Assembly (NCBI GenBank): GCA_035546535.1
Contig: DASZWQ010000204.1
Location: 62,001 to 126,000, forward strand
Reading direction: 5' to 3'
Source of the DNA: Pirellulales bacterium
Lineage (GTDB): Bacteria; Planctomycetota; Planctomycetia; Pirellulales; JACPPG01
DNA length: 64,000 bases
The translations under genes and the position numbers were made by a program. The notes beneath the pieces are model-generated. The model was not told the DNA's origin. It saw nothing but the letters and a program-made list of their open reading frames with translations, and ran no database searches. Of this stretch, positions 1 through 64,000 are shown one piece after another (within the stretch, counting starts at the first letter, position 1; every line of letters starts with the position of its first letter).

Positions 1-92
1 GTCAAAACGAGCGCGCTGGCCAGATTGCGCAGCAGGGCCCGTTGATGGCTGGGGGCACGGCCCAGGATTCGTCCGGTTCTTCGGTGTCTCAT
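1..92 (-). CDS. rplQ: 50S ribosomal protein L17, N-terminal part (cut by window edge)
   Basis: The visible 30 residues begin MRHRRTGRILGRAPSHQRAL and continue into a LLRNLASALVL stretch, which is the classic L17 start. The rest lies beyond the left edge. L17 is a large-subunit protein near the exit tunnel. It is the last gene of the alpha operon and sits 119 bases downstream of rpoA, the usual bacterial order. The start is the ATG whose complement is at 90-92. Confidence 0.93.
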   Translation of the reverse strand, partial: MRHRRTGRILGRAPSHQRALLRNLASALVL

Positions 93-184
93 GGTCGGAT
101 CGTGTGGTTAAGGATTCTTTGCTCGAACAGCGCGGCAGGCGCGTCGCGGTACGGGTCGATTTCGGCGGCAATCAGGTCGCCATC

Positions 185-223
185 AAGTCGACATGCTTAA
201 GTGGATGTTGTTTAAGTGGACAT
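185..223. repeat. three 10-base units, 14-15 base period, at the rpoA end
   Basis: On the plus strand near-identical units begin at 185 (aagtcgacat), 199 (aagtggatgt) and 214 (aagtggacat). The last copy codes for the final residues and stop of RpoA, and the other two lie just downstream. This looks like local slippage duplication of the gene's own end. Confidence 0.6.
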
Positions 224-1201
224 CGTCGTAGGCAACCGCATGCCGAGGCGCAGGCCCAATTCAGTCAGCTTATCGCGGACCTCGTTGAGCGTCGTTTCGC
301 CGAAATTGCGCACGTCCAGCAACTGGTCTTCCGTGCGGACGACCAGGTCGCGGACCGTGTGAATGTTTTCGGATTCCAGACAGTTGGTGGCCCGCACCGA
401 CAAATTCAACTCGGCCAGGCTCATGTTCAATTTCGACTCGACCGCGGCATCCGTCACGCCGCTGCCGGAGCGGCCTTCGGCGTGTACCGAGGAGCCCAAC
501 TCGTTGTACTGAACGAACGGATTGAGGTGCTTGCGGAGAATCTTGGCCGCTTCGACCAGCGCCATTTCCGGACCAACCGAACCGTTAGTCCAGATCTCCA
601 TCGTCAGCTTGTCGTAGTTGGTCTTCTGGCCGACGCGCGTCTCTTCGATCTCGTAGCGGACCCGCACGACCGGGCTGTAAACAGCATCGACCGGAATGAT
701 ACCGATTTCCTGCGTCTGCGGCGTATGCTCGCTGGCGGGCACATAGCCGCGGCCATTCTCCACGACCATTTCCACCACGAACGGCACGTCGCTGGTAAGC
801 GTGGCGATCACCTGGTCCTTGTTGATCACCTCGACGGCGTCGTCGGTCTGCACGTCGCGGCCCGTGACCACGCCCTTGGTGCTCTTGTCGATGCGGATTA
901 CGCGGGTCGATTCGCTGTGGTTTTTCACCACCAGCGACTTGATGTTCAACACCACGTCGGTCATGTCCTCGACGACGCCGGGCAGAGTGCTGAACTCGTG
1001 CTGGGCGCCGTGAATCTTGATCTGCGTGACCGAACTGCCCTCGAGGCTCGACAGCAGGATGCGACGCAGACTGTTGCCGACCGTCACGCCGAATCCACGC
1101 TCGAACGGCTCGGCCACGAACTTGCCGTATGACGAAGTAAGCGTCTTGTGATCACAGGAAACGACACTGGGCAGTTCAAACCCGCGCCAACGAATTCGCA
1201 T
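212..1201 (-). CDS. rpoA: DNA-directed RNA polymerase subunit alpha
   Basis: This 329-residue protein has the normal alpha architecture. The N-terminal dimerisation and assembly domain covers about residues 1-230 ([26 protein letters not shown] region). A linker follows, then the C-terminal domain (about 265-320, with [19 protein letters not shown]) that contacts UP elements and activators. A GGAGG seven bases before the ATG fixes the start. The gene lies between rpsD and rplQ in the alpha operon. Length matches the family norm of about 315-340 and nothing is missing. Confidence 0.98.
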
Positions 1202-1340
1202 TACAAGCCTCCCTGGAGACAGCGGCTTGAGGGAACACGCACGACCGGCCCAAGCGCTTTGCCGGCGGCGATGACTTCAGTCCATAAACGGTAAGGGTTG
1301 TCGGCTGTCCGGCGGGATCGCCGACCGAGGAGCCGCGCTC

Positions 1341-1967
1341 TTACTTCGAGCACAACTCGATGATCAATTGCGTCTGTACGGGAATCGAAACGTCCATCGA
1401 CTCGGGCAGCCGATTGACGCGTCCTTCGGGCATGGGGCCGTCGAGCCTGGTGAGAAAATCAGGAACGTCGCGGCTGTTATCCGCGAGATTGGCCTGCACG
1501 GCCTGCAGGCTCTTCTTGCGGTTCTTCACGCGAATGACGTCGCCGGCCTTCAACAGGTAGCTGGGAATATCCACGCGGCGTCCATTCACGGTGATGTGTC
1601 CGTGGGCGACCAACTGCCGCGATTGGGCGCGGCTCTGGCCGAAGCCCAGGCGATGCACGATGTTGTCCAGCCGGCGTTCGAGCAGGCTCATCAACGTATC
1701 GCCGGTGTTGCCGCGCGACCGCTCGGCTTCGCTGAAGTAGCAGCGAAACTGCCGTTCCAGCACGCCGTAATAGTGCTTCACTTTCTGCTTCTCGCGCAGG
1801 TGCAGTCCGTAATCGGTCATCTTGCCGCGCCGCGCCTGCTGCATGCCGGGCGGAGTGCCGCGCCGCTCGACGGCGCACTTGGGCGTATCGCAACGCGACC
1901 CCTTGAGGAACAGCTTGATGCCCTCGCGGCGGCACAAACGACAAACAGGTCCAGTATGACGAGCCAT
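1341..1967 (-). CDS. rpsD: 30S ribosomal protein S4
   Basis: S4 is a primary 16S rRNA binder that starts small-subunit assembly. The 208 residues show four cysteines near the N terminus (C9, C12, C26, C31), the pattern of the zinc-binding form of S4, and an S4 RNA-binding domain from about residue 98 (RRLDNIVHRLGFGQSRAQSR, then VNGRRVDIPSYLLKAGD). The gene sits between rpsK and rpoA in the alpha operon. In other bacteria S4 often represses this operon; no leader structure was tested here. Confidence 0.98.
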   Translation of the reverse strand: MARHTGPVCRLCRREGIKLFLKGSRCDTPKCAVERRGTPPGMQQARRGKMTDYGLHLREKQKVKHYYGVLERQFRCYFSEAERSRGNTGDTLMSLLERRLDNIVHRLGFGQSRAQSRQLVAHGHITVNGRRVDIPSYLLKAGDVIRVKNRKKSLQAVQANLADNSRDVPDFLTRLDGPMPEGRVNRLPESMDVSIPVQTQLIIELCSK

Positions 1968-2061
1968 AGTCTAGAAAATTCGGTTGCTGTGCTTGGTTCG
2001 CTGAAAAACTCAACGACGCGATGTTAATGTTGCCGTGCGTTAATCTCGCTGAGCGACGACT

Positions 2062-2442
2062 TTAGACGCGGCGCTTCTTCGGCGGACGGCAGCCGTTGTG
2101 CGGCAGCGGCGTCACGTCCTCGATGCTTTTGACTGTGAGACCCGCGGCTTGCAGTGCCGTGACGGCGCTTTCACGACCGCTGCCGGGCCCCTTCACCTTG
2201 ACTTCCACTTCCTTCACGCCGAACTTCGACGCCTTCTCGGCGGCTTGTTGAGCGGCGCACTGACCGGCGAACGGCGTGCTCTTACGGCTTCCCTTGAAGC
2301 CGCTGGTGCCGGCGCTGGCCCAACACAAGGTGTCACCCTTGCTGTCGGTGATCGTCACCGTGGTGTTGTTGAAGGTGGCCCGCACGTGGGCGACCCCCAG
2401 CGTAACGTTGCGGCGGACCTTGCGTCGCTTGTTCTTTCCCAT
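2062..2442 (-). CDS. rpsK: 30S ribosomal protein S11
   Basis: S11 forms part of the platform of the small subunit near the E site. The 126 residues carry the family core ([18 protein letters not shown], then [17 protein letters not shown]) and the conserved tail [12 protein letters not shown]. The gene lies between rpsM and rpsD with about 90 bases on each side, so it is probably translated from its own ribosome binding site. Confidence 0.98.
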
Positions 2443-2532
2443 ATCTCTTCGTGCTTTGCGTGATTGTTCGATTCTCTCTTGGCGTCCGCGTCACGAGCCG
2501 CGTTCGAGGCCGCCCAACTACTTCAGCCCAAA

Positions 2533-2916
2533 TTACTTCAGGTCTTTGACGCCCTTCTTGCCGGCCACCGTCTTCTTGGGACCCTTGCGGGTGCGGGCGT
2601 TGGTGCGCGTCCGTTGTCCGCGAACCGGCAAGCCGCGGCGGTGACGAATGCCGCGGTAGCAGCCGATGTCACGCAGCCGCGCGATGTTTTGCGCCGTTTG
2701 CCGCCGCAACTGCCCTTCGACCGTGTAGTCCTTGTCCAAGAGGGCCGCGATGCGGGCCACTTCGTCCTCGCCCAGCTCGCGGGCGCGAATCTGCGGATCA
2801 ATGCCCGCCTTGTGGCACAACTCACGGGCGACCTTCTGGCCGACACCGTAAAGGTACTGCAGCGAAATGACCGTAGGCCGATCGCTGGGGATATCAACGC
2901 CGAGCAAGCGCGGCAT
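2533..2916 (-). CDS. rpsM: 30S ribosomal protein S13
   Basis: S13 lies in the head of the small subunit and contacts S19 and the P-site tRNA. The 127-residue protein starts MPRLLGVDIPSDRPTVISLQ and ends with the conserved basic tail (GIRHRRGLPVRGQRTRTNAR). The reading frame extends upstream to a TTG, but the ATG at 2916 has GGGAG nine bases before it and matches the family start, so I chose it. A 203-base gap separates it from rpmJ, rather long inside an operon. Confidence 0.97.
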   Translation of the reverse strand: MPRLLGVDIPSDRPTVISLQYLYGVGQKVARELCHKAGIDPQIRARELGEDEVARIAALLDKDYTVEGQLRRQTAQNIARLRDIGCYRGIRHRRGLPVRGQRTRTNARTRKGPKKTVAGKKGVKDLK

Positions 2917-3119
2917 AAAATTCAACTCCCAAACTCAAGTACGCGGCCGGCTGCACACCGACCGCGGCAATATCGTCTTGACCAACGGGCCGTTTCCCTG
3001 ACTGCCAGCCGCCCCAAAACCCTCTGCCGAGCAAGCACCCTCCGCCGGCGCCCCTGACGGCCATCACCCACCAGTAGCCGGTCTGGCCGTGGACGAAAGG
3101 CCCAGGCGATAGCGGACGG

Positions 3120-3233
3120 CTAACCCTGGCGCTGCTTATGGCGTGGATTGCTGCAGACGACGTACACCACCCCGCGGCGGCGGACAATTTTACAGCTTTC
3201 ACAGATACGCTTGATACTGGCGCGGATTTTCAT
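3120..3233 (-). CDS. rpmJ: 50S ribosomal protein L36 (zinc-ribbon form)
   Basis: This 37-residue open frame reads [20 protein letters not shown] and continues to a C27-x4-H32 pair. C11-x2-C14 with C27 and H32 is the complete zinc ribbon of the cysteine-containing L36 type. It is the first gene of the alpha operon, as in many bacteria, and stops at TAG (complement of 3120-3122). infA, often just upstream, is not present. Confidence 0.96.
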
Positions 3234-3293
3234 AAGCGAGAGCCTGGCGACGTCCGAACGGCGGTTCGGCCGAATTGCATTCGAAAGCGACTA

Positions 3294-3323
3294 AGTATAA
3301 ACGTTTCTCAGCGGGACCTACAA
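3294..3323 (-). promoter_or_regulatory. candidate sigma-70 promoter before rpmJ
   Basis: On the minus strand TTGTAG (complement of 3318-3323) is followed after 18 bases by TATACT (complement of 3294-3299). The -10 box matches the consensus at five of six positions and the -35 at three. It is placed about 60 bases before rpmJ and would let the alpha operon be transcribed on its own. A GCCCC-TGA-GGGGC hairpin overlaps the -35 side. Confidence 0.45.
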
Positions 3324-3397
3324 GGCCCCTGAGGGGCGGTTTTTAGGGCGGTTGCGGCTAACCGGTCCGCACCCGCATATTTCTCGATTTTTCTGGT

Positions 3398-4171
3398 TCA
3401 ATCCGGGCCCGCGGTCAGGGCGACCGGCCCCTTTTCCGTGATCGCGATCGTGTGCTCGAAATGGGCACTCGGCAGCCCGTCCTGGGTGACCTGTGTCCAA
3501 TGGTCGGGCATGCTCTTAACCCGCTTGGTGCCGGTGTTGACCATCGGCTCGACGGCGATCACGAGCCCCGGGCGCAGCTCGAAATCGCCGCTGCGGCGGA
3601 GCTGCTTGCTGACGAAGTTCGGCACCTGGGGATCTTCGTGCATTTCACGGCCGATGCCGTGCCCGACGAAGCTTTCCACGACGTAGAAACCGGCGTCCTT
3701 GACGTAGGTTTCCATCTCGGCGGCGACCTCGCTCCACAACCGCTTCTTGCCCATCAGATCGATGGCCAGGTACAGCACGCCCCTGGTCACGTCGAGCAGT
3801 TTGGCCACGCGCGGCTCGACCTGACCAACGGGGTGCGTGACGGCGGAATCAGCGCACCACCCCTCGACGCGGCAGCCGGTATCAATGCTAACGCAATCCC
3901 CCTCGGCCAGTCGTCGCGCGCCGGGGATGCCGTGCACCACTTCCTCGTTGACCGAGATACAGGTCACGGCCGGAAAGGGGACCACGCCGGGCACGCCCTT
4001 GAACAGCGGCTCGGCCTTCTTTTCTTCAAAGAAGCGCTCGATCGCGGCGTCAATCTCGGCCGTGGTGATCCCAGGCTTGACCAGTCGAGCAGCGATTTGG
4101 TGGGCTTCCCACACAACCAGCCCGGCCTTGCGCATCAAGGCAATTTCTCGTGGCGAACGTAGCGTAAGCAC
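3398..4171 (-). CDS. map: methionine aminopeptidase type I
   Basis: This enzyme removes the initiator methionine from new proteins. The roughly 257 residues carry all expected metal ligands and active-site blocks: VVHGIPG (His), DTGC (Asp), ADSAVTHPVG (Asp), GHGIGREMHEDPQVPNF (His), VIAVEPMV (Glu) and FEHTIAIT (Glu). Two GTG starts are possible. I chose 4171 (then LTLRSPREIALMRKAG) because GAGGAG lies 11 bases before it, whereas the GTG at 4183 touches that same site. It follows adk by only a few bases, the standard secY-adk-map order. Confidence 0.95.
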   Translation of the reverse strand: MLTLRSPREIALMRKAGLVVWEAHQIAARLVKPGITTAEIDAAIERFFEEKKAEPLFKGVPGVVPFPAVTCISVNEEVVHGIPGARRLAEGDCVSIDTGCRVEGWCADSAVTHPVGQVEPRVAKLLDVTRGVLYLAIDLMGKKRLWSEVAAEMETYVKDAGFYVVESFVGHGIGREMHEDPQVPNFVSKQLRRSGDFELRPGLVIAVEPMVNTGTKRVKSMPDHWTQVTQDGLPSAHFEHTIAITEKGPVALTAGPD

Positions 4172-4186
4172 CTTCGAAATCACTCC

Positions 4187-4762
4187 TCAATCGTCCGAAC
4201 CTGGGGGCCCCTGGCGCCGGATCGCGGATTGGATTCGGGCGAACACCTCGTCCACCGTTCCTTGCCCGTCGATCGTTTGTAGAAGGCTGTGCCGCCGATA
4301 ATAGTCCAACAGCGGCTGCGTCTGATTCCAGTAAGTGCGCAGCCGCTCGGCAATGACGTTCGATTCGTCGTCCGAGCGTCCGCGACCGTTCAGCCGGCGC
4401 TTCACGACTTCGTCATCGACCTTTAGCTCTAACACCACCTCGAGCGGCGTGCCGGCAGCGTCGAGCAAAGCGTCGAGCGCCTCGGCCTGGGCCACGTTGC
4501 GCGGGAAGCCGTCGAACAGGGCTCCCGCGGCGCAGTCGGGCTTGGTTAACCGCTGGCTCACCAACTCCAGCACGATCTCGTCGGGAACCAGCTTCCCGGC
4601 CTGCATGTATTCTTCGGCGGCGCGGCCCACGGCGGTCTGCCTGTCGCGCGCTTCGCGCAACATGTTACCGGTGGATAGATGGGGAATCCCCAAAAGCGCG
4701 ACCAGACGCTCGCTCTGCGTCCCTTTGCCGGCGCCTGGTGGGCCAATAAAGACGATTCTCAT
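4187..4762 (-). CDS. adk: adenylate kinase, short-lid form
   Basis: Adenylate kinase interconverts ATP+AMP and 2 ADP. The protein begins MRIVFIGPPGAGKGTQSERL, which is the P-loop, followed by the AMP-binding HLSTGNMLREA and LFDGFPRN blocks. The lid after KRRLNGRGRSDDESNV is only a few residues long and has no zinc cysteines, so this is the short form of about 190 residues. A longer frame with GTG at 4807 exists, but the extra residues match nothing in the family. The stop is followed almost at once by map. Confidence 0.95.
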   Translation of the reverse strand: MRIVFIGPPGAGKGTQSERLVALLGIPHLSTGNMLREARDRQTAVGRAAEEYMQAGKLVPDEIVLELVSQRLTKPDCAAGALFDGFPRNVAQAEALDALLDAAGTPLEVVLELKVDDEVVKRRLNGRGRSDDESNVIAERLRTYWNQTQPLLDYYRRHSLLQTIDGQGTVDEVFARIQSAIRRQGPPGSDD

Positions 4763-4824
4763 CTTGCTGCTCGCCCCCCCGACGCGTGGCGCCCGCGCTG
4801 GCGTCACGGTCCGCTCGAACTCGA

Positions 4825-6189
4825 TTACTCGAGCAGGCCTCGATAGTTTCTCATGACCAGGTGGCTATCGATCTTTTGAACAAGGTCGAAAGCGACGCTG
4901 ACGGCAATCAGCAGGCCGGTCCCTCCGTAGAAATTGGCAAGCTGGTAATTGATGTTCACCGAGTTGGCAACAACCGTCGGCAGGATCGCCACCACGGCCA
5001 AAAAGCCCGCCCCCACGTAGGTGATCCGAATCATCACCTTTTCCAGGTAGTCGGCCGTACGCTTCCCTGGACGGTAGCCGGGAATGAACGTGCCGTGGCT
5101 CTTCAGGTTGTCCGAAACATCCTTGGGATTGAAGGAAATCGCGGTCCAGAAGTAACAGAAGAAGAAAATCAACAGCACGTACATCAGGTTGTACAGAAAC
5201 GACGAATGATTGTAGAACGCGTTGGCAATGTCGCGCAGGAAGCCGCTATCCGGCTTCAGGCTGGCAATCCACGTGAACAATAATCCGGGAAACATCAGCA
5301 AGCTGCTGGCGAAGATGATGGGCATCACGCCGGCCTGATTGACCTTTAGCGGCAAGTATTGCCGGGTGCCCCCGTAAACGCGGCGACCGCGGACGTGCTT
5401 GGCACTCTGCGTGGGAATGCGGCGTTGTCCTTGCGTGATAAACACTACGCCGCAGATCACCCCGACAAACAGCGCCACCAGCACGATCAGCTTCTCGACC
5501 CCCATCTGGTCGGCGCCACCGCCGAGCGACAGCCCCTTGAACCCATTCTGAAACAGCGGGCGCATCATGTCGTAACCGGCGGCAGGCATGCGCGCCAGAA
5601 TGCCGGCCATGATCAGCAAACTAATGCCGTTACCGATGCCGAATTCGTCGATCTGTTCGCCCAGCCACATCAAGAAGACGGTGCCGGCGGTCATCGTCAT
5701 CACGGCGACGATGTACCAACTGTAAGACAGGTGGCCATCGACGAGAAACTCGGGCCGCACGAAACCGTTCGTGACCAGATACTTCACATAAAACCAGCTC
5801 TGCCCCAGGCAAAGAATGACCGTGGCATAGCGGGTGTATTCGTTGATCTTCTTCTGACCGCTTTCGCCCTCTTTCTTCAACTCTTCGAGCGGCCGCCACA
5901 CGCTGGAGAGGAGTTGGAAGATAATCGACGCCGAAATGTAGGGCATGATGCCCAGCCCGAAGATCGTCGCCTGGTCAAGCATGGTGGCGCTGAAGGTGGC
6001 CACTTGCTTGAGCATGGTTCCCAAGCCGCCCTGCCCTTGGGCGTTGAAGAACTCGGCCATTTTGGCGTTATCGACGATTGGCAGCGGAATCCACCAGCCG
6101 ACGCGATAGATCGCCAGAAACAAGAGCGTCAGGAGAATCTTCTGGCGCAACTCGGGAATGGTGAAAACGACGCGAATTTTTTCCCACAT
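4825..6189 (-). CDS. secY: preprotein translocase subunit SecY
   Basis: SecY is the channel of the Sec translocon in the cytoplasmic membrane. About 454 residues with ten predicted hydrophobic segments begin MWEKIRVVFTIPELRQKILL. The family signatures IPLPIVD, GLGIMPYISASIIFQLL and YPDK-equivalent cytosolic loops (NLKSHGTFIPGYRPGKRT) are present. Two ATGs four codons apart are possible (6201 and 6189); homology favours 6189 and the AGGAAGG upstream is closer to ideal spacing for it. Its partner secE lies in the same supercluster near 32.4 kb. Confidence 0.95.
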   Translation of the reverse strand: MWEKIRVVFTIPELRQKILLTLLFLAIYRVGWWIPLPIVDNAKMAEFFNAQGQGGLGTMLKQVATFSATMLDQATIFGLGIMPYISASIIFQLLSSVWRPLEELKKEGESGQKKINEYTRYATVILCLGQSWFYVKYLVTNGFVRPEFLVDGHLSYSWYIVAVMTMTAGTVFLMWLGEQIDEFGIGNGISLLIMAGILARMPAAGYDMMRPLFQNGFKGLSLGGGADQMGVEKLIVLVALFVGVICGVVFITQGQRRIPTQSAKHVRGRRVYGGTRQYLPLKVNQAGVMPIIFASSLLMFPGLLFTWIASLKPDSGFLRDIANAFYNHSSFLYNLMYVLLIFFFCYFWTAISFNPKDVSDNLKSHGTFIPGYRPGKRTADYLEKVMIRITYVGAGFLAVVAILPTVVANSVNINYQLANFYGGTGLLIAVSVAFDLVQKIDSHLVMRNYRGLLE

Positions 6190-6388
6190 GGCTCGTTCCA
6201 TCCTTCCTGCGCGTGCAGCCGACGATCCGTGCCGGCGGCAAAGTTGGTGATTTGCAGGCGAGCAAGCGACGCTTGCCGAACGCGATTGATCGCGGGTCCG
6301 ATTTTAACTTCGGAGCAATACCCTCGGCTAGCTGGGCCCGCGGATACTTAGGATCCCCGCCACCCGTGACCCCAACTGCCCGAGCCAG

Positions 6389-6892
6389 CTAGCTCTGGGC
6401 AGCTTTCTTGGCGTCTTTCTTCTGCCCCTTCACGACAGGAGCCTTACCGGGCAGCACCACGGCTTCACCGCCGGCCTTCTTGATCTTCTCCAAAGCCGAC
6501 TCACTGAAGCGATGGGCGGTGATTTTCAGCTTCTTCGTCAGCTCGCCGTTGCCCAGGATCTTCAACTCGTCGAACCGGCCACTAACCAGGCCCGCGCTGC
6601 GGAGGCGGTCCAACGTCACTTCCTCCCCCGCCTCGAACGAATCGTTCAAGACGCTGAGGTTCAGGGCCTTGATAACCTGGGCAAATTTATTGTGGAACCC
6701 GCGCTTGGGGACGCGCCGCGCGACCGGAAACTGACCGCCCTCGAAGGCGGGGTGGCTGGTCCAACCGGCAAGCTGCCCTTGCCCCTTGTGACCGCGTCCC
6801 GCGGTCTTGCCATGCCCCGAGCCGGGGCCGCGACCGACGCGCTTCAGCTTCTTGTGTTTCTTGATGCCGCGATTGACGTCGTGAATGTTCAT
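6389..6892 (-). CDS. rplO: 50S ribosomal protein L15
   Basis: L15 is a late-assembly protein of the large subunit. The 167 residues start [20 protein letters not shown] and contain the glycine-rich [20 protein letters not shown] block and the later [10 protein letters not shown] motif. Its ATG overlaps the rpsE stop by four bases (ATGA), implying coupled translation. That overlap leaves no room for rpmD (L30), which usually sits between the two genes. The tail is lysine-rich ([12 protein letters not shown]). Confidence 0.97.
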
Positions 6893-7497
6893 GAGAGGGA
6901 AACTCCCCGCAGGCGCTCTACGTCCTGGCGCGAGTGCAGGCTGGTGAGGGCGGCAATCGTGGCTTTGACCAGGTTGGCAGGATTCGTGGAACCGAAACTC
7001 TTGGTGAGAATGTTGTGAATGCCGGCCGCTTCGCACACGGCACGAACGCTGGAGCCCGCGATCACGCCGGTGCCGGCGCTGGCGGGCACGAGGATCACGT
7101 GCGAGGCGCCAAAGCGTCCTTCGACGGTGTGCGGGATGCTGCCGTCCTGGATCGAAACCTCGACCATCTTGCGGGAGCCGTCCTTCGTGGCCTTCTCGAC
7201 GCTGGGGGGCACTTCGTTGGCTTTGCCATAGCCCCAACCGACGCGTCCGCGCCCGTCGCCGACGACGACGATGGCCGAGAAGCTGAACCGGCGACCGCCC
7301 TTGACCACCGCGGCGCAACGGCGGATTTGCACGACCTTTTCGATCAGATCGCTGCCGCGTCGCTCGCCGGAATCACCACCGCGCGAGCCGCCGCGCTGGC
7401 CGGAATCGCCGCCGCGCGAGCCCCCGCGGCCGCCCGAATCGCCACCGCGCGAACCGCCGCGATCACCGCCTCGCGTGCTGCCTGTATTAGTCGACAC
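6889..7497 (-). CDS. rpsE: 30S ribosomal protein S5 with RGG-rich N-terminal extension
   Basis: S5 helps form the mRNA entry channel and maintain decoding accuracy. The S5 core starts near residue 49 (DLIEKVVQIRRCAAVVKGGRR) and ends with the usual VKATIAALTSL. Before it are about 48 extra residues made of near-repeats of GGSRGGDSG, an arginine-glycine-rich low-complexity tract. The start is GTG with GGGAGAG a few bases upstream. The tract is inside a clearly translated frame, so it is part of the protein. It overlaps rplO by four bases. Confidence 0.96.
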   Translation of the reverse strand: MSTNTGSTRGGDRGGSRGGDSGGRGGSRGGDSGQRGGSRGGDSGERRGSDLIEKVVQIRRCAAVVKGGRRFSFSAIVVVGDGRGRVGWGYGKANEVPPSVEKATKDGSRKMVEVSIQDGSIPHTVEGRFGASHVILVPASAGTGVIAGSSVRAVCEAAGIHNILTKSFGSTNPANLVKATIAALTSLHSRQDVERLRGVSLS

Positions 7498-7546
7498 TCG
7501 TCTCTCCCGATTAGTCTGATTTAACTAGGCTGGTCGCGTTTTCAAC

Positions 7547-7915
7547 TTAGAAATTCAGGCCAGCTTCGCGCGCCGCCTGTGCCAGCGCCGCGACGCGACC
7601 GTGATACTGATATTCGCGACGATCGAAGGCCACATCCTTGATGCCGGCCGCGAGAGCCCGCTCGGCAATCGCCTTGCCCACGGCCTGGGCCGCCGCCTTG
7701 TTGCCGCCGTACTTCACGCCGCTGCCAATATCCTTTTGCTCCGTGCCGGCCGCGACAAGCGTATGCCCTTTGTCGTCGTCGATAATCTGGGCGTGGACGT
7801 GCTTGTGGCTGCGGAAGATGGCCAGCCGCGGCCGCGTGGTGTGCGCCTTGATATGGTTGCGCACGCGATGGCGTCTGCGCATCCGCTGGTGAGCGTTGGT
7901 CTTTTCGTGGTTCAT
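7547..7915 (-). CDS. rplR: 50S ribosomal protein L18
   Basis: L18 binds 5S rRNA with L5. The 122 residues show the basic start ([20 protein letters not shown]), the [20 protein letters not shown] core, and the closing [25 protein letters not shown]. It sits between rplF and rpsE in the normal spc order. Confidence 0.97.
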
Positions 7916-7977
7916 CGGTTCACTCGCCTGACGTTTTACGACGTCGTGGTTATTTCCGCCCGGTCCTTGCTGACCGG

Positions 7978-8523
7978 TTACTTCGTAACTGCCTTGCCTG
8001 CCTTGCGGCGGACCTGCTCGCCGTCGTAGCGGACGCCCTTGCCCTTGTACGGCTCGGGCTTGCGTGTCGCGCGGACTTCAGCGGCGAATTGTCCCACCAA
8101 TTGCTTGTCGACCCCCTTGATCACGATGTGGGTCTGATCGGGGCAGATCACCTTCAGCCCGGCCGGGATCGGCATCTGCACTTCGTTGGCAAAACCGACA
8201 CGCAGCTGCAGCTTGTTTCCCTGAACGGCGGCCAGGTAACCGACCCCCACGATTTCCAGCTTCTTCTCGTATCCCTTGGTCACGCCTTCGACCATGTTCT
8301 GGATCATGGCGCGGGTCAGACCGTGCAGGGCGCGCGATTGGCGCGAGTCGTTGATCCGCGTGATCTCGAGCTGACGCGACTTGTCGTCAAAAGCGACCGC
8401 GACCTCGGGCCGGAAGTTCCAATCGAGCTTGCCCAGAGGGCCCTCGACGGCGATCCGCTGCTTGGCGACTTCGACCTTCAAGCCGGCCGGCACGGCCACT
8501 GGTTTTTTTCCGATCCGCGACAT
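7978..8523 (-). CDS. rplF: 50S ribosomal protein L6
   Basis: L6 lies near the factor-binding site of the large subunit. The 181 residues begin [19 protein letters not shown] and contain two related L6 folds. The family signature near the end reads [23 protein letters not shown]. Standard spc operon position between rpsH and rplR. Confidence 0.98.
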
Positions 8524-8607
8524 GGTTGTTTACTCACTTAATTCAATTCTCGCGCCGACGTAGGGAAACCATCGCGGCAGCCGTTCGGCAGCTACCAAAG
8601 TTTGCAG

Positions 8608-9003
8608 CTACCACAGTTCGCACAATACTTCGCCGCCCAGGTTCCGCTGCCGTGCCTCTCGGTCGCTGATCACGCCGCGGCTGGTGCTGATGATGGAAAT
8701 CCCCAACCCATTCAGCACGGGACGCAGGCTGGTGGCGCCACTGTAGATGCGGCGGCCGGGCTTGCTCACTCGCTTGATATGGCGAATGACCATCTCTCCG
8801 TTGGGTCCGTACTTCAGGTGCAGGCGCAACTGCTTGCCGGGGTTCTGGTCCAACTCTTCCCAGTCCCAGATATAGCCTTCGCGCTTGAGGACTTCCGCGA
8901 GCCCTCGCTTTACCTTCGACAGCGGCATCTCGACCACGGGCCGTTCAACGCGCACGGCGTTGCGGATGCGGGTCAACATGTCGGCGATAGGGTCAGTCAT
9001 CAT
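8608..9003 (-). CDS. rpsH: 30S ribosomal protein S8
   Basis: S8 is a primary 16S rRNA binder. The 131 residues begin MMTDPIADMLTRIRNAVRVE and contain the C-terminal signature ISTSRGVISDREARQRNLGGE. The first two codons are both ATG, so translation could start at 9003 or 9000. It follows rpsN by 16 bases. In other bacteria S8 can repress the spc operon through an rRNA-like site near rplE; this was not folded here. Confidence 0.97.
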   Translation of the reverse strand: MMTDPIADMLTRIRNAVRVERPVVEMPLSKVKRGLAEVLKREGYIWDWEELDQNPGKQLRLHLKYGPNGEMVIRHIKRVSKPGRRIYSGATSLRPVLNGLGISIISTSRGVISDREARQRNLGGEVLCELW

Positions 9004-9019
9004 GGTCGTAGGGATCCCT

Positions 9020-9205
9020 TTACCAACTTGCCTTCTTCAATCCGGGAATCAGCCCTTTGTCGGCCAGATTCCGGAGGCAGATCCGGCAGATGCCGAACTT
9101 GCGATACACCGCCCGCGGCCGCCCGCAGATTCTGCACCGCGACTCGCGACGCGTGGAGAATTTCGGCACCCGTTGGGCCTTCGCGATCTTCGACTTACTT
9201 GCCAT
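9020..9205 (-). CDS. rpsN: 30S ribosomal protein S14, zinc-binding short form
   Basis: At 61 residues this is the short type-Z S14, with two cysteine pairs (CRICGRP and GICRIC) forming one zinc site. The start is [18 protein letters not shown]. It lies between rplE and rpsH, the usual slot. Together with S4, L24 and L36 it makes four zinc-type ribosomal proteins in this cluster. Confidence 0.98.
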
Positions 9206-9262
9206 GCGTGATCCAGTTTGTTACGGAGCTCTGTTATCGGTTCGGGCTTCTCGGTGCAGCCA

Positions 9263-9898
9263 TCAGGCGGCGCCCGATTTGCCCTGCTTCGTCTCGTCCT
9301 GCTTGAACGGCAGACCGAAGCCGCGCAACAACTCGCGAGCTTCGTCGTTGTTATTGGTCGACGTGACCAGCGTCACGTTCATGCCCTGCACGCGGGTGTA
9401 CTTGTCGGGATTCAACTCCGGGAACACCAACTGCTCGGACAGGCCCAGGCTGTAGTTGCCATGCCCATCGAAAGCGTTGGGGTTGAGCCCACGAAAGTCG
9501 CGCACGCGCGGCAAAGCCAGCGAGATCAACCGATCGAGGAACTCGAACATGCGGTTGCCGCGGAGCGTGACCTTGCACCCGATCGCCATGTTTTCACGCA
9601 GCTTGAAGCCCGACACCGCCACGCGGCTGCTGGTGACCAGAGGCTTCTGGCCGGTGATCTGCGTCATCGCGCCGACTGCCTCTTCGAGATACTTCTTCTC
9701 CGAGATGGCGGCCCCCACGCCCATGTTCACGACGATCTTTTGCAGTTTCGGCAGCGACAGGCGGTTCTTGCGGCCCAACTTCTTGGCCAATGCCGGCAGA
9801 ATCTCCTGCTCGTAGCGGGTGCGCAGTCGCGGCGTCGGCGCCGGGCCAGCCGGCCGACTTTCTTCCGCCTCGGGGGCTTTTTTCTTCGCGGCAGACAT
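9263..9898 (-). CDS. rplE: 50S ribosomal protein L5
   Basis: L5 anchors 5S rRNA in the central protuberance. The core begins at TRYEQEILPALAKKLGRKN and contains LPKLQKIVVNMGVG, TGQKPLVTSSRVAVSGFKLR and LRGNRMFEFLDRL. About 30 residues of alanine-, lysine- and proline-rich sequence precede the core and a charged tail follows it. I chose the ATG at 9898 because GGAG lies ten bases before it. A GTG at 9916 would add six residues. Confidence 0.96.
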   Translation of the reverse strand: MSAAKKKAPEAEESRPAGPAPTPRLRTRYEQEILPALAKKLGRKNRLSLPKLQKIVVNMGVGAAISEKKYLEEAVGAMTQITGQKPLVTSSRVAVSGFKLRENMAIGCKVTLRGNRMFEFLDRLISLALPRVRDFRGLNPNAFDGHGNYSLGLSEQLVFPELNPDKYTRVQGMNVTLVTSTNNNDEARELLRGFGLPFKQDETKQGKSGAA

Positions 9899-9965
9899 CG
9901 TTCGTTCGCTCCGCACCTTTTCTTGCTAACGCCGCCACCGAATCGGCAAAACGGCTTTTGTTTCG

Positions 9966-10316
9966 TTATTTCTTCTTGATAGCCTTGGTCGGCGACGGCG
10001 CGATCTGTCCGGCGTGCGCCCCGCACTTCTTGCAGTACCGTTCCTTGCTGCCGTCATTGGCGCGACGGGCCCCCGTACGCGACGGCTGGTTGCACGACGG
10101 GCAGACCAACATCACGTTCGAGAGTTGCACCGGCATTTCTTTCGACAAGCGGCCGCCCTGCGGATTGCGCTGGCTGCGGCGCATGTGCTTGTACACGCGA
10201 TTCACCCCCTCGACGATCGCCTTGCCGGCCTTGTGGTCGACCGACAGCACTTTCGACTGCTGGCCGCGGCCATCGCCGCAAATCACTTCCACGGTATCGC
10301 CTACGCGAATGTGCAT
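9966..10316 (-). CDS. rplX: 50S ribosomal protein L24
   Basis: L24 starts large-subunit assembly. The 116 residues begin with a KOW motif (HIRVGDTVEVICGDGRGQQS) and contain the family piece EGVNRVYKHMRRSQRNPQGG. The C-terminal half carries two cysteine pairs (CPSC and CKKC) that could bind zinc. The ATG overlaps the last base of the rplN stop codon (TGATG), indicating coupled translation. Confidence 0.97.
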   Translation of the reverse strand: MHIRVGDTVEVICGDGRGQQSKVLSVDHKAGKAIVEGVNRVYKHMRRSQRNPQGGRLSKEMPVQLSNVMLVCPSCNQPSRTGARRANDGSKERYCKKCGAHAGQIAPSPTKAIKKK

Positions 10317-10684
10317 CACACCACCTCGGCCGCCAGGCTGACGATTTTCATAAAGTTGCGTTCCCGCAGCTCGCGCGCCACGGCGCCGAAGATGCGGGTG
10401 CCGCGGGGATTCTTGTCGTTGTCGATCAACACCAGGGCATTGCGGTCAAAGCGCACATAGCTGCCATCGGCGCGCCGCGTCGGCTGCTTGCAACGCACGA
10501 TCACGCCCTTGACCACCGACCCTTTTTTCATGTCGCTGCCGGCAATCACGCTCTTCACGCTGCACACGACGATGTCGCCCAAGCCGGCCGTGCGGCGGCG
10601 CGAACCACCGAGCACCTTGATGCACGTGACTTCCTTCGCGCCGGTGTTGTCGGCCACGTTAAGTCGGGTTTGCATCTGAATCAT
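10316..10684 (-). CDS. rplN: 50S ribosomal protein L14
   Basis: L14 sits at the subunit interface. The 122 residues begin [20 protein letters not shown] and show the family core ([20 protein letters not shown]) and the end [19 protein letters not shown]. It is the first gene of the spc group and is translationally linked to rplX by a one-base overlap. Confidence 0.98.
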
Positions 10685-10780
10685 GGTTCACACCCTGCAG
10701 GAATTTCGCACTGTTCCGATCGCCGGCCATACGTCGCTGTCGAGCTGGTCGCCGTCGACCAACTCGCGGCCGGATCGACC

Positions 10781-11119
10781 TTACTCTGCTCCGCTTTCAC
10801 TCTTCGCTTCGGCCTCACCCTCGGTCGCCGCTTCCTTCAACTTGGCCGCAGCCCGCATCGCCGCGATGTCGACCGCCTGGCTCTTGCTGACGACGCGGAC
10901 CAACTGCCAGCGTTTCAGCCGCGACATCGGGCGGCATTCGATGATCTCGACCGTGTCGCCGATCGACGATTCCTCGTTCTCGTCGTGAACATGGCATACC
11001 GTGCGGCGGCGCAAATACTTTCCATATCGGGCATGCTTCACCAGCCGCGGAATCTCCACGCGGCGGCTCTTGGCCATCTTGTCGCTCGTTACGACGCCAA
11101 TGGCAGTCTTTTTCGGCAT
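10781..11119 (-). CDS. rpsQ: 30S ribosomal protein S17 with Ala/Glu-rich tail
   Basis: S17 is an early binder of 16S rRNA. Residues 1-85 form the S17 domain ([20 protein letters not shown], then [20 protein letters not shown]). The remaining 25 or so residues are a charged tail of alanine, lysine and glutamate ending EAKSESGAE, longer than the compact family norm of about 85. It is the last gene of the S10 operon. Confidence 0.97.
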
Positions 11120-11210
11120 CCCACGTTCCTCTTAGGCTCGAACAATCTGTATTAATTTGAAGTTTTGTTATCGCGGCGGACGGGCCCGTTGTCTTAACTC
11201 GCTCGTCGCG

Positions 11211-11417
11211 TTATTGACCGGCCGTGGCCTTGGACCGCTCGGTCTGGATCGTTTTCAAACGCGCGATCAGGCGGCGGTGCTTGCGCAGCTCACTGGGGGC
11301 ATCGAGCCGCTCGGTCTGCGCCTTGATGCGCAGGCGAAACAGGTTTTCCGCCGTTTCACGCAAGGTCAGCGTCAACTGTTCGTCGCTCATCTCGCGGAGT
11401 TCAGAGGCTTTGCTCAT
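11211..11417 (-). CDS. rpmC: 50S ribosomal protein L29
   Basis: L29 lies next to the polypeptide exit tunnel. The 68 residues start MSKASELREMSDEQLTLTLR and contain the L29 signature (ENLFRLRIKAQTERLDAPSE, then LRKHRRLIARLKTIQTER). The frame is open further upstream, but the family begins at the ATG whose complement is at 11415-11417. It lies between rplP and rpsQ. Confidence 0.95.
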   Translation of the reverse strand: MSKASELREMSDEQLTLTLRETAENLFRLRIKAQTERLDAPSELRKHRRLIARLKTIQTERSKATAGQ

Positions 11418-11503
11418 CGCACTTATCGCTCGGCAGTAATGCTCGTTCGTGGTAAGTCTTGTTTCGTCCGGTTGCCCTGTCCGCCGACGTAGTAGGCTGC
11501 GGA

Positions 11504-11920
11504 CTAAATCGCACGCCGCTTGATCAGTCGCACGCGCACCGGCATCTTGTGCGCGAGGCGCCGAAAGCAGAGCCGCGCGGCCTCTTCCGTGACGCCCGAA
11601 ATCTCGTACAGGATGTTGCCCGGCTTCACGACCGCCGCCCAATACTCCGGTTCACCCTTACCCTTACCCATGCGGGTTTCGAGGGGGATGGACGTGATAG
11701 GCTTGTGCGGGAACGCGCGCACGAACAACCGCCCTTCGGTACGCAGGTATTGCTGAGCGGCGATACGGCCGGCCTCCAGCGTCGCCGCCGGAATCCAACC
11801 CCCCTGCACCGTCTGCAAGCCAAACTCGCCGAAGACGACGCGGTTGCCACGCGTGGCGTTACCTTTTATACGTCCTCTTTGGCTTTTTCGGTGCTTGACC
11901 CTCTTGGGCATCAGCGCCAT
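11504..11920 (-). CDS. rplP: 50S ribosomal protein L16
   Basis: L16 helps position aminoacyl-tRNA in the A site. The 138 residues begin MALMPKRVKHRKSQRGRIKG and include the motifs VRAFPHKPITSIPLETRMGK and EYWAAVVKPGNILYEISG. The start is supported by GAGG nine bases upstream and by the family. It lies inside the end of rpsC: the two genes overlap by 62 bases in different frames, so the L16 ribosome binding site is within the S3 coding region. Confidence 0.97.
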   Translation of the reverse strand: MALMPKRVKHRKSQRGRIKGNATRGNRVVFGEFGLQTVQGGWIPAATLEAGRIAAQQYLRTEGRLFVRAFPHKPITSIPLETRMGKGKGEPEYWAAVVKPGNILYEISGVTEEAARLCFRRLAHKMPVRVRLIKRRAI

Positions 11921-12554
11921 TGTTTTCTTCCTCGTACATACCTTGATTGACCCACACCTGGACACCGATGTGTCCCTGGGCGGTCTTGGCTTCTGTAAAA
12001 CCGTAATCGATCTTGGCCCGCAGCGTGGACAAGGGAATCGAACCGGCGATCTGCTTTTCGCGGCGCGCCATTTCCGAACCACCTAGCCGGCCCGCCAGTT
12101 GGATCTTAATCCCCTTGGCACCAGCCTCCATCGTTTGTTCCATCGCCCGCTTCATCGTGCGACGGAAGCTGGCCCGCTTGGCCAACTGCTCGGCAATGTC
12201 TTCCGCGACGAGCTGGGCCTGAATCTCGGGCCGGGCAATTTCCTCGATCTTGATATTGATCCGCCGGCCGACCAGCTCTTGCAGCTCGGCCTGCAAACGC
12301 TCGACCTCTTGCCCCTTGCGGCCGATGATGATGCCCGGCCGGGCGGCGAAGAGGACGACTTTCACTTCATCGCGGGTGCGCTCGATCTCGATCTTGGGCA
12401 GCCCGGCATAGCGATACTTGTCCTTGACGAAGTCGCGGATCTTCTGGTCCTCGACCAGCAGATCGCCAAACTCTCGCTTCGACGCGTACCAGCGGCTCTT
12501 CCAGCCGACCATGATGCCGGTGCGGAATCCGACGGGATTTACCTTCTGACCCAT
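11859..12554 (-). CDS. rpsC: 30S ribosomal protein S3
   Basis: S3 forms part of the mRNA entry pore and has helicase activity there. The 231 residues begin MGQKVNPVGFRTGIMVGWKS, carry the KH domain (ARPGIIIGRKGQEVERLQAE) and the S3 C-terminal domain (GRLGGSEMARREKQIAGSIP, then IDYGFTEAKTAQGHIGVQVW). The charged tail after the last domain (from GMYEEENNGADA to the KRTYKR end) is encoded in DNA shared with the start of rplP. Confidence 0.97.
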   Translation of the reverse strand: MGQKVNPVGFRTGIMVGWKSRWYASKREFGDLLVEDQKIRDFVKDKYRYAGLPKIEIERTRDEVKVVLFAARPGIIIGRKGQEVERLQAELQELVGRRINIKIEEIARPEIQAQLVAEDIAEQLAKRASFRRTMKRAMEQTMEAGAKGIKIQLAGRLGGSEMARREKQIAGSIPLSTLRAKIDYGFTEAKTAQGHIGVQVWVNQGMYEEENNGADAQEGQAPKKPKRTYKR

Positions 12555-12644
12555 AAATTCTCTTGTTGGCTAGCGGTATCGAGACAGGTTGGTCGTCAGC
12601 AGCCCGCTCTCGTCAGTAAATACGGTTCTTGTTCAGCGCGTCCC

Positions 12645-12995
12645 TTACTCGGCGGCCGCAGCGTACAAATCGTCCACCTTGATATGGATGTGCGACATCC
12701 GCCGCTTGACCATGAAGGCCATGCCGCGGGCACGCGGGCGAACGCGCTTGAACATCGGCCCGCCGTCGACCCGTGCATCGACAACCACCAGGTTCTGCAC
12801 GTTGGGGGCTCGGCGATCCTCGGCATTGCCCAGGGCGCTTTTCAACACTTTTTCCAGCATCCGAGCGCCGCGGTGCGGCATGTACCGCAGGATGTCCAGC
12901 GCCTCGTCAGCGTGCTTGCCGCGAATCAAGTCCGCGATCGGCCGCACCTTGCGGGCGCTAATGCGGGCGAATCGATGCGTCGCTTCGTAGGCCAT
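12645..12995 (-). CDS. rplV: 50S ribosomal protein L22
   Basis: L22 lines the exit tunnel with L4. The 116 residues begin MAYEATHRFARISARKVRPI and end with the family loop and strand (MFKRVRPRARGMAFMVKRRM followed by SHIHIKVDD). The loop that reaches into the tunnel is intact. Standard place between rpsS and rpsC. Confidence 0.97.
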   Translation of the reverse strand: MAYEATHRFARISARKVRPIADLIRGKHADEALDILRYMPHRGARMLEKVLKSALGNAEDRRAPNVQNLVVVDARVDGGPMFKRVRPRARGMAFMVKRRMSHIHIKVDDLYAAAAE

Positions 12996-13085
12996 TGTTT
13001 TCTACACCTGTTCGCTGATTATCTGTCGCCGATTTGCGGGAGTCAGGCCGCCCGCTCGATCTTCGTTAACCATGACTTTCGTTGG

Positions 13086-13373
13086 CTATGCTGCGCCGGG
13101 GGCTGCCTTCTTGGCCTTACCGCCGTGACCGCGGAAGGTGCGGGTGGGAGCAAACTCGCCGAGCTTGTGACCCACCATGTCTTCGGTGACGAACACCTTC
13201 AAATGCAGCTTGCCGTTGTGAACCATGAACGTGTGGCCGACGAACTCGGGCACGATCGTGCAGGCACGGGCCCAGGTCTTGATCGGCTGCTTGCCGCCCG
13301 ACGACTCCATCCGCTGCACTTTGTGGAACAGCTTGGCGTTGACGAACGGTCCCTTCTTTAATGATCTTCCCAT
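13086..13373 (-). CDS. rpsS: 30S ribosomal protein S19
   Basis: S19 pairs with S13 in the head of the small subunit. The 95 residues start [20 protein letters not shown] and hold the signature [20 protein letters not shown] with [20 protein letters not shown]. Standard place between rplB and rplV. Confidence 0.98.
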
Positions 13374-13470
13374 CGCTCGTTGGCTCCGCCCGAATTGGTT
13401 CGGGCTCTGTCAGGCTTTGCTTGGCATCCGCGGACTTTACGCCGCGCGTCACTTGTCTAGTACAACTGTC

Positions 13471-14328
13471 TTAGTACAACTTGATTTGTCCGTAGCGGCG
13501 CGAACGACGACGACGCACGATCGCCGAGTTCGACGCCTTGCGCGACTTGCGGGTACCGCCGCCCTTGGCCGGCTTGCCCGTCGGACTGACCGGATGGCGA
13601 CCGCCCTTGGTGCGACCTTCACCACCACCGTGCGGATGGTCGATCGGGTTCATGGCCGTGCCGCGTACGTGCGGGCGTCGCCCCATCCAGCGCTTGCGAC
13701 CCGCCTTGCCCAGCACGACGTTCATATGATCCGCATTGCTGGTGGCACCGATCGTAGCCCGGCAATCGGCCGGCACGCGGCGAATTTCACCACTCGGCAA
13801 GGTCAACTGTACCCAGCCCGCGTCGCGTGCGGCCAGCACGGCGCTCGTGCCCGCCGAACGGCACAACACACCACCGCAACCGGGACGCAGCTCGATATTG
13901 TGAATCGTCATGCCCAGCGGAATGTTCTTCATCGGCAGGCAATTGCCGATCGAGGGGGGCGCCTCGGGCCCACTCTGAATCTGATCGCCTTGCTTCAGCC
14001 CATTCGGGGCCAGGATGTATCGCTTCTCGCCGTCGACGTAATGCAGCAGCGCGATACGGGCACTGCGATTTGGATCGTACTCGACCGAATGCACGCGGGA
14101 CGGGACGCCATCCTTGTTGCGGCGAAAGTCAATCAGTCGGTATTGCCGCTTGTGACCGCCACCGCGATGACGGGCCGTGATCTTCCCCTGGTTGTTGCGC
14201 CCGCCGGTCTTCGGCTTGGGGCGCAGCAAGGTTTTTTCCGGAACGTATCCCGGCGTGAGCTCGGCGAAATCACTGACCGAGGCGCCGCGGCGTCCGGCCG
14301 TGGTCGGTTTGTATCGTCGTAGGCCCAT
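13471..14328 (-). CDS. rplB: 50S ribosomal protein L2
   Basis: L2 is required for peptidyl transferase centre assembly. The 285 residues begin [20 protein letters not shown] and include [20 protein letters not shown] and the conserved [20 protein letters not shown], which contains the histidine-bearing loop near the active centre. Length is slightly over the usual 273-280. Confidence 0.98.
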
Positions 14329-14395
14329 GGCCAGCCTTCTTTCCCATCTCGCGGGCGCGACCCGGTCACGCCCGCCAAAAGTTCACAGCGGTCGT

Positions 14396-14710
14396 TTAGA
14401 AGAACTCGATACGATGCTCATCATTGAGCGTCACAATCGCCTTCTTCCAGTCTTTCGTTCGTCCACTACGGAAGCGCGAGCGTCGCGGCTTCCCTTTGCG
14501 GTTTTGCGTGTGTACACGCTCGACTTTCACGTTGAACAACTCTTCGACGGCGCGACGGACGTCGGTCTTTGTCGCCAGGCGATTCACCTCGAATGCGTAC
14601 GCGTTGTGGCGCGTCGAACGGTGCATCCCCTTTTCGGTGACCAAAGGCCGAATGATGATCTGGTGCGGCTGCAACAGAATGTGCGTTTCGTGAGATTGCT
14701 GCTCAGCCAT
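14396..14710 (-). CDS. rplW: 50S ribosomal protein L23
   Basis: L23 is the docking site at the tunnel exit for trigger factor and SRP. The 104 residues start MAEQQSHETHILLQPHQIII and show RPLVTEKGMHRSTRHNAYAF and the end RTKDWKKAIVTLNDEHRIEF. The ATG lies eight bases inside the end of rplD (ATGGCTGA overlap) with AGGAG seven bases upstream. A longer upstream frame exists but is rplD sequence read out of frame. Confidence 0.96.
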   Translation of the reverse strand: MAEQQSHETHILLQPHQIIIRPLVTEKGMHRSTRHNAYAFEVNRLATKTDVRRAVEELFNVKVERVHTQNRKGKPRRSRFRSGRTKDWKKAIVTLNDEHRIEFF

Positions 14711-15401
14711 GTGTCGGCTCCTTGGCCTGCTTACCTTCGGCCCGCGCACCGTGGGCACCCTTGGCACTGGCCTGCTCGCTGGCTCGCTTACGCAGCGCGT
14801 CAAGCGCGGCGCGGGTCACCAGCATCTTGCGCGGCAACAGCACGTTCAAGGCATTCAAGCCCTCGACGGGCGCCACGGTGACGTCGGCGATGTTGCGGGC
14901 GCTCTTGTAGACGTTCTCGTCATGGGTGGCCGTGGTGACGAGCAAGCTTTCGCCCGCACACTTCACCGCCGTGAGGATGGCTGCCATGTCCTTGGTCTTG
15001 GGAGCCTGAAACGACAAGTCGTCGATGACAATCAACTGGCTGTCGCGAATCTTCGAAGCCACGGCCATGCGCGTGGCCAACTGCACGGCCTTGCGCGGCA
15101 AGCGATAGGAAAAATCGCGCGGCCGCTTGGCGAAAATATGCCCGCCGCCACGACGAACACCGCTGCGTCGTCCACCGGCACGGGCGTTGCCCGTTCCTTT
15201 CTGGCGATACATTTTCTTGGTGCTGCCGGCCACTTCGCCGCGCGACTTGGTGCGGAAGGTACCCTGGCGCTGATTGGCCTGGTACATGACCACGACGTCG
15301 TGCAGCAACTGCTTGTTAATGCGCGGCGCCAGGTCGGTCGACTCGATATCGTAGGAGCCGACCTCCTTGCCCGTCTTGTCATACACCGGAAGGCGTGTCA
15401 T
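14703..15401 (-). CDS. rplD: 50S ribosomal protein L4
   Basis: L4 lines the exit tunnel; in some bacteria it also represses the S10 operon. The 232 residues include the long tunnel loop (TKKMYRQKGTGNARAGGRRS, then GVRRGGGHIFAKRPRDFSYR) and a Rossmann-like remainder. The last 25 residues are a charged, alanine- and lysine-rich tail (QASAKGAHGARAEGKQAKEP). The end overlaps the rplW start by eight bases. Confidence 0.97.
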   Translation of the reverse strand: MTRLPVYDKTGKEVGSYDIESTDLAPRINKQLLHDVVVMYQANQRQGTFRTKSRGEVAGSTKKMYRQKGTGNARAGGRRSGVRRGGGHIFAKRPRDFSYRLPRKAVQLATRMAVASKIRDSQLIVIDDLSFQAPKTKDMAAILTAVKCAGESLLVTTATHDENVYKSARNIADVTVAPVEGLNALNVLLPRKMLVTRAALDALRKRASEQASAKGAHGARAEGKQAKEPTHG

Positions 15402-15492
15402 CGCTGCACTCGCTCGTCTTGATTCAAATTCGCTCGCCTCTATCGGCCGCCCCAGGACATCATTCGTCCGGCCGCAGCCACCGAGCCGTCAG

Positions 15493-16176
15493 TTACATCT
15501 TGTTCGTTTGCTTGACCACCACGAAACCGCCGTTGGGGCCAGGGATCGCGCCGCGAACCAAAAGCAGGTTATTCTCGGCGTCGACGCCGACTACTTTGAG
15601 GTTACGGACCGTGTTCTGCTCGGCCCCGTACCGGCCGGCCATGCGGCGCCCCTTGAAAACGCGGGCCGGAAAAGTATTGCAACCCGTCGAGCCTGCGTGA
15701 CGATGCACCTTCTTCACACCGTGGCTGGCGCGCTGGCCGCTGAAGCCGTGACGCTTCATCACGCCGGCCGTGCCGCGCCCCTTGGAGACCCCGGTGACGT
15801 CGACCGCTTTGACGTCACTGAACAGATCGACCTTCAGCTCCTGACCGACCGTGCACTCGGTCGCGCCGCGAAACTCGCGCACGAAGCGCGGAGGCTCGCA
15901 ATCGGGCTTGGGGGCCAGCTCCACACCGGCCGAAGAAAGACGCTTGCCGCGCTTGCTCTCTAAACGAGCGACATGACCACGCTGACTGCGGCTGGCCAGA
16001 CGGCGCGGCTTGATACCAAACCCGACCTGGACGGCTTCATAGCCGTCACGCTCGGCGGTGCGTACCTGCAGGACATGGCAAGGCCCTGCCTCGATCACGG
16101 TAACCGGGACCACTTTCCCAGCGTCGTCAAATATCTGCGTCATCCCGACCTTGCGGCCGAGCAATCCCTTTACCAT
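15493..16176 (-). CDS. rplC: 50S ribosomal protein L3
   Basis: L3 reaches into the peptidyl transferase centre. The 227 residues begin MVKGLLGRKVGMTQIFDDAG and contain the family signature KRHGFSGQRASHGVKKVHRH and the loop GRRMAGRYGAEQNTVRNLKV. A 223-base space separates it from rpsJ, unusually long for this operon; I saw no gene in that space. Confidence 0.98.
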   Translation of the reverse strand: MVKGLLGRKVGMTQIFDDAGKVVPVTVIEAGPCHVLQVRTAERDGYEAVQVGFGIKPRRLASRSQRGHVARLESKRGKRLSSAGVELAPKPDCEPPRFVREFRGATECTVGQELKVDLFSDVKAVDVTGVSKGRGTAGVMKRHGFSGQRASHGVKKVHRHAGSTGCNTFPARVFKGRRMAGRYGAEQNTVRNLKVVGVDAENNLLLVRGAIPGPNGGFVVVKQTNKM

Positions 16177-16399
16177 CGCAATCGCCTTGAGTGTCAGGTC
16201 GCCGACGGGAACGAGCGGCCAATGAGGCCACGGTTTACCCGCCCAGCATCCGGTGCATACAAGTGACTCTGTAGTAGCTGTCGTTTAATCGATCTTCGTC
16301 GACCCAATGGCACCGCCAGTAGCGGCAACCATTCACCCCCTCGGCGCACGATCGACATCGTCGATGTCGACGCGTTGATCTCGAAGCACCGGCGGCAGG

Positions 16400-16729
16400 C
16401 TAGTGCCGACTCGATGCCTTGATCTTGATATCCACGCCCGCAGGCAAGCTCAGCTTGTTCAGCGCCTCGATGGTCTTGGCCGTCGACTGCACGATATCGA
16501 TCAGGCGCTTGTGAGTCCGAATTTCGAACTGCTGCCGCGCCTTCTTGTCGATATGCGGACCCGACAACACGGTATAGCGCTCGATCCGCGTGGGAAGCGG
16601 AATCGGGCCATGCACCTCGGAACCGGTGCGCTTGGCCGTATCTACGATTTCCGCCGCGCTTTGATCAAGGACCGAGTGGTCATACGCTTCCATCCTGATG
16701 CGAATCGTCTCGTTGGAATGACCAGCCAC
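16400..16729 (-). CDS. rpsJ: 30S ribosomal protein S10
   Basis: S10 serves in the small subunit and, in bacteria where this is known, also in NusB/NusG antitermination complexes. The 109 residues contain [40 protein letters not shown] and the end GVDIKIKAS. The start is GTG with GAGGAG six bases upstream. It opens the S10 operon, 70 to 120 bases after a strong promoter. Confidence 0.97.
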
Positions 16730-16818
16730 AAATCGCTCCTCAACCAGCCGTGCGCCAAGTTGCCAAAGACAAATGACAAACGCCAGAACAAACTATTCTC
16801 CCGCAGGGGGAACCGCAA

Positions 16819-16847
16819 ATCTTAAGGCTTTCGCAAATCAGTGTCAA
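16819..16847 (-). promoter_or_regulatory. strong sigma-70 promoter of the S10 operon
   Basis: On the minus strand a perfect TTGACA (complement of 16842-16847) is followed by exactly 17 bases and TAAGAT (complement of 16819-16824). It lies about 90 bases upstream of rpsJ and downstream of the fusA stop, so rpsJ and the genes after it can be expressed apart from the str genes. Confidence 0.7.
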
Positions 16848-16952
16848 CGCCCAAGAGAACTTGGAACGCGTCTTATTCTCGGGCAAATCGCCAGGCTTGC
16901 TGCCACCGATCGTTGCGACCGGCAGCCTGACCTTCAATCCCCAAAACCCATC

Positions 16953-19022
16953 CTACAAAAACGACTCCAGCACCTCGGCCGGCGCCGGGCCGTAATGCGA
17001 CGGCGAAAGGGAGGCCGACGCCCGACCCTGGCTTAGCCCCCGCATCGCCCCCGAGTAGCCGAAAAGCGAGGCCAGCGGCGCCTCGGCGTCGATCACGGTG
17101 TTGCGACCGCGAGCGTGGGTTTGCGTGATGATCGCTCGACGCTGCTGGAGATCGGAGACGAAATCGCCCATATATTCTTCTGGGACAACGATTTCCAGCT
17201 TCATGATCGGTTCCAAGAGCACGATTCCCGCCGCGGCAAGTGCCTTGTGGAAGGCGTCGGCGGCGGCCCGGCGGAAGGCCAGCTCGTTCGACTCCCCTTC
17301 CCGGGTCTCGCCCCCCACGACGGTGATTTTCACCTTCATGAGCGGATAACCCAGCGATCCGCCCCCTTCGCCCTGTTGCGTCAGCACTTCGAGCACGGCG
17401 CCCAGGAACGCCGGCGGAATCGAATCGCCGGCCGTGGTCGTGACCATGACCGGCATATCCCCCTCGAAGGGTTCGACACGGACGCGCACCTTGGCAAACA
17501 GCGTCTGCCCGGCCACCGCCTGGTGAAACTCGCCGGTGGCCTCGACCGATTTCTGCACCGTTTCGCGGTAACTGACGCGCGGCTTATGAACCCGCACGTT
17601 CAGCTTGAAATCACGCAGCAGGCGATGCTTGATCACCTCGAGGTGCAACTCGCCCATGCCGCTGATCAGCGTCTGGCCGGTTTCCTCGCTCTCTTGGGCG
17701 CGGAAGGTCGGATCCTGTCGCTTGAGCATCTCCAGCGCGTCGGACAGCTTCTTGCGTTCGGCTGAACTCTCGGGCTCGATTGCCATCGAAATGACGGTCT
17801 CGGGGAAGGCAATCGATTCGAGCAGGATGGGCTCCTTGGCGTCGCACAGTGTGTCGCCCGTCACCGAATGGCGCAAGCCGATGATTCCCACGATGTCGCC
17901 GGCCTCGACGCGTTCGACCTGCTCGCGCCGATCCGCCTGGATATGCCACAACTGGCTGACGTTTTCCTTCTTGTCCGTACGCGGATTGTACGCGCGAGTA
18001 TTTCCCTTCAGCTCGCCCGAGTAGACCCGCACGTAATGCAGGTCGCCATGCTTGTCGGCCTGGATCTTGAACACCAGCCCGCAAAACGGCTCGTCAGTCG
18101 CAGGCTTGCGGGTGAGTTTGAGGTCGGGCTTTTCCGGGTTGGTTCCTTCGACGGGCGGCTTGTCCGCCGGACTCGGGAGGTAGTGAGCTACGGCATCCAG
18201 CACCGGCTGCACACCCGCGTGATCGAGCGCCGACCCACACAGCACGGGCACCACCAGGTTGTGAATCGTCGCCGAGCGAATGACCCGGCGGACGAGGTCC
18301 TCGGGCACAGCCTCCTCGGCCAACAAAAGTTCGCCCAATTCGTTCGAGTAGTCAAACAGTTGATCGAGCATCTGACCGCGCCACAGCTCCGCTTCGGCGT
18401 GCAGTTCCTCGGGAATTTCGCTTTCAACGACCTCCGAGCCTTGGCTCTCTTCGCTGAAGGTGAGCAATTTCATAGCCACCAGGTCAATCACGCCGCGAAA
18501 GGCGTTGGGCATATGCGGCGGCCCGACGCCGACCGGGATCTGGATCGCTAGCGGATGCCCTTCCAGACGCTTGCGAATTTCGTCGAAAGTGCCGAAGAAA
18601 TCGGCCCCTTCCCGGTCCATCTTGTTGATAAAAGCGACGCGCGGGACCTGGTATCGGTCGGCCTGCCGCCATACGGTCTCGCTCTGTGCTTCGACCCCTT
18701 CGCGGGCGCTGAACACTACCACGCCACCGTCCAGCACGCGCAGGCTGCGCTCGACTTCGGCCGTGAAATCGACGTGCCCGGGAGTGTCGATCAAGTTCAC
18801 GACCACATCCTTCCAGCGAAACGTCACGCAGGCCGAGTTGATCGTGATGCCGCGCTCTTGTTCTTCGGGATCGTAATCGGTGACGGTGTTACCGCGGTCG
18901 ACGTCTCCCATGCGATGCGTGGCGCCGCTGTAGAACAACATGCGCTCGGTGAGCGTCGTCTTGCCGGCATCGATGTGAGCGATGATGCCGATATTGCGAA
19001 GCTGGGAGAGTTGTCGCGCCAT
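16953..19022 (-). CDS. fusA: translation elongation factor G
   Basis: EF-G is the GTPase that drives translocation. The 689 residues show G1 AHIDAGKT (15-22), a classic switch I with RGITINSACVTF (58-69), G3 DTPGH (79-83) and G4 NKMD (133-136), followed by domains II-V with the C-terminal EPIMKLEIVVPEEYMGDFVS. The gene lies between rpsG and rpsJ. Unlike in E. coli, tuf is not next to it but about 14 kb upstream. Planctomycetes often have more than one EF-G; whether this one is the main translocase cannot be decided here. Confidence 0.96.
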   Translation of the reverse strand: MARQLSQLRNIGIIAHIDAGKTTLTERMLFYSGATHRMGDVDRGNTVTDYDPEEQERGITINSACVTFRWKDVVVNLIDTPGHVDFTAEVERSLRVLDGGVVVFSAREGVEAQSETVWRQADRYQVPRVAFINKMDREGADFFGTFDEIRKRLEGHPLAIQIPVGVGPPHMPNAFRGVIDLVAMKLLTFSEESQGSEVVESEIPEELHAEAELWRGQMLDQLFDYSNELGELLLAEEAVPEDLVRRVIRSATIHNLVVPVLCGSALDHAGVQPVLDAVAHYLPSPADKPPVEGTNPEKPDLKLTRKPATDEPFCGLVFKIQADKHGDLHYVRVYSGELKGNTRAYNPRTDKKENVSQLWHIQADRREQVERVEAGDIVGIIGLRHSVTGDTLCDAKEPILLESIAFPETVISMAIEPESSAERKKLSDALEMLKRQDPTFRAQESEETGQTLISGMGELHLEVIKHRLLRDFKLNVRVHKPRVSYRETVQKSVEATGEFHQAVAGQTLFAKVRVRVEPFEGDMPVMVTTTAGDSIPPAFLGAVLEVLTQQGEGGGSLGYPLMKVKITVVGGETREGESNELAFRRAAADAFHKALAAAGIVLLEPIMKLEIVVPEEYMGDFVSDLQQRRAIITQTHARGRNTVIDAEAPLASLFGYSGAMRGLSQGRASASLSPSHYGPAPAEVLESFL

Positions 19023-19205
19023 GGAGTGAGGGCCGTGATGCCGGCAGCCTGTTTTCGAAGTTGCGGGACGAATGTTTGCCGCACAGTTTCGCTTTTCCGG
19101 CGGTGTCGCGTCAAATCATCGCGTCAAATCATCGTTGGTTCGAGCGCAAAAATAACGCCGCGCCGGGCCAACGGCCCGCATCGCGGCGAAAGATGGTCTG
19201 TCGAA

Positions 19206-19676
19206 TTACCAGGCGAAGTGCGCGAAGGCCTTGTTGGCATCGGCCATGCGGTGGACGTTCTCGCGGCGCGACACGGCGGCCCCTTCGCGATTGAATGCGG
19301 CCACGAATTCCTCGGCCAGCTTCTCGTGCATCGGCCGGCCCTTCTTTTCCCGCACGGCCATCAGGATCCAGCGGATGGCCAGCGACTGCTGCCGGTTACG
19401 ATTCACCTGCATCGGCACCTGATAGGCGGCACCGCCGACGCGCTTCGAGCGGACTTCAACCTCGGGCTTGACGTTGCCGACGGCCTGCGTGAAGACCTCG
19501 ATCGGCTCGACGTCCTTGATCTTGTCCTTGACGATGTCGAGCGCCTGATAGAACACGCGCTGTCCGGTGCTCTTCTTCCCGTCGTGCATGAGGCAATTGA
19601 TGAACTTCGACGCCAACAGCGAGCCGTAGCGCGGATCCGGAGCAAGTGTCTTACGGCTGGCAGTGATTCGACCCAT
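19206..19676 (-). CDS. rpsG: 30S ribosomal protein S7
   Basis: S7 organises the head of the small subunit. The 156 residues contain the signature [20 protein letters not shown] and later [20 protein letters not shown]. It lies between rpsL and fusA, the canonical str order. Confidence 0.98.
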
Positions 19677-19763
19677 GACAAAGAGTCCCGTGACGATTGA
19701 TCGATTAGTGTTCGGTGATGATTTCCATTCGCCAGCTCGTGCCGGGCGATCAACCAGGGCGTG

Positions 19764-20132
19764 TTAGCCCTTCTTCGCCCCGTACAAGCTGCGCGACTGC
19801 TTGCGGCCGGAGACGCCCAACGTATCCAGCGCGCCGCGGACGACGTGATAGCGTACGCCCGGCAGGTCGCGAACGCGGCCGCCGCGGACCAGCACGATCG
19901 AGTGTTCCTGCAGGCTGTGCCCTTCGCCCGGAATGTAGACCGTGACTTCCTTGCTGTTGCTCAAGCGCACGCGAGCGATCTTGCGTAGCGCCGAATTCGG
20001 CTTCTTCGGCGTCATCGTCTTCACTTGGAGACACACGCCGCGTTTCTGCGGGCAGCGATCCAAGACCGGCGACTTGCTGAACTTGCGCGGCTTGCGACGC
20101 GCCTTCTTTACGAGTTGATTGATCGTTGGCAT
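19764..20132 (-). CDS. rpsL: 30S ribosomal protein S12
   Basis: S12 contacts the decoding centre. The 122 residues begin [20 protein letters not shown] and contain [18 protein letters not shown] and [18 protein letters not shown]. The lysines and aspartate of these loops, where streptomycin-resistance changes occur in other bacteria, have the sensitive-type residues. First gene of the str group, directly after rpoC. Confidence 0.98.
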
Positions 20133-20272
20133 GCGGATTTCTCTATCGTCCGGCGGTACAGGAAGGGCTGCAGCCGGCAGTCAGTTAAAACGCGTGTACG
20201 AAGCCGCCCGACGACGAACCGGACCATTTGCGCCTTACAGGGCAATCCCCGTCCGTTGCGAGCGAACTGCTT

Positions 20273-20300
20273 AGGCTACCCGATCTGCATGCCCTGTCAA
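20273..20300 (-). promoter_or_regulatory. possible promoter before rpsL
   Basis: A perfect TTGACA on the minus strand (complement of 20295-20300) is followed after 16 bases by TAGCCT (complement of 20273-20278), a weak -10 match. It is about 140 bases before rpsL. It may give the str genes their own promoter downstream of rpoBC. Confidence 0.3.
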
Positions 20301-20332
20301 GGCAAACCGTGGGGCTCCGCCTCATCCGTTTT

Positions 20333-20402
20333 TCTGTAGCCGGCTCAGCAAAGCCGGGGATTATTAGAGCCAGCCCTGGGATCGCCGACCCCCGGCTACA
20401 GA
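20333..20402. repeat. 70-base REP-like imperfect palindrome between rpoC and rpsL
   Basis: The outer arms tctgtagccgg (20333-20343) and ccggctacaga (20392-20402) are perfect 11-base inverted copies. The left half holds a second small palindrome (ccggct...agccgg). It sits six bases after the rpoC stop. No U-run follows on the rpoC-reading strand, so it is not a standard terminator. The form resembles bacterial REP or small mobile palindromes; no second copy was seen in this window. Confidence 0.55.
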
Positions 20403-20407
20403 TTTTC

Positions 20408-24802
<4,395 letters not shown>

Positions 24803-24980
24803 TTTAAGGGCTCCTTATCGGGTCACCGGACGGTGAATTGAATCTCTGTTCTCTGACAAACCACCGTGCTCTACCAATCATACGGGGAACGGCTAGTGGC
24901 ACTTTGTTTGTCAGCTTATTGCCAATCGTCGCTTCTTGCCGGGCTGGCGGGTCCCCATCGAAGGTTCCGCCGGCGAGCAA

Positions 24981-27900
24981 TTACACGCGCCGCTTCTCCA
25001 ACTGCATGTTCAAACCAAGACCGCGAATCTCGTTCGTCAAAACGTCAAAACTGGCGGGCGTGCCGGCCTCGAGCGTGTTCTCGCCCTTGACCATCGACTC
25101 GTAAATCTTCGTACGCCCTTCGACGTCGTCGCTCTTCACGGTGAGCAGCTCCTGCAGGATGTACGCGGCGCCATAGGCCTCGAGCGCCCACACTTCCATT
25201 TCCCCGAACCGCTGACCGCCGAACCGCGCCTTGCCACCCAGCGGTTGCTGCGTGATCAAGGAGTACGGACCGGTCGAACGCGCATGCACCTTGTCGTCGA
25301 CCAGGTGGTGCAGCTTGAGCATGTAGATGTAGCCCACCGTGGTCTCTTGCTCGAGCGGTTCGCCGGTGCGACCGTCGAACAACTGCGCCTTGCCGTGACG
25401 GGGGAGCTTAGCCTCGTCCAGGCAGCCGCGGATGACTTCTTCGGTGGCTCCGTCGAAGACCGGCGTGATGGCCTGGAAGCCAAGCTTCGCACCGGCCCAA
25501 CCCAGGTGCGTCTCGAGAATCTGCCCCACGTTCATACGGCTGGGCACGCCCAGCGGGTTGAGCAGGATCTGCACCGGGGTTCCATCGGCCAAAAACGGCA
25601 TGTCTTCGCGGGGGAGAATCTTGGCGATCACCCCCTTATTGCCGTGGCGGCCGGCCATCTTGTCGCCGACCGAGATCACGCGCTTGGCCGCGACATAGAC
25701 CTTGACCATTTGCAACACGCCGCTGCGCAGCTCGTCGCCGCGCTTCATCGAGTTGAGCTTGCGATCGCGATCGTCGATCGCCGCCTCGACCGCCGGCCAC
25801 AACGTCTTGTAGGCCTTTTCGACCTCGACCTTGCGCTGCGGGCTGCGGATGTCGTGCCGCTCCAGGCGGAAATTCACGGCCTGCTCGGCCACGAACTTGT
25901 GCTCCTGATCGCGCACCAGCGGGTTGCCTTCTTCGTCGGTCAGCTTGCGCTGCAGAATCTTTTCAATCTCTTCGATCATCGCGCCGAAGGTTTCGGCGAT
26001 CCGGGCGTTGCCCTCGGACTCGACTTCCTTCAAAGCCTTTTCGAACGCCTTGCGTTCATCTTCCGAGAGGCTCAGCCGGCGCGAGAACTTCTGCGTGTCG
26101 ATCACGATGCCTTCCACGCCCGAGGGCACTTCCAGCGAATCGTTCTTCACGTCTTCGCCGGCGCGACCGAAAATGGCGTGCAGCAATTTCTCTTCCGGCG
26201 TGAGCTCGGTCTTCGACTTGGGCGAGACCTTGCCGACCAGGATGTCGCCCGGCCGGACATAAGTGCCGATACGAACGATGCCCCCGTCGTCGAGATTGCG
26301 CAGGGCCTTCTCGCTGACGTTGGGGATATCGCGAGTGAATTCCTCGCGGCCGAGCTTGGTTTCGCGAATTTCGATGTCGAATTCTTCGATGTGCAACGAG
26401 GTGTAGGTATCATCCTTCACCAGGTCTTCGCTGATGATGATGGCATCCTCGAAGTTGAAACCGTCCCAGGCCATGAAGCCCACCAGCACGTTCCGCCCCA
26501 GGGCGAGCTCGCCGCGGAAGGTAGCCGCGCCGTCGGCGATGACATCCCCCTTCTCCACCTTCTGGCCCAGTTCCACGATCGGCTTCTGGTTCTGGCAGGT
26601 GCGCTCGTTCAGGCCGACGAACTTACGCATGACGTAGACGTCGGAACCGATCTCGATGCGGTTGGCATCGACGTAGGTGACGGTCCCCTTCTTGCGAGCC
26701 CGCACGATCATTCCCGAGTTCACGGCGACGTCGCGCTCCATGCCCGTGGCCACGATCGGCGGTTCGGTCACCAACAGCGGCACGGCTTGCCGCTGCATGT
26801 TCGAACCCATCAGCGCGCGGTTGGCGTCGTCGTGCTCCAAGAAGGGGATGAGCCCGGCCGAGACGCCCACCATCTGGCTCGGCGCCACGTCCATGTACTC
26901 GATCTTGTCGATCGGCGCTAATTCGAAGTCGGCACGATAACGGGCGATCGTCGTTTCGCCCTGCAATTTCCCTTTTTCGACCGGCGTATCGGCGGGGGCC
27001 AGGTAGGCCTCGCTCTCCTGGTCGGCACGCAGCCAGACGACCTCTTCGGTCAGCTTGCCCTTGCTTACCTTGCGATACGGGGTCACGAGGAAGCCATAAG
27101 CGTCGACGCCGGCATAGATTCCCAAGCTGGAAATCAAACCGATGTTCGTACCTTCCGGCGTTTCGATCGGGCAGATGCGGCCATAGTGCGAAATGTGTAC
27201 GTCGCGCACTTCGAAGCCGGCCCGCTTGCGGTTCAAGCCGCCCGGACCGAGGGCCGACAAGCGGCGCTCGTGCGTGAGCATCGACAGCGGGTTGGTCTGG
27301 TCGACGACCTGCGACAGCTCGCCGCGGCCGAAGAAATATTCGATGGCCGCGGAAATACTCTTGGGATTGATCAAGCTGCGCGGGGTGAGGTCCTCGACGT
27401 CCTTCAGGCTCATGCGCTCCTGAACCGTGCGGCGGAGCTTGAGAAAGCCCTTCCGCAACTCGTCGCAGGCCAATTCGTCGATCGTGCGCAAGCGGCGATT
27501 GCCCAGGTGATCGATATCGTCGACCTCGAAACCGGCGTCGTCGGAACGCAAATGCAGCAGGTACTTGATCGCCGCGATCAAGTCCTCGGGCCGCAGCGTC
27601 ATTTCCGATTCGGGAATCTTCAGCCCCAGCTTGCGATTGATACGGAAGCGGCCGACTTTTCCCAAGCGATAACGGTTCGTGTCGAAGAACTTCTCGAAGA
27701 ACAACGAGCGGGCTTTCTCCAATTGAGGCGGATTGCCCGGCCGCAAACGCTGATAGATTTTCAACAGCGCTTCTTCGTGGCTGGCCGTGTTATCTTCCTG
27801 CAGAGAGTTGAAGATCAGCGTGTCGCGCACGTCGGGCATGACTTCGACCGACGACAGGCCCGAGGTGCAGATCACCTCGGCGGCGTTCTTCGTGATCTTC

Positions 27901-28691
27901 TGGCCGCTCTCCAGGATGATCTCGCCGGCGCGCTCGCTGGCCGCCGGGTAGACGACGTCGTTGACGGCAATCTTTCCTTCCAGCTTGCCGGCGCTGCGCC
28001 CGTCGACGACCGTTTCATTCGTGGTGTCGTAAAAGCAGCGAATGAGCTGCGCGTTCTGGCTGTACTTCGGGTCCATGGCCCGCAACAGCATCATGGCCGA
28101 GAACTTGCCGCTCTGATCGATGCGAACGGTGAGGCTGTCCTTCTTGCTGACGTTCAGCTCGATCCAGCTACCACGTTCGGGAATGATGCGGCAACTGTGC
28201 AGCTTGCGCTCGTTGCCTTCCATGTCGCTGACGAAATCGACACCGGGGCTGCGGTGCAACTGGCTGACAACCACGCGCTCGGCACCGTTGATGATGAACT
28301 CGCCGCCGCCGAGCATGATCGGCATGTCGCCGAGGTATACCTCTTCCTCGATCGGCTGCTCCTTGGTCAGGCGCAGCCAGACCTTGAAGGGTCGGCCATA
28401 CGTCAAGCGCAACTGCCGGCATTCGTCCGGCTCGTAGCGCGGCTTGCCCAGCTCATAGCGCAGGTATTCCAGGCGCAGCGTCTTGTCGTAGCTTTCGATC
28501 GGAAAAATTTCGCGCAGCACACCTTCGAGCCCTTCGTCCTTGCGGGCGTCGGGCGCGGTCTCTAATTGCAGAAACGCCTGGTAGCTACGCGTCTGGATCT
28601 CGGTGAGATCGGGAATGCCATGGTGTTCTTGAATGGAGCCGAAGCGACGAACTTCTTGGGGGCGGAGGCGTCGTTCTGCCGATGTGGCCAT
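24981..28691 (-). CDS. rpoB: DNA-directed RNA polymerase subunit beta
   Basis: The 1236-residue protein has the normal order of beta domains. The rifampicin-pocket region reads [20 protein letters not shown] and continues [13 protein letters not shown], with the common sensitive-type residues. The end has [20 protein letters not shown]. The frame extends to 28781, but [18 protein letters not shown] at 28691 has AGGAG 11 bases upstream and is the better start. It follows rplL after a 366-base gap that contains repeats. Confidence 0.98.
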
Positions 28692-28916
28692 GTGGAATCG
28701 TGCTCCTACATTGTCGTCGAGCGAAACGCGGCAAGTTGCAATCGGAATGCGGTCTGGGTCACACAGCGCGCAGCGCGCCAACCACGCCCGTCAACCCACC
28801 AACGGTTCACTCGGAAGGATTGCAGAGGTCAAACTATTGCGGCTCGATCGTCTGGTTCGCGCAGGCAAACTTCCCAATCGAGCACGCTCCCATGATCGCA
28901 AGGGTCACATCCGCGA

Positions 28917-28940
28917 GAACCGCTCTTTCAAGAGTGGTTC
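28917..28940. promoter_or_regulatory. stem-loop in the rplL-rpoB gap, possible attenuator
   Basis: The sequence gaaccgctctttcaagagtg plus gttc can form a 10-bp stem (one G-T pair) with a four-base loop. No U-run follows on the minus strand, so it is not a full intrinsic terminator; it could be a pausing, processing or partial attenuation site. Confidence 0.4.
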
Positions 28941-28960
28941 TGTCAAGTCTCTGAGTCTCT

Positions 28961-29016
28961 AGAAGCGCTGTCCTCCAGAATCGCTGTCTCCAGGAGCGCT
29001 GTCTCCAGGAGCGCTG
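28961..29016. repeat. tandem 15-base repeats upstream of rpoB
   Basis: Consecutive units agaagcgctgtcctcc (28961-28976), agaatcgctgtctcc (28977-28991), aggagcgctgtctcc (28992-29006) and a partial aggagcgctg follow each other. They lie 40-100 bases after the rplL stop, inside the transcribed spacer. Confidence 0.75.
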
Positions 29017-29057
29017 CGACACCCGAGGTGAATGCAGCGCCGTCAACGCCAGAGCCG

Positions 29058-29471
29058 TTACTTGATCGAGACCTTCGCGCCCGCTTCCTCGAGTTCCTTC
29101 TTGAGCTTCTCGGCATCTTCCTTGGAAATGCCTTCCTTGACCTTGCTGGGAACTCCTTCGACAAGGTCCTTGGCCTCTTTCAGGCCCAGGCCCGTGGCGG
29201 CACGCACCACCTTGATGACGCCGATCTTTTGATCGCCGAATCCTTCCAGCACGACGTCGAATTCGGTCTTCTCGGCCGCGGCTGCCGCGCCGCCGGCGCC
29301 ACCATCGGCCGGGCCCGCCATGACAACGGCGCCACCCGCGGCCGGCTTGATGCCGTAGTTGTTTTCCAAGTAGTCGCTCAGTTCCTTGGCCTGCTTGAGC
29401 GTCAGGCCGACGATCTTGTCCCCAAGGTCTTTCGTCGCCGCCGAGTATTCGATGGTTGCTGCTTCACTCAT
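29058..29471 (-). CDS. rplL: 50S ribosomal protein L7/L12
   Basis: L12 forms the stalk that recruits translation GTPases. The 137 residues include an N-terminal dimer domain with [19 protein letters not shown], an alanine- and glycine-rich hinge, and the C-terminal domain ([20 protein letters not shown], then [20 protein letters not shown]). Standard place after rplJ. Confidence 0.98.
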
Positions 29472-29616
29472 GGTCGCTTCGATCCTTTCACGCTTGGCGT
29501 GCCGGCGGGCTCGCGTCGGAGCTTACGGCTACGCTACTGTTAACGGGCTGTTGGTTTGTGATTCTGGTGTCCGAGAAACGCGTAACTAATTCAGAAGGAC
29601 CTTGGAAAAGGAATCG

Positions 29617-30165
29617 CTAGCCGGCTGCGGGCGCCTCGGCTGCTGCCTCTTCTCCTTCTCCCTTCTGCTTGATTTGACTGGCCAAAGCGCCGCCGACGCT
29701 GGTCAGTTGGCTGACGAGGTTGGCCCCCGGAGCCAGGATCTGCCCCAGCAAAATGCTGAGCTGTTCCTGCCGGCTGGGCCACTTGCTCACCTGGCGCACC
29801 TGGTCGGCCGTCAAGGCCGAGCCATCCATCACGCCCCCCTTGGGCGCGATGGGCGCGAACTGCTTGTCATCGATCAGCTTGATGACGTCTTTGGCCAACG
29901 AGACGATGTCCTCACCGCCCCAAATCGCGGCCAGCGAACCTTCCATGCTCTCGAACGCGGCGGCCAGGGGCGTCCCCTCGCTCGCCCGACGAGCCAGGCT
30001 GTTCTTGATCATCACCATCTGGATATTCTTGTCGCGCAGCTGCTTGCGCAGCGCGCTATTGTTGTTGGCGCTGATGCCGGTCAGCGACACCAACAACAAG
30101 TTCTCGACCCCGTCCCAGCGACGTTTCAGGTCGTCCATTAACAGGTTCTTGACGAATTTGCTCAT
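29617..30165 (-). CDS. rplJ: 50S ribosomal protein L10
   Basis: L10 is the base of the L12 stalk. The 182 residues contain the N-terminal rRNA-binding domain (LRKQLRDKNIQMVMIKNSLA) and a C-terminal helix region for L12 dimers, ending in an alanine- and glutamate-rich tail. The gap before it is only 54 bases, too short for the long L10-binding leader known from E. coli. Confidence 0.97.
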   Translation of the reverse strand: MSKFVKNLLMDDLKRRWDGVENLLLVSLTGISANNNSALRKQLRDKNIQMVMIKNSLARRASEGTPLAAAFESMEGSLAAIWGGEDIVSLAKDVIKLIDDKQFAPIAPKGGVMDGSALTADQVRQVSKWPSRQEQLSILLGQILAPGANLVSQLTSVGGALASQIKQKGEGEEAAAEAPAAG

Positions 30166-30219
30166 GATTCTCTTCTAAAGTCGCTGCTGACTTTTAAAGT
30201 CGCTGTTCGCTTGTGCCCG

Positions 30220-30900
30220 TTAGGCGGCGATGCGGATGCCCGGGGTCATCGTGCCGCTGAGGAAAACGCTCTTGATGTAATGGCCTTTGACGCCGGCGGG
30301 CTTCATCCCCGTCACCAGGTTGATGAAAGCCTGGATGTTTTCCGTCAATTGCTTGGCGTCGAAGCTGATCTTGCCGACCACCGCGTGCACGATGCCGGTG
30401 GCATCATTGCGGAACTCGACCTTGCCAGCCTTGTACTCCTTGACCGTCTTGCCGATTTCCTGCGTCACGGTGCCGGCACGCGGCGAGGGCATCAACCCGC
30501 GCGGCCCGAGCACGCGCCCCAGCGGGCCCACCAGCCCCATCATGTCCGGAGCAGCGATGCACACGTCGAACTCGGTCCAGCCGTCCTTGATCTTCTTGGC
30601 CAGTTCATCCGTGCCGACTTCGGCGGCGCCGGCTGCTTTGGCCTGCTCGGCCAGGTCTCCCTTGGCGAACACGACCACCCGTAGCGACTTGCCGATTCCG
30701 TGTGGCAACACGATCGAACCGCGCACCAGTTGATCGGCCTGCTTGGCGTCGATGCCCAGCCGCATGGCGATTTCGACCGACTGGTCGAACTTCGTCGTGT
30801 TGAACTGCTTCAAAATATCGACGGCTTCGCCGACGGTGACGGCCCTATCGCCGGGGGCTTTGGCCATCGCGGCGGCCATGCGTTTCGTGGGTTTAGGCAT
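30220..30900 (-). CDS. rplA: 50S ribosomal protein L1
   Basis: L1 forms the mobile stalk at the E site and represses its own operon in several bacteria. The 226 residues include [20 protein letters not shown], the central [20 protein letters not shown] and the return segment [19 protein letters not shown]. It lies between rplK and rplJ. Confidence 0.98.
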
Positions 30901-31016
30901 CGTTTTTCTACGCCAAAATAATGGCTGTTCTTGCTTCTTCGGCCGTGACCAACCGGTGCGGTGACGTCTTTAAAGCGGGAGGGTCTTGATGCGGTACTGA
31001 CGCGAACGTGTTCCGT

Positions 31017-31442
31017 TTATCCTTCGACCGTGATGCCCATGCTCCGCGCAGTTCCTTCCACCATGCGCTTGGCATGCTCGACGTCGCGGGCATTCAGGTC
31101 GTTCATCTTCAGCTTGACGATCTCTTCGATCTGGGCCGAGGTTACCTTGCCAACCTTTTCCTTGTTCGGCACGCCCGACCCCTTGGCAATCGCCGCGGCT
31201 TGCTTGAGCAGGGCCGCTGCCGGAGGGCTCTTGGTGTAGAACTCGAAGCTTCGATCGTTGTAGACCGTGACGACGACGGGGATCGGCATGCCGCCGGCCT
31301 CGCGCGTCTTTTCGTTGAACTGCATGACGAACTGCCCCAGGTTCACGCCGAAGCGCCCCAGCGACGTGCCGACCGGCGGCGCCGGGGTTGCCTGCCCGCC
31401 AGGAACCTGAAACTTCACCTGTGCCACCATCTGCTTCGCCAT
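31017..31442 (-). CDS. rplK: 50S ribosomal protein L11
   Basis: L11 lies in the GTPase-associated centre. The 141 residues begin MAKQMVAQVKFQVPGGQATP with PPVGTSLGRFGVNLGQFVMQ, and the C-terminal RNA-binding domain ends with VEGTARSMGITVEG. The prolines of the N-terminal domain used by thiostrepton-type ligands are present (PAPPVG). Standard nusG-rplK order. Confidence 0.98.
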   Translation of the reverse strand: MAKQMVAQVKFQVPGGQATPAPPVGTSLGRFGVNLGQFVMQFNEKTREAGGMPIPVVVTVYNDRSFEFYTKSPPAAALLKQAAAIAKGSGVPNKEKVGKVTSAQIEEIVKLKMNDLNARDVEHAKRMVEGTARSMGITVEG

Positions 31443-31517
31443 GACCCGTCTTACTCACAAAAATGTTGTCGATGATTCCAGCAAGGCCCGACGACGCTGT
31501 CGGCCGAATCACGGCCG

Positions 31518-32300
31518 CTACAGCGTTTCGATCTGCCAGTATTCCAACTCGACCGGCGTCGACCGGCCAAAGATATTGATCATCACGGTCACGCGGCCGT
31601 TCTGCTCGTCGATGTGATCGACGTCCCCTTCGAAATTCTCGAAGGTCCCTTCGTTGATCTTCACGCGATCGCCCGGCTTGCAACTGATCTTCAGCTTGGG
31701 CTGCTCGTCGGTCTTCTCCTCGGCCTTGGAGACGATTCGCGAAACTTCGTGCGGCAGCATAGGGCTGGGCTTGCCGCCCGAGCCGGTGAAGTCGCCGATG
31801 CCCGGCGTCTCGCGCACCAGGAACCACGACTCCTCGTTGATCTCCATGTTCACGACGATATAGCCGGGGTAAAGCTTGCGCTTGACCACCCGTTTTTTGC
31901 CGGCCTTGAACTCCGAGACGGTTTCGGTGGGAACGATGATTTCGCCGAAAAAGTCTTGTAGTCCCGCGATCTTGATCCGCCGCTCCAGCGCGTCGCGAAT
32001 CGAGTCCTCGCGATTGCTCTGCACCTTCAGGATGTACCAATGGCGCTCGCCGGTCGGCTCAGGGAGCGCCTCTTCCAAGGGCGCCGCCGTACCGTCACCG
32101 CCGTCGTCTTCCTGGATGGGCCGGGCCGGCGCCGCGGCTTCTTTCGCTGCGGTCTCTTCAGGCACACTCTCAGCGGGTACGCTGTCGCTGACCTGTCCCC
32201 CCGAGGCGGGCGCAGGAACAGGCCCGCCAGCGGGCACCTCCAGCGGAGCATCCCCTCCGGCAGCCATCGGTTCATCCAGCGGTTGGTTCATTTCGTCCAT
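31518..32300 (-). CDS. nusG: transcription elongation factor NusG with acidic N-terminal extension
   Basis: NusG binds RNA polymerase and couples it to Rho or ribosomes. The NGN domain runs from about residue 86 (RHWYILKVQSNREDSIRDAL, later KRKLYPGYIVVNMEI) and the KOW domain ends the protein (KPGDRVKINEGTFENFEGDV). Before it are about 85 residues of proline-, alanine- and acid-rich low complexity. E. coli NusG is 181 residues, this one 260. The ATG at 32300 has a weak ribosome site and ATG at 32291 is an alternative, but either keeps the extension. Confidence 0.95.
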   Translation of the reverse strand: MDEMNQPLDEPMAAGGDAPLEVPAGGPVPAPASGGQVSDSVPAESVPEETAAKEAAAPARPIQEDDGGDGTAAPLEEALPEPTGERHWYILKVQSNREDSIRDALERRIKIAGLQDFFGEIIVPTETVSEFKAGKKRVVKRKLYPGYIVVNMEINEESWFLVRETPGIGDFTGSGGKPSPMLPHEVSRIVSKAEEKTDEQPKLKISCKPGDRVKINEGTFENFEGDVDHIDEQNGRVTVMINIFGRSTPVELEYWQIETL

Positions 32301-32370
32301 CGCGTTTCCGCGCTACACCAAGAGCGGTCGACCCTCGATCGGCACATACGCCGATCGACCCAGCCTTTTT

Positions 32371-32889
32371 TCAACCCGGCAATACACCCAGCAACTGCAG
32401 CAAACCGCGCCACAACAGGTCGTAGCCGAAGAGGATGACGGCCAGGCCGAAGATCGTGAAAATCACGACCAACGTGGCACGAAACATCTCCGTTCGGGAC
32501 GGCCAGGAAACCTTGTTCATCTCCGCTTCGACAGCGATCAAAAAATCAGCAATTCGCGGGACGTTAACGGCGCGGAACGCCAGCCAAACGCCCCCGAAAA
32601 CAAGCGCCAGGGGCAGCAAGTACCGGGCGTAGCCGTTGATCGCGTCATAGGTCGCCTTACCTGCCGCGGCACCCCCTTCAGCGGCCTCACCACCCAGCAG
32701 CAGGTTCGTGAATGGCAGGACCTTGTCGCTCATGTAATCCAGGAGCGACCAGCCCGCCAGACACACCACCAGCGCCAAAATGATGAACGTCGCTTGTCGC
32801 GCGATCCGGCCCTGGCTCCGCTTATAGAAGCCGAGGCTGAACAGATCACGCCACAGCGTGGCGGTCGCGGTATTTCCCTCTTTCATCAT
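32371..32889 (-). CDS. secE: preprotein translocase subunit SecE, three-segment form
   Basis: SecE clamps the SecY channel. At 172 residues it is longer than the minimal 60-residue form. Hydrophobic segments lie near residues 33-52, 90-108 and 137-158, and the conserved amphipathic motif EMNKVSWPSRTEM precedes the last one. Between the first two segments is a glycine- and alanine-rich loop. It lies directly before nusG, the usual pair. Confidence 0.95.
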   Translation of the reverse strand: MMKEGNTATATLWRDLFSLGFYKRSQGRIARQATFIILALVVCLAGWSLLDYMSDKVLPFTNLLLGGEAAEGGAAAGKATYDAINGYARYLLPLALVFGGVWLAFRAVNVPRIADFLIAVEAEMNKVSWPSRTEMFRATLVVIFTIFGLAVILFGYDLLWRGLLQLLGVLPG

Positions 32890-33119
32890 GGAACGGCTAT
32901 CCTAGCGCGATAGTTCCCCACGGGAGAGCTTCGTGCTCCAGTGATGATTTTCCCAATCAGCGAGGCGAACTGCCGCCTCGCCATCACGGCCAACCCGCCT
33001 GATTCCGATCCGATCCGAACCAGACGCCTCACTCATTCGCTTGGCAACGGAGGCCGTCCGCGCCTCACCCAGGGAGCACGCGGACCGCATCCATCGCGAC
33101 TGTCATCCCACGATTGTCA

Positions 33120-33195
33120 TGGCAGGGGCGGCGGGAATCGAACTCGCAACCTCTGGTTTTGGAGACCAGCGCTCTGCCAGTTGAGCTACGCCCCT
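33120..33195 (-). tRNA. tRNA-Trp (CCA anticodon)
   Basis: The minus strand folds into a full cloverleaf with acceptor AGGGGCG pairing with CGCCCCT, a D arm with GCTCAACTGGCAGAGC, anticodon loop TCTCCAAAA with CCA, and a T arm with GAGTTCGAATCC. The 3' CCA is encoded (complement of 33120-33122), unlike the four tRNAs upstream. It lies between tuf and secE, a common bacterial arrangement. Confidence 0.95.
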
Positions 33196-33289
33196 AGTTT
33201 CCGTTATCCCCCAGACACGCGTGATTCCCGTACGCCTTGCGACGACGCAGGAACCGAGCGGTCTCTCGACTTCGTTATTCCAGAATCCG

Positions 33290-34489
<1,200 letters not shown>

Positions 34490-34597
34490 TGCTGTCCAAT
34501 CTCCCTTGTTGGGGCTCCCTTATTGAGGGCAAGCTCCGATTCGAAGTTTTGACTACCGTTTGAGTTTGCCTGACTACAAAAATCCGTTGATTCCAAA

Positions 34598-34670
<73 letters not shown>

Positions 34671-34798
34671 CTGCGCCAGCTGCTCGCCTACGCATCCGGC
34701 AGACGATTGATTCACTCCAGGCTCTGATGCGCTTCGTGCTCCACTCGGCCTGACCGTTCACCACGACCACTCACCACGTAAGCATTCACCGTTGGCAA

Positions 34799-34869
34799 AG
34801 CGGGTGAAGGGAATCGAACCCTCGTCTTCAGCTTGGAAGGCTATTGCTCTACCATTGAGCTACACCCGC
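34799..34869 (-). tRNA. tRNA-Gly (TCC anticodon)
   Basis: Acceptor GCGGGTG pairs with CACCCGC; D arm GCTCAATGGTAGAGC; anticodon loop CTTCCAA; T arm GAGGGTTCGATTCCCTT. No 3' CCA is encoded. The anticodon stem has one mismatch at its base. Third of the cluster. Confidence 0.93.
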
Positions 34870-35033
34870 GTGCTCATTCCTCCGCGTGTGGCCAATCCCC
34901 TCCCCGTCTTCGCACGCGACGCGAGCAGCGTGCCGTCGATCAAAACGTTCTTGCCAATTTCACTTCCGGCCGCTCGCGCCGGCCGCACAATCTCGCTCTT
35001 CGATCCGATGCCGTACGCGCGGTCGTTGGGCAA

Positions 35034-35115
35034 TGGGGGGTACAGGATTCGAACCTGTGAAGGCAATGCCATCAGATTTACAGTCTGACCCCTTTGACCG
35101 CTCGGGAAACCCCCC
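35034..35115 (-). tRNA. tRNA-Tyr (GTA anticodon), long variable arm
   Basis: Acceptor GGGGGGT pairs with ACCCCCC; D arm CCCGAGCGG; anticodon loop CTGTAAA; extended variable arm typical of bacterial tRNA-Tyr; T arm with CAGGTTCGAATCCTG. At 82 bases it is a class II tRNA. No 3' CCA is encoded. Confidence 0.95.
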
Positions 35116-35192
35116 GCCGGTGGTCACAATCCCGCAACGCTCTCACAAGAGGGGCCGATTCGTCCGGTCACCGCCGCAAAACTTCTCGACGA

Positions 35193-35265
35193 AGCTAGCG
35201 GAGGGACTTGAACCCACAACCTGCTGATTACAAATCAGCTGCTCTGCCGATTGAGCTACGCTAGC
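35193..35265 (-). tRNA. tRNA-Thr (TGT anticodon)
   Basis: Acceptor GCTAGCG pairs with CGCTAGC; D arm GCTCAATCGGCAGAGC; anticodon stem CTGAT/ATCAG with loop TTGTA inside TTTGTAA; T arm GTGGGTTCAAGTCCC. No 3' CCA is encoded. First tRNA of the cluster, preceded by a clear promoter. Confidence 0.95.
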
Positions 35266-35292
35266 CAGTGAGACCCGCTACGAAAACCACTA

Positions 35293-35320
35293 AATATAGT
35301 GAACTTCTCTGCGTCTGCAA
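35293..35320 (-). promoter_or_regulatory. promoter of the tRNA-tuf cluster
   Basis: On the minus strand TTGCAG (complement of 35315-35320) is followed by 16 bases and TATATT (complement of 35293-35298), about 28 bases before the first tRNA. The -10 matches consensus at five of six positions. Confidence 0.55.
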
Positions 35321-35340
35321 TATCTCGTCTGCAATATCTC
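35313..35340. repeat. 14-base tandem duplication at the tRNA promoter
   Basis: The unit gtctgcaatatctc occurs twice head to tail (35313-35326 and 35327-35340). The first copy supplies the -35 box used in the promoter call, so the duplication creates a second possible -35 upstream. Confidence 0.8.
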
Positions 35341-35663
35341 CGCCTGCGAAATTGAGCCACGGCGCATGCGGCGTCGACCACGAACGCACGGGGAGCAGCT
35401 TACGCAGAAAACAAGGAAGCCGATAAGACCACCACACTCCGCGCGCCACGAAGGCATCCAACGCAACTGCGGAGACTTCCGACGCAACTGGGGAGGCGGG
35501 CTTTGGCTACCTTCCTTTCACGCTCGATCCGCTGACTTGCGGAGCCACGAAACACGCCGCGGGCACTTGAGGCACCCACGGCGTGCGGATTGACGACCAA
35601 TTGTAGCAATTTCCCACCCGGAGTCTAATCCAGGGCGAGAAACACTCCGTTCCGTCGGACTGA

Positions 35664-37331
35664 TTACAGCCCGGGGATCTCGATGCGTTCTTCCTCAGCG
35701 GCCCGGCGGAGCTTATCCAAGGCCCGCGCTTCGATCTGGCGAATGCGTTCCTTGGTCACCCCCATTTCGGCCCCAACCTCTTTTAGCGTAAGAGGTTCGT
35801 GACCGCGGGAAAGCCCAAAGCGGCTGATGATGATTTTCTGCTCGCGCTCGTCGAGTCGTTCCAGGATCTTGCCGATCTGCCGCTCGCGCAGGCTTTGGGC
35901 ACTTTCCTGGGCGTACTGATCCGAACGCCCATCCTCGGTCGCCGAGAACATTTCGCTGGTGCTCGTGCGGTACCGGTCACGGTGCTTCAGCTCGTCGGGA
36001 ATCGTGCGGGCAAAGTTCTTCATGATCGCCCAACTGGCGTACGTGCTGAACTTGTTACCCCGCGCGAAATCAAACTTCTCTACCGCGCGGATCAACGACA
36101 TATTGCCGTCACTGACCAGCTCGAAGAAGTTGTCCGACGGTCCCACGTGCCGCTTGGCGATCGACACCACCAATCGCAGGTTTGCACGAACGATCTGGTT
36201 CTTGGTCGTCACGGCGTCTTCGTAGTAGCGCTCGATCTGATCCATCACGACGCTCCGCGCCCGCTGCGGATCGAGAGTCGACCGCAACTTGCTGGCCCGG
36301 TATTTCAAGAAGTTCAACTTGCGGAACAAGTACACTTCCTGCTCGCGGGTCAAAAGCGGTACCTCGTACAGGCTGGCCAGATACGTGGGCAGACCGCTGG
36401 GCAGCCGCGGCTTCTTCGGCGGCGGCGTACTTTCGGGCGGAGCACCCAGCACGACCTTTTCCGCGTTCGCCCGCGGAAACAGCGGATTGTCGATATAGTC
36501 CAGCGGCAACTCCATGATCCGCAAAGCCCGCATCTCGTGGATGACACGGTAAATGCTGGTCTTCGTACGGCAGTGGGTCTTGGCCAAAGCCTCGACCGAA
36601 ATGCCGCGGCGGTACTGCTGGTAAATCTTTTTCTTGGTAGCCTCGTCCAACGGCCCGGTCGATTCCGGGAACACCGCCGACTCGGGGTGGTCCTGATCGA
36701 ACTGCTTGAGCGTGTAACGGATCGTCTCGACGCTGCGCCCCATCCCCTCGGCCAGGCGACGCGTGACCTCGGCAGGGCATCCGCCGGCCTGAGCCAGGCG
36801 GCGCGCCTTGGCGATGATCGCCTCGCGCTCTTCCGCGCTTAGCTGGCTGAAGTTGCCGCCGCGCCGCACCCGCTCTTCGTTGCTAGCGACAAAGCGATCG
36901 ACCGAGCTTTTCAAAAAGCCGACTCGCTTGCGTCCCTGGAACAGGAAACGGCGGCTGACCAGCCCCTGACGGCGCCAGCGCGAGATCGTCTTCGTCGAAA
37001 CCTTGAAGCGTTTGCTAAGCTCGCTGACCGTCAGCACCGGCTCGTTCGAAGTCTCGGCCGGGACATCGGCAGCGTCCGACACGTCCTCGATAAAGAGCTG
37101 CAGATCGTGCTTGGCGTGACGCCCTGACAAACGGACATCAGGCGACGACTCCGGCCGAAAATCGGTCAGCCGGTAAAAGAGGTACTCGTAGGTGTAGGTC
37201 CGCTTGGGATCGAGCTCGTCGAGCAGTTTCTCGGCACGGTCGACCTGCGCCAGTTTGCGGTCGCGTGGGGCAAAACGAACTTGTTGATCGCGAAGTTCAC
37301 GAATGGCAGGGCTGAGATAATCGCTATGCAT
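35664..37331 (-). CDS. sigma-70 family factor with N-terminal helix-turn-helix domains
   Basis: The 555-residue protein has sigma regions only in its C-terminal half: region 1.2 at about 315-345 (LPTYLASLYEVPLLTREQEV), region 2 at 378-446 (IVRANLRLVVSIAKRHVG, then VEKFDFARGNKFSTYASWAI) and region 4 at 483-545 (TLKEVGAEMGVTKERIRQIE). The stretch between regions 2 and 4 is only about 40 residues, so the usual region 3 is cut down. The first 300 residues hold a MerR/excisionase-like HTH (99-150, LTVSELSKRFKVSTKTISRW), a second putative HTH (163-212) and a third (231-272, GISVEALAKTHCRTKTSIYR). The start at 37331 has AGAAGG five bases upstream. It could be an alternative or regulatory sigma rather than the housekeeping one. 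Confidence 0.9.
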   Translation of the reverse strand: MHSDYLSPAIRELRDQQVRFAPRDRKLAQVDRAEKLLDELDPKRTYTYEYLFYRLTDFRPESSPDVRLSGRHAKHDLQLFIEDVSDAADVPAETSNEPVLTVSELSKRFKVSTKTISRWRRQGLVSRRFLFQGRKRVGFLKSSVDRFVASNEERVRRGGNFSQLSAEEREAIIAKARRLAQAGGCPAEVTRRLAEGMGRSVETIRYTLKQFDQDHPESAVFPESTGPLDEATKKKIYQQYRRGISVEALAKTHCRTKTSIYRVIHEMRALRIMELPLDYIDNPLFPRANAEKVVLGAPPESTPPPKKPRLPSGLPTYLASLYEVPLLTREQEVYLFRKLNFLKYRASKLRSTLDPQRARSVVMDQIERYYEDAVTTKNQIVRANLRLVVSIAKRHVGPSDNFFELVSDGNMSLIRAVEKFDFARGNKFSTYASWAIMKNFARTIPDELKHRDRYRTSTSEMFSATEDGRSDQYAQESAQSLRERQIGKILERLDEREQKIIISRFGLSRGHEPLTLKEVGAEMGVTKERIRQIEARALDKLRRAAEEERIEIPGL

Positions 37332-37562
37332 GGGACCCTTCTTCCTTGTTGCCGTGCCGGCTTTCCCTGCGGTTCCTCCGCCCGACAAAGCAGCTCCTTC
37401 TTCTTCACACGGTCGTTCGGCGGGAGCCAGTCGTAGGCTCGCACCGATCAACCGCCAACACTCCTTCGCGATTGGGTCCTCCGAAAGCGTTCATCGCCGG
37501 CCGCATGGGCCGCTACCGACTCAGGCCAAATGACCCCTTGTCGGCCGTTTGAACCCAATCAT

Positions 37563-37590
37563 TTAATAGTCCTACGTAACAAAGTGTCCA
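37563..37590 (-). promoter_or_regulatory. candidate promoter of the HTH-sigma gene
   Basis: On the minus strand TGGACA (complement of 37585-37590) is followed by 16 bases and TATTAA (complement of 37563-37568). The -35 matches consensus at five of six. It would give a leader of about 220 bases. Confidence 0.4.
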
Positions 37591-37989
37591 GTGGACCAGG
37601 AAAAGTTCGCGATTCCGCGCGGAATCTTTCGTCTCTCCCCCAAAGATATGGAATTTTTCGACTGACCTCGCCTGAGCATAAGTCGTGCCGGTGAGCGGCA
37701 TTCCGAAGACGATCGATCGTAGCGCTAACCAATCGGACCGAATGGCCCGCGAAATCCGGGCTGAAAGCGTTCGTGGGCACTACGCAAGCGGCTAACCGCT
37801 CGCAAGGGGTAGGTCCAAAGAAAGAGAAGATTTCGCCAAATTTACGCGCACTGCCTGGCTTCGATGCTAGCACCCGACCACGCGCGTTCACGAGATTTCA
37901 CCTGAACTAAGGCCGTCTCGCGCGTCGATCTAGCGATTCGTACGGCTGCGCTTCGGGGCCGACACCAATCCGGGAACAGACGAGTGATA

Positions 37990-38070
37990 AGCCACCGAGT
38001 TCACAGAGGGCTCAGAGAAGGGAACGCACTCGCCTTTGCCCGCTCTGTGCTCTCGGAGATCTCTGTGGCT
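37990..38070. repeat. 81-base inverted repeat with 28-base arms
   Basis: The arm at 37990-38017 (starting agccaccgagttcacagag) and the arm at 38043-38070 (ending gagatctctgtggct) are inverted copies matching at 22 of 28 positions. They could form one long hairpin with a 25-base loop. Its right end lies 36 bases before the start of the next gene. Confidence 0.7.
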
Positions 38071-38106
38071 ACGACTTCCTGAATCATCATGCAAAAGGAT
38101 TTGCAA

Positions 38107-39492
38107 ATGTTGGGATACATCCGCCCGACGCGGCTGCTGCCGCTACTTGCTGCGTTGCTCGTCGCACCTGGCGGTCTGTCAGGGGTCCGCGCCGAGGAAA
38201 TCTCTTTAACCAGCGGTCGGACGCCGGGCGAGACGTCGCACGTCGAGGTGTTGCTCGAGGTTGGTGGCGAGCTGCTCGTCAAGGACGAGAAGGAGCAGAA
38301 AGCCCATCCGCTGAAAACAAGCGTCGTCGGCACGATGGTCTACGACGAACGATTGGCCAACGCGGCCACGCCGGCCGCCACACGTGGCGTGCGAAATTAC
38401 CGCCGTTGCGACGCGGTGATCAAAATCGACAAAGGAAGCACCAAAGCCCGATTGCGCGACGATCGCCGGCTGATGGTTGTCGCCGCCGATGAGCGCACGG
38501 CGACGCTTTTCTGCCCCCTGGCGCCGATTTCGCAGGATGAGCTGGATCTGATCCGCGTCCCGGCCTGTAGCCTGATCGTGGAACGACTGCTGCCAGATCG
38601 ACCGGTTTCGCCCGGCGACCAGTGGCAGCACAGCGAGGACCTGTTAGTCGCACTTTTGAATCTCGACGCAATCAGCCACAGCGAGGTTACCACCACCTTC
38701 AAGCAAGTGACCGACTCGGCCGCCCAACTGGAACTGGCCGGCACGGTGAAGGGAGCTATCGAAGGCGCCTCGACGGAGATCGAGCTCAAGGGCCGCTACA
38801 AGTTCGATTTGCAGAGCAAACGCGTCACGTGGTTGGCTCTGCTGGTCAAGGAAAAACGTTCGATCGGCAGCATCGCCCCGGGCGTCGACGTCACGGCGCG
38901 CCTGCAAATGAAAATCGCCCCGGGCGCGACGAGCGAGGCACTGAGCGACACGGCCTTGGCCACGATCCCGCTCGAGCCATCGGCCGAGCAGGCGTTGCTC
39001 GAATACACCTCGGCGGGCGGCAACTTCCAGTTTCTGCACGACCGTGGCTGGCATGTCGTCAGCGAAAAGCCCGACGCCGTCACGCTGCGTCTCATGGAAC
39101 GGGGCGAGCTGATCGCCCAGTGCAACGCCTCGGGCTTGCCTGTCGTCGAAGCGGGCAAGCGCTTCACCTTGGCCCGTTTTCAAGAGGATGTGCAAAAGTC
39201 GCTGGGAGATCACTTCAAGCAATTCGTCTCGGCCGGCGAATCGAAGAACTCGCTCGGCCAGGCTACGTGCCGCGTGATCGCCAATGGCGAGGTGGAATCG
39301 CTGCCGATCCAGTGGAATTACTACCTGGTGGCCGACGACCAGGGGCATCAGGCCGTGCTGGCCTTTACGCTGGAGTCGGAATTGGTCGACCGCTTCGGCG
39401 AAAGTGACAAGGCCATCTTGTCGACCCTACGGCTCGTGTCGCCGCCGGTCGATACCGCCGCACAGCCGACACCGGCTCCGCCGCGACGATGA
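38107..39492 (+). CDS. secreted protein of unknown function
   Basis: I do not recognise a domain. The 461-residue protein starts with a clear signal peptide (MLGYIRPTRLLPLLAALLVA, with a probable cleavage after SGVRA). The rest is a soluble, beta-rich-looking exported protein with several charged repeats of the type LEGDVVxKDExQK. I chose the ATG at 38107 because AAGGAT lies seven bases before it; an ATG at 38089 would add six residues. It is read away from the sigma-factor gene, and the DUF3891-like gene follows 55 bases later. Confidence 0.85.
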   Translation: MLGYIRPTRLLPLLAALLVAPGGLSGVRAEEISLTSGRTPGETSHVEVLLEVGGELLVKDEKEQKAHPLKTSVVGTMVYDERLANAATPAATRGVRNYRRCDAVIKIDKGSTKARLRDDRRLMVVAADERTATLFCPLAPISQDELDLIRVPACSLIVERLLPDRPVSPGDQWQHSEDLLVALLNLDAISHSEVTTTFKQVTDSAAQLELAGTVKGAIEGASTEIELKGRYKFDLQSKRVTWLALLVKEKRSIGSIAPGVDVTARLQMKIAPGATSEALSDTALATIPLEPSAEQALLEYTSAGGNFQFLHDRGWHVVSEKPDAVTLRLMERGELIAQCNASGLPVVEAGKRFTLARFQEDVQKSLGDHFKQFVSAGESKNSLGQATCRVIANGEVESLPIQWNYYLVADDQGHQAVLAFTLESELVDRFGESDKAILSTLRLVSPPVDTAAQPTPAPPRR

Positions 39493-39521
39493 CCAGCTTA
39501 CGGCATCGTTCTTACAAGCGC

Positions 39522-39527
39522 TATAAT
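39522..39527 (+). promoter_or_regulatory. perfect TATAAT before the DUF3891-like gene
   Basis: A consensus -10 box occurs 20 bases before the start codon, with no good -35 at the usual distance (best TTACGG, 18 bases upstream). A transcript from it would have a leader of about 14 bases including GGAG. Confidence 0.3.
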
Positions 39528-39547
39528 CAGCGCAGGAGAGCGATCGC

Positions 39548-40327
39548 ATGCTGCGTCGAACTGAGCGCGTTGGGCCGACCGAGTCCTGGATCCTGATTCC
39601 CCAGATCGAGCATGCGCATCTGGCCGGCGCCCTGGCCGAGTCGTGGGGCGATTCTTCGCTCGCGGAGTTGCAACCGCGCGAGGAAGTACAGCAGGCGGTC
39701 CGCCACCATGACGACGGCTGGGCCGATTGGGATGCCTCGCCGGGCGTTGATCCGGCGGTCGGAAGACCGCTGAGCTTTGTGGAAATGCCGCTGGACGTGT
39801 CGATCGACATTTGGCGCCGTTCGATCTTTCTGGCGTGCTCGCGCGGCTACCTGGCCGCCCACATGGTCAGCAACCATTTCACGGAACTCCTGCAACGGGC
39901 TTCGCCACGCTGGAGCCACGACCCCGAGCGGTTCCAGACCAGCCGCCAATTCCTGGACGAGCAGTCGGAACATCGCGAAATCTGGCTCGCCAAATGGCAA
40001 ACGCCAAATCCGGCTGTTCGCACGCGCAAAATGGCGGCCCTGGCCTTGGAATACTTGCAGTTTTTCGACGCGCTCAGTCTTTGGTTCTGCGGCGCCGTCC
40101 GCCGCGGACCGCAGTCGTTTGCCACGCCCGAGGGATATGAGGTTACGTTCAATCCCACGGGCCCCCTGCACTTCACGGCCCAGCCCTGGCCCCTCACGGT
40201 GGGCCGTATGAGCTGGACCGTAAATGCCCGACGCGTCCCGGTGGGCGTTTACCGCACTCAGGAAGAGCTGGCCTCGACCTTCAGCGAGGCCGTCGAACTC
40301 ACATTCCAGCTCACGGCCGAGGCGTAG
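39548..40327 (+). CDS. DUF3891-like protein
   Basis: The 259-residue protein matches the layout of the DUF3891 family: an N-terminal MLRRTERVGPTESWILIPQI with EHAHLAGALAESWGD, then the HHDDGWADWDASPG motif (53-66), then IWRRSIFLACSRG. The paired histidines and aspartates look metal-binding, HD-phosphohydrolase-like, but no activity is established for the family as far as I know. GGAG lies nine bases before the ATG. The gene may share a transcript with the secreted-protein gene before it. Confidence 0.8.
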   Translation: MLRRTERVGPTESWILIPQIEHAHLAGALAESWGDSSLAELQPREEVQQAVRHHDDGWADWDASPGVDPAVGRPLSFVEMPLDVSIDIWRRSIFLACSRGYLAAHMVSNHFTELLQRASPRWSHDPERFQTSRQFLDEQSEHREIWLAKWQTPNPAVRTRKMAALALEYLQFFDALSLWFCGAVRRGPQSFATPEGYEVTFNPTGPLHFTAQPWPLTVGRMSWTVNARRVPVGVYRTQEELASTFSEAVELTFQLTAEA

Positions 40328-40509
40328 GGGAACGGTGGTCGCGCCACCGGTGTGCACCGGCGGTCGGATCGAGTCGATACGATCGCTACGACCGGCAAGC
40401 GCGTCACGCGCCAGGCGAGAACACCCGCGCGACCCTTCGAAGGACCGTTGCGCGACCGAAAACTTCCGCTGACCGCAAACGACTCGCTGAACCTCTCAAT
40501 CCGACAAAA

Positions 40510-40538
40510 TTGCGCATTTTAGGTATGCGGTATATTTT
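40510..40538 (+). promoter_or_regulatory. candidate promoter before the small charged protein
   Basis: TTGCGC (40510-40515), a 17-base spacer, then TATTTT (40533-40538), in an A+T-rich patch that stands out locally. A TATATT at 40531 is an alternative -10 with a 15-base spacer. Confidence 0.35.
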
Positions 40539-40618
40539 ACTGTTCCCCTGCGACGATTCACTTCCGGCATGGGGGCGACGTGTTACCGCTAAAAGGCCGC
40601 AGAAACGGGGAGAGGGAC

Positions 40619-40936
40619 GTGAGCAAGTCGAAACGGGACAACGAGATCACGATTGACCGCCGTGAACGAGGAACGGACCGCCGCAAGAAGGCCGGCCCCG
40701 TCGTGGTCGAGCGACGCAAGCTGGAACGCCGCGTCAAGGTAGCCCGCCGGCGGCAGATCGATCCCACTACGTGCGAACGCGACTACACGGACGAGGAAGT
40801 CGAGTTCATGAACGCCATGAACGCCTACAAGCGCACCAGCGGCCGCATGTTCCCCACGTGCAGCGAGGTGTTGGAAGTTCTGCGCAACCTCGGCTACGTC
40901 AAGCAAGAAGCCGCGGTGGCGTGCCACGCTGATTGA
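40619..40936 (+). CDS. small charged protein of unknown function
   Basis: The frame is 105 residues from a GTG that has GGAGAGG three bases before it. The first half is very rich in arginine, lysine and glutamate ([20 protein letters not shown]); the second half looks folded and helical ([20 protein letters not shown], then [19 protein letters not shown]). An upstream GTG at 40580 is less likely. I do not recognise a named family. Sequence character is like small regulators or nucleic-acid binders, but that is only a guess. Confidence 0.75.
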
Positions 40937-41224
40937 TTCGGCGAGAGCGGCAACAACTTGAAACTCTCCGCCTGGGCGGCCTCGACTTGCTGCTAGCAAT
41001 TCGAGGCCGCCCGCGTTTTGCGCCTGCCATATCTTGGCACGGATGCCAGGTGACCTTGTGCGCCGCCCGGGGTCCCGCTATCCTCCGCCCCGCTTCTCTT
41101 GACACAGCGCACATGCGGCCGACTCCCGATTCCGGGACAGTTGCCGCGGTTGCCCTCGGGCGCCACCCAACAGCACAACAGCTTGGGGCGTCACGCCGGG
41201 CCCAGCGAGGAGGCGCGATCGGCC

Positions 41225-41980
41225 GTGAACACACGCTTGCATCTCCGTCGCCAGTTCCACATTGCGCGGTCCTTGCCGACGCTGGCCGCTCTCACCGCGC
41301 TGTGCGCCTGTGCCGGTTGTGGCATGGTCGCCAATAACCAGAACGCCCAGGGTGTCCGCCTGTATCAACAGGGGTACTATCCGCAGGCAATCGCGAAATT
41401 CCAGCAGGCCACGACCACCGATCCGAAGGACCCCGACTCGTATTACAACCTGGCCGCGACGTATCACCGGTTGGGCAAGGTCAACAATCGCAAGGAAGAT
41501 CTGCTGCAGGCCGAGAGCCTGTATAACCAGTGCCTGGATCACGATCCGAACCATCGCGATTGCTACCGTGGTCTGGCCGTTTTGCTGGCCGAACAACAGC
41601 GCACCGACGAAGCGCAGCGCCTCCTGCAGGGTTGGGCAACCCGCTACCCGACACAAGCCGCGCCCAAGGTGGAACTGGCGCGCCTGGCCGAAGAACTGGG
41701 GGACAAGCAAACCGCCAAGAACAACCTGGTCGAGGCACTGGCCATCGATCCGTACGACTCGCGGGCCTTGGCCGCGCTGGGGCGCATTCACGAAGAGGCG
41801 GGCAATACGGCCCAAGCGCTGAGCGACTACGAGCGCTCGCTGTGGCACGACCGCTTCCAGCCCGAAGTTGCCGCCCGCGCCGCGGCGTTACGCACGGCGC
41901 TGGGTCCTGCCGCTCCGCCGCCTCAGGCCGGCACGAACCGCTTCGCCGCCGGACCGAGCGCACCCTCGGTGATGCGCTAG
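41225..41980 (+). CDS. TPR-repeat lipoprotein
   Basis: The 251-residue protein starts at GTG with GAGGAGG about 11 bases upstream. A signal peptide ends in a lipobox-like cysteine (LCACAGCG, likely C32), so it is probably membrane-anchored by lipid. After it come at least four tetratricopeptide-type helical pairs (QGVRLYQQGYYPQAIAKFQQ, then DPDSYYNLAATYHRLGKVNN, and DSRALAALGRIHEEAGNTAQ). TPRs bind partner proteins; the partner is unknown. A longer upstream frame exists but lacks a ribosome site. Confidence 0.85.
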   Translation: MNTRLHLRRQFHIARSLPTLAALTALCACAGCGMVANNQNAQGVRLYQQGYYPQAIAKFQQATTTDPKDPDSYYNLAATYHRLGKVNNRKEDLLQAESLYNQCLDHDPNHRDCYRGLAVLLAEQQRTDEAQRLLQGWATRYPTQAAPKVELARLAEELGDKQTAKNNLVEALAIDPYDSRALAALGRIHEEAGNTAQALSDYERSLWHDRFQPEVAARAAALRTALGPAAPPPQAGTNRFAAGPSAPSVMR

Positions 41981-42228
41981 GCGAGCGACACATCGCATTC
42001 CAATTGCGGCCGATCACGGCCCTCGCGCTTGCCGCTCCTTGACCCTCTCCCGGGTAATCCCCTATCCTGCCCTGGTACCTGCCGGCATTGGCACCGGCCG
42101 GCCGCGTTATTGGCGGCCACCGATCTCGTGGCGCGGGACCAGGTTCCGCCGCGCGGCGGGACGACGTGCAACGTGGAAGCGCGCTCCAGGCGCCCCACTC
42201 TCCTTCCCTATCCGGACGGCAAAGCCCT

Positions 42229-43857
42229 ATGTATCGCGTTGTTGTTCTTGATCCCTTGGCCCAAGAGGGGCTCGATCTGCTGTCGGCGGCCCCGGGCCTC
42301 GAGTATGAAGTGCGCACCAAGCTGTCGGGCGATGCCTTGCGCGAGACGCTGGCCGCCTTCGACGGTGCCATCGTCCGAAGCGGCGTGAAGATCACGGCCG
42401 AGTCTCTGGCCGGCAACAAACGCCTGAAGGCCATCGTCCGTGCCGGTGTCGGCACCGACAACATCGACAAGGCTGCCGCGACGCGGCTGGGCATCGTCGT
42501 CATGAACACGCCGGCCGGCAATACCCTCAGCACGGCCGAGCACACGGTCGCCATGATGCTGGCCCTGTCGCGGAACATTGCCCCCGCGTATCAGAGCCTC
42601 ATCGAGGGACGCTGGGAGCGCAACCTGTACATGGGAACGCAACTGGCCGGCAAAGCCCTGGGCATTGTTGGGCTGGGGCGCATCGGCCAGGCCGTGGCCG
42701 CCCGCGCGAAGGCGCTCGAAATGCGGCTCTTCGGCTACGACCCCTTCTTGTCGAAAGATCGTGCGCAGGAGCTGGGTATCGAGATCTGCTCGACCGTGCC
42801 CGACATGTTGCCCCACGTCGACTACCTGACCGTCCACACGCCGCTGACGGAAGAGACGCGCGGCCTGATCAGCGCGAAAGACCTGCCGAAGTTGAAGCGG
42901 GGCGTGCGTTTGATCAACTGCGCGCGGGGCGGCATCTATGACGAGGCGGCGCTTGTCGAAGGGCTACAGTCGGGACAGATTGCCGGCGTCGCCCTGGACG
43001 TGTTCGCCGAAGAGCCGTGTACGAAAAGTCCGCTCTTCGGCATGAAGGGGGTACTGGCCACGCCCCACCTGGGCGCAAGCACGGAAGAAGCACAAACCAA
43101 CGTCGCCGCCGAAGGCGCGACCCTGCTCATCGATTTCCTGACCACCGGCGCCGTAAAGCACGCGGTCAACATGATCTCGCTCGATCCCAAGAAGTTCGCC
43201 GCGCTCAAGGGCGAATTGGGGGTCGCATACCGCCTGGGCCGTTTGCTGGCGCAACTCGATCGGGCGCCCGCCAAGGCCTGCCGGTTGCTGTATCGCGGGG
43301 AAGTCGCCAACAAAGAGACCAAATTGCTCACCGCCACATTCGCTGCCGGACTCCTGCAACAAGCCATGGAATCTGAAGTTAACATGGTCAATGCCGAGGT
43401 CCTGCTGCGCGAGCGCGGCATTGAACTGGTCGAGCAATCGCGCGCCGACATGGGGGCGTTCAGCTCCATGATCCTCGCCGAACTGGTCACCGAAGCCCGC
43501 ACTTACAAGGCGGCCGGCGCCCTATTAGGGCACGATATGGCGCGCCTGGTGCAATTGGGCGATTACCGGCTGGAAGCCTATCTCGACGGCTGCTTGATGA
43601 TCTTCACCCATCGCGACGTCCCGGGAATCATCGGGCATGTGGGCACGATTTTCGGCAAGCACAAAGTCAACATCGCCCAAATGTCGGTCGGGCGGGGAGG
43701 ACACGCGCCGGGCGGCGAGGCGATCGGCGTCTTGAATCTGGATAACATGCCGCCCGTCGAGGCAGTCAATGACGTGCTCGCCTGGCCCGACGTCCTCAGC
43801 GCTACCGTCATTCGCCTGCCGGAAGCCGGTGAGATGCCGGCCTGGCTGAGTGGCTGA
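42229..43857 (+). CDS. serA: D-3-phosphoglycerate dehydrogenase
   Basis: This enzyme oxidises 3-phosphoglycerate, the first step of serine synthesis. The 542 residues show the substrate domain, the NAD fold with GLGRIG (148-153), VGTDNIDKAAATRLGI and the catalytic ATPHLGAST segment. The long middle domain and the final ACT domain (about 470-540, IFTHRDVPGIIGHVGTIFGK) make it the long type, in which the ACT domain can bind serine and give feedback control. The start is the ATG at 42229; a longer frame upstream is unlike the family. Serine feeds glycine, linking this to the gcv genes at 57-62 kb. Confidence 0.96.
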   Translation: MYRVVVLDPLAQEGLDLLSAAPGLEYEVRTKLSGDALRETLAAFDGAIVRSGVKITAESLAGNKRLKAIVRAGVGTDNIDKAAATRLGIVVMNTPAGNTLSTAEHTVAMMLALSRNIAPAYQSLIEGRWERNLYMGTQLAGKALGIVGLGRIGQAVAARAKALEMRLFGYDPFLSKDRAQELGIEICSTVPDMLPHVDYLTVHTPLTEETRGLISAKDLPKLKRGVRLINCARGGIYDEAALVEGLQSGQIAGVALDVFAEEPCTKSPLFGMKGVLATPHLGASTEEAQTNVAAEGATLLIDFLTTGAVKHAVNMISLDPKKFAALKGELGVAYRLGRLLAQLDRAPAKACRLLYRGEVANKETKLLTATFAAGLLQQAMESEVNMVNAEVLLRERGIELVEQSRADMGAFSSMILAELVTEARTYKAAGALLGHDMARLVQLGDYRLEAYLDGCLMIFTHRDVPGIIGHVGTIFGKHKVNIAQMSVGRGGHAPGGEAIGVLNLDNMPPVEAVNDVLAWPDVLSATVIRLPEAGEMPAWLSG

Positions 43858-44016
43858 GTCTGGCAAGGCCAAACGCCGGCCCGGCCACCCCCTTCATTGG
43901 CATTCTTGGCAGCACGCCGTTAAGATCGCTCAGGTTCGCCGGGCACGAAATCCGTGACCCCGAGACAAGTTTCGTTAAAGGCCTGGTCCGATTGCCAGGC
44001 CACGCGAGGTTAAGCG

Positions 44017-45351
44017 ATTCCCTCGATCACCGCTGAAATCATCATCATCCTGACGCTGATTCTGGCGAACGGATTCTTCGCGGCCGCCGAGATCGCCATC
44101 GTTGCGGCCCGCCGCGGCCGCCTGCAAAAGCAGGCCGAGGAAGGGGATCGCGCAGCCCGCGCGGCTCTCGAGCTTTCGAACAATCCGAATCGATTCCTCT
44201 CGACCGTGCAGGTCGGTATCACGCTCATCGGTACGTTTGCGGCCGCATTCGGCGGAGCGCGGCTGGCGAGTTTTCTCGGCGAGCGGCTGGCCGAGTCGCC
44301 GGTGGCGTGGATTGCCCGAAACGCCCCGGCCGTGGCCCTGACGGTCGTCGTTCTGGCGATCAGCTTTGCCTCGCTCATCCTGGGCGAACTCGTACCTAAG
44401 CGGCTCGCCCTGCGCCGCGCCGAAGGTCTGGCGCGGGTGGTCGCTCGCCCCATGTTGTTTTTGTCGCAGGTGGCGCGCCCGGCCGTCTGGTTTTTGGGAA
44501 TCACGACCGATGCCGCGCTCTTTTTGCTCGGCATGCCCAAGCAGGAAGACTCGGCCGTCAGCGTCGAGGATATCCAGCATCTACTGAAGATGGGGCGTGA
44601 GCACGGCGTGCTCGACCCGGCCGAGCAAAAGGTGGCGATGGAGGCTCTGCGGCTCGGCGATCGCTCGGTGCGCGACATCATGCGGCCGCGCACCGATCTC
44701 GACGCGCTGGACGTCGAAACGCCGGCCAATGAGATCATCGGCGCGGTGGCGATGGCGGGCTTTTCGCGCTTGCCGGTGTACGAGCGCGATCTGGATCACA
44801 TCATCGGCTACGTCCATATCAAGGACCTGCTGCGCGAACTGTACCTGCACACCGAAATCAACCTGCGGAAGATGCTCCATCCCCCGCTGTTCGTGCCCGA
44901 GACTCTGCCCCTGGACCGGTTGCTCGACTTGTTTCAGAAAAAGCGGACCCAATTGGCGATCGTGCTGGACGAATTCGGCGGCACACAGGGGATGGTGACG
45001 CTCGAGGACGTCTTCGAAGAGCTTGTCGGCGAGATTCACGACGAGCATCGCCGCGACAAGGAACAGGAAATCGTAAAGCGCGACGAGCATAGCTGGCTCG
45101 TCGACGGCAGCGTCAGCATCGACGACCTGGCCGAAGCCATCGGGCTGAAGCAGGTCGAATCGCCGGCCACCCGACGTTTCAGTACCGTGGCGGGCCTGGT
45201 GCTGCGTCAGTTAGGGCGCATTCCCGAGATTGGCGCCCGCACCGCCTTTGACGGCGTCGAGTTGGAGGTCGTCGACATGGACGGCCAGCGGATCGATCGG
45301 GTGCTCGTGACGGTGCCGCCTGCCGCCAACGGCACCGCCGGCGCGATCTGA
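44017..45351 (+). CDS. CNNM/CBS/CorC-domain membrane protein, AUU start
   Basis: Domains in order: a CNNM (DUF21) membrane part with about four hydrophobic segments (IIILTLILANGFFAAAEIAI first), a CBS pair (about 210-330, VRDIMRPRTDLDALDVETPA, then HIIGYVHIKDLLRELYLHTE), and a CorC/HlyC C-terminal domain. Such proteins are linked to magnesium or cobalt export. In frame the family N terminus begins right after a stop codon, and no ATG, GTG or TTG lies before the first membrane segment. ATT at 44017 has GAGG seven bases before it and gives MPSITAEIIIILTL. The next usual start, GTG at 44206, would remove the first segment. Confidence 0.88.
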   Translation: MPSITAEIIIILTLILANGFFAAAEIAIVAARRGRLQKQAEEGDRAARAALELSNNPNRFLSTVQVGITLIGTFAAAFGGARLASFLGERLAESPVAWIARNAPAVALTVVVLAISFASLILGELVPKRLALRRAEGLARVVARPMLFLSQVARPAVWFLGITTDAALFLLGMPKQEDSAVSVEDIQHLLKMGREHGVLDPAEQKVAMEALRLGDRSVRDIMRPRTDLDALDVETPANEIIGAVAMAGFSRLPVYERDLDHIIGYVHIKDLLRELYLHTEINLRKMLHPPLFVPETLPLDRLLDLFQKKRTQLAIVLDEFGGTQGMVTLEDVFEELVGEIHDEHRRDKEQEIVKRDEHSWLVDGSVSIDDLAEAIGLKQVESPATRRFSTVAGLVLRQLGRIPEIGARTAFDGVELEVVDMDGQRIDRVLVTVPPAANGTAGAI

Positions 45352-45563
45352 ACCGGGGCGTTCGCCCAAGCGCCGGCATTTCCCGCACAACCGGCACGGA
45401 TCGCCAAAGCACGTGAATTTTAAGCTACCGCGGCGCCACTTTCTTTTACCTACGCAGCGCAGCTTGACGATATATCGCTCGGGTGCCAGCAGCGACCGCT
45501 TCTGCGACGTATGTTTTGCCGGCGCCTGATATCGAACACGGCTTTCAATCTGAGGAACGAGAA

Positions 45564-45779
45564 ATGGCGGACGGGCCCTTGGCGGATCGTGTGAGCTCGG
45601 TACTGGAACGAAGTCCTTACTTGCCACGTCGCAATCTGCGTTACGAAGCCGCCGAAGGCCGCGTGGTGTTGCGAGGCACGGTCCACTCCTACTACCAGAA
45701 GCAGATGGCCCAAGAGATGCTCAAGGCCGTGGACGGAGTCCGCGAGATCGAGAACCAGCTGGAAGTTTGCTGGTCGTAA
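45564..45779 (+). CDS. small BON-domain protein
   Basis: The 71 residues form almost entirely one BON domain (LADRVSSVLERSPYLPRRNL, then RVVLRGTVHSYYQKQMAQEM, then VDGVREIENQLEV). BON domains often bind membranes or lipids. No signal peptide is seen. GAGGAACGAGAA precedes the ATG. An upstream in-frame ATG at 45483 has no ribosome site. Confidence 0.8.
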   Translation: MADGPLADRVSSVLERSPYLPRRNLRYEAAEGRVVLRGTVHSYYQKQMAQEMLKAVDGVREIENQLEVCWS

Positions 45780-45803
45780 GCCAGCGCGGCACCGCGCTTC
45801 GTT

Positions 45804-46655
45804 CTACGGCAAGAAGCGCCGCCGCACGAACTCGCGATCGATCGTGCCCTCGGCCACTGCCGTCTCGTGCTGCTCGTAATCGTCGCTGAAGAGCGCGTCG
45901 ATCATGCACTGCGTTTCGTTCGTGGCGTGTTGCAATCGCGAGATCCAAAGCGGCCGCAATAGCCCGGTCGAATCGAAGATCTCGGGCTGAAAGCACAGGA
46001 CGATCCCGGCCGCGATTTCGCCATTCAAATCGGCATTAGGGCTGGGCCGATCGAAGGCCGTGGCAAAGCTCGCCCGCAGCGAGGCAAACATCAGCGACCA
46101 GGCCTGCGGGCCTTCGTCACGGAAATCATCGGCAAAATCGCGGGCGCGCTCGGCATTGGACCCGAACTCGCATACGTCGTGCGTCATGCTGATGAAGCCG
46201 ACCAGCAGATCCGACCAACATTCCGCGCGGCGCCGCAATCGATCAAGACGCTGAGCTGTTGCCGCATCGATCAGCGGGCTATTGACGAGCATCGACATCG
46301 CCCGATTCTGCGCTTCGTGCTGCCCCAGCAGGACCGTACGAGCGACGGATCCGGCATCCTCCCCGGTCTGTCGATCATGGGCCGTGATGACGCCGCCCCA
46401 GACCCGCGCCAGCACATCGCCCGTGACGATTTCTTCCAGCATCCCGATGCTAGCCCGCAATTCTTCGATCGTGTGCCCCTCGACGGGGATTTCGGTCAAA
46501 CGTTTGAGCATTCGCCCCCAGCGGTCAAGGCGGCACTTCGAGCCCGACCAATAGCGCTCCAGGCAAGGCGCCGGAAGAGGCGCCGCGTCGTTCATCACCA
46601 GGTGGCCATGCTGAGCGGCCAGTGAGGCTAGTTCCACAAGATCGCGTGCTTGCAT
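45804..46655 (-). CDS. hypothetical protein, mostly helical
   Basis: The 283-residue protein has no domain that I recognise and no signal peptide. It is rich in helix formers and contains ERYWSGSKCRLDRWGRMLKR and WSDLLVGFISMTHDVCEFGS. The closest impression is of a conserved planctomycete cytosolic protein. It is read toward the BON gene, with a 24-base gap between the two stops. Confidence 0.6.
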   Translation of the reverse strand: MQARDLVELASLAAQHGHLVMNDAAPLPAPCLERYWSGSKCRLDRWGRMLKRLTEIPVEGHTIEELRASIGMLEEIVTGDVLARVWGGVITAHDRQTGEDAGSVARTVLLGQHEAQNRAMSMLVNSPLIDAATAQRLDRLRRRAECWSDLLVGFISMTHDVCEFGSNAERARDFADDFRDEGPQAWSLMFASLRASFATAFDRPSPNADLNGEIAAGIVLCFQPEIFDSTGLLRPLWISRLQHATNETQCMIDALFSDDYEQHETAVAEGTIDREFVRRRFLP

Positions 46656-46737
46656 GCGACAGGCCGATGGATGGCAGGGCGGCGGGCGAAAATGGAGGGG
46701 CCCGGATCGTTACCGAGGAAGCGCCGGCGTCCGAACG

Positions 46738-46773
46738 GGCGAGAGAGCCTGAGGGGACCAAGGCTCTCTCGCC
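46738..46773. repeat. 13-bp perfect inverted repeat
   Basis: Arms ggcgagagagcct (46738-46750) and aggctctctcgcc (46761-46773) with a ten-base loop. It lies about 80-120 bases before the start of the helical hypothetical gene on the minus strand and could affect its transcript. Confidence 0.75.
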
Positions 46774-46943
46774 ACGCTCGAAGCGGGATCTTCTCGTCAA
46801 AACGTCCTTAGGCAAAGCTGGTGCCGCGCGGGAGGCCGAACCATCGTCACGGCGAGAACCGTCGTACAAGTCTCATTCGAGCAGAGACTTACAGCCAACA
46901 CGGTATTGGCGGCCTCGCCCCAGTCAGGCCGCTCTTGTTGCAG

Positions 46944-46968
46944 TTTAGCCACATCAAGCGTGGCTAAA
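46944..46968. repeat. 9-bp perfect inverted repeat
   Basis: Arms tttagccac and gtggctaaa with a seven-base loop. It is the first hairpin met after the anti-sigma gene on the minus strand, about 115 bases past its stop. The strong symmetry suggests a terminator-like or REP-type element. Confidence 0.6.
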
Positions 46969-47084
46969 TGCCCACAGCCAGTACGATGCGCAGACCGAGC
47001 GATCGGAGTCGCAACCGAAAGGGCCTCGATAAAGTCAGGCCTGCAGGCCGCTCGACGAGTTCGGCGGCGCGAGTCAAAAAAAGG

Positions 47085-48071
47085 TCAGCGTTCGACCTTC
47101 AGCGGCACAAGGACCTTGACCTGTGGCACCAGTGGGGGAACCGAGCTATTGCAGATCGAGGAATCGTCCTCGCCACGCCCCGCCCCTTTGAAGCCGAAAG
47201 CATCGACGTAGATGTGATCCCCGTTTTCGACCAGTCGCGGGATCACGATGAAGACCACGCGGCCACTTTGGCACAGCACGTTCTGACCTCTCGGTCCGTG
47301 ATTGGAGCTGCGGTCCGAAGCCTCGTCGGCTGCGTCGGCCATGATGGCAAAATACTCGCGACAGTGGCCCCGCGTTGGCACATACCGATCGTTCTCGATG
47401 TGGCCGGGGTGATAGCCAAAGCTTCCGCCCATGACACGATGCCAGTATTGCAAAGCCGCGGGGTTCGCTGCTTGCAATTCCTGCGGAGTGGGGACACGAA
47501 AATCACGCTGCTTGGCCAAAGGAGATTCGGGGCAGACAAGCATCGACGGGCTCGTGAGCAGCCCCGCCTGCAACAACATCGGCGCGTAACTCCCCGCGGC
47601 GGCCATATTGCCGGTAGCGGGAATAAAGGGCAGATGGCCGTGAATGTTGCTGTATTGCGTCATCGCGACGCCCAGCAACCGCAGCTTGTTCTGGCAGGTC
47701 GCCAGGCGGGCGCCATGACGACTGTTTTGAATCGCTGGGAAAACCAGCATCGAGGCGACAAAGAAAATGCCCGCCGCGATCATGTAATCCGGCGCCTTCC
47801 AGGCACCGGTGCTAGCCGCGGCTTGCCCGGCGGAATTCCAGCCGGCGTGGGCCTTGACGAACTGAAACGTACGGGCTCCCAACCCGGGCGGCGGAGCCAG
47901 TTCGTCTTCCTCGTCCTCTTCCGAGGCGGCGTCGTCGAGAGCACGCAGAGAGGCTCGGAGCTTTTCCAGCTCGATTCGCAACTCGGGATCAATGGCCAGG
48001 GATGCCTCGACCGAGGCTTGTTCCGACGGTTCCAGCGCTCCCAGCAAGTAACCCAGCAGTTGCTCGCGCAT
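47085..48071 (-). CDS. anti-sigma factor with DUF1559/pseudopilin-like outer domain
   Basis: The 328-residue protein starts like a zinc-free anti-sigma domain (EQLLGYLLGALEPSEQASVE), has an acidic linker (DDAASEEDEEDELAP), one membrane segment (about 96-114), then an outer part beginning CQNKLRLLGVAMTQYSNIHG (126-145) and ending with NHGPRGQNVLCQSGRVVF (257-274). Those two pieces are hallmarks of DUF1559 proteins, which have a pilin-like N terminus and an H-x9-DG-like C-terminal motif. The start at 48071 is five bases after the sigma stop, so the pair is surely an operon. The outer domain may be the signal sensor; that is inference. Confidence 0.8.
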   Translation of the reverse strand: MREQLLGYLLGALEPSEQASVEASLAIDPELRIELEKLRASLRALDDAASEEDEEDELAPPPGLGARTFQFVKAHAGWNSAGQAAASTGAWKAPDYMIAAGIFFVASMLVFPAIQNSRHGARLATCQNKLRLLGVAMTQYSNIHGHLPFIPATGNMAAAGSYAPMLLQAGLLTSPSMLVCPESPLAKQRDFRVPTPQELQAANPAALQYWHRVMGGSFGYHPGHIENDRYVPTRGHCREYFAIMADAADEASDRSSNHGPRGQNVLCQSGRVVFIVIPRLVENGDHIYVDAFGFKGAGRGEDDSSICNSSVPPLVPQVKVLVPLKVER

Positions 48072-48076
48072 CGCCG

Positions 48077-48742
48077 TCAGCGATCTCCGCTTGGTTGGGC
48101 GCTCTTCCACGCCTCATTCAGCTTCGTGATCGCGGTGTGCAAGCGGCTTTTCACCGTGCCCACCGGCACTTTCAAGACCTCGGCGGCCTCCCGGTACTTC
48201 AGTCCCTGGTAATAGACCAAAGTAATCGCGCCCTTCAAGGCGTCGGGCAAAGCTCCGACCGAATCTCGAATCCAGCGCCGACGCTCCTCCGCGTCGGCCT
48301 CCTTGGCTGGCCCGGCCTCGCGGCTGACCAGCAATTCGGAAAGCGAGCCCAGGTCTTCTTCCGATTCGCCCTTTTGGCGGCGGTCCAGGCTCACCATCCG
48401 GTGTCTTTTGTTTCTACGTTGCGCATCAATGGCTTGGTTCGTGGCAATCGTGTAGAGCCAGGGGCGAAATTTCCGCCCCGCCTCGAATTGCCCGCATTTC
48501 AAGTGGACCTGCAAAAATGTACCTTGAAATGCATCCTCGGCCATGGCGGCGTCACCCAGGTAACGACGCAAATAGCTGTAAAGCTCCCGCTCGTAGCGGT
48601 GAACAAGGATCCCAAATACCCGAGGATCCCCGTCCGAGCAATAGCGGTCCAACAGGTCCTCGTCGCTCCATTGCGACAGGACCGAAGGAGCCGTCGTCGC
48701 TCGCTTGCTGATCTGCTTTTCGGAAGTGATTGTTTTACTCAT
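48077..48742 (-). CDS. ECF-type sigma factor
   Basis: The 221 residues show sigma region 2 (about 36-110, DPRVFGILVHRYERELYSYL, then FRPWLYTIATNQAIDAQRRN) and region 4 (about 158-212, KYREAAEVLKVPVGTVKSRL). Region 3 is absent, as expected for the ECF class. The neighbouring anti-sigma gene follows at once. An N-terminal tail of about 30 residues is rich in serine, threonine and lysine. Target genes are unknown. Confidence 0.92.
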   Translation of the reverse strand: MSKTITSEKQISKRATTAPSVLSQWSDEDLLDRYCSDGDPRVFGILVHRYERELYSYLRRYLGDAAMAEDAFQGTFLQVHLKCGQFEAGRKFRPWLYTIATNQAIDAQRRNKRHRMVSLDRRQKGESEEDLGSLSELLVSREAGPAKEADAEERRRWIRDSVGALPDALKGAITLVYYQGLKYREAAEVLKVPVGTVKSRLHTAITKLNEAWKSAQPSGDR

Positions 48743-49419
48743 GACTCTGCCGTGATATGCGGAACGCCCTAACCTGAGCGTCCCAAAGGGTTATTCTACC
48801 AAAACTGTTGGTTGCGCGAGATTTACGGATTCTTGTCGTTTTTTTCGCTCGAATGCCAAATCGGCATGACCGTGACCTTGCCGCTCCTGACGCCCGTATA
48901 ACCGCAAACGATGTGCCCCAAGCCGCGCGAATCCGCTCGCCAAGATCCTGCTGCCAAGCGAATTTACCGCAAATCATTCCAAATAAAGGCGTTATGGTTT
49001 ATCGCTTTGAGCACAGCGGGCGTGTCGCTAGCGACTCTACCGACGAAACCGCTTTTCAAGAGTTACAACGCTCAAGCCCGGCGACTGTATGATTCTGCAA
49101 CACCCAGCGGAGTGCGATTTCGAGTGCCTGCCATTCTGGCGACCGGAAGAGAATCAGTGATCTTAATGCCCTCTATCAAAGAAGTTATGGCGAATCAAAA
49201 GACCAGTGACCGCGCTGAAAATGCGAAGCGCGCGCAGCGAATCTTGTCTGGGTGGTGAATCCAAGAGTCAATCTGACGACAGAGCTTGGACACTTTTTTT
49301 GCGCCCTATACGGTCGGTAAGGAAATTGGTCAGTCACGCAAGCTACGGTTCATGAAATGCCGTATCTTCCGTTCATGCGGTCCGCGAATCCCCTGGCAAG
49401 GAGCCTGCTTACGCCCATG
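48743..49419. other. 677-base divergent intergenic region
   Basis: It lies between the minus-strand ECF operon and a plus-strand secreted-protein gene. It is slightly more A+T-rich than its surroundings. It holds a possible extended -10 for the ECF operon (48793-48801). Short open frames in it have no family look and no ribosome sites. Confidence 0.55.
48793..48801 (-). promoter_or_regulatory. extended -10 (TGGTAGAAT) before the ECF operon
   Basis: On the minus strand TGG precedes TAGAAT (five of six to TATAAT) about 50 bases before the sigma start codon. No clear -35 is present, in keeping with an extended -10 promoter or an ECF-type promoter that I cannot define by eye. Confidence 0.35.
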
Positions 49420-50703
49420 TACACTTCCGTGCGCAAACTGCCTGTTCTTATGCTCCTCGTGATTGCCGTCATTGGGCCGGCGATGGCCTGCGCACAAACA
49501 GGGTCGGATACGGATATGTCCAAAAGCTACTCACAGGCACGCGACTTCCTCAAAGAGCACACAGCGATCGTGGAACTCGAAGGAAAGGACCAGCAACGTG
49601 TACTGCTCTGCCCGGAATACCAGGGCCGGGTCATGACCTCCAGCTTGGCTGGCAGCGAAGGAGCGAGCCTGGGCTGGATCAATTACGACTTCATCAAGTC
49701 CGGCAAGCAGGATGCCGCGTTTAACAACTACGGGGGCGAAGACCGTTTCTGGCTGGGCCCCGAAGGTGGCCAGTACGCTCTGTGGTTTAAGCTCGAGGAA
49801 AAGCAACTCGTTAAGAACTGGTTCACACCTCCCGAGCTGAACACGGGCGCGTTCCGTGTGGTTGCTCACGACAAGTCAAGCTGCCGCATGACCCGACGCG
49901 TGCGCGTGACGAATGCCTCTGAACTCACGTTTGATCTCGAGGTACAGCGTGATGCCCGGCTGCTGGATGCTAGACAATTCGAGGAGCTCTTCGGCAAGCC
50001 AGCCGCCGACGCGCTAGGTGCCCACGGAGCGAATCCAGCACTTCCCCTCGTCGGCTTCGAAACGGTCAATACCGCCACCAACGTGGGCCCGATTGCCTGG
50101 GATATGACGCAAGGCATGGTGTCGATCTGGACCCTGGGACAATTCGCCGCCGGCGAACGAACCGTGATCATCGTGCCCTACAAACAGGGCAATGAGCAGG
50201 AGCTGGGACCTGCCGTAGAGTCCGGTTACTTCGGGCCGGTACCGTCCGAGCGATTGAAGGTGATTCCGACGGCGATACTGTTCCGCGCCGATGGAAAATT
50301 CCGTGCCAAGCTGGGCGTCTCGCAGAAGCGCGCCCTGCCGATAGCCGGCTCACTCGACCTCGACTCCGGCATACTCACGCTGGTTCACTTCACGATGCCG
50401 GCGAAACCGGCCGAACACTTCTACGTCAACAACACCTGGGCGATCCGCCAGAAAAACGCTTACGCCGGCGACGTCTTCAACACCTACAACGACGGGCCGG
50501 CGGAGCCGGGCGCCAAGGCGCTCGGCGGCTTCTATGAATTGGAAACGCTGTCCCCCACGCGTCCGCTTGCGCCCAAGGAGACGATCGCGCACACCCATCG
50601 CACCTTCCACATCAAGGCCGACGGCGACCGCCTGGAACGCCTCGTCAAAGCGACGCTGAACGTCGAGTTGGCCGACTTGAAGAAGTTCCTTGCCGCGCCG
50701 TGA
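49420..50703 (+). CDS. secreted DUF6786-like protein
   Basis: The 427-residue exported protein starts with a signal peptide (MYTSVRKLPVLMLLVIAVIG, then PAMACAQ). The body has the features of a beta-sandwich, mutarotase-like fold: GEDRFWLGPEGGQYALWFKL, RVTNASELTFDLEVQRDA and MTQGMVSIWTLGQFAAGERT. It resembles DUF6786 by eye; that assignment needs a profile search. ATG at 49357 and 49375 are in-frame alternatives; I chose 49420 because GGAG precedes it and the signal peptide is then complete. Confidence 0.7.
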   Translation, partial: YTSVRKLPVLMLLVIAVIGPAMACAQTGSDTDMSKSYSQARDFLKEHTAIVELEGKDQQRVLLCPEYQGRVMTSSLAGSEGASLGWINYDFIKSGKQDAAFNNYGGEDRFWLGPEGGQYALWFKLEEKQLVKNWFTPPELNTGAFRVVAHDKSSCRMTRRVRVTNASELTFDLEVQRDARLLDARQFEELFGKPAADALGAHGANPALPLVGFETVNTATNVGPIAWDMTQGMVSIWTLGQFAAGERTVIIVPYKQGNEQELGPAVESGYFGPVPSERLKVIPTAILFRADGKFRAKLGVSQKRALPIAGSLDLDSGILTLVHFTMPAKPAEHFYVNNTWAIRQKNAYAGDVFNTYNDGPAEPGAKALGGFYELETLSPTRPLAPKETIAHTHRTFHIKADGDRLERLVKATLNVELADLKKFLAAP

Positions 50704-50791
50704 TCTGATTTAGGGCCCACACAACGCCGCGGGCGGCCAGTCGGCGCGCTGGTCGCACCGGCGAACGCGCCGCCGACAACAGGATCGAACA

Positions 50792-51472
50792 ATGCTCTCT
50801 CGCGTGCTCGAGCCCGAGGTGATGGATACGCCGCAGGAAGCGCTCGACTACGACTCGATGGATCATACCGCCGTCAACGCGGCGTTCGTCAGTGACATGC
50901 TGGCCGTGTTTCCCGAGGCTGTCGACGCCGAAGAAGAACATCTGGCCGTACTGGATATCGGCACCGGTACGGCGCAAATTCCCGTCGAGCTCTGCCGCCA
51001 CGTTCCGTCGTTCCGCGTTACGGCCATCGATCTGGCCGTGGCAATGCTCAATCTCGGCCGGAACAATGTCGAAGTGGCCGGCTTGAGAGAACATATCCGG
51101 CTCGATCGCGTCGATGCCAGGCAATTGCCCTACGCCGACGGCGAATTCGCGGTGGTGATGTCCAATAGCATCGTCCACCACATTCCCGACCCACGCGAGG
51201 TCCTGGTCGAGGCCGTCCGCGTGCTTCGCGACGGAGGATTGATTTTCGTTCGCGATCTGCTGCGGCCTGTCGACGACGCCGAAGTCGAGCATCTGGTCGC
51301 CACCTATGCCGCCGGAGCGAACGACCATCAGCGACAACTCTTCAATCAGTCGTTGCGGGCAGCGCTCGACCTCGACGAAGCACGGGTCTTGGCCGCGAGC
51401 GTTGGCTTGCCGCCCGAGGCTGTCTCACACACCAGTGATCGCCACTGGACACTCGCGGCTCGCAAGGCGTAG
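50792..51472 (+). CDS. class I SAM-dependent methyltransferase
   Basis: The 226-residue protein has the class I methyltransferase fold: motif I VLDIGTGTA (53-61) for S-adenosylmethionine, a second acidic residue at the end of strand 2 (FRVTAIDLAVAML), and ARQLPYADGEFAVVMSNSIV with HHIPDP after it. The substrate cannot be told from the sequence. It is 89 bases after the DUF6786-like gene on the same strand. Confidence 0.88.
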   Translation: MLSRVLEPEVMDTPQEALDYDSMDHTAVNAAFVSDMLAVFPEAVDAEEEHLAVLDIGTGTAQIPVELCRHVPSFRVTAIDLAVAMLNLGRNNVEVAGLREHIRLDRVDARQLPYADGEFAVVMSNSIVHHIPDPREVLVEAVRVLRDGGLIFVRDLLRPVDDAEVEHLVATYAAGANDHQRQLFNQSLRAALDLDEARVLAASVGLPPEAVSHTSDRHWTLAARKA

Positions 51473-51487
51473 CGAGAGGCGTGTAGT

Positions 51488-53266
51488 TTACGGCGCGTCG
51501 TCGGCGACCACGGTTGCCGAAACGGCAATCCCCGCCTCGTCGATTTGCAACTCGATGAGCAGCCTGTCGGCCAAAGCGGTAATTTCCGCGAGGTCGCTCG
51601 CGCGGCCGGAATGCTCCGCCGGCTTATCCGCGTCCGAACCGGCCGTGAACAAACGGCGCACCGCGGCCAGGTCGAGGTACGCCAGGTGACTGGGTCTCGC
51701 GAGGCGCGGGTTCTCCAGAGCCTGGTAACGGGCGTTTTCGGCCAAAGATTGGGCGCGATCCAAGCGGGCCGTCTCACGAACTGCGTCGCGTGATGTGCCG
51801 GCCCAAAAATAGTCGTTGACCAGGGAAAAGGTAGCCGTGCTCCCCTGCCCCATCAGGGCCAGCCCGCCGACCGAGGTAAGCGGCACGCCGTCTTCCTCGG
51901 CGGATTCGATGGTCATCGTGGCGCCTTGCCGGTTGTACATCATGATGGCCGCCGTCAGCCCGCCGCGCAGAATCGGCTCGAGCCGCTGGCCCAAGGCCAG
52001 CCGATCGTCGGCCAATAAGGAATGCGTATCGAAGCCCACGATCCAGTCGACCTTAGCGGAAGAGGGCGCTTGCGCATTCACGTCTTCCTTGCACGGCACC
52101 AGGGCCGCGACTGCGTCACGCCCGCGCTCGGCCACAAGCGCCGACAGCGCTCGCAGCGCCACATGCTTGTGCATGGCCACATTCTGTTCGTCCGCAGACG
52201 GTTTCGCATCCGCTCCCTCGCGGAACAAAGTCGCCAGCAGTCGCGGCAGATCGATTCGCCCGGCAAAGGCCGCCACAGCCCCGGCGGGCAGGCGCTCGGC
52301 CAGAGTGGGCTGGTTGTCTCGTTCCTGGTCGATTCGCGCAACGGACGGTGCTTCGCGCCGATGCAGGAATCCTTCCACCACGATTTGCTCGCCGATCTGA
52401 CAACTCAGGGCCAAGTAATCGCTGTCTTCGAAGCAGCTCGACAACCAACTACCGGCGGTTGCTGCCAGATCACCCGACAATCCACGCTGCGCCGCGATCG
52501 TGGATTTCCATGCCGGCGGATCGACAAAGGCTCTGACCGCTGCTTGTGGGTTCAGGCGCTCGGTGGCCGCCTGGAAACTCTCGCGCTCGGCGAGGCTGGC
52601 GACCTCCTTGTTGCCGGCATGCAGTTCAAGCACCTGGGCGACGAGCTTGTCGCTCGTGGCGACGATCCCCAGTTGATCGATCGTGGTCAGGTACAGCGAT
52701 GGCTGTTCTCGGCTTGTCTCGATTCGGTAAATCGCGCAAGAACGGTCAGCACCCTTCCAACGCGTGGTTACGACGCGGCGTCCGGCGGCTCGCTCTGCCG
52801 CAAGCAGCCGGGCAACGACCTGATCGAGGACCTGGCTTTTTTGACATTCGACGAGCGCCAGCGCCGGACCTGTTGCATCCGGATCTGCGGCGGTTCCAGG
52901 CCACACCGCTACGGCCAACCGATGGCCCAGCAGGTCGTGCAAAAGATCGTGCGGCGACAGGCCCGTCTGATCGCGCAATTCGTTGGCCAGTGCGTCGACC
53001 GCCGCTTGATTGTCCGTCAAGAACTGCCGGAGCGGCGGAAAGTCTTGTAGCCGCGTACCGAGCGGGCTGTGGCGAAATGTGTCCCAATGCCTGGCCAGGT
53101 CAGTGACTTCGACGCAAAGCCCCGCGTCAGCCGGAACAAATCGCGCCAAAGTGACGCCGGTTTCGGCCGCCGGGCAGGCATGAGCCACAAACGCGGCAGT
53201 TGCTCCGAAGGCAATTAGCAAACCGAACCCACGCAGCCCCACGAGCGTTGAGCAAGGCATCCTCAT
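51488..53266 (-). CDS. large secreted protein, unknown, in ECF operon 2
   Basis: The 592-residue protein starts with a signal peptide (MRMPCSTLVGLRGFGLLIAF, then GATAAFVAHACPA). It holds no domain I can name; blocks such as LARFVPADAGLCVEVTDLAR and PAGAVAAFAGRIDLPRLLAT recall exported planctomycete proteins with repeated beta-alpha units. Its ATG overlaps the anti-sigma stop (ATGA), so it is translated with the sigma/anti-sigma pair and may be the sensed or protecting partner. Confidence 0.75.
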   Translation of the reverse strand: MRMPCSTLVGLRGFGLLIAFGATAAFVAHACPAAETGVTLARFVPADAGLCVEVTDLARHWDTFRHSPLGTRLQDFPPLRQFLTDNQAAVDALANELRDQTGLSPHDLLHDLLGHRLAVAVWPGTAADPDATGPALALVECQKSQVLDQVVARLLAAERAAGRRVVTTRWKGADRSCAIYRIETSREQPSLYLTTIDQLGIVATSDKLVAQVLELHAGNKEVASLAERESFQAATERLNPQAAVRAFVDPPAWKSTIAAQRGLSGDLAATAGSWLSSCFEDSDYLALSCQIGEQIVVEGFLHRREAPSVARIDQERDNQPTLAERLPAGAVAAFAGRIDLPRLLATLFREGADAKPSADEQNVAMHKHVALRALSALVAERGRDAVAALVPCKEDVNAQAPSSAKVDWIVGFDTHSLLADDRLALGQRLEPILRGGLTAAIMMYNRQGATMTIESAEEDGVPLTSVGGLALMGQGSTATFSLVNDYFWAGTSRDAVRETARLDRAQSLAENARYQALENPRLARPSHLAYLDLAAVRRLFTAGSDADKPAEHSGRASDLAEITALADRLLIELQIDEAGIAVSATVVADDAP

Positions 53267-53931
53267 TGCGAGATTCCCCGCTCGTCGAGCGCCCGCGCAC
53301 TGCCAGGCAGGACCCGCAGCAGCGCGGCCACGGATCGGGTCGCGCTCACGGCGACGGGGGCCAGGCTGCCGGTCAAATCTTCATCCAGGATCGTATCGTC
53401 CAGCGCCGTCGCATCCGGCGCGGCTTCGCCCACCGCGCCGGCGCCAGGCAAGGAACTCCACACGCCCGCCAGACTTTCGTTCGTGGCATTGATCAACGGT
53501 TGATACGTCTGGCGGGCCTGATCTACGAGCGGCAAATGCGCTTCGCCCGCGGTCGCTGCGTCACGATGCTCGATGGCCGCCAGTTGTGCGCCGACCTCGG
53601 CCTGATCGGACGGCGCGCGCAGCAACCAGGCAACCGTGGGAATCGCCGCCACGAGCAACGCCGCGGCCATGGCCATGGCCATCGTGCGCCGGCGCAGGGG
53701 CGCTCGCCGTGGGGCGGCCCGCCAATCGGCCACCACGCGCAAACCGAGGCCAGGCGGAACCTCGGGGCACGGCAGGGCCGTCACGCCAGCCAGCAACATG
53801 GCGTATTCGCGTAAGAGCTTCGCGCAAGCCGGGCACCGCGACGCGTGTTCGCACAGGATCGCGTCAGCCGCCGGCTGCGCACGCTCGTCGATCAAATCGT
53901 TCAGCCGAGTTTCAAACTCTTCGCACCGCAC
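53263..53931 (-). CDS. anti-sigma factor with HxxxCxxC zinc motif
   Basis: The 222-residue protein starts with a zinc-binding anti-sigma domain: CEEFETRLNDLIDERAQPAA, then H29-x3-C33-x2-C36 (EHASRCPAC). A membrane segment follows at about 84-104 (MAMAMAAALLVAAIPTVAWL), then an outer part with little recognisable order. The GTG at 53931 has GGAG seven bases upstream and lies 20 bases inside the sigma gene. The zinc motif suggests control by redox or by release of the sigma. Confidence 0.85.
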   Translation of the reverse strand: MRCEEFETRLNDLIDERAQPAADAILCEHASRCPACAKLLREYAMLLAGVTALPCPEVPPGLGLRVVADWRAAPRRAPLRRRTMAMAMAAALLVAAIPTVAWLLRAPSDQAEVGAQLAAIEHRDAATAGEAHLPLVDQARQTYQPLINATNESLAGVWSSLPGAGAVGEAAPDATALDDTILDEDLTGSLAPVAVSATRSVAALLRVLPGSARALDERGISQ

Positions 53932-54499
53932 GATGATTCTCCGACAAAACCTCGCGAGAGCGCAGCTGCTCGACCAACTCCCGGCGTGCTCGATGCACCC
54001 ACGTCTTGATCGTGCCCAGCGGGCAGCCCATCGCCTCGGCAATTTCTCCGTAGCTCAGTTCGTGTTCGTGGAACAACACAAAGGCCTGCCGGTACTCCGG
54101 CCGAATTCCGCCTAACGCCCGTTCCACTTCCTCCGCCAGGTGCCGCGCCGCCTCCGGCGGCGGAGCGCTGTCCTCGACCCGCTCGACCTCGCTTGCCAGG
54201 CGCGGCCGGCGCGCGCGGGCGGCCAAAAGCGTGCGGCAGCGATTGCCGGCAATGGCCAAAAGCCAGGGAGCGAAATCACGTTCGCTGTCCCAGCCTTTCA
54301 GGCTGCGGAGCGCCCTGACGAACGATTCCTGCGTCACGTCCTCGGCGTCCTCGCGCTGACCGAGCATGCGGTAGCACAGGGCGAAAACAGGACGCTCGAA
54401 CCGCGCGACCAGGGCTCCGGCCGCCTGGGCATCTCCGGCAAGGCAGCGGCGGACCAGATCCGTGACTTCGGCAGCCAGCGGATCGCGGTCAGCGGGCAT
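53912..54499 (-). CDS. ECF-type sigma factor, second
   Basis: The 195 residues contain region 2 (ALCYRMLGQREDAEDVTQES, then FAPWLLAIAGNRCRTLLAAR) and region 4 (LSYGEIAEAMGCPLGTIKTW). The start at 54499 is the family-like one; an ATG at 54562 would add 21 residues. The anti-sigma overlaps its end by 20 bases, and the secreted protein follows, making a tight three-gene unit. Target promoters unknown. Confidence 0.9.
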   Translation of the reverse strand: MPADRDPLAAEVTDLVRRCLAGDAQAAGALVARFERPVFALCYRMLGQREDAEDVTQESFVRALRSLKGWDSERDFAPWLLAIAGNRCRTLLAARARRPRLASEVERVEDSAPPPEAARHLAEEVERALGGIRPEYRQAFVLFHEHELSYGEIAEAMGCPLGTIKTWVHRARRELVEQLRSREVLSENHRAVRRV

Positions 54500-54655
54500 A
54501 GCAACTGGCCTTCGCTTGGGGATACCCGGCTCGGTCCGGGCTGGTTTCACCGGATGGGCCAAGAGCCCGCCCGCCGTCGGCTGCGCGGGGCGGAAAGAAC
54601 GGAATCTCAGCGGCCGCTCGCCCTTAATGTAACCGCTGGGCCGAAAATCCTGCGT

Positions 54656-54901
54656 CTATTCGTAGATTTCGCGAAAGATCTCTCGCAAATCGCGCGGCGA
54701 AACGTCCTCCAGACGCTGCCCACGCCGCTCCAGCTTTTCGTTGAGCTTGATGGCCGTTTCCTGCATCTGCGCGTGTGTGTCCTGCGAACCGCCGAACAGC
54801 ACGAAATTCTCCCCCCGCGTCAGCCGGGTGTGGCCATCGTCGTTGTCCAGGCCCAGCCCCAGCAGGGCGGCCTTCCGCTCTTTTTTGCGGGCAGCTTTCA
54901 A
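54656..54901 (-). CDS. small protein of unknown function (81 residues)
   Basis: The start is TTG with GAGG six bases upstream. The chain is basic at the start (MKAARKKERKAALLGLGLDN) and then has a mixed central part (HTRLTRGENFVLFGGSQDTH) and a helical end (QLNEKLERRG-type, RDLREIFREIYE). I do not recognise it, but the pattern is like small conserved planctomycete proteins. Confidence 0.65.
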   Translation of the reverse strand: MKAARKKERKAALLGLGLDNDDGHTRLTRGENFVLFGGSQDTHAQMQETAIKLNEKLERRGQRLEDVSPRDLREIFREIYE

Positions 54902-55012
54902 GAGAAGCCTCGTGTTTCTGGCGTCTGTCGGCGTCGGGTACCAAAAAACTATAGGCAGGCTGAACGCGGCGGGTCAAGCTGGGCCGCCCCCCCTGCTATT
55001 CTCGGCCAATCG

Positions 55013-55210
55013 CTAGCCGCGAATCGACTCGCGCACCGCCTGCCGCGCCAGCTTGAACGCATTGGTCAGGACCCGGGCCCGGGCCTCCATTTGTTCGCCC
55101 GTAAAGCTGCGGGTGTCGCTCAGCGGCAGACCGGCAATCGCCACCGTCAGCGGTAGCAGATCGAGGAATTCGCGGTAGCGTCGCTTCAGGGCTTCTTCGT
55201 CGGTCGACAC
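55013..55210 (-). CDS. small protein of unknown function (65 residues)
   Basis: The GTG start has AAGGAG seven bases before it, a near-perfect ribosome site. The chain (STDEEALKRRYREFLDLLPL, then TVAIAGLPLSDTRSFTGEQM) is a probable helical protein with an LPLTVAIAGLP stretch. No family recognised. Confidence 0.65.
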   Translation of the reverse strand: MSTDEEALKRRYREFLDLLPLTVAIAGLPLSDTRSFTGEQMEARARVLTNAFKLARQAVRESIRG

Positions 55211-55515
55211 GGACGGACTCCTTCAAATCGTACCTTGTTTCGGAAAGGCGGCTTGCCGTGACGGGTGCTGGCCGTAGCCGGATTCCGTAATTCGACCTGC
55301 GGTGATGTCGCCGTCACTCGCCAGGAACCGCTAGCCGGTCAGGAAGGCAAATACTGCCAGGCCGCACGCACGCCAAAGATTGAAGCTAGTTCGGCGTGGG
55401 CGGGCGGGCAAGACAGGGGGACGCAATTGCGGTCGGCCGATCGCCGCCATCTGCGCGCACACCCCTGGCCCTTCATGCTCGGGACGACTGAGAGAATCCG
55501 CCTCGAACCGACGGC
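55211..55515. other. 305-base intergenic region
   Basis: It lies upstream of the 65-residue gene and downstream of the FHA-domain gene, both on the minus strand. I see no convincing gene, RNA or strong hairpin in it. Confidence 0.5.
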
Positions 55516-56181
55516 TTAGCGGCGCTTGAAGAACTTGTTCAAGACGTCGCTGGCCGCCTGGCCGCTGTCACCCGTCGTTTTGGCCGGAATGGGGGGAAGC
55601 TTACCCGGCGGGGCTTTGCCGGTCTTCGCATGCGGCGCGGGGACGGGCGGCTGAGGGACGGTCTGGGGCGGAACAAACGGCCCGACCTGCGTCTCGCTCG
55701 ACTTCAGATCGATTTCCTCGGTCTCGTTGAGCGTGAACCGGCGCGTGTCGTTTTTGGCCTCTTCCTCGGTGGGCTTGATCCAGTCTTCGACGTTGTCGAT
55801 CGATGGCTGGCCGCCGCTGCTCTCGGCCGTGCGGGCGGCGGCTTCCTTGATGCTTTCGACCTTGGGGCGCTTCTTCGAGGCCACGCCCACATGGACGCAG
55901 AATTCGAACTCCAGCGGACCGACCACGAGCTTGTCGCCGCTTTTGAGCTCGCATTCGCCGCGGACGCGCGCACCGTTAACCAGGGTGCCGTTCTTGCTGC
56001 CGAAATCGCGCACCGTGGTCAGGCCATCTTCGATGAGAATGGCGCAGTGGTGGCGACTGATCAAATCGCTGCGAGGGCGAAGTTGGCAGTCTTCCGCACG
56101 TCCGATGAGAAACTTCGGGCCGGCCACCGGCAATTCCTTGCCGGCGTTGGGGCCCACCAACACCTTCAGTCTAACTTCCAT
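55516..56181 (-). CDS. FHA-domain protein
   Basis: The 221 residues carry one N-terminal FHA domain (about 1-90), the fold that binds phosphothreonine peptides. The key residues are present: GR at 27-28, SRHH at 42-45 and the NGT turn at 64-66. The rest is low complexity: acidic and lysine residues (KVESIKEAAARTAESSGGQP), then proline- and lysine-rich sequence and a short basic end. It has no partner kinase beside it. The start MEVRLKVLVGPNAGKE at 56181 matches such proteins; an upstream start at 56214 would add 11 residues. Confidence 0.9.
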   Translation of the reverse strand: MEVRLKVLVGPNAGKELPVAGPKFLIGRAEDCQLRPRSDLISRHHCAILIEDGLTTVRDFGSKNGTLVNGARVRGECELKSGDKLVVGPLEFEFCVHVGVASKKRPKVESIKEAAARTAESSGGQPSIDNVEDWIKPTEEEAKNDTRRFTLNETEEIDLKSSETQVGPFVPPQTVPQPPVPAPHAKTGKAPPGKLPPIPAKTTGDSGQAASDVLNKFFKRR

Positions 56182-56618
56182 TTCCCGACGAAACTCCGCA
56201 GAGGTTGCGCGCAAGCACTAACGAATGAGAGCACGAACCAGAAGGACCTCTGCACAATCACGCCGGAAGAGCGTGCGTCCGAGAGAAAGGCCAGGCGGGA
56301 CTACTTCGCAATATGGATATGGATGATTGGAAGCAGGCCGACTTGCCAGACCCCACAGAAAAATCACGCCCTCCGTAATACCGTCGTAAATACTTTGCCT
56401 GATACTTCGAAAATTTCAAGGGTACGAAGCGCACCTTTGTCCGCAAGCACGATTGCCCCCCGCTGTTGGCACGCTAGATACTATCAGGCGCGCGGCCAAA
56501 GGTCAAAAAACGGCCAAAAAATTCATCAGCGGGGCTATTTCGGCGAATCTGCCACCAAATTGGGCCTCTCTAATGAAGGTCCCGGCCGGGTGCCATCACC
56601 GCCGCACAAACAATCAAA
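56182..56618. other. 437-base intergenic region
   Basis: It separates the FHA gene from the lipoate ligase gene, both on the minus strand. No convincing gene or RNA was found. It probably holds the FHA promoter, but no box pair is clear. Confidence 0.5.
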
Positions 56619-57362
56619 TTAGCGACGGCGGGTCCAGTCCAACTGGCCGTAAATTTCTTCGACCAGCCGCGCCGCCCGTCCTGTTTCCTCGACGCTGAGC
56701 CCCTCGGCCCGCCAGCAGACTTCGCACCTCCTACCGAGCCTATCGCGCCACGCGCCTTGGAGGTCGTGCGCCGGCACCACCGTTCCCCCCAAATCGCTTA
56801 TGCCGAAAAGCTCCGGCGCTGCACGCGATTTCGACAGGAGGACACTACCATGCTGCAAAATGGCGCCCCGTCGGCGGCGCTGCGCACTGCCGGCGATCTT
56901 CGATTCACCCAGCAGCACGTCGCCCGCGGCGCGGCGTTGGAAGCACAGGAACGGCTCTTCGTGGGCTGACAACTTGTCGCCGCGCGGACAAATCGTCGCT
57001 GCGATGTGCCATTCGCCGAGAACCTCGACGAGCGTCTCGTGCAGCAGCTGGTACAGTTCCTGCGCCAGCGCGGCACGCGGATGCTCGGCGGGTAAGACCA
57101 GGCTATAGGTGATCTCGATATCATGGACGATCGCTCCGCCGCCGGTCGCGCGGCGCACTAGAGGGCAATCCCTGCTGGGGGCGTGCTCGTCGCGCTGGGC
57201 CGCCGCCTGAAAGTAACCGAGCGACAGAGTTGGCGCTTCCCAGCGATAGAAACGGAGAGTACACGGTCCTCCGGCGGCGACCGAATCCATCAGCGCCGCA
57301 TCGACCGCCATGTTCCAGTCGCCCGCGGCCGCAGGACTCTCGATCAGTCGCCACGCGTTCAT
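56619..57362 (-). CDS. lplA: lipoate-protein ligase A family
   Basis: The 247-residue protein has the biotin/lipoate ligase fold: RRATGGGAIVHD (70-81), the key lysine K155 in GESKIAGSAQRRRRGAILQH, and the start NAWRLIESPAAAGDWNMAVD. It attaches or transfers lipoate or octanoate to lipoyl domains. It lies downstream of the gcv genes, and GcvH needs lipoate, so it probably works on GcvH. The frame is whole and the family's usual length (about 240-340) fits the short type. Confidence 0.85.
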   Translation of the reverse strand: MNAWRLIESPAAAGDWNMAVDAALMDSVAAGGPCTLRFYRWEAPTLSLGYFQAAAQRDEHAPSRDCPLVRRATGGGAIVHDIEITYSLVLPAEHPRAALAQELYQLLHETLVEVLGEWHIAATICPRGDKLSAHEEPFLCFQRRAAGDVLLGESKIAGSAQRRRRGAILQHGSVLLSKSRAAPELFGISDLGGTVVPAHDLQGAWRDRLGRRCEVCWRAEGLSVEETGRAARLVEEIYGQLDWTRRR

Positions 57363-57432
57363 CCGGACACCACTCGCAGAATGCCACGTGAGGAACCGTC
57401 ATAGTCGGCCCGTTCCCGTACTTCGGTGTCGC

Positions 57433-57666
57433 TTATCTGCCCTGCGAACTAAGAAGCACTAGCCGGACGTGGTTGATAAGCGTTCGGCCTTCTGTCCGCG
57501 GTTGCTCAGTAAGCTCGTCACCGGACCACGATGGCGTCATCAGGTGTGTATGCCCGCCATGAATCGCAAGCTTCGTGAGTTCGGCCTGCAGGCGCTCGAT
57601 GCCTTCCTTGTCGGCTACTATGGCCAGTTCCTCATCGGTTGGATCATATTCCATTGTTAGAATCAT
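57433..57666 (-). CDS. Imm32-like small protein
   Basis: The 77 residues have the form of the Imm32 family: a DKEGIERLQAELTKLAIHGG helix followed by HTHLMTPSWSGDELTEQP. Imm32 was named as an immunity protein of polymorphic toxins, but no toxin gene is beside it, so it may have been adopted for another job or be a stray. It fits between gcvPB and lplA with 29 and 70 bases of space, so it is probably on the same transcript. Confidence 0.65.
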   Translation of the reverse strand: MILTMEYDPTDEELAIVADKEGIERLQAELTKLAIHGGHTHLMTPSWSGDELTEQPRTEGRTLINHVRLVLLSSQGR

Positions 57667-57695
57667 ATAGCCCTCGACCGAAGTTTCTGTTCGCT

Positions 57696-59186
57696 CTAAG
57701 ACGCGCCCTTTTTGCCGGGCGGCAACTCGTGCGCCGCGTCCGGGGCCACCATGATCGGCTGCCGGGCGGCGCGCACTTCATCGGGGCGGCTGATCGGCGT
57801 GGTGTGCGGAGCTTCGTGCAGGAGATCCGCCGGCTCTTCGGTGATGCGGAACAAGGTCTCGGCGAACGCGTCCAGCGTCTCTTTGCTTTCCGTCTCCGTC
57901 GGCTCGACCATCAAAGCTTCGCGCACGATCGGCGGGAAATAGACCGTCGGCGCGTGAAAACCGTAATCCAAGAGCCGCTTGGCGATATCCATCGCCGAGA
58001 TGTCCTTGTCGGCCTTGAGCTTCGCGGCCGAGGCCACGAACTCGTGCATGCAGCGATTGCCCTGCGGCACCGGGAAAATGTGCTTCACCCGAGCCAACAG
58101 GTAATTCGCGTTCAATACGGCGTTCTCGCTGACGCGCCGCAGCCCGTCGGGACCGTGCGAGCGGATGTAGCAATAAGCCCGCACCAGGATGCCCACATTG
58201 CCGAAAAAGCTACGCACGCGGCCGATCGACTTTGGCCGGTCGCAGTCCAACCGGTAACCGGCCCCGTCGCGCGCGACCAAAGGAACCGGCAGATACGGCG
58301 CCAGCGTGCTGGTAACCGCGATGGGACCCGCGCCAGGACCGCCGCTGCCGTGCGGACCGCTGAAGGTCTTGTGACAATTGAAGTGCATCATGTCGGCGCC
58401 AAAATCGCCGGGTCGGGTAATGCCCAAGATGGCGTTCATATTCGCGCCGTCGAGGTACAAAAGGCCGCCGGCGCCATGTACCATGTCGGCGATGCGCTTG
58501 ATGTTCGGCTCGAACATGCCGAGCGTATTGGGATTCGTGATCATGAACACGGCCGTCTCTCGGTCGAGCTTGCGCTCGAGGTCTTCCAGGTCGACAAATC
58601 CCTGCGGCGTGCTTTTGACCGTGACGGCCTCGAAGCCGGCTACCGCGGCACTGGCCGGGTTGGTGCCATGGGCGCTGTCGGGCGCCAGGACCTTGGTTCG
58701 CTCTTCGCCCCGATCGCGGAAATAGGCGGCCGCCATCAACAACGACGTCAATTCCCCCTGTGCTCCTGCGGCGGGCTGCAACGAAACGGCCGGCAGACCA
58801 CCGATTTCGCCCAGCATCTGCTGCAATTCGTAAAGCAGCGCCAACATCCCCTGCAGCGTCTCTTCAGGCTGATAGGGGTGCAGGTCGAGCATGCCAGGCA
58901 GCGAGGCCAGGCGCTCGTTCCTCTTCGGGTTGTGCTTCATCGTGCACGAACCAAGCGGATAGAAATGCGTGTCGACCGACATGTTCATGGTCGACAGGTT
59001 CGTGAAATGCCGCACCACGTCGGGCTCTGCCAATTCGGCCAACGGTGGCGGACCTTGGGCCAATGCCGACGGCGGCACGATCCTGGCCAGGGGCACGTCC
59101 GGAACGTCGCTGGCCGGAAAACGCGTGGCGCGCCGGCCCGGCTTGGCCAAATCAAACAAGGGCACGGTCGCACGAGTATTACGCAT
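57696..59186 (-). CDS. gcvPB: glycine dehydrogenase (decarboxylating) subunit 2
   Basis: This is the PLP-bearing half of the split P protein, which decarboxylates glycine and loads the aminomethyl group on the lipoate of GcvH. The 496 residues contain the PLP lysine K273 in NCHKTFSGPHGSGGPG, the DSAHGTNPASAAVAGFEAVT block and STMNMSVDTHFYPLGSCTMK. It overlaps gcvPA by eight bases, so the two halves are translated together. The C-terminal tail is short and charged. Confidence 0.96.
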   Translation of the reverse strand: MRNTRATVPLFDLAKPGRRATRFPASDVPDVPLARIVPPSALAQGPPPLAELAEPDVVRHFTNLSTMNMSVDTHFYPLGSCTMKHNPKRNERLASLPGMLDLHPYQPEETLQGMLALLYELQQMLGEIGGLPAVSLQPAAGAQGELTSLLMAAAYFRDRGEERTKVLAPDSAHGTNPASAAVAGFEAVTVKSTPQGFVDLEDLERKLDRETAVFMITNPNTLGMFEPNIKRIADMVHGAGGLLYLDGANMNAILGITRPGDFGADMMHFNCHKTFSGPHGSGGPGAGPIAVTSTLAPYLPVPLVARDGAGYRLDCDRPKSIGRVRSFFGNVGILVRAYCYIRSHGPDGLRRVSENAVLNANYLLARVKHIFPVPQGNRCMHEFVASAAKLKADKDISAMDIAKRLLDYGFHAPTVYFPPIVREALMVEPTETESKETLDAFAETLFRITEEPADLLHEAPHTTPISRPDEVRAARQPIMVAPDAAHELPPGKKGAS

Positions 59187-60549
59187 GGGCGGGTGCCGCC
59201 TTTCGATTGCTGCTCTTTATGGATGCGACCAGCGCGTCGATTTCGTGCCGCGTACGCTTTTCGGTGACGGCCACGAGGAAACAGTCAGCCAGCTCTGGAT
59301 ACCACGGCGCGAGCGGTACGCCGGCAAAGATGTCGTTCGCCGCTAATTCCGATAGGAGCGACTCCACTTGCCCGTCACGATCGCGAACCGCGAATTCCTT
59401 GAACGTCGGCCCACCAAAAGGCAGCTCCAGCCGCTCCACCGTCGCCAGTCGCTCGCGGGCGTAATGCGCCTTGCGTAGCGAGAGCTCAGCCGCTTCCCGC
59501 AGACCTTCGGGCCCAACCAGGGCCAGGTAAACCGTGGCCCGTAGCGCCAACAGGCCTTGATTGGTGCAGATGTTGCTCGTGGCCTTTTCGCGTCGAATGT
59601 GCTGTTCACGCGTTTGTAGCGTCAAAACCCAGCAGCGCCGGCCCCGGCGATCGACCGTCTGCCCGGCAATGCGTCCCGGCATGCGCCGCACCAGCCGTTC
59701 GCGACAAGCCATGATGCCCAGGTAGGGTCCGCCGAACTGCATGGGAATGCCCAGCGATTGCCCCTCGGCCACAACGATGTCGGCATCATAGTCACCCGGC
59801 CGCTTTAACAGGCCCAAGCTGATCGGATCGGCCACGACGATAAACATGGCCCCCTTGTCGTGGGCGATCTGCGCCAGCTTTTCGACTTCTTCCAAACAGC
59901 CGAAGAAATTCGGGTGCTGCACCAGCACGCAGGCCGTGTCGTCGCGCACGGCGTCGAACAAATCCTGCGGCGCGATCGCGCCCGTGGTCGTGCCGACGAC
60001 GGTTTGCTCGACGCCCAGGTTTTGCAGGTACGCCGAAAGCGTTTGCCGATATTCGGGGTGTACGCTGGCGGCGGTGACAACGTGCCCCTGCCGGCCGGTG
60101 GCACTCATGCTCATCAGCACAGCTTCGGTCGCGGCCGTGGCGCCGTCGTACAGACTGGCGTTGGCCACTTCCATTCCGGTCAGGCGGCTGATCAGCGTCT
60201 GGTACTCGAAAAACGCCTGCAAGTTGCCCTGGCTCGCCTCGGCCTGGTAGGGAGTGTACGAGGTATAGAATTCGGCCCGGCCGGCAATGGCGTCGACGAC
60301 CGCGGGGACGAAATGGTCGTAGCAGCCGGCGCCAAGAAAGCAGACCTTCTCGCCCGCCGCCACGTTCGCCCGGGCAAGCGCTCCCATGTGCGCGGTCAGC
60401 TCGATCTCGGTAAGCGCCGGCGGAATGGCCAGGTCCCGACGCAGCCGCAAATCGGCCGGCACCATGGCAAACAGCTCGTCCATCGAGCTGACGCCGATTG
60501 CGGCCAACATGGCCTGATGATCGTCGGGTGTGTTGAGCAAGAAAGGCAT
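59179..60549 (-). CDS. gcvPA: glycine dehydrogenase (decarboxylating) subunit 1
   Basis: This is the other half of the split P protein. The 456 residues show FLGAGCYDHFVPAVVDAIAG, YTPYQAEASQGNLQAFFEYQ and QTREQHIRREKATSNICTNQ near the C-terminal part. The active PLP lysine is in gcvPB. A 208-base gap with repeats separates it from gcvH, wide for an operon. Confidence 0.96.
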   Translation of the reverse strand: MPFLLNTPDDHQAMLAAIGVSSMDELFAMVPADLRLRRDLAIPPALTEIELTAHMGALARANVAAGEKVCFLGAGCYDHFVPAVVDAIAGRAEFYTSYTPYQAEASQGNLQAFFEYQTLISRLTGMEVANASLYDGATAATEAVLMSMSATGRQGHVVTAASVHPEYRQTLSAYLQNLGVEQTVVGTTTGAIAPQDLFDAVRDDTACVLVQHPNFFGCLEEVEKLAQIAHDKGAMFIVVADPISLGLLKRPGDYDADIVVAEGQSLGIPMQFGGPYLGIMACRERLVRRMPGRIAGQTVDRRGRRCWVLTLQTREQHIRREKATSNICTNQGLLALRATVYLALVGPEGLREAAELSLRKAHYARERLATVERLELPFGGPTFKEFAVRDRDGQVESLLSELAANDIFAGVPLAPWYPELADCFLVAVTEKRTRHEIDALVASIKSSNRKAAPAHA

Positions 60550-60615
60550 GATTCGTGTTGGTGTTGGCTATCGTTTGTTGCCGTTCGTCCGTGGTCGGGT
60601 GGTGATTTCGTTCGG

Positions 60616-60638
60616 CACTGGTGGGCAAGCCACCAGTG
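60616..60638. repeat. 9-bp perfect palindrome (CACTGGTGG/CCACCAGTG)
   Basis: Arms at 60616-60624 and 60630-60638 with a five-base loop, in the gcvH-gcvPA gap. It looks like a REP-type unit. A partly similar double hairpin (ggtgg-tcgcg-ccacc, then ccggtgtgcaccgg) lies at about 40333-40360. Confidence 0.6.
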
Positions 60639-60690
60639 GCACCCGCCACGCGAATGTCGAAATTCAAATGCCTAGGAGAATTGCCATAGC

Positions 60691-60719
60691 GCCCGCGGCA
60701 ATTTCACCGCGCCGCGGGC
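60691..60719. repeat. 8-bp perfect palindrome in the gcvH-gcvPA gap
   Basis: Arms gcccgcgg (60691-60698) and ccgcgggc (60712-60719) with a 13-base loop. Flanking copies of aatgtcgaa/ttcgacatt in inverted and direct order occur at about 60653 and 60723-60745. Together they form a patch of dense symmetry without a U-run. Confidence 0.6.
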
Positions 60720-60757
60720 CCTTCGACATTTGTCTTTCGACATTCGTCCTTTCCCAA

Positions 60758-61159
60758 TCAGTGCCCCTCTTCGGCGCATTGCTTCTGATAAGCGTTGTAG
60801 TCCATCAACTCGCCGAGCGACGTTTCGTCGGTGATTTTGATCTTCGCGATCCAACCCTGGCCGTACGGGTCGCTCGGCAGCGAATCGAGCTCGCCCGGCA
60901 GCGAATCGTGCACGGCCACCACCGTGCCATCGACGGGGCTGTACAGGTCGCTTACGGCTTTCACCGACTCGATCTCGCCGAACGACTCGCCCGTCTTAAG
61001 CGTACGTCCCACTTTCGGCAGTTCGATGTGTACGAGATCCGTGAGAGCCTCCAGGGCAAAGGCCGAAATGCCGACCGTCGCCACTTTTCCGCCGGACGCA
61101 TCCGGCTCGATGTGGACCCATTCGTGCGATTTGGAAAACAGCAGGTTCTCGGGCTTCAC
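60758..61159 (-). CDS. gcvH: glycine cleavage system H protein
   Basis: GcvH is the lipoyl shuttle between P, T and L proteins. The 133 residues contain the lipoylation lysine K67 in GEIESVKAVSDLYSPVDG and a flanking SHEWVHIEPDASGGKVATVG. The start is GTG with AAGGAAG upstream and it overlaps the gcvT stop by four bases. Confidence 0.97.
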   Translation of the reverse strand: MKPENLLFSKSHEWVHIEPDASGGKVATVGISAFALEALTDLVHIELPKVGRTLKTGESFGEIESVKAVSDLYSPVDGTVVAVHDSLPGELDSLPSDPYGQGWIAKIKITDETSLGELMDYNAYQKQCAEEGH

Positions 61160-62274
61160 GTCGGGCTTCCTTTCGTGGTTCGACGATAGAAGGGGAGCGG
61201 CACGACGCGCGCCGGCTCGGCGCGGCCGCGGATATCGATGGCAAGTTCCGTGTTGGGGTGCGCGTACTGCGGCTGCACGTAGCCCATCGCGATCGGGACT
61301 TCGAGCGTGGGTGAGAACGTGCCGCTGGTGACTTGCCCCACGACCTGGCCGGCGGCGAGGATCGAATATCCTTCGCGCGGCACGCGCTTGCCGGTCATCG
61401 TCAGGCCCACGCGATGCAAGCGGCCCGTCTGCTGCTGCAAACGCGCAAGTGCCTCGCTCCCTGAAAACGCCCGGCGGTCGAGGTTCACGGCGAAATCCAG
61501 CCCGGCCTGAAACGGGTCGATCGATTCGCTCAGCTCGTGGCCATAGAGGGGCATGCCCGCCTCGAGCCGCAATGTGTCGCGCGCGCCCAGACCCGCGGGC
61601 GTGGTGCCGCGATCGACGAGCGATTGCCAGACGCCTTCGACGGCGCGGGCGCCGAGAATCAATTCGTAGCCGTCTTCGCCTGTGTAGCCGGTACGGCTGA
61701 CGATGCCGCCGTGGCCGGCGATGCGAGTTTCCGCGGCTTGATAGTATTTCAGCGTATTGACCGGCAACTCCACCAGCGGCTGCACGAGCGCGCTGGCGCG
61801 CGGCCCTTGCACGGCGATCATCGCCCAATCGAACGTGACGTCGGTAAACAGCACATCCGAAGCGAGCGGCAAGTGCGTCTCGACAAACTGCACGATTTTC
61901 GCGCGGTTGCTGGCGTTGACGACCATCAGCCAGTACGAGCCGCCACCGGCGTCGGCCAGGTGGTAGACCAGCACGTCGTCAAGAATGCCGCCCTCTTCGT
62001 TCGTAACGAGCGAGTAGCGCACCTGAGCTGGCTTCTGGTCGGTAACCCGACGAGTGACCAGGGAATCGAGAAAACCGGTCGCACCCGGTCCGTCGAAGCG
62101 CAGCCGGCCCATGTGCGAGATATCGAACAAGGTGGCCGTCGTGCGTGTGGCGGTGTGCTCGGCCACGATCGACGTGTATTGCACCGGCATCGACCAGCCG
62201 GCGAAGTCAACCATCCGCCCTCCGTGCGAGGCGTGCCAATGGAAGAGCGGTGTTTGTGCTAGCGCAGTAGCCAT
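61156..62274 (-). CDS. gcvT: aminomethyltransferase (glycine cleavage T protein)
   Basis: GcvT moves the methylene group from GcvH to tetrahydrofolate and frees ammonia. The 372 residues start MATALAQTPLFHWHASHGGR and hold GRMVDFAGWSMPVQYTSIVA, FDISHMGRLRFDGPGA and SRTGYTGEDGYELILGARAV. The upstream frame is open, but the family start and a GC-rich leader support 62274. gcvT is first in the unit, in the order gcvT-gcvH-gcvPA-gcvPB. Confidence 0.96.
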   Translation of the reverse strand: MATALAQTPLFHWHASHGGRMVDFAGWSMPVQYTSIVAEHTATRTTATLFDISHMGRLRFDGPGATGFLDSLVTRRVTDQKPAQVRYSLVTNEEGGILDDVLVYHLADAGGGSYWLMVVNASNRAKIVQFVETHLPLASDVLFTDVTFDWAMIAVQGPRASALVQPLVELPVNTLKYYQAAETRIAGHGGIVSRTGYTGEDGYELILGARAVEGVWQSLVDRGTTPAGLGARDTLRLEAGMPLYGHELSESIDPFQAGLDFAVNLDRRAFSGSEALARLQQQTGRLHRVGLTMTGKRVPREGYSILAAGQVVGQVTSGTFSPTLEVPIAMGYVQPQYAHPNTELAIDIRGRAEPARVVPLPFYRRTTKGSPT

Positions 62275-62415
62275 CGAGCTCGCTTCGGTGCGGGCGGTGA
62301 AACAATGCAACCTCCGCCGGTGCGACCTAAGCCCGATGGGCGTACGGAAGGCTGCCGAGATGCCAAAGTGCTGTCGCCCGCGGAGCAGAACGCCCGGCGG
62401 CACAGCTCTGGCGGT

Positions 62416-62443
62416 ATTGTAGCGGTGCGGGGAATCCTTTCCA
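62416..62443 (-). promoter_or_regulatory. possible promoter before gcvT
   Basis: On the minus strand TGGAAA (complement of 62438-62443), 16 bases, then TACAAT (complement of 62416-62421; five of six to TATAAT). It would give a leader of about 140 bases. I looked for a glycine riboswitch in that leader and did not find its conserved core. Confidence 0.35.
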
Positions 62444-62482
62444 GGGTGCGCGGTCGAGAGCACGTGTTTTGCGGGCGATTGT

Positions 62483-64000
62483 TTACCGTCGCTTCTTCCG
62501 CTTCTTATCCTTCGCCTTGCCGCCGCCGGATTTCTTGCCTGCGTATCCGCCGCGGCCTGGTTTGCCGGCGCGGGCTGAGAGGCGCACACTGTCGCGCTTC
62601 GGCCGGGCGATCACCGGTCCGCGGTCGTCGCGCGTGACCACGCGCAGATCCAACTCGCGGCGATCGACGTCGACCCGTGCCACCGCCACGCGGATCACAT
62701 CGCCGAGACGAAAGCTATTGCCCGAGCGCCGGCCTGACAGGCTGTGGGTGCGCCGGTCGAAGCTGTAAAAATCGTCGGCCAGGCTCGAGACGTGGATCAT
62801 CCCCTCGGCCGGCAGTGCGATCCCTTGGGCGAACAGCCCGTACTCTTCGACGCCGGTGACCACGGCATCCATTTCTTCGCCGATCCGCTGACCGAGATAG
62901 TCGAGCAGCTTGACCTTGGTCAGCTCGCGCTCGGCCGCCTCGGCACGTCGCTCGCGGTCCGAGCAATGCTGGCCCAGCACGACCAGCTCGGTCAGGTCGT
63001 TGCGCGGCTTCTTGTTCTTGAGAATGCCGTCGATCAATCGATGGATCGTCAGGTCGGGATAACGACGAATGGGCGAGGTGAAATGGCAATAGCAATCGCT
63101 GGCCAGGGCGTAATGCCCTTCGACCTCGGGACTGTAAACTGCCTGGGCCAGGCTGCGCAGGATGGCGTAATTCACCGCCTGCCGCTCCGGCTTGTCGGCC
63201 ACTTCGTTGAGCAGTCGCTGAATTTCGAAGCGGCTCTCCAGGCTGTCGGTCTGGTATCCCAACTCTTTTACGAAATCGGTCAGCGCCTTCAGCCGGCGCG
63301 GGTCGGGGGCGTGATGCACGCGGCGGAGGAAGTGCAGATCGGCCTCGGCCAGCGAGTCGGCCACGGCCTCGTTGGCCGCCAGCATGAATTCTTCGATGAT
63401 CTGATGACTTTCGCTGTTCTGCTCGCGATGGGCACCCACGACGCGGCCATTCTTGTCGAGGTCGACCTTGACCGAGTCGAGCGATAGTTCGAGCGAGCCG
63501 CGTTTGAAGCGGCGTGCCCGCAGCATCATCGCCAGCTCGTGCATACGCGCGACCAGCTCGAAGACCTCGGGCGGCAGTTGCTCCTTCCACTTCTTCGGAT
63601 TGGCCAGATAGTCGTCGATCTCTTCGTACGTAAAGCGGTGGCGACTGCGGATCGCTCCGGCGTGCAGATCGACCGCCACGCGAGCCCCGTCGCCGGTAAA
63701 CTCGATCATCGCCGTCTTGGTGTAGCGCACACGCCCCGGCTGCAAACTGGCCAGACCATTCGAGATCACCTCGGGCAGCATCGGCAACACGCGGTCGGGC
63801 AAGTAGACGCTCGTAGCGCGCTTGTGCGCCTCGCGATCGAGAGCCGTGCCGGGCTTCACAAAGTGCGACACATCGGCAATGTGAACGCCCAACATCCAGT
63901 GCCCGTTGGAGAGTCGCAACAGCGAAATGGCATCGTCGAAGTCGCGGGCATCGACGGGATCGATCGTCACCACGACCTCGTGCGTGAAATCAGTGCGGCC
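62483..64000 (-). CDS. rnr: ribonuclease R, N-terminal part missing (window edge)
   Basis: The visible 505 codons contain the RNB catalytic core, with the acidic VTIDPVDARDFDDAISLL, CHFTSPIRRYPDLTIHRL and the VPEG-type S1 domain (EEYGLFAQGIALPAEGMIHV). The tail is very basic (GYAGKKSGGGKAKDKKRKKR), as in RNase R. The missing part is the N-terminal cold-shock domains. RNase R degrades structured RNA 3' to 5'. It lies 208 bases upstream of gcvT on the same strand. Confidence 0.93.
   Translation of the reverse strand, partial: GRTDFTHEVVVTIDPVDARDFDDAISLLRLSNGHWMLGVHIADVSHFVKPGTALDREAHKRATSVYLPDRVLPMLPEVISNGLASLQPGRVRYTKTAMIEFTGDGARVAVDLHAGAIRSRHRFTYEEIDDYLANPKKWKEQLPPEVFELVARMHELAMMLRARRFKRGSLELSLDSVKVDLDKNGRVVGAHREQNSESHQIIEEFMLAANEAVADSLAEADLHFLRRVHHAPDPRRLKALTDFVKELGYQTDSLESRFEIQRLLNEVADKPERQAVNYAILRSLAQAVYSPEVEGHYALASDCYCHFTSPIRRYPDLTIHRLIDGILKNKKPRNDLTELVVLGQHCSDRERRAEAAERELTKVKLLDYLGQRIGEEMDAVVTGVEEYGLFAQGIALPAEGMIHVSSLADDFYSFDRRTHSLSGRRSGNSFRLGDVIRVAVARVDVDRRELDLRVVTRDDRGPVIARPKRDSVRLSARAGKPGRGGYAGKKSGGGKAKDKKRKKRR

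Follow-up and report, generated by a model that had tools for sequence, protein, structure and literature searches.

The present analysis identified, in the window (the whole stretch of 64,000 nucleotides that was analysed), a gene (47085..48071, minus strand, ATG start) whose 328-residue product almost certainly, as far as its sequence and predicted fold can tell, carries a class I anti-sigma domain in the place of a prepilin leader, with a pilin helix and a pilin head beyond it. This architecture is supported by profiles, an AlphaFold model and structure alignment. The gene adjoins that of an ECF sigma factor (221 residues, 48077..48742, minus strand), the two together making up the span 47085-48742. 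As the initial annotation had stated, the sigma reading frame lies five bases ahead of the anti-sigma frame; both frames are on the minus strand. Regions 2 and 4 of the sigma protein are clear (Sigma70_r2, E-value of 3e-18; r4_2, 1.5e-11), and its orthologue adjoins the fusion at all loci checked. A second ECF sigma reading frame of the window (53912-54656, minus strand) is close enough to the first one to fall into the same cluster.

Residues 1-56 (47904..48071, minus strand) form the cytoplasmic anti-sigma domain, and residues 57-90 (47802..47903, minus strand) a cytoplasmic linker with a PPxGL motif whose P60, P61 and L64 are conserved. The N-terminus of the fusion matches NCBIfam anti-sigma models with E-values of 3.6e-11 and 3.5e-10, both under the curated cut-offs, and anti-sigma profiles match all 28 relatives. 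VIA-align places residues 1-73 on RsiW, RslA, MucA and RskA (Z-scores of 5.3-6.4 over 49-70 residues). Class I anti-sigma domains bind their own ECF sigma factor. The fusion displays both the N-terminal fold of this class (ASDI) and a gene adjoining that of an ECF sigma factor, and it very probably acts as an anti-sigma factor. The zinc motif Hx3Cx2C was found in none of 78 homologues, in agreement with the zinc-free anti-sigma start proposed initially; this motif is optional in the ASDI class, about 44% of ASDIs being devoid of it (PMC7406223).

The initial annotation described an anti-sigma factor with a DUF1559-like block beyond the membrane, a reading that it tied to a significant profile hit. 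PF07596 (DUF1559) does match the fusion (E-value of 4.9e-5, 23.9 bits for a cut-off of 23.3), in residues 115-149 only, which correspond to the first 35 of the 268 profile positions and not to the whole profile. The profile also matches 18 of 28 relatives (E-value up to 0.01), and standalone prepilin relatives likewise match it at positions 2-41 only. By itself, such a 35-residue match would be thin evidence; a chance match was ruled out by profile-profile comparisons, by structure and by the standalone prepilins. Compared by hhalign with DUF1559 proteins of its own genome, the fusion family aligns at 99.1% (E-value of 7.5e-19), in register from ahead of the membrane helix through the CP motif. 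The transmembrane segment alone reaches 93.9% against DUF1559 proteins, versus 0.2% for the anti-sigma N-terminal domain used as a negative control. Standalone prepilins with a GFTLIE leader and an N_methyl domain are present in other classes of the phylum. They align with the fusion family by hhalign at 99.6% (2e-24; model columns 87-302) and are matched on the outer half by hmmsearch with E-values of 1e-26 to 7e-29 (model columns 80-311) in a three-sequence set, the same prepilins giving 6e-23 to 2e-21 in whole-genome searches. The C-terminal half of the fusion alone still aligns with whole prepilins (hhalign, 98.1%, 1.3e-13). The pilin head (residues 149-328; 47088..47627, minus strand), assigned by profile and structure alignments, contains C180 and a NHGPRGQNVLCQSGRVVF motif. 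The closing H-x9-DG-like motif noted initially lies in a prepilin-like half, but its form is H-x10-[DS]G, with a spacing of x10 and not x9, and TIGR04294 (H-X9-DG-CTERM) matches neither the window fusion nor, except weakly in three cases, its 28 relatives. A PDB sequence search with the fusion gave no match.

The AlphaFold model of the fusion (mean pLDDT of 90) contains a single continuous helix at residues 93-144, plus strands, and thus predicts the long alpha1 and beta-sheet head of type IV pilins. Foldseek found nothing in PDB or among viral structures at E-values up to 0.001; the pilin and anti-sigma folds were recognised by VIA-align re-alignment, which matched residue 91 of the fusion to the first residue of several mature type IV pilins (9iuf, 8uhf, 2hi2). 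The structural Z-scores for pilins are modest (2.7-5.3), and 18 of the 19 matches listed are either pilins or anti-sigma factors of the RsiW/RslA/MucA/RskA type. Residues 91-112 (47736..47801, minus strand) are the transmembrane helix alpha1-N of the pilin, and residues 113-148 (47628..47735, minus strand) continue alpha1 on the extracytoplasmic side and include the CQNKL block, this latter assignment resting on PF07596 and on the predicted helix. Everything from residue 91 on is therefore type IV pilin, i.e., a complete pilin-like protein. The fusion announced by the initial annotation is thus real, as PF07596, hhalign and the model all indicate, but the pilin does not begin beyond the membrane: since the membrane helix itself is pilin alpha1, a whole pilin follows the anti-sigma domain, which occupies the place of the leader.

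When the pilin part is numbered as a mature pilin, W91 becomes position 1, D95 position 5 (where pilins have Glu5, an assembly residue), P112 position 22 and C126 position 36. This 36-residue frame is free of indels in all 78 homologues. Position 5 (D95 codon at 47787..47789, minus strand) is acidic in 78/78 of this set (Asp in 77, Glu in one); 75 homologues retain P22, 70 retain R28 and all 78 retain C36. Among the 57 sequences left after thinning to less than 60% identity, 100% still have the acid, whereas positions 2-4 and 6-7 vary. The hydrophobic alpha1 with its position-5 acid and Pro22 is thus that of a pilin, albeit mostly with Asp instead of Glu; ordinary DUF1559 proteins of the same genome have Glu. 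At this position, one fusion from outside the class has Gly (L273) and one member from within the class has Asn (L146). Two Pirellulaceae-type members read FTMMD and FTMAD at the pilin start, which is a visible remnant of the FTLxE start of pilins.

What precedes this start is no longer a leader. The strict prepilin-peptidase site G-[FML]-x3-E is present in 0/78 homologues, and the fusion has no class III leader ending in Gly or Ala. The peptidase site is thus lost in these homologues, and the anti-sigma domain stands in the place of the prepilin leader. Since there would be no leader cleavage, polymerisation of the fusion into filaments is not expected. It could be imagined that the prepilin peptidase nevertheless cleaves where the pilin begins, so that the anti-sigma domain, alone or together with the sigma factor, enters the cytoplasm and the sigma factor responds to peptidase activity. 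The own genome does encode prepilin peptidases, and the residue at position -1 is Ala in the window protein and Gly or Ala in 20/78 homologues. However, Arg is the commonest residue there (33/78), no homologue keeps the strict site, and a prepilin leader always has Gly or Ala as its last residue (PMC10191384), which makes such a release very improbable.

The fusion is widespread. All 57 relatives searched (57/57) match it, and in most of them the best match is full-length. In a sample of the class Planctomycetia, 104 of 148 genomes match at E-values up to 1e-15, nearly all with exactly one copy. An ECF sigma gene lies directly upstream at 30/30 loci, at all 57 testable loci (57/57; these two sets share some species) and at 18 class-wide loci, confirming that the pairing recurs in other genomes. 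At a nineteenth class-wide locus (L147), the sigma gene is on the same strand and overlapping long frames blur the gene boundary. The possibility of an assembly artefact, which the initial annotation had raised against itself, or of two neighbouring genes taken for a single one is negligible: dozens of independent genomes have the same join, in most cases within an unbroken reading frame, with 0 indels in 78 homologues. Apart from the sigma/anti-sigma pair, conservation of the gene neighbourhood is weak. Near the pair, a gene without assigned role (45804-46655, minus strand) recurs at 8 of about 60 loci and a methyltransferase gene (50792-51472, plus strand) at 11.

Beyond the class, the sample of the phylum yielded pilin-type matches only, plus one fusion: L273 (genome G257), which adjoins an ECF sigma gene and has a zinc-type anti-sigma domain (HLESCTEC). 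Among the families sampled, f16 probably corresponds to Pirellulaceae. In f22, no sigma orthologue was found in nine genomes at the stringency used, and the one f22 match inspected (L148) is an ordinary DUF1559 protein; the pair therefore seems to be jointly absent from this family. In two genomes (L128 in G045 and L129 in G062), sigma orthologues are followed by strongly diverged anti-sigma proteins with mere traces of the pilin block. A 3.3 Mb relative (G006) keeps sigma relatives (L130 and L131) and has no recognisable fusion, so that the anti-sigma gene seems to have been lost; a homologue of the window gene 45804-46655 adjoins one of these sigma relatives.

Two kinds of promoters were found ahead of the sigma gene. 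The first one, of sigma-54 type (GGCAC-N5-TTGC; 48903..48917, minus strand), is conserved across loci: GGCA[CT]-N5-TTGC is present at 60 of 79 loci, the window included, versus 0.7 in shuffles, and RpoN is encoded in the own genome. The second one is an ECF-type box, [CT]GAAC[CT]-N-T ... CGTA with a spacer of 16-17 bases, found at 71 loci about six bases ahead of the likely start codon. The last A of CGTA is present in 71/71, although the search pattern demanded CGT only. This box is similar to promoters recognised by sigma-W-like ECF factors, and it suggests autoregulation from a leaderless transcript in most relatives. It is absent ahead of the sigma gene in the genus of the window (five genomes), where an alignment of five congeners revealed a conserved extended -10-like box, TTTTGGTAGAAT (48793..48804, minus strand). 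Between this box and the sigma-54 site (within 48800-48903, minus strand), the genus also has a near-palindrome, TGCCNNTTTGGCA, perhaps an operator.

Searches of box matches in relatives identified no regulon target beyond the own operon. Ahead of DUF1559 genes of the own genome, the ECF box was found in 1/30 cases, without enrichment, and the sigma-54 site in 2/30; this test of the ECF box is weak, since the own genus lacks it even before the sigma gene. A large ECF regulon was rejected, the strict box not being in excess over a reversed-pattern control in five relatives. Among 72 box-match regions, only one downstream family recurs: two genomes from a single family have an elongation-factor-G-like gene there. 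In two other instances (L219 and L224, from two families), an ECF-type box lies 10-13 bases ahead of the ATG of genes for small, cysteine-rich and apparently secreted proteins; these genes are possibly ECF targets and possibly chance matches. In Planctomycetia, sigma-54 promoters are over-represented at pseudopilin-type genes of COG2165 (PMC12316311).

We propose, giving this scheme an even chance, that the pair is a two-gene signalling operon in which an uncleaved pilin-type anti-sigma factor senses the pseudopilin pool or its assembly and releases the sigma factor. The anti-sigma domain would hold the sigma factor at the cytoplasmic face of the membrane, in which the fusion would stay uncleaved because its peptidase site is gone. 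The pilin helix, with its retained position-5 acid and Pro22, would pack against mature pseudopilins, and the fusion would sense the free pool or the state of assembly. Disturbance of the pool or of the assembly machinery would then lead to release of the sigma factor, probably via regulated proteolysis. The sigma-54 promoter would supply the operon, under an enhancer-binding regulator, and the ECF-type promoter would add positive feedback in most relatives. We infer that the pilin part is the sensor. That the signal is itself a pilin or pseudopilin has, in our view, somewhat less than an even chance: the retained acid, the sigma-54 promoter and pilin-to-sigma precedents argue for it, and against it stand the lack of ECF boxes before DUF1559 genes, the absence of a detectable regulon, the persistence of the fusion in a genome poor in DUF1559 genes (G016, 6 matches) and family f22, which has DUF1559-type proteins yet no detectable sigma orthologue in nine genomes. 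The Gly and Asn found at position 5 in L273 and L146, the rarity of the sigma-54 site ahead of DUF1559 genes, the missing ECF box of the window's own genus and the modest pilin Z-scores also count against the scheme. The idea of the initial annotation that the protein could report the state of a surface or secretion apparatus is made plausible by the position-5 acid, the sigma-54 promoter and the precedents, but draws no support from the ECF boxes.

The pilin part could instead have been borrowed only to anchor the protein in the membrane and to give it a stable outer module, which would sense something unrelated to pilins (a ligand, an envelope stress protein or the redox state of C126/C180), a reading that is quite plausible though we would not favour it at even odds. 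The persistence in G016 and the lack of any sign of ECF control over DUF1559 genes are consistent with it. In the predicted model, where the helix begins at residue 93, D5 is close to the helix start and may do no more than cap it. However, position 5 is fixed while its neighbours at 2-4 and 6-7 vary freely, and none of the inspected transmembrane segments of non-fusion anti-sigma factors from relatives has such an acid, most of them having basic starts. C126 and C180 are almost invariant, as a redox sensor would have it, but both align with cysteines of ordinary DUF1559 proteins and are therefore inherited rather than special. Returning to the pilin as signal, Glu5 pairs in filaments with the N-terminal amine of the neighbouring subunit (PMC10191384). 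A more specific and rather unlikely version is that the fusion, as an uncleavable pilin, is located among the pseudopilins of the inner membrane and that its position-5 acid pairs with the free N-terminal amine of mature pseudopilins, the occupancy of this site setting whether the sigma factor is held or released. If this inventory of pilins were real, a pilus subunit would be a direct transcriptional regulator across a bacterial class.

Planctomycete genomes encode DUF1559 pseudopilins by the dozen. An anti-sigma factor that derives from such a pilin, is present in most of the class and is nearly always single-copy offers a genetic handle on them, with its sigma factor as a ready reporter and position 5 as a ready mutation, and through such an inhibitor the cell may couple gene expression to its pilus or secretion machinery. 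Prepilins and class I anti-sigma factors probably share a common topology, with the N-terminus inside and the C-terminus outside; the fusion would therefore need no change of topology, and the swap of a leader for an anti-sigma domain would be a simple, single-step evolutionary route to a pilin-based sensor. Class I anti-sigma factors are known, as are DUF1559 pilins, and the composite in which the former replaces the leader of the latter seems to be new: our search of the open-access literature found no description of it, and an earlier one may exist elsewhere.

Compared to RsiW, RskA, RslA and MucA, the fusion shares the N-terminal fold, the position of its gene after that of an ECF sigma factor, a single predicted membrane helix and, in most relatives, a predicted ECF-type autoregulatory promoter; it differs by the pilin nature of its helix and outer domain, by the lack of a zinc motif and by the upstream sigma-54 promoter. 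With DUF1559/SBP_bac_10 pseudopilins and short planctomycete prepilins, it shares the 1-5-22-36 frame, the CxNNL block, CP, the closing GQNVL-x2-DGHV motif and the whole outer half, which is homologous. Unlike them, it has an anti-sigma domain for leader and peptidase site, Asp5 instead of Glu5 and usually Trp1. Two systems of Pseudomonas provide precedents. PilS interacts directly with PilA, PilR acts with sigma-54 and pilA is itself under sigma-54 (PMC6058289). As would be the case for the fusion, pilin in the inner membrane is read there and fed to transcription, and sigma-54 is involved in both; but PilS, a histidine kinase, binds a pilin that is a distinct protein, whereas the sensor of the fusion would itself be a pilin and its output an ECF sigma factor. 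In P. aeruginosa PAO579, truncated PilA triggers the degradation of MucA via AlgW, and rpoN is needed (PMC3684759). There also, a pilin acts on an ECF sigma factor (AlgU) through its anti-sigma factor; however, the pilin and the anti-sigma factor are separate proteins linked by a protease, AlgW, whereas they are joined in one chain in the protein described here.
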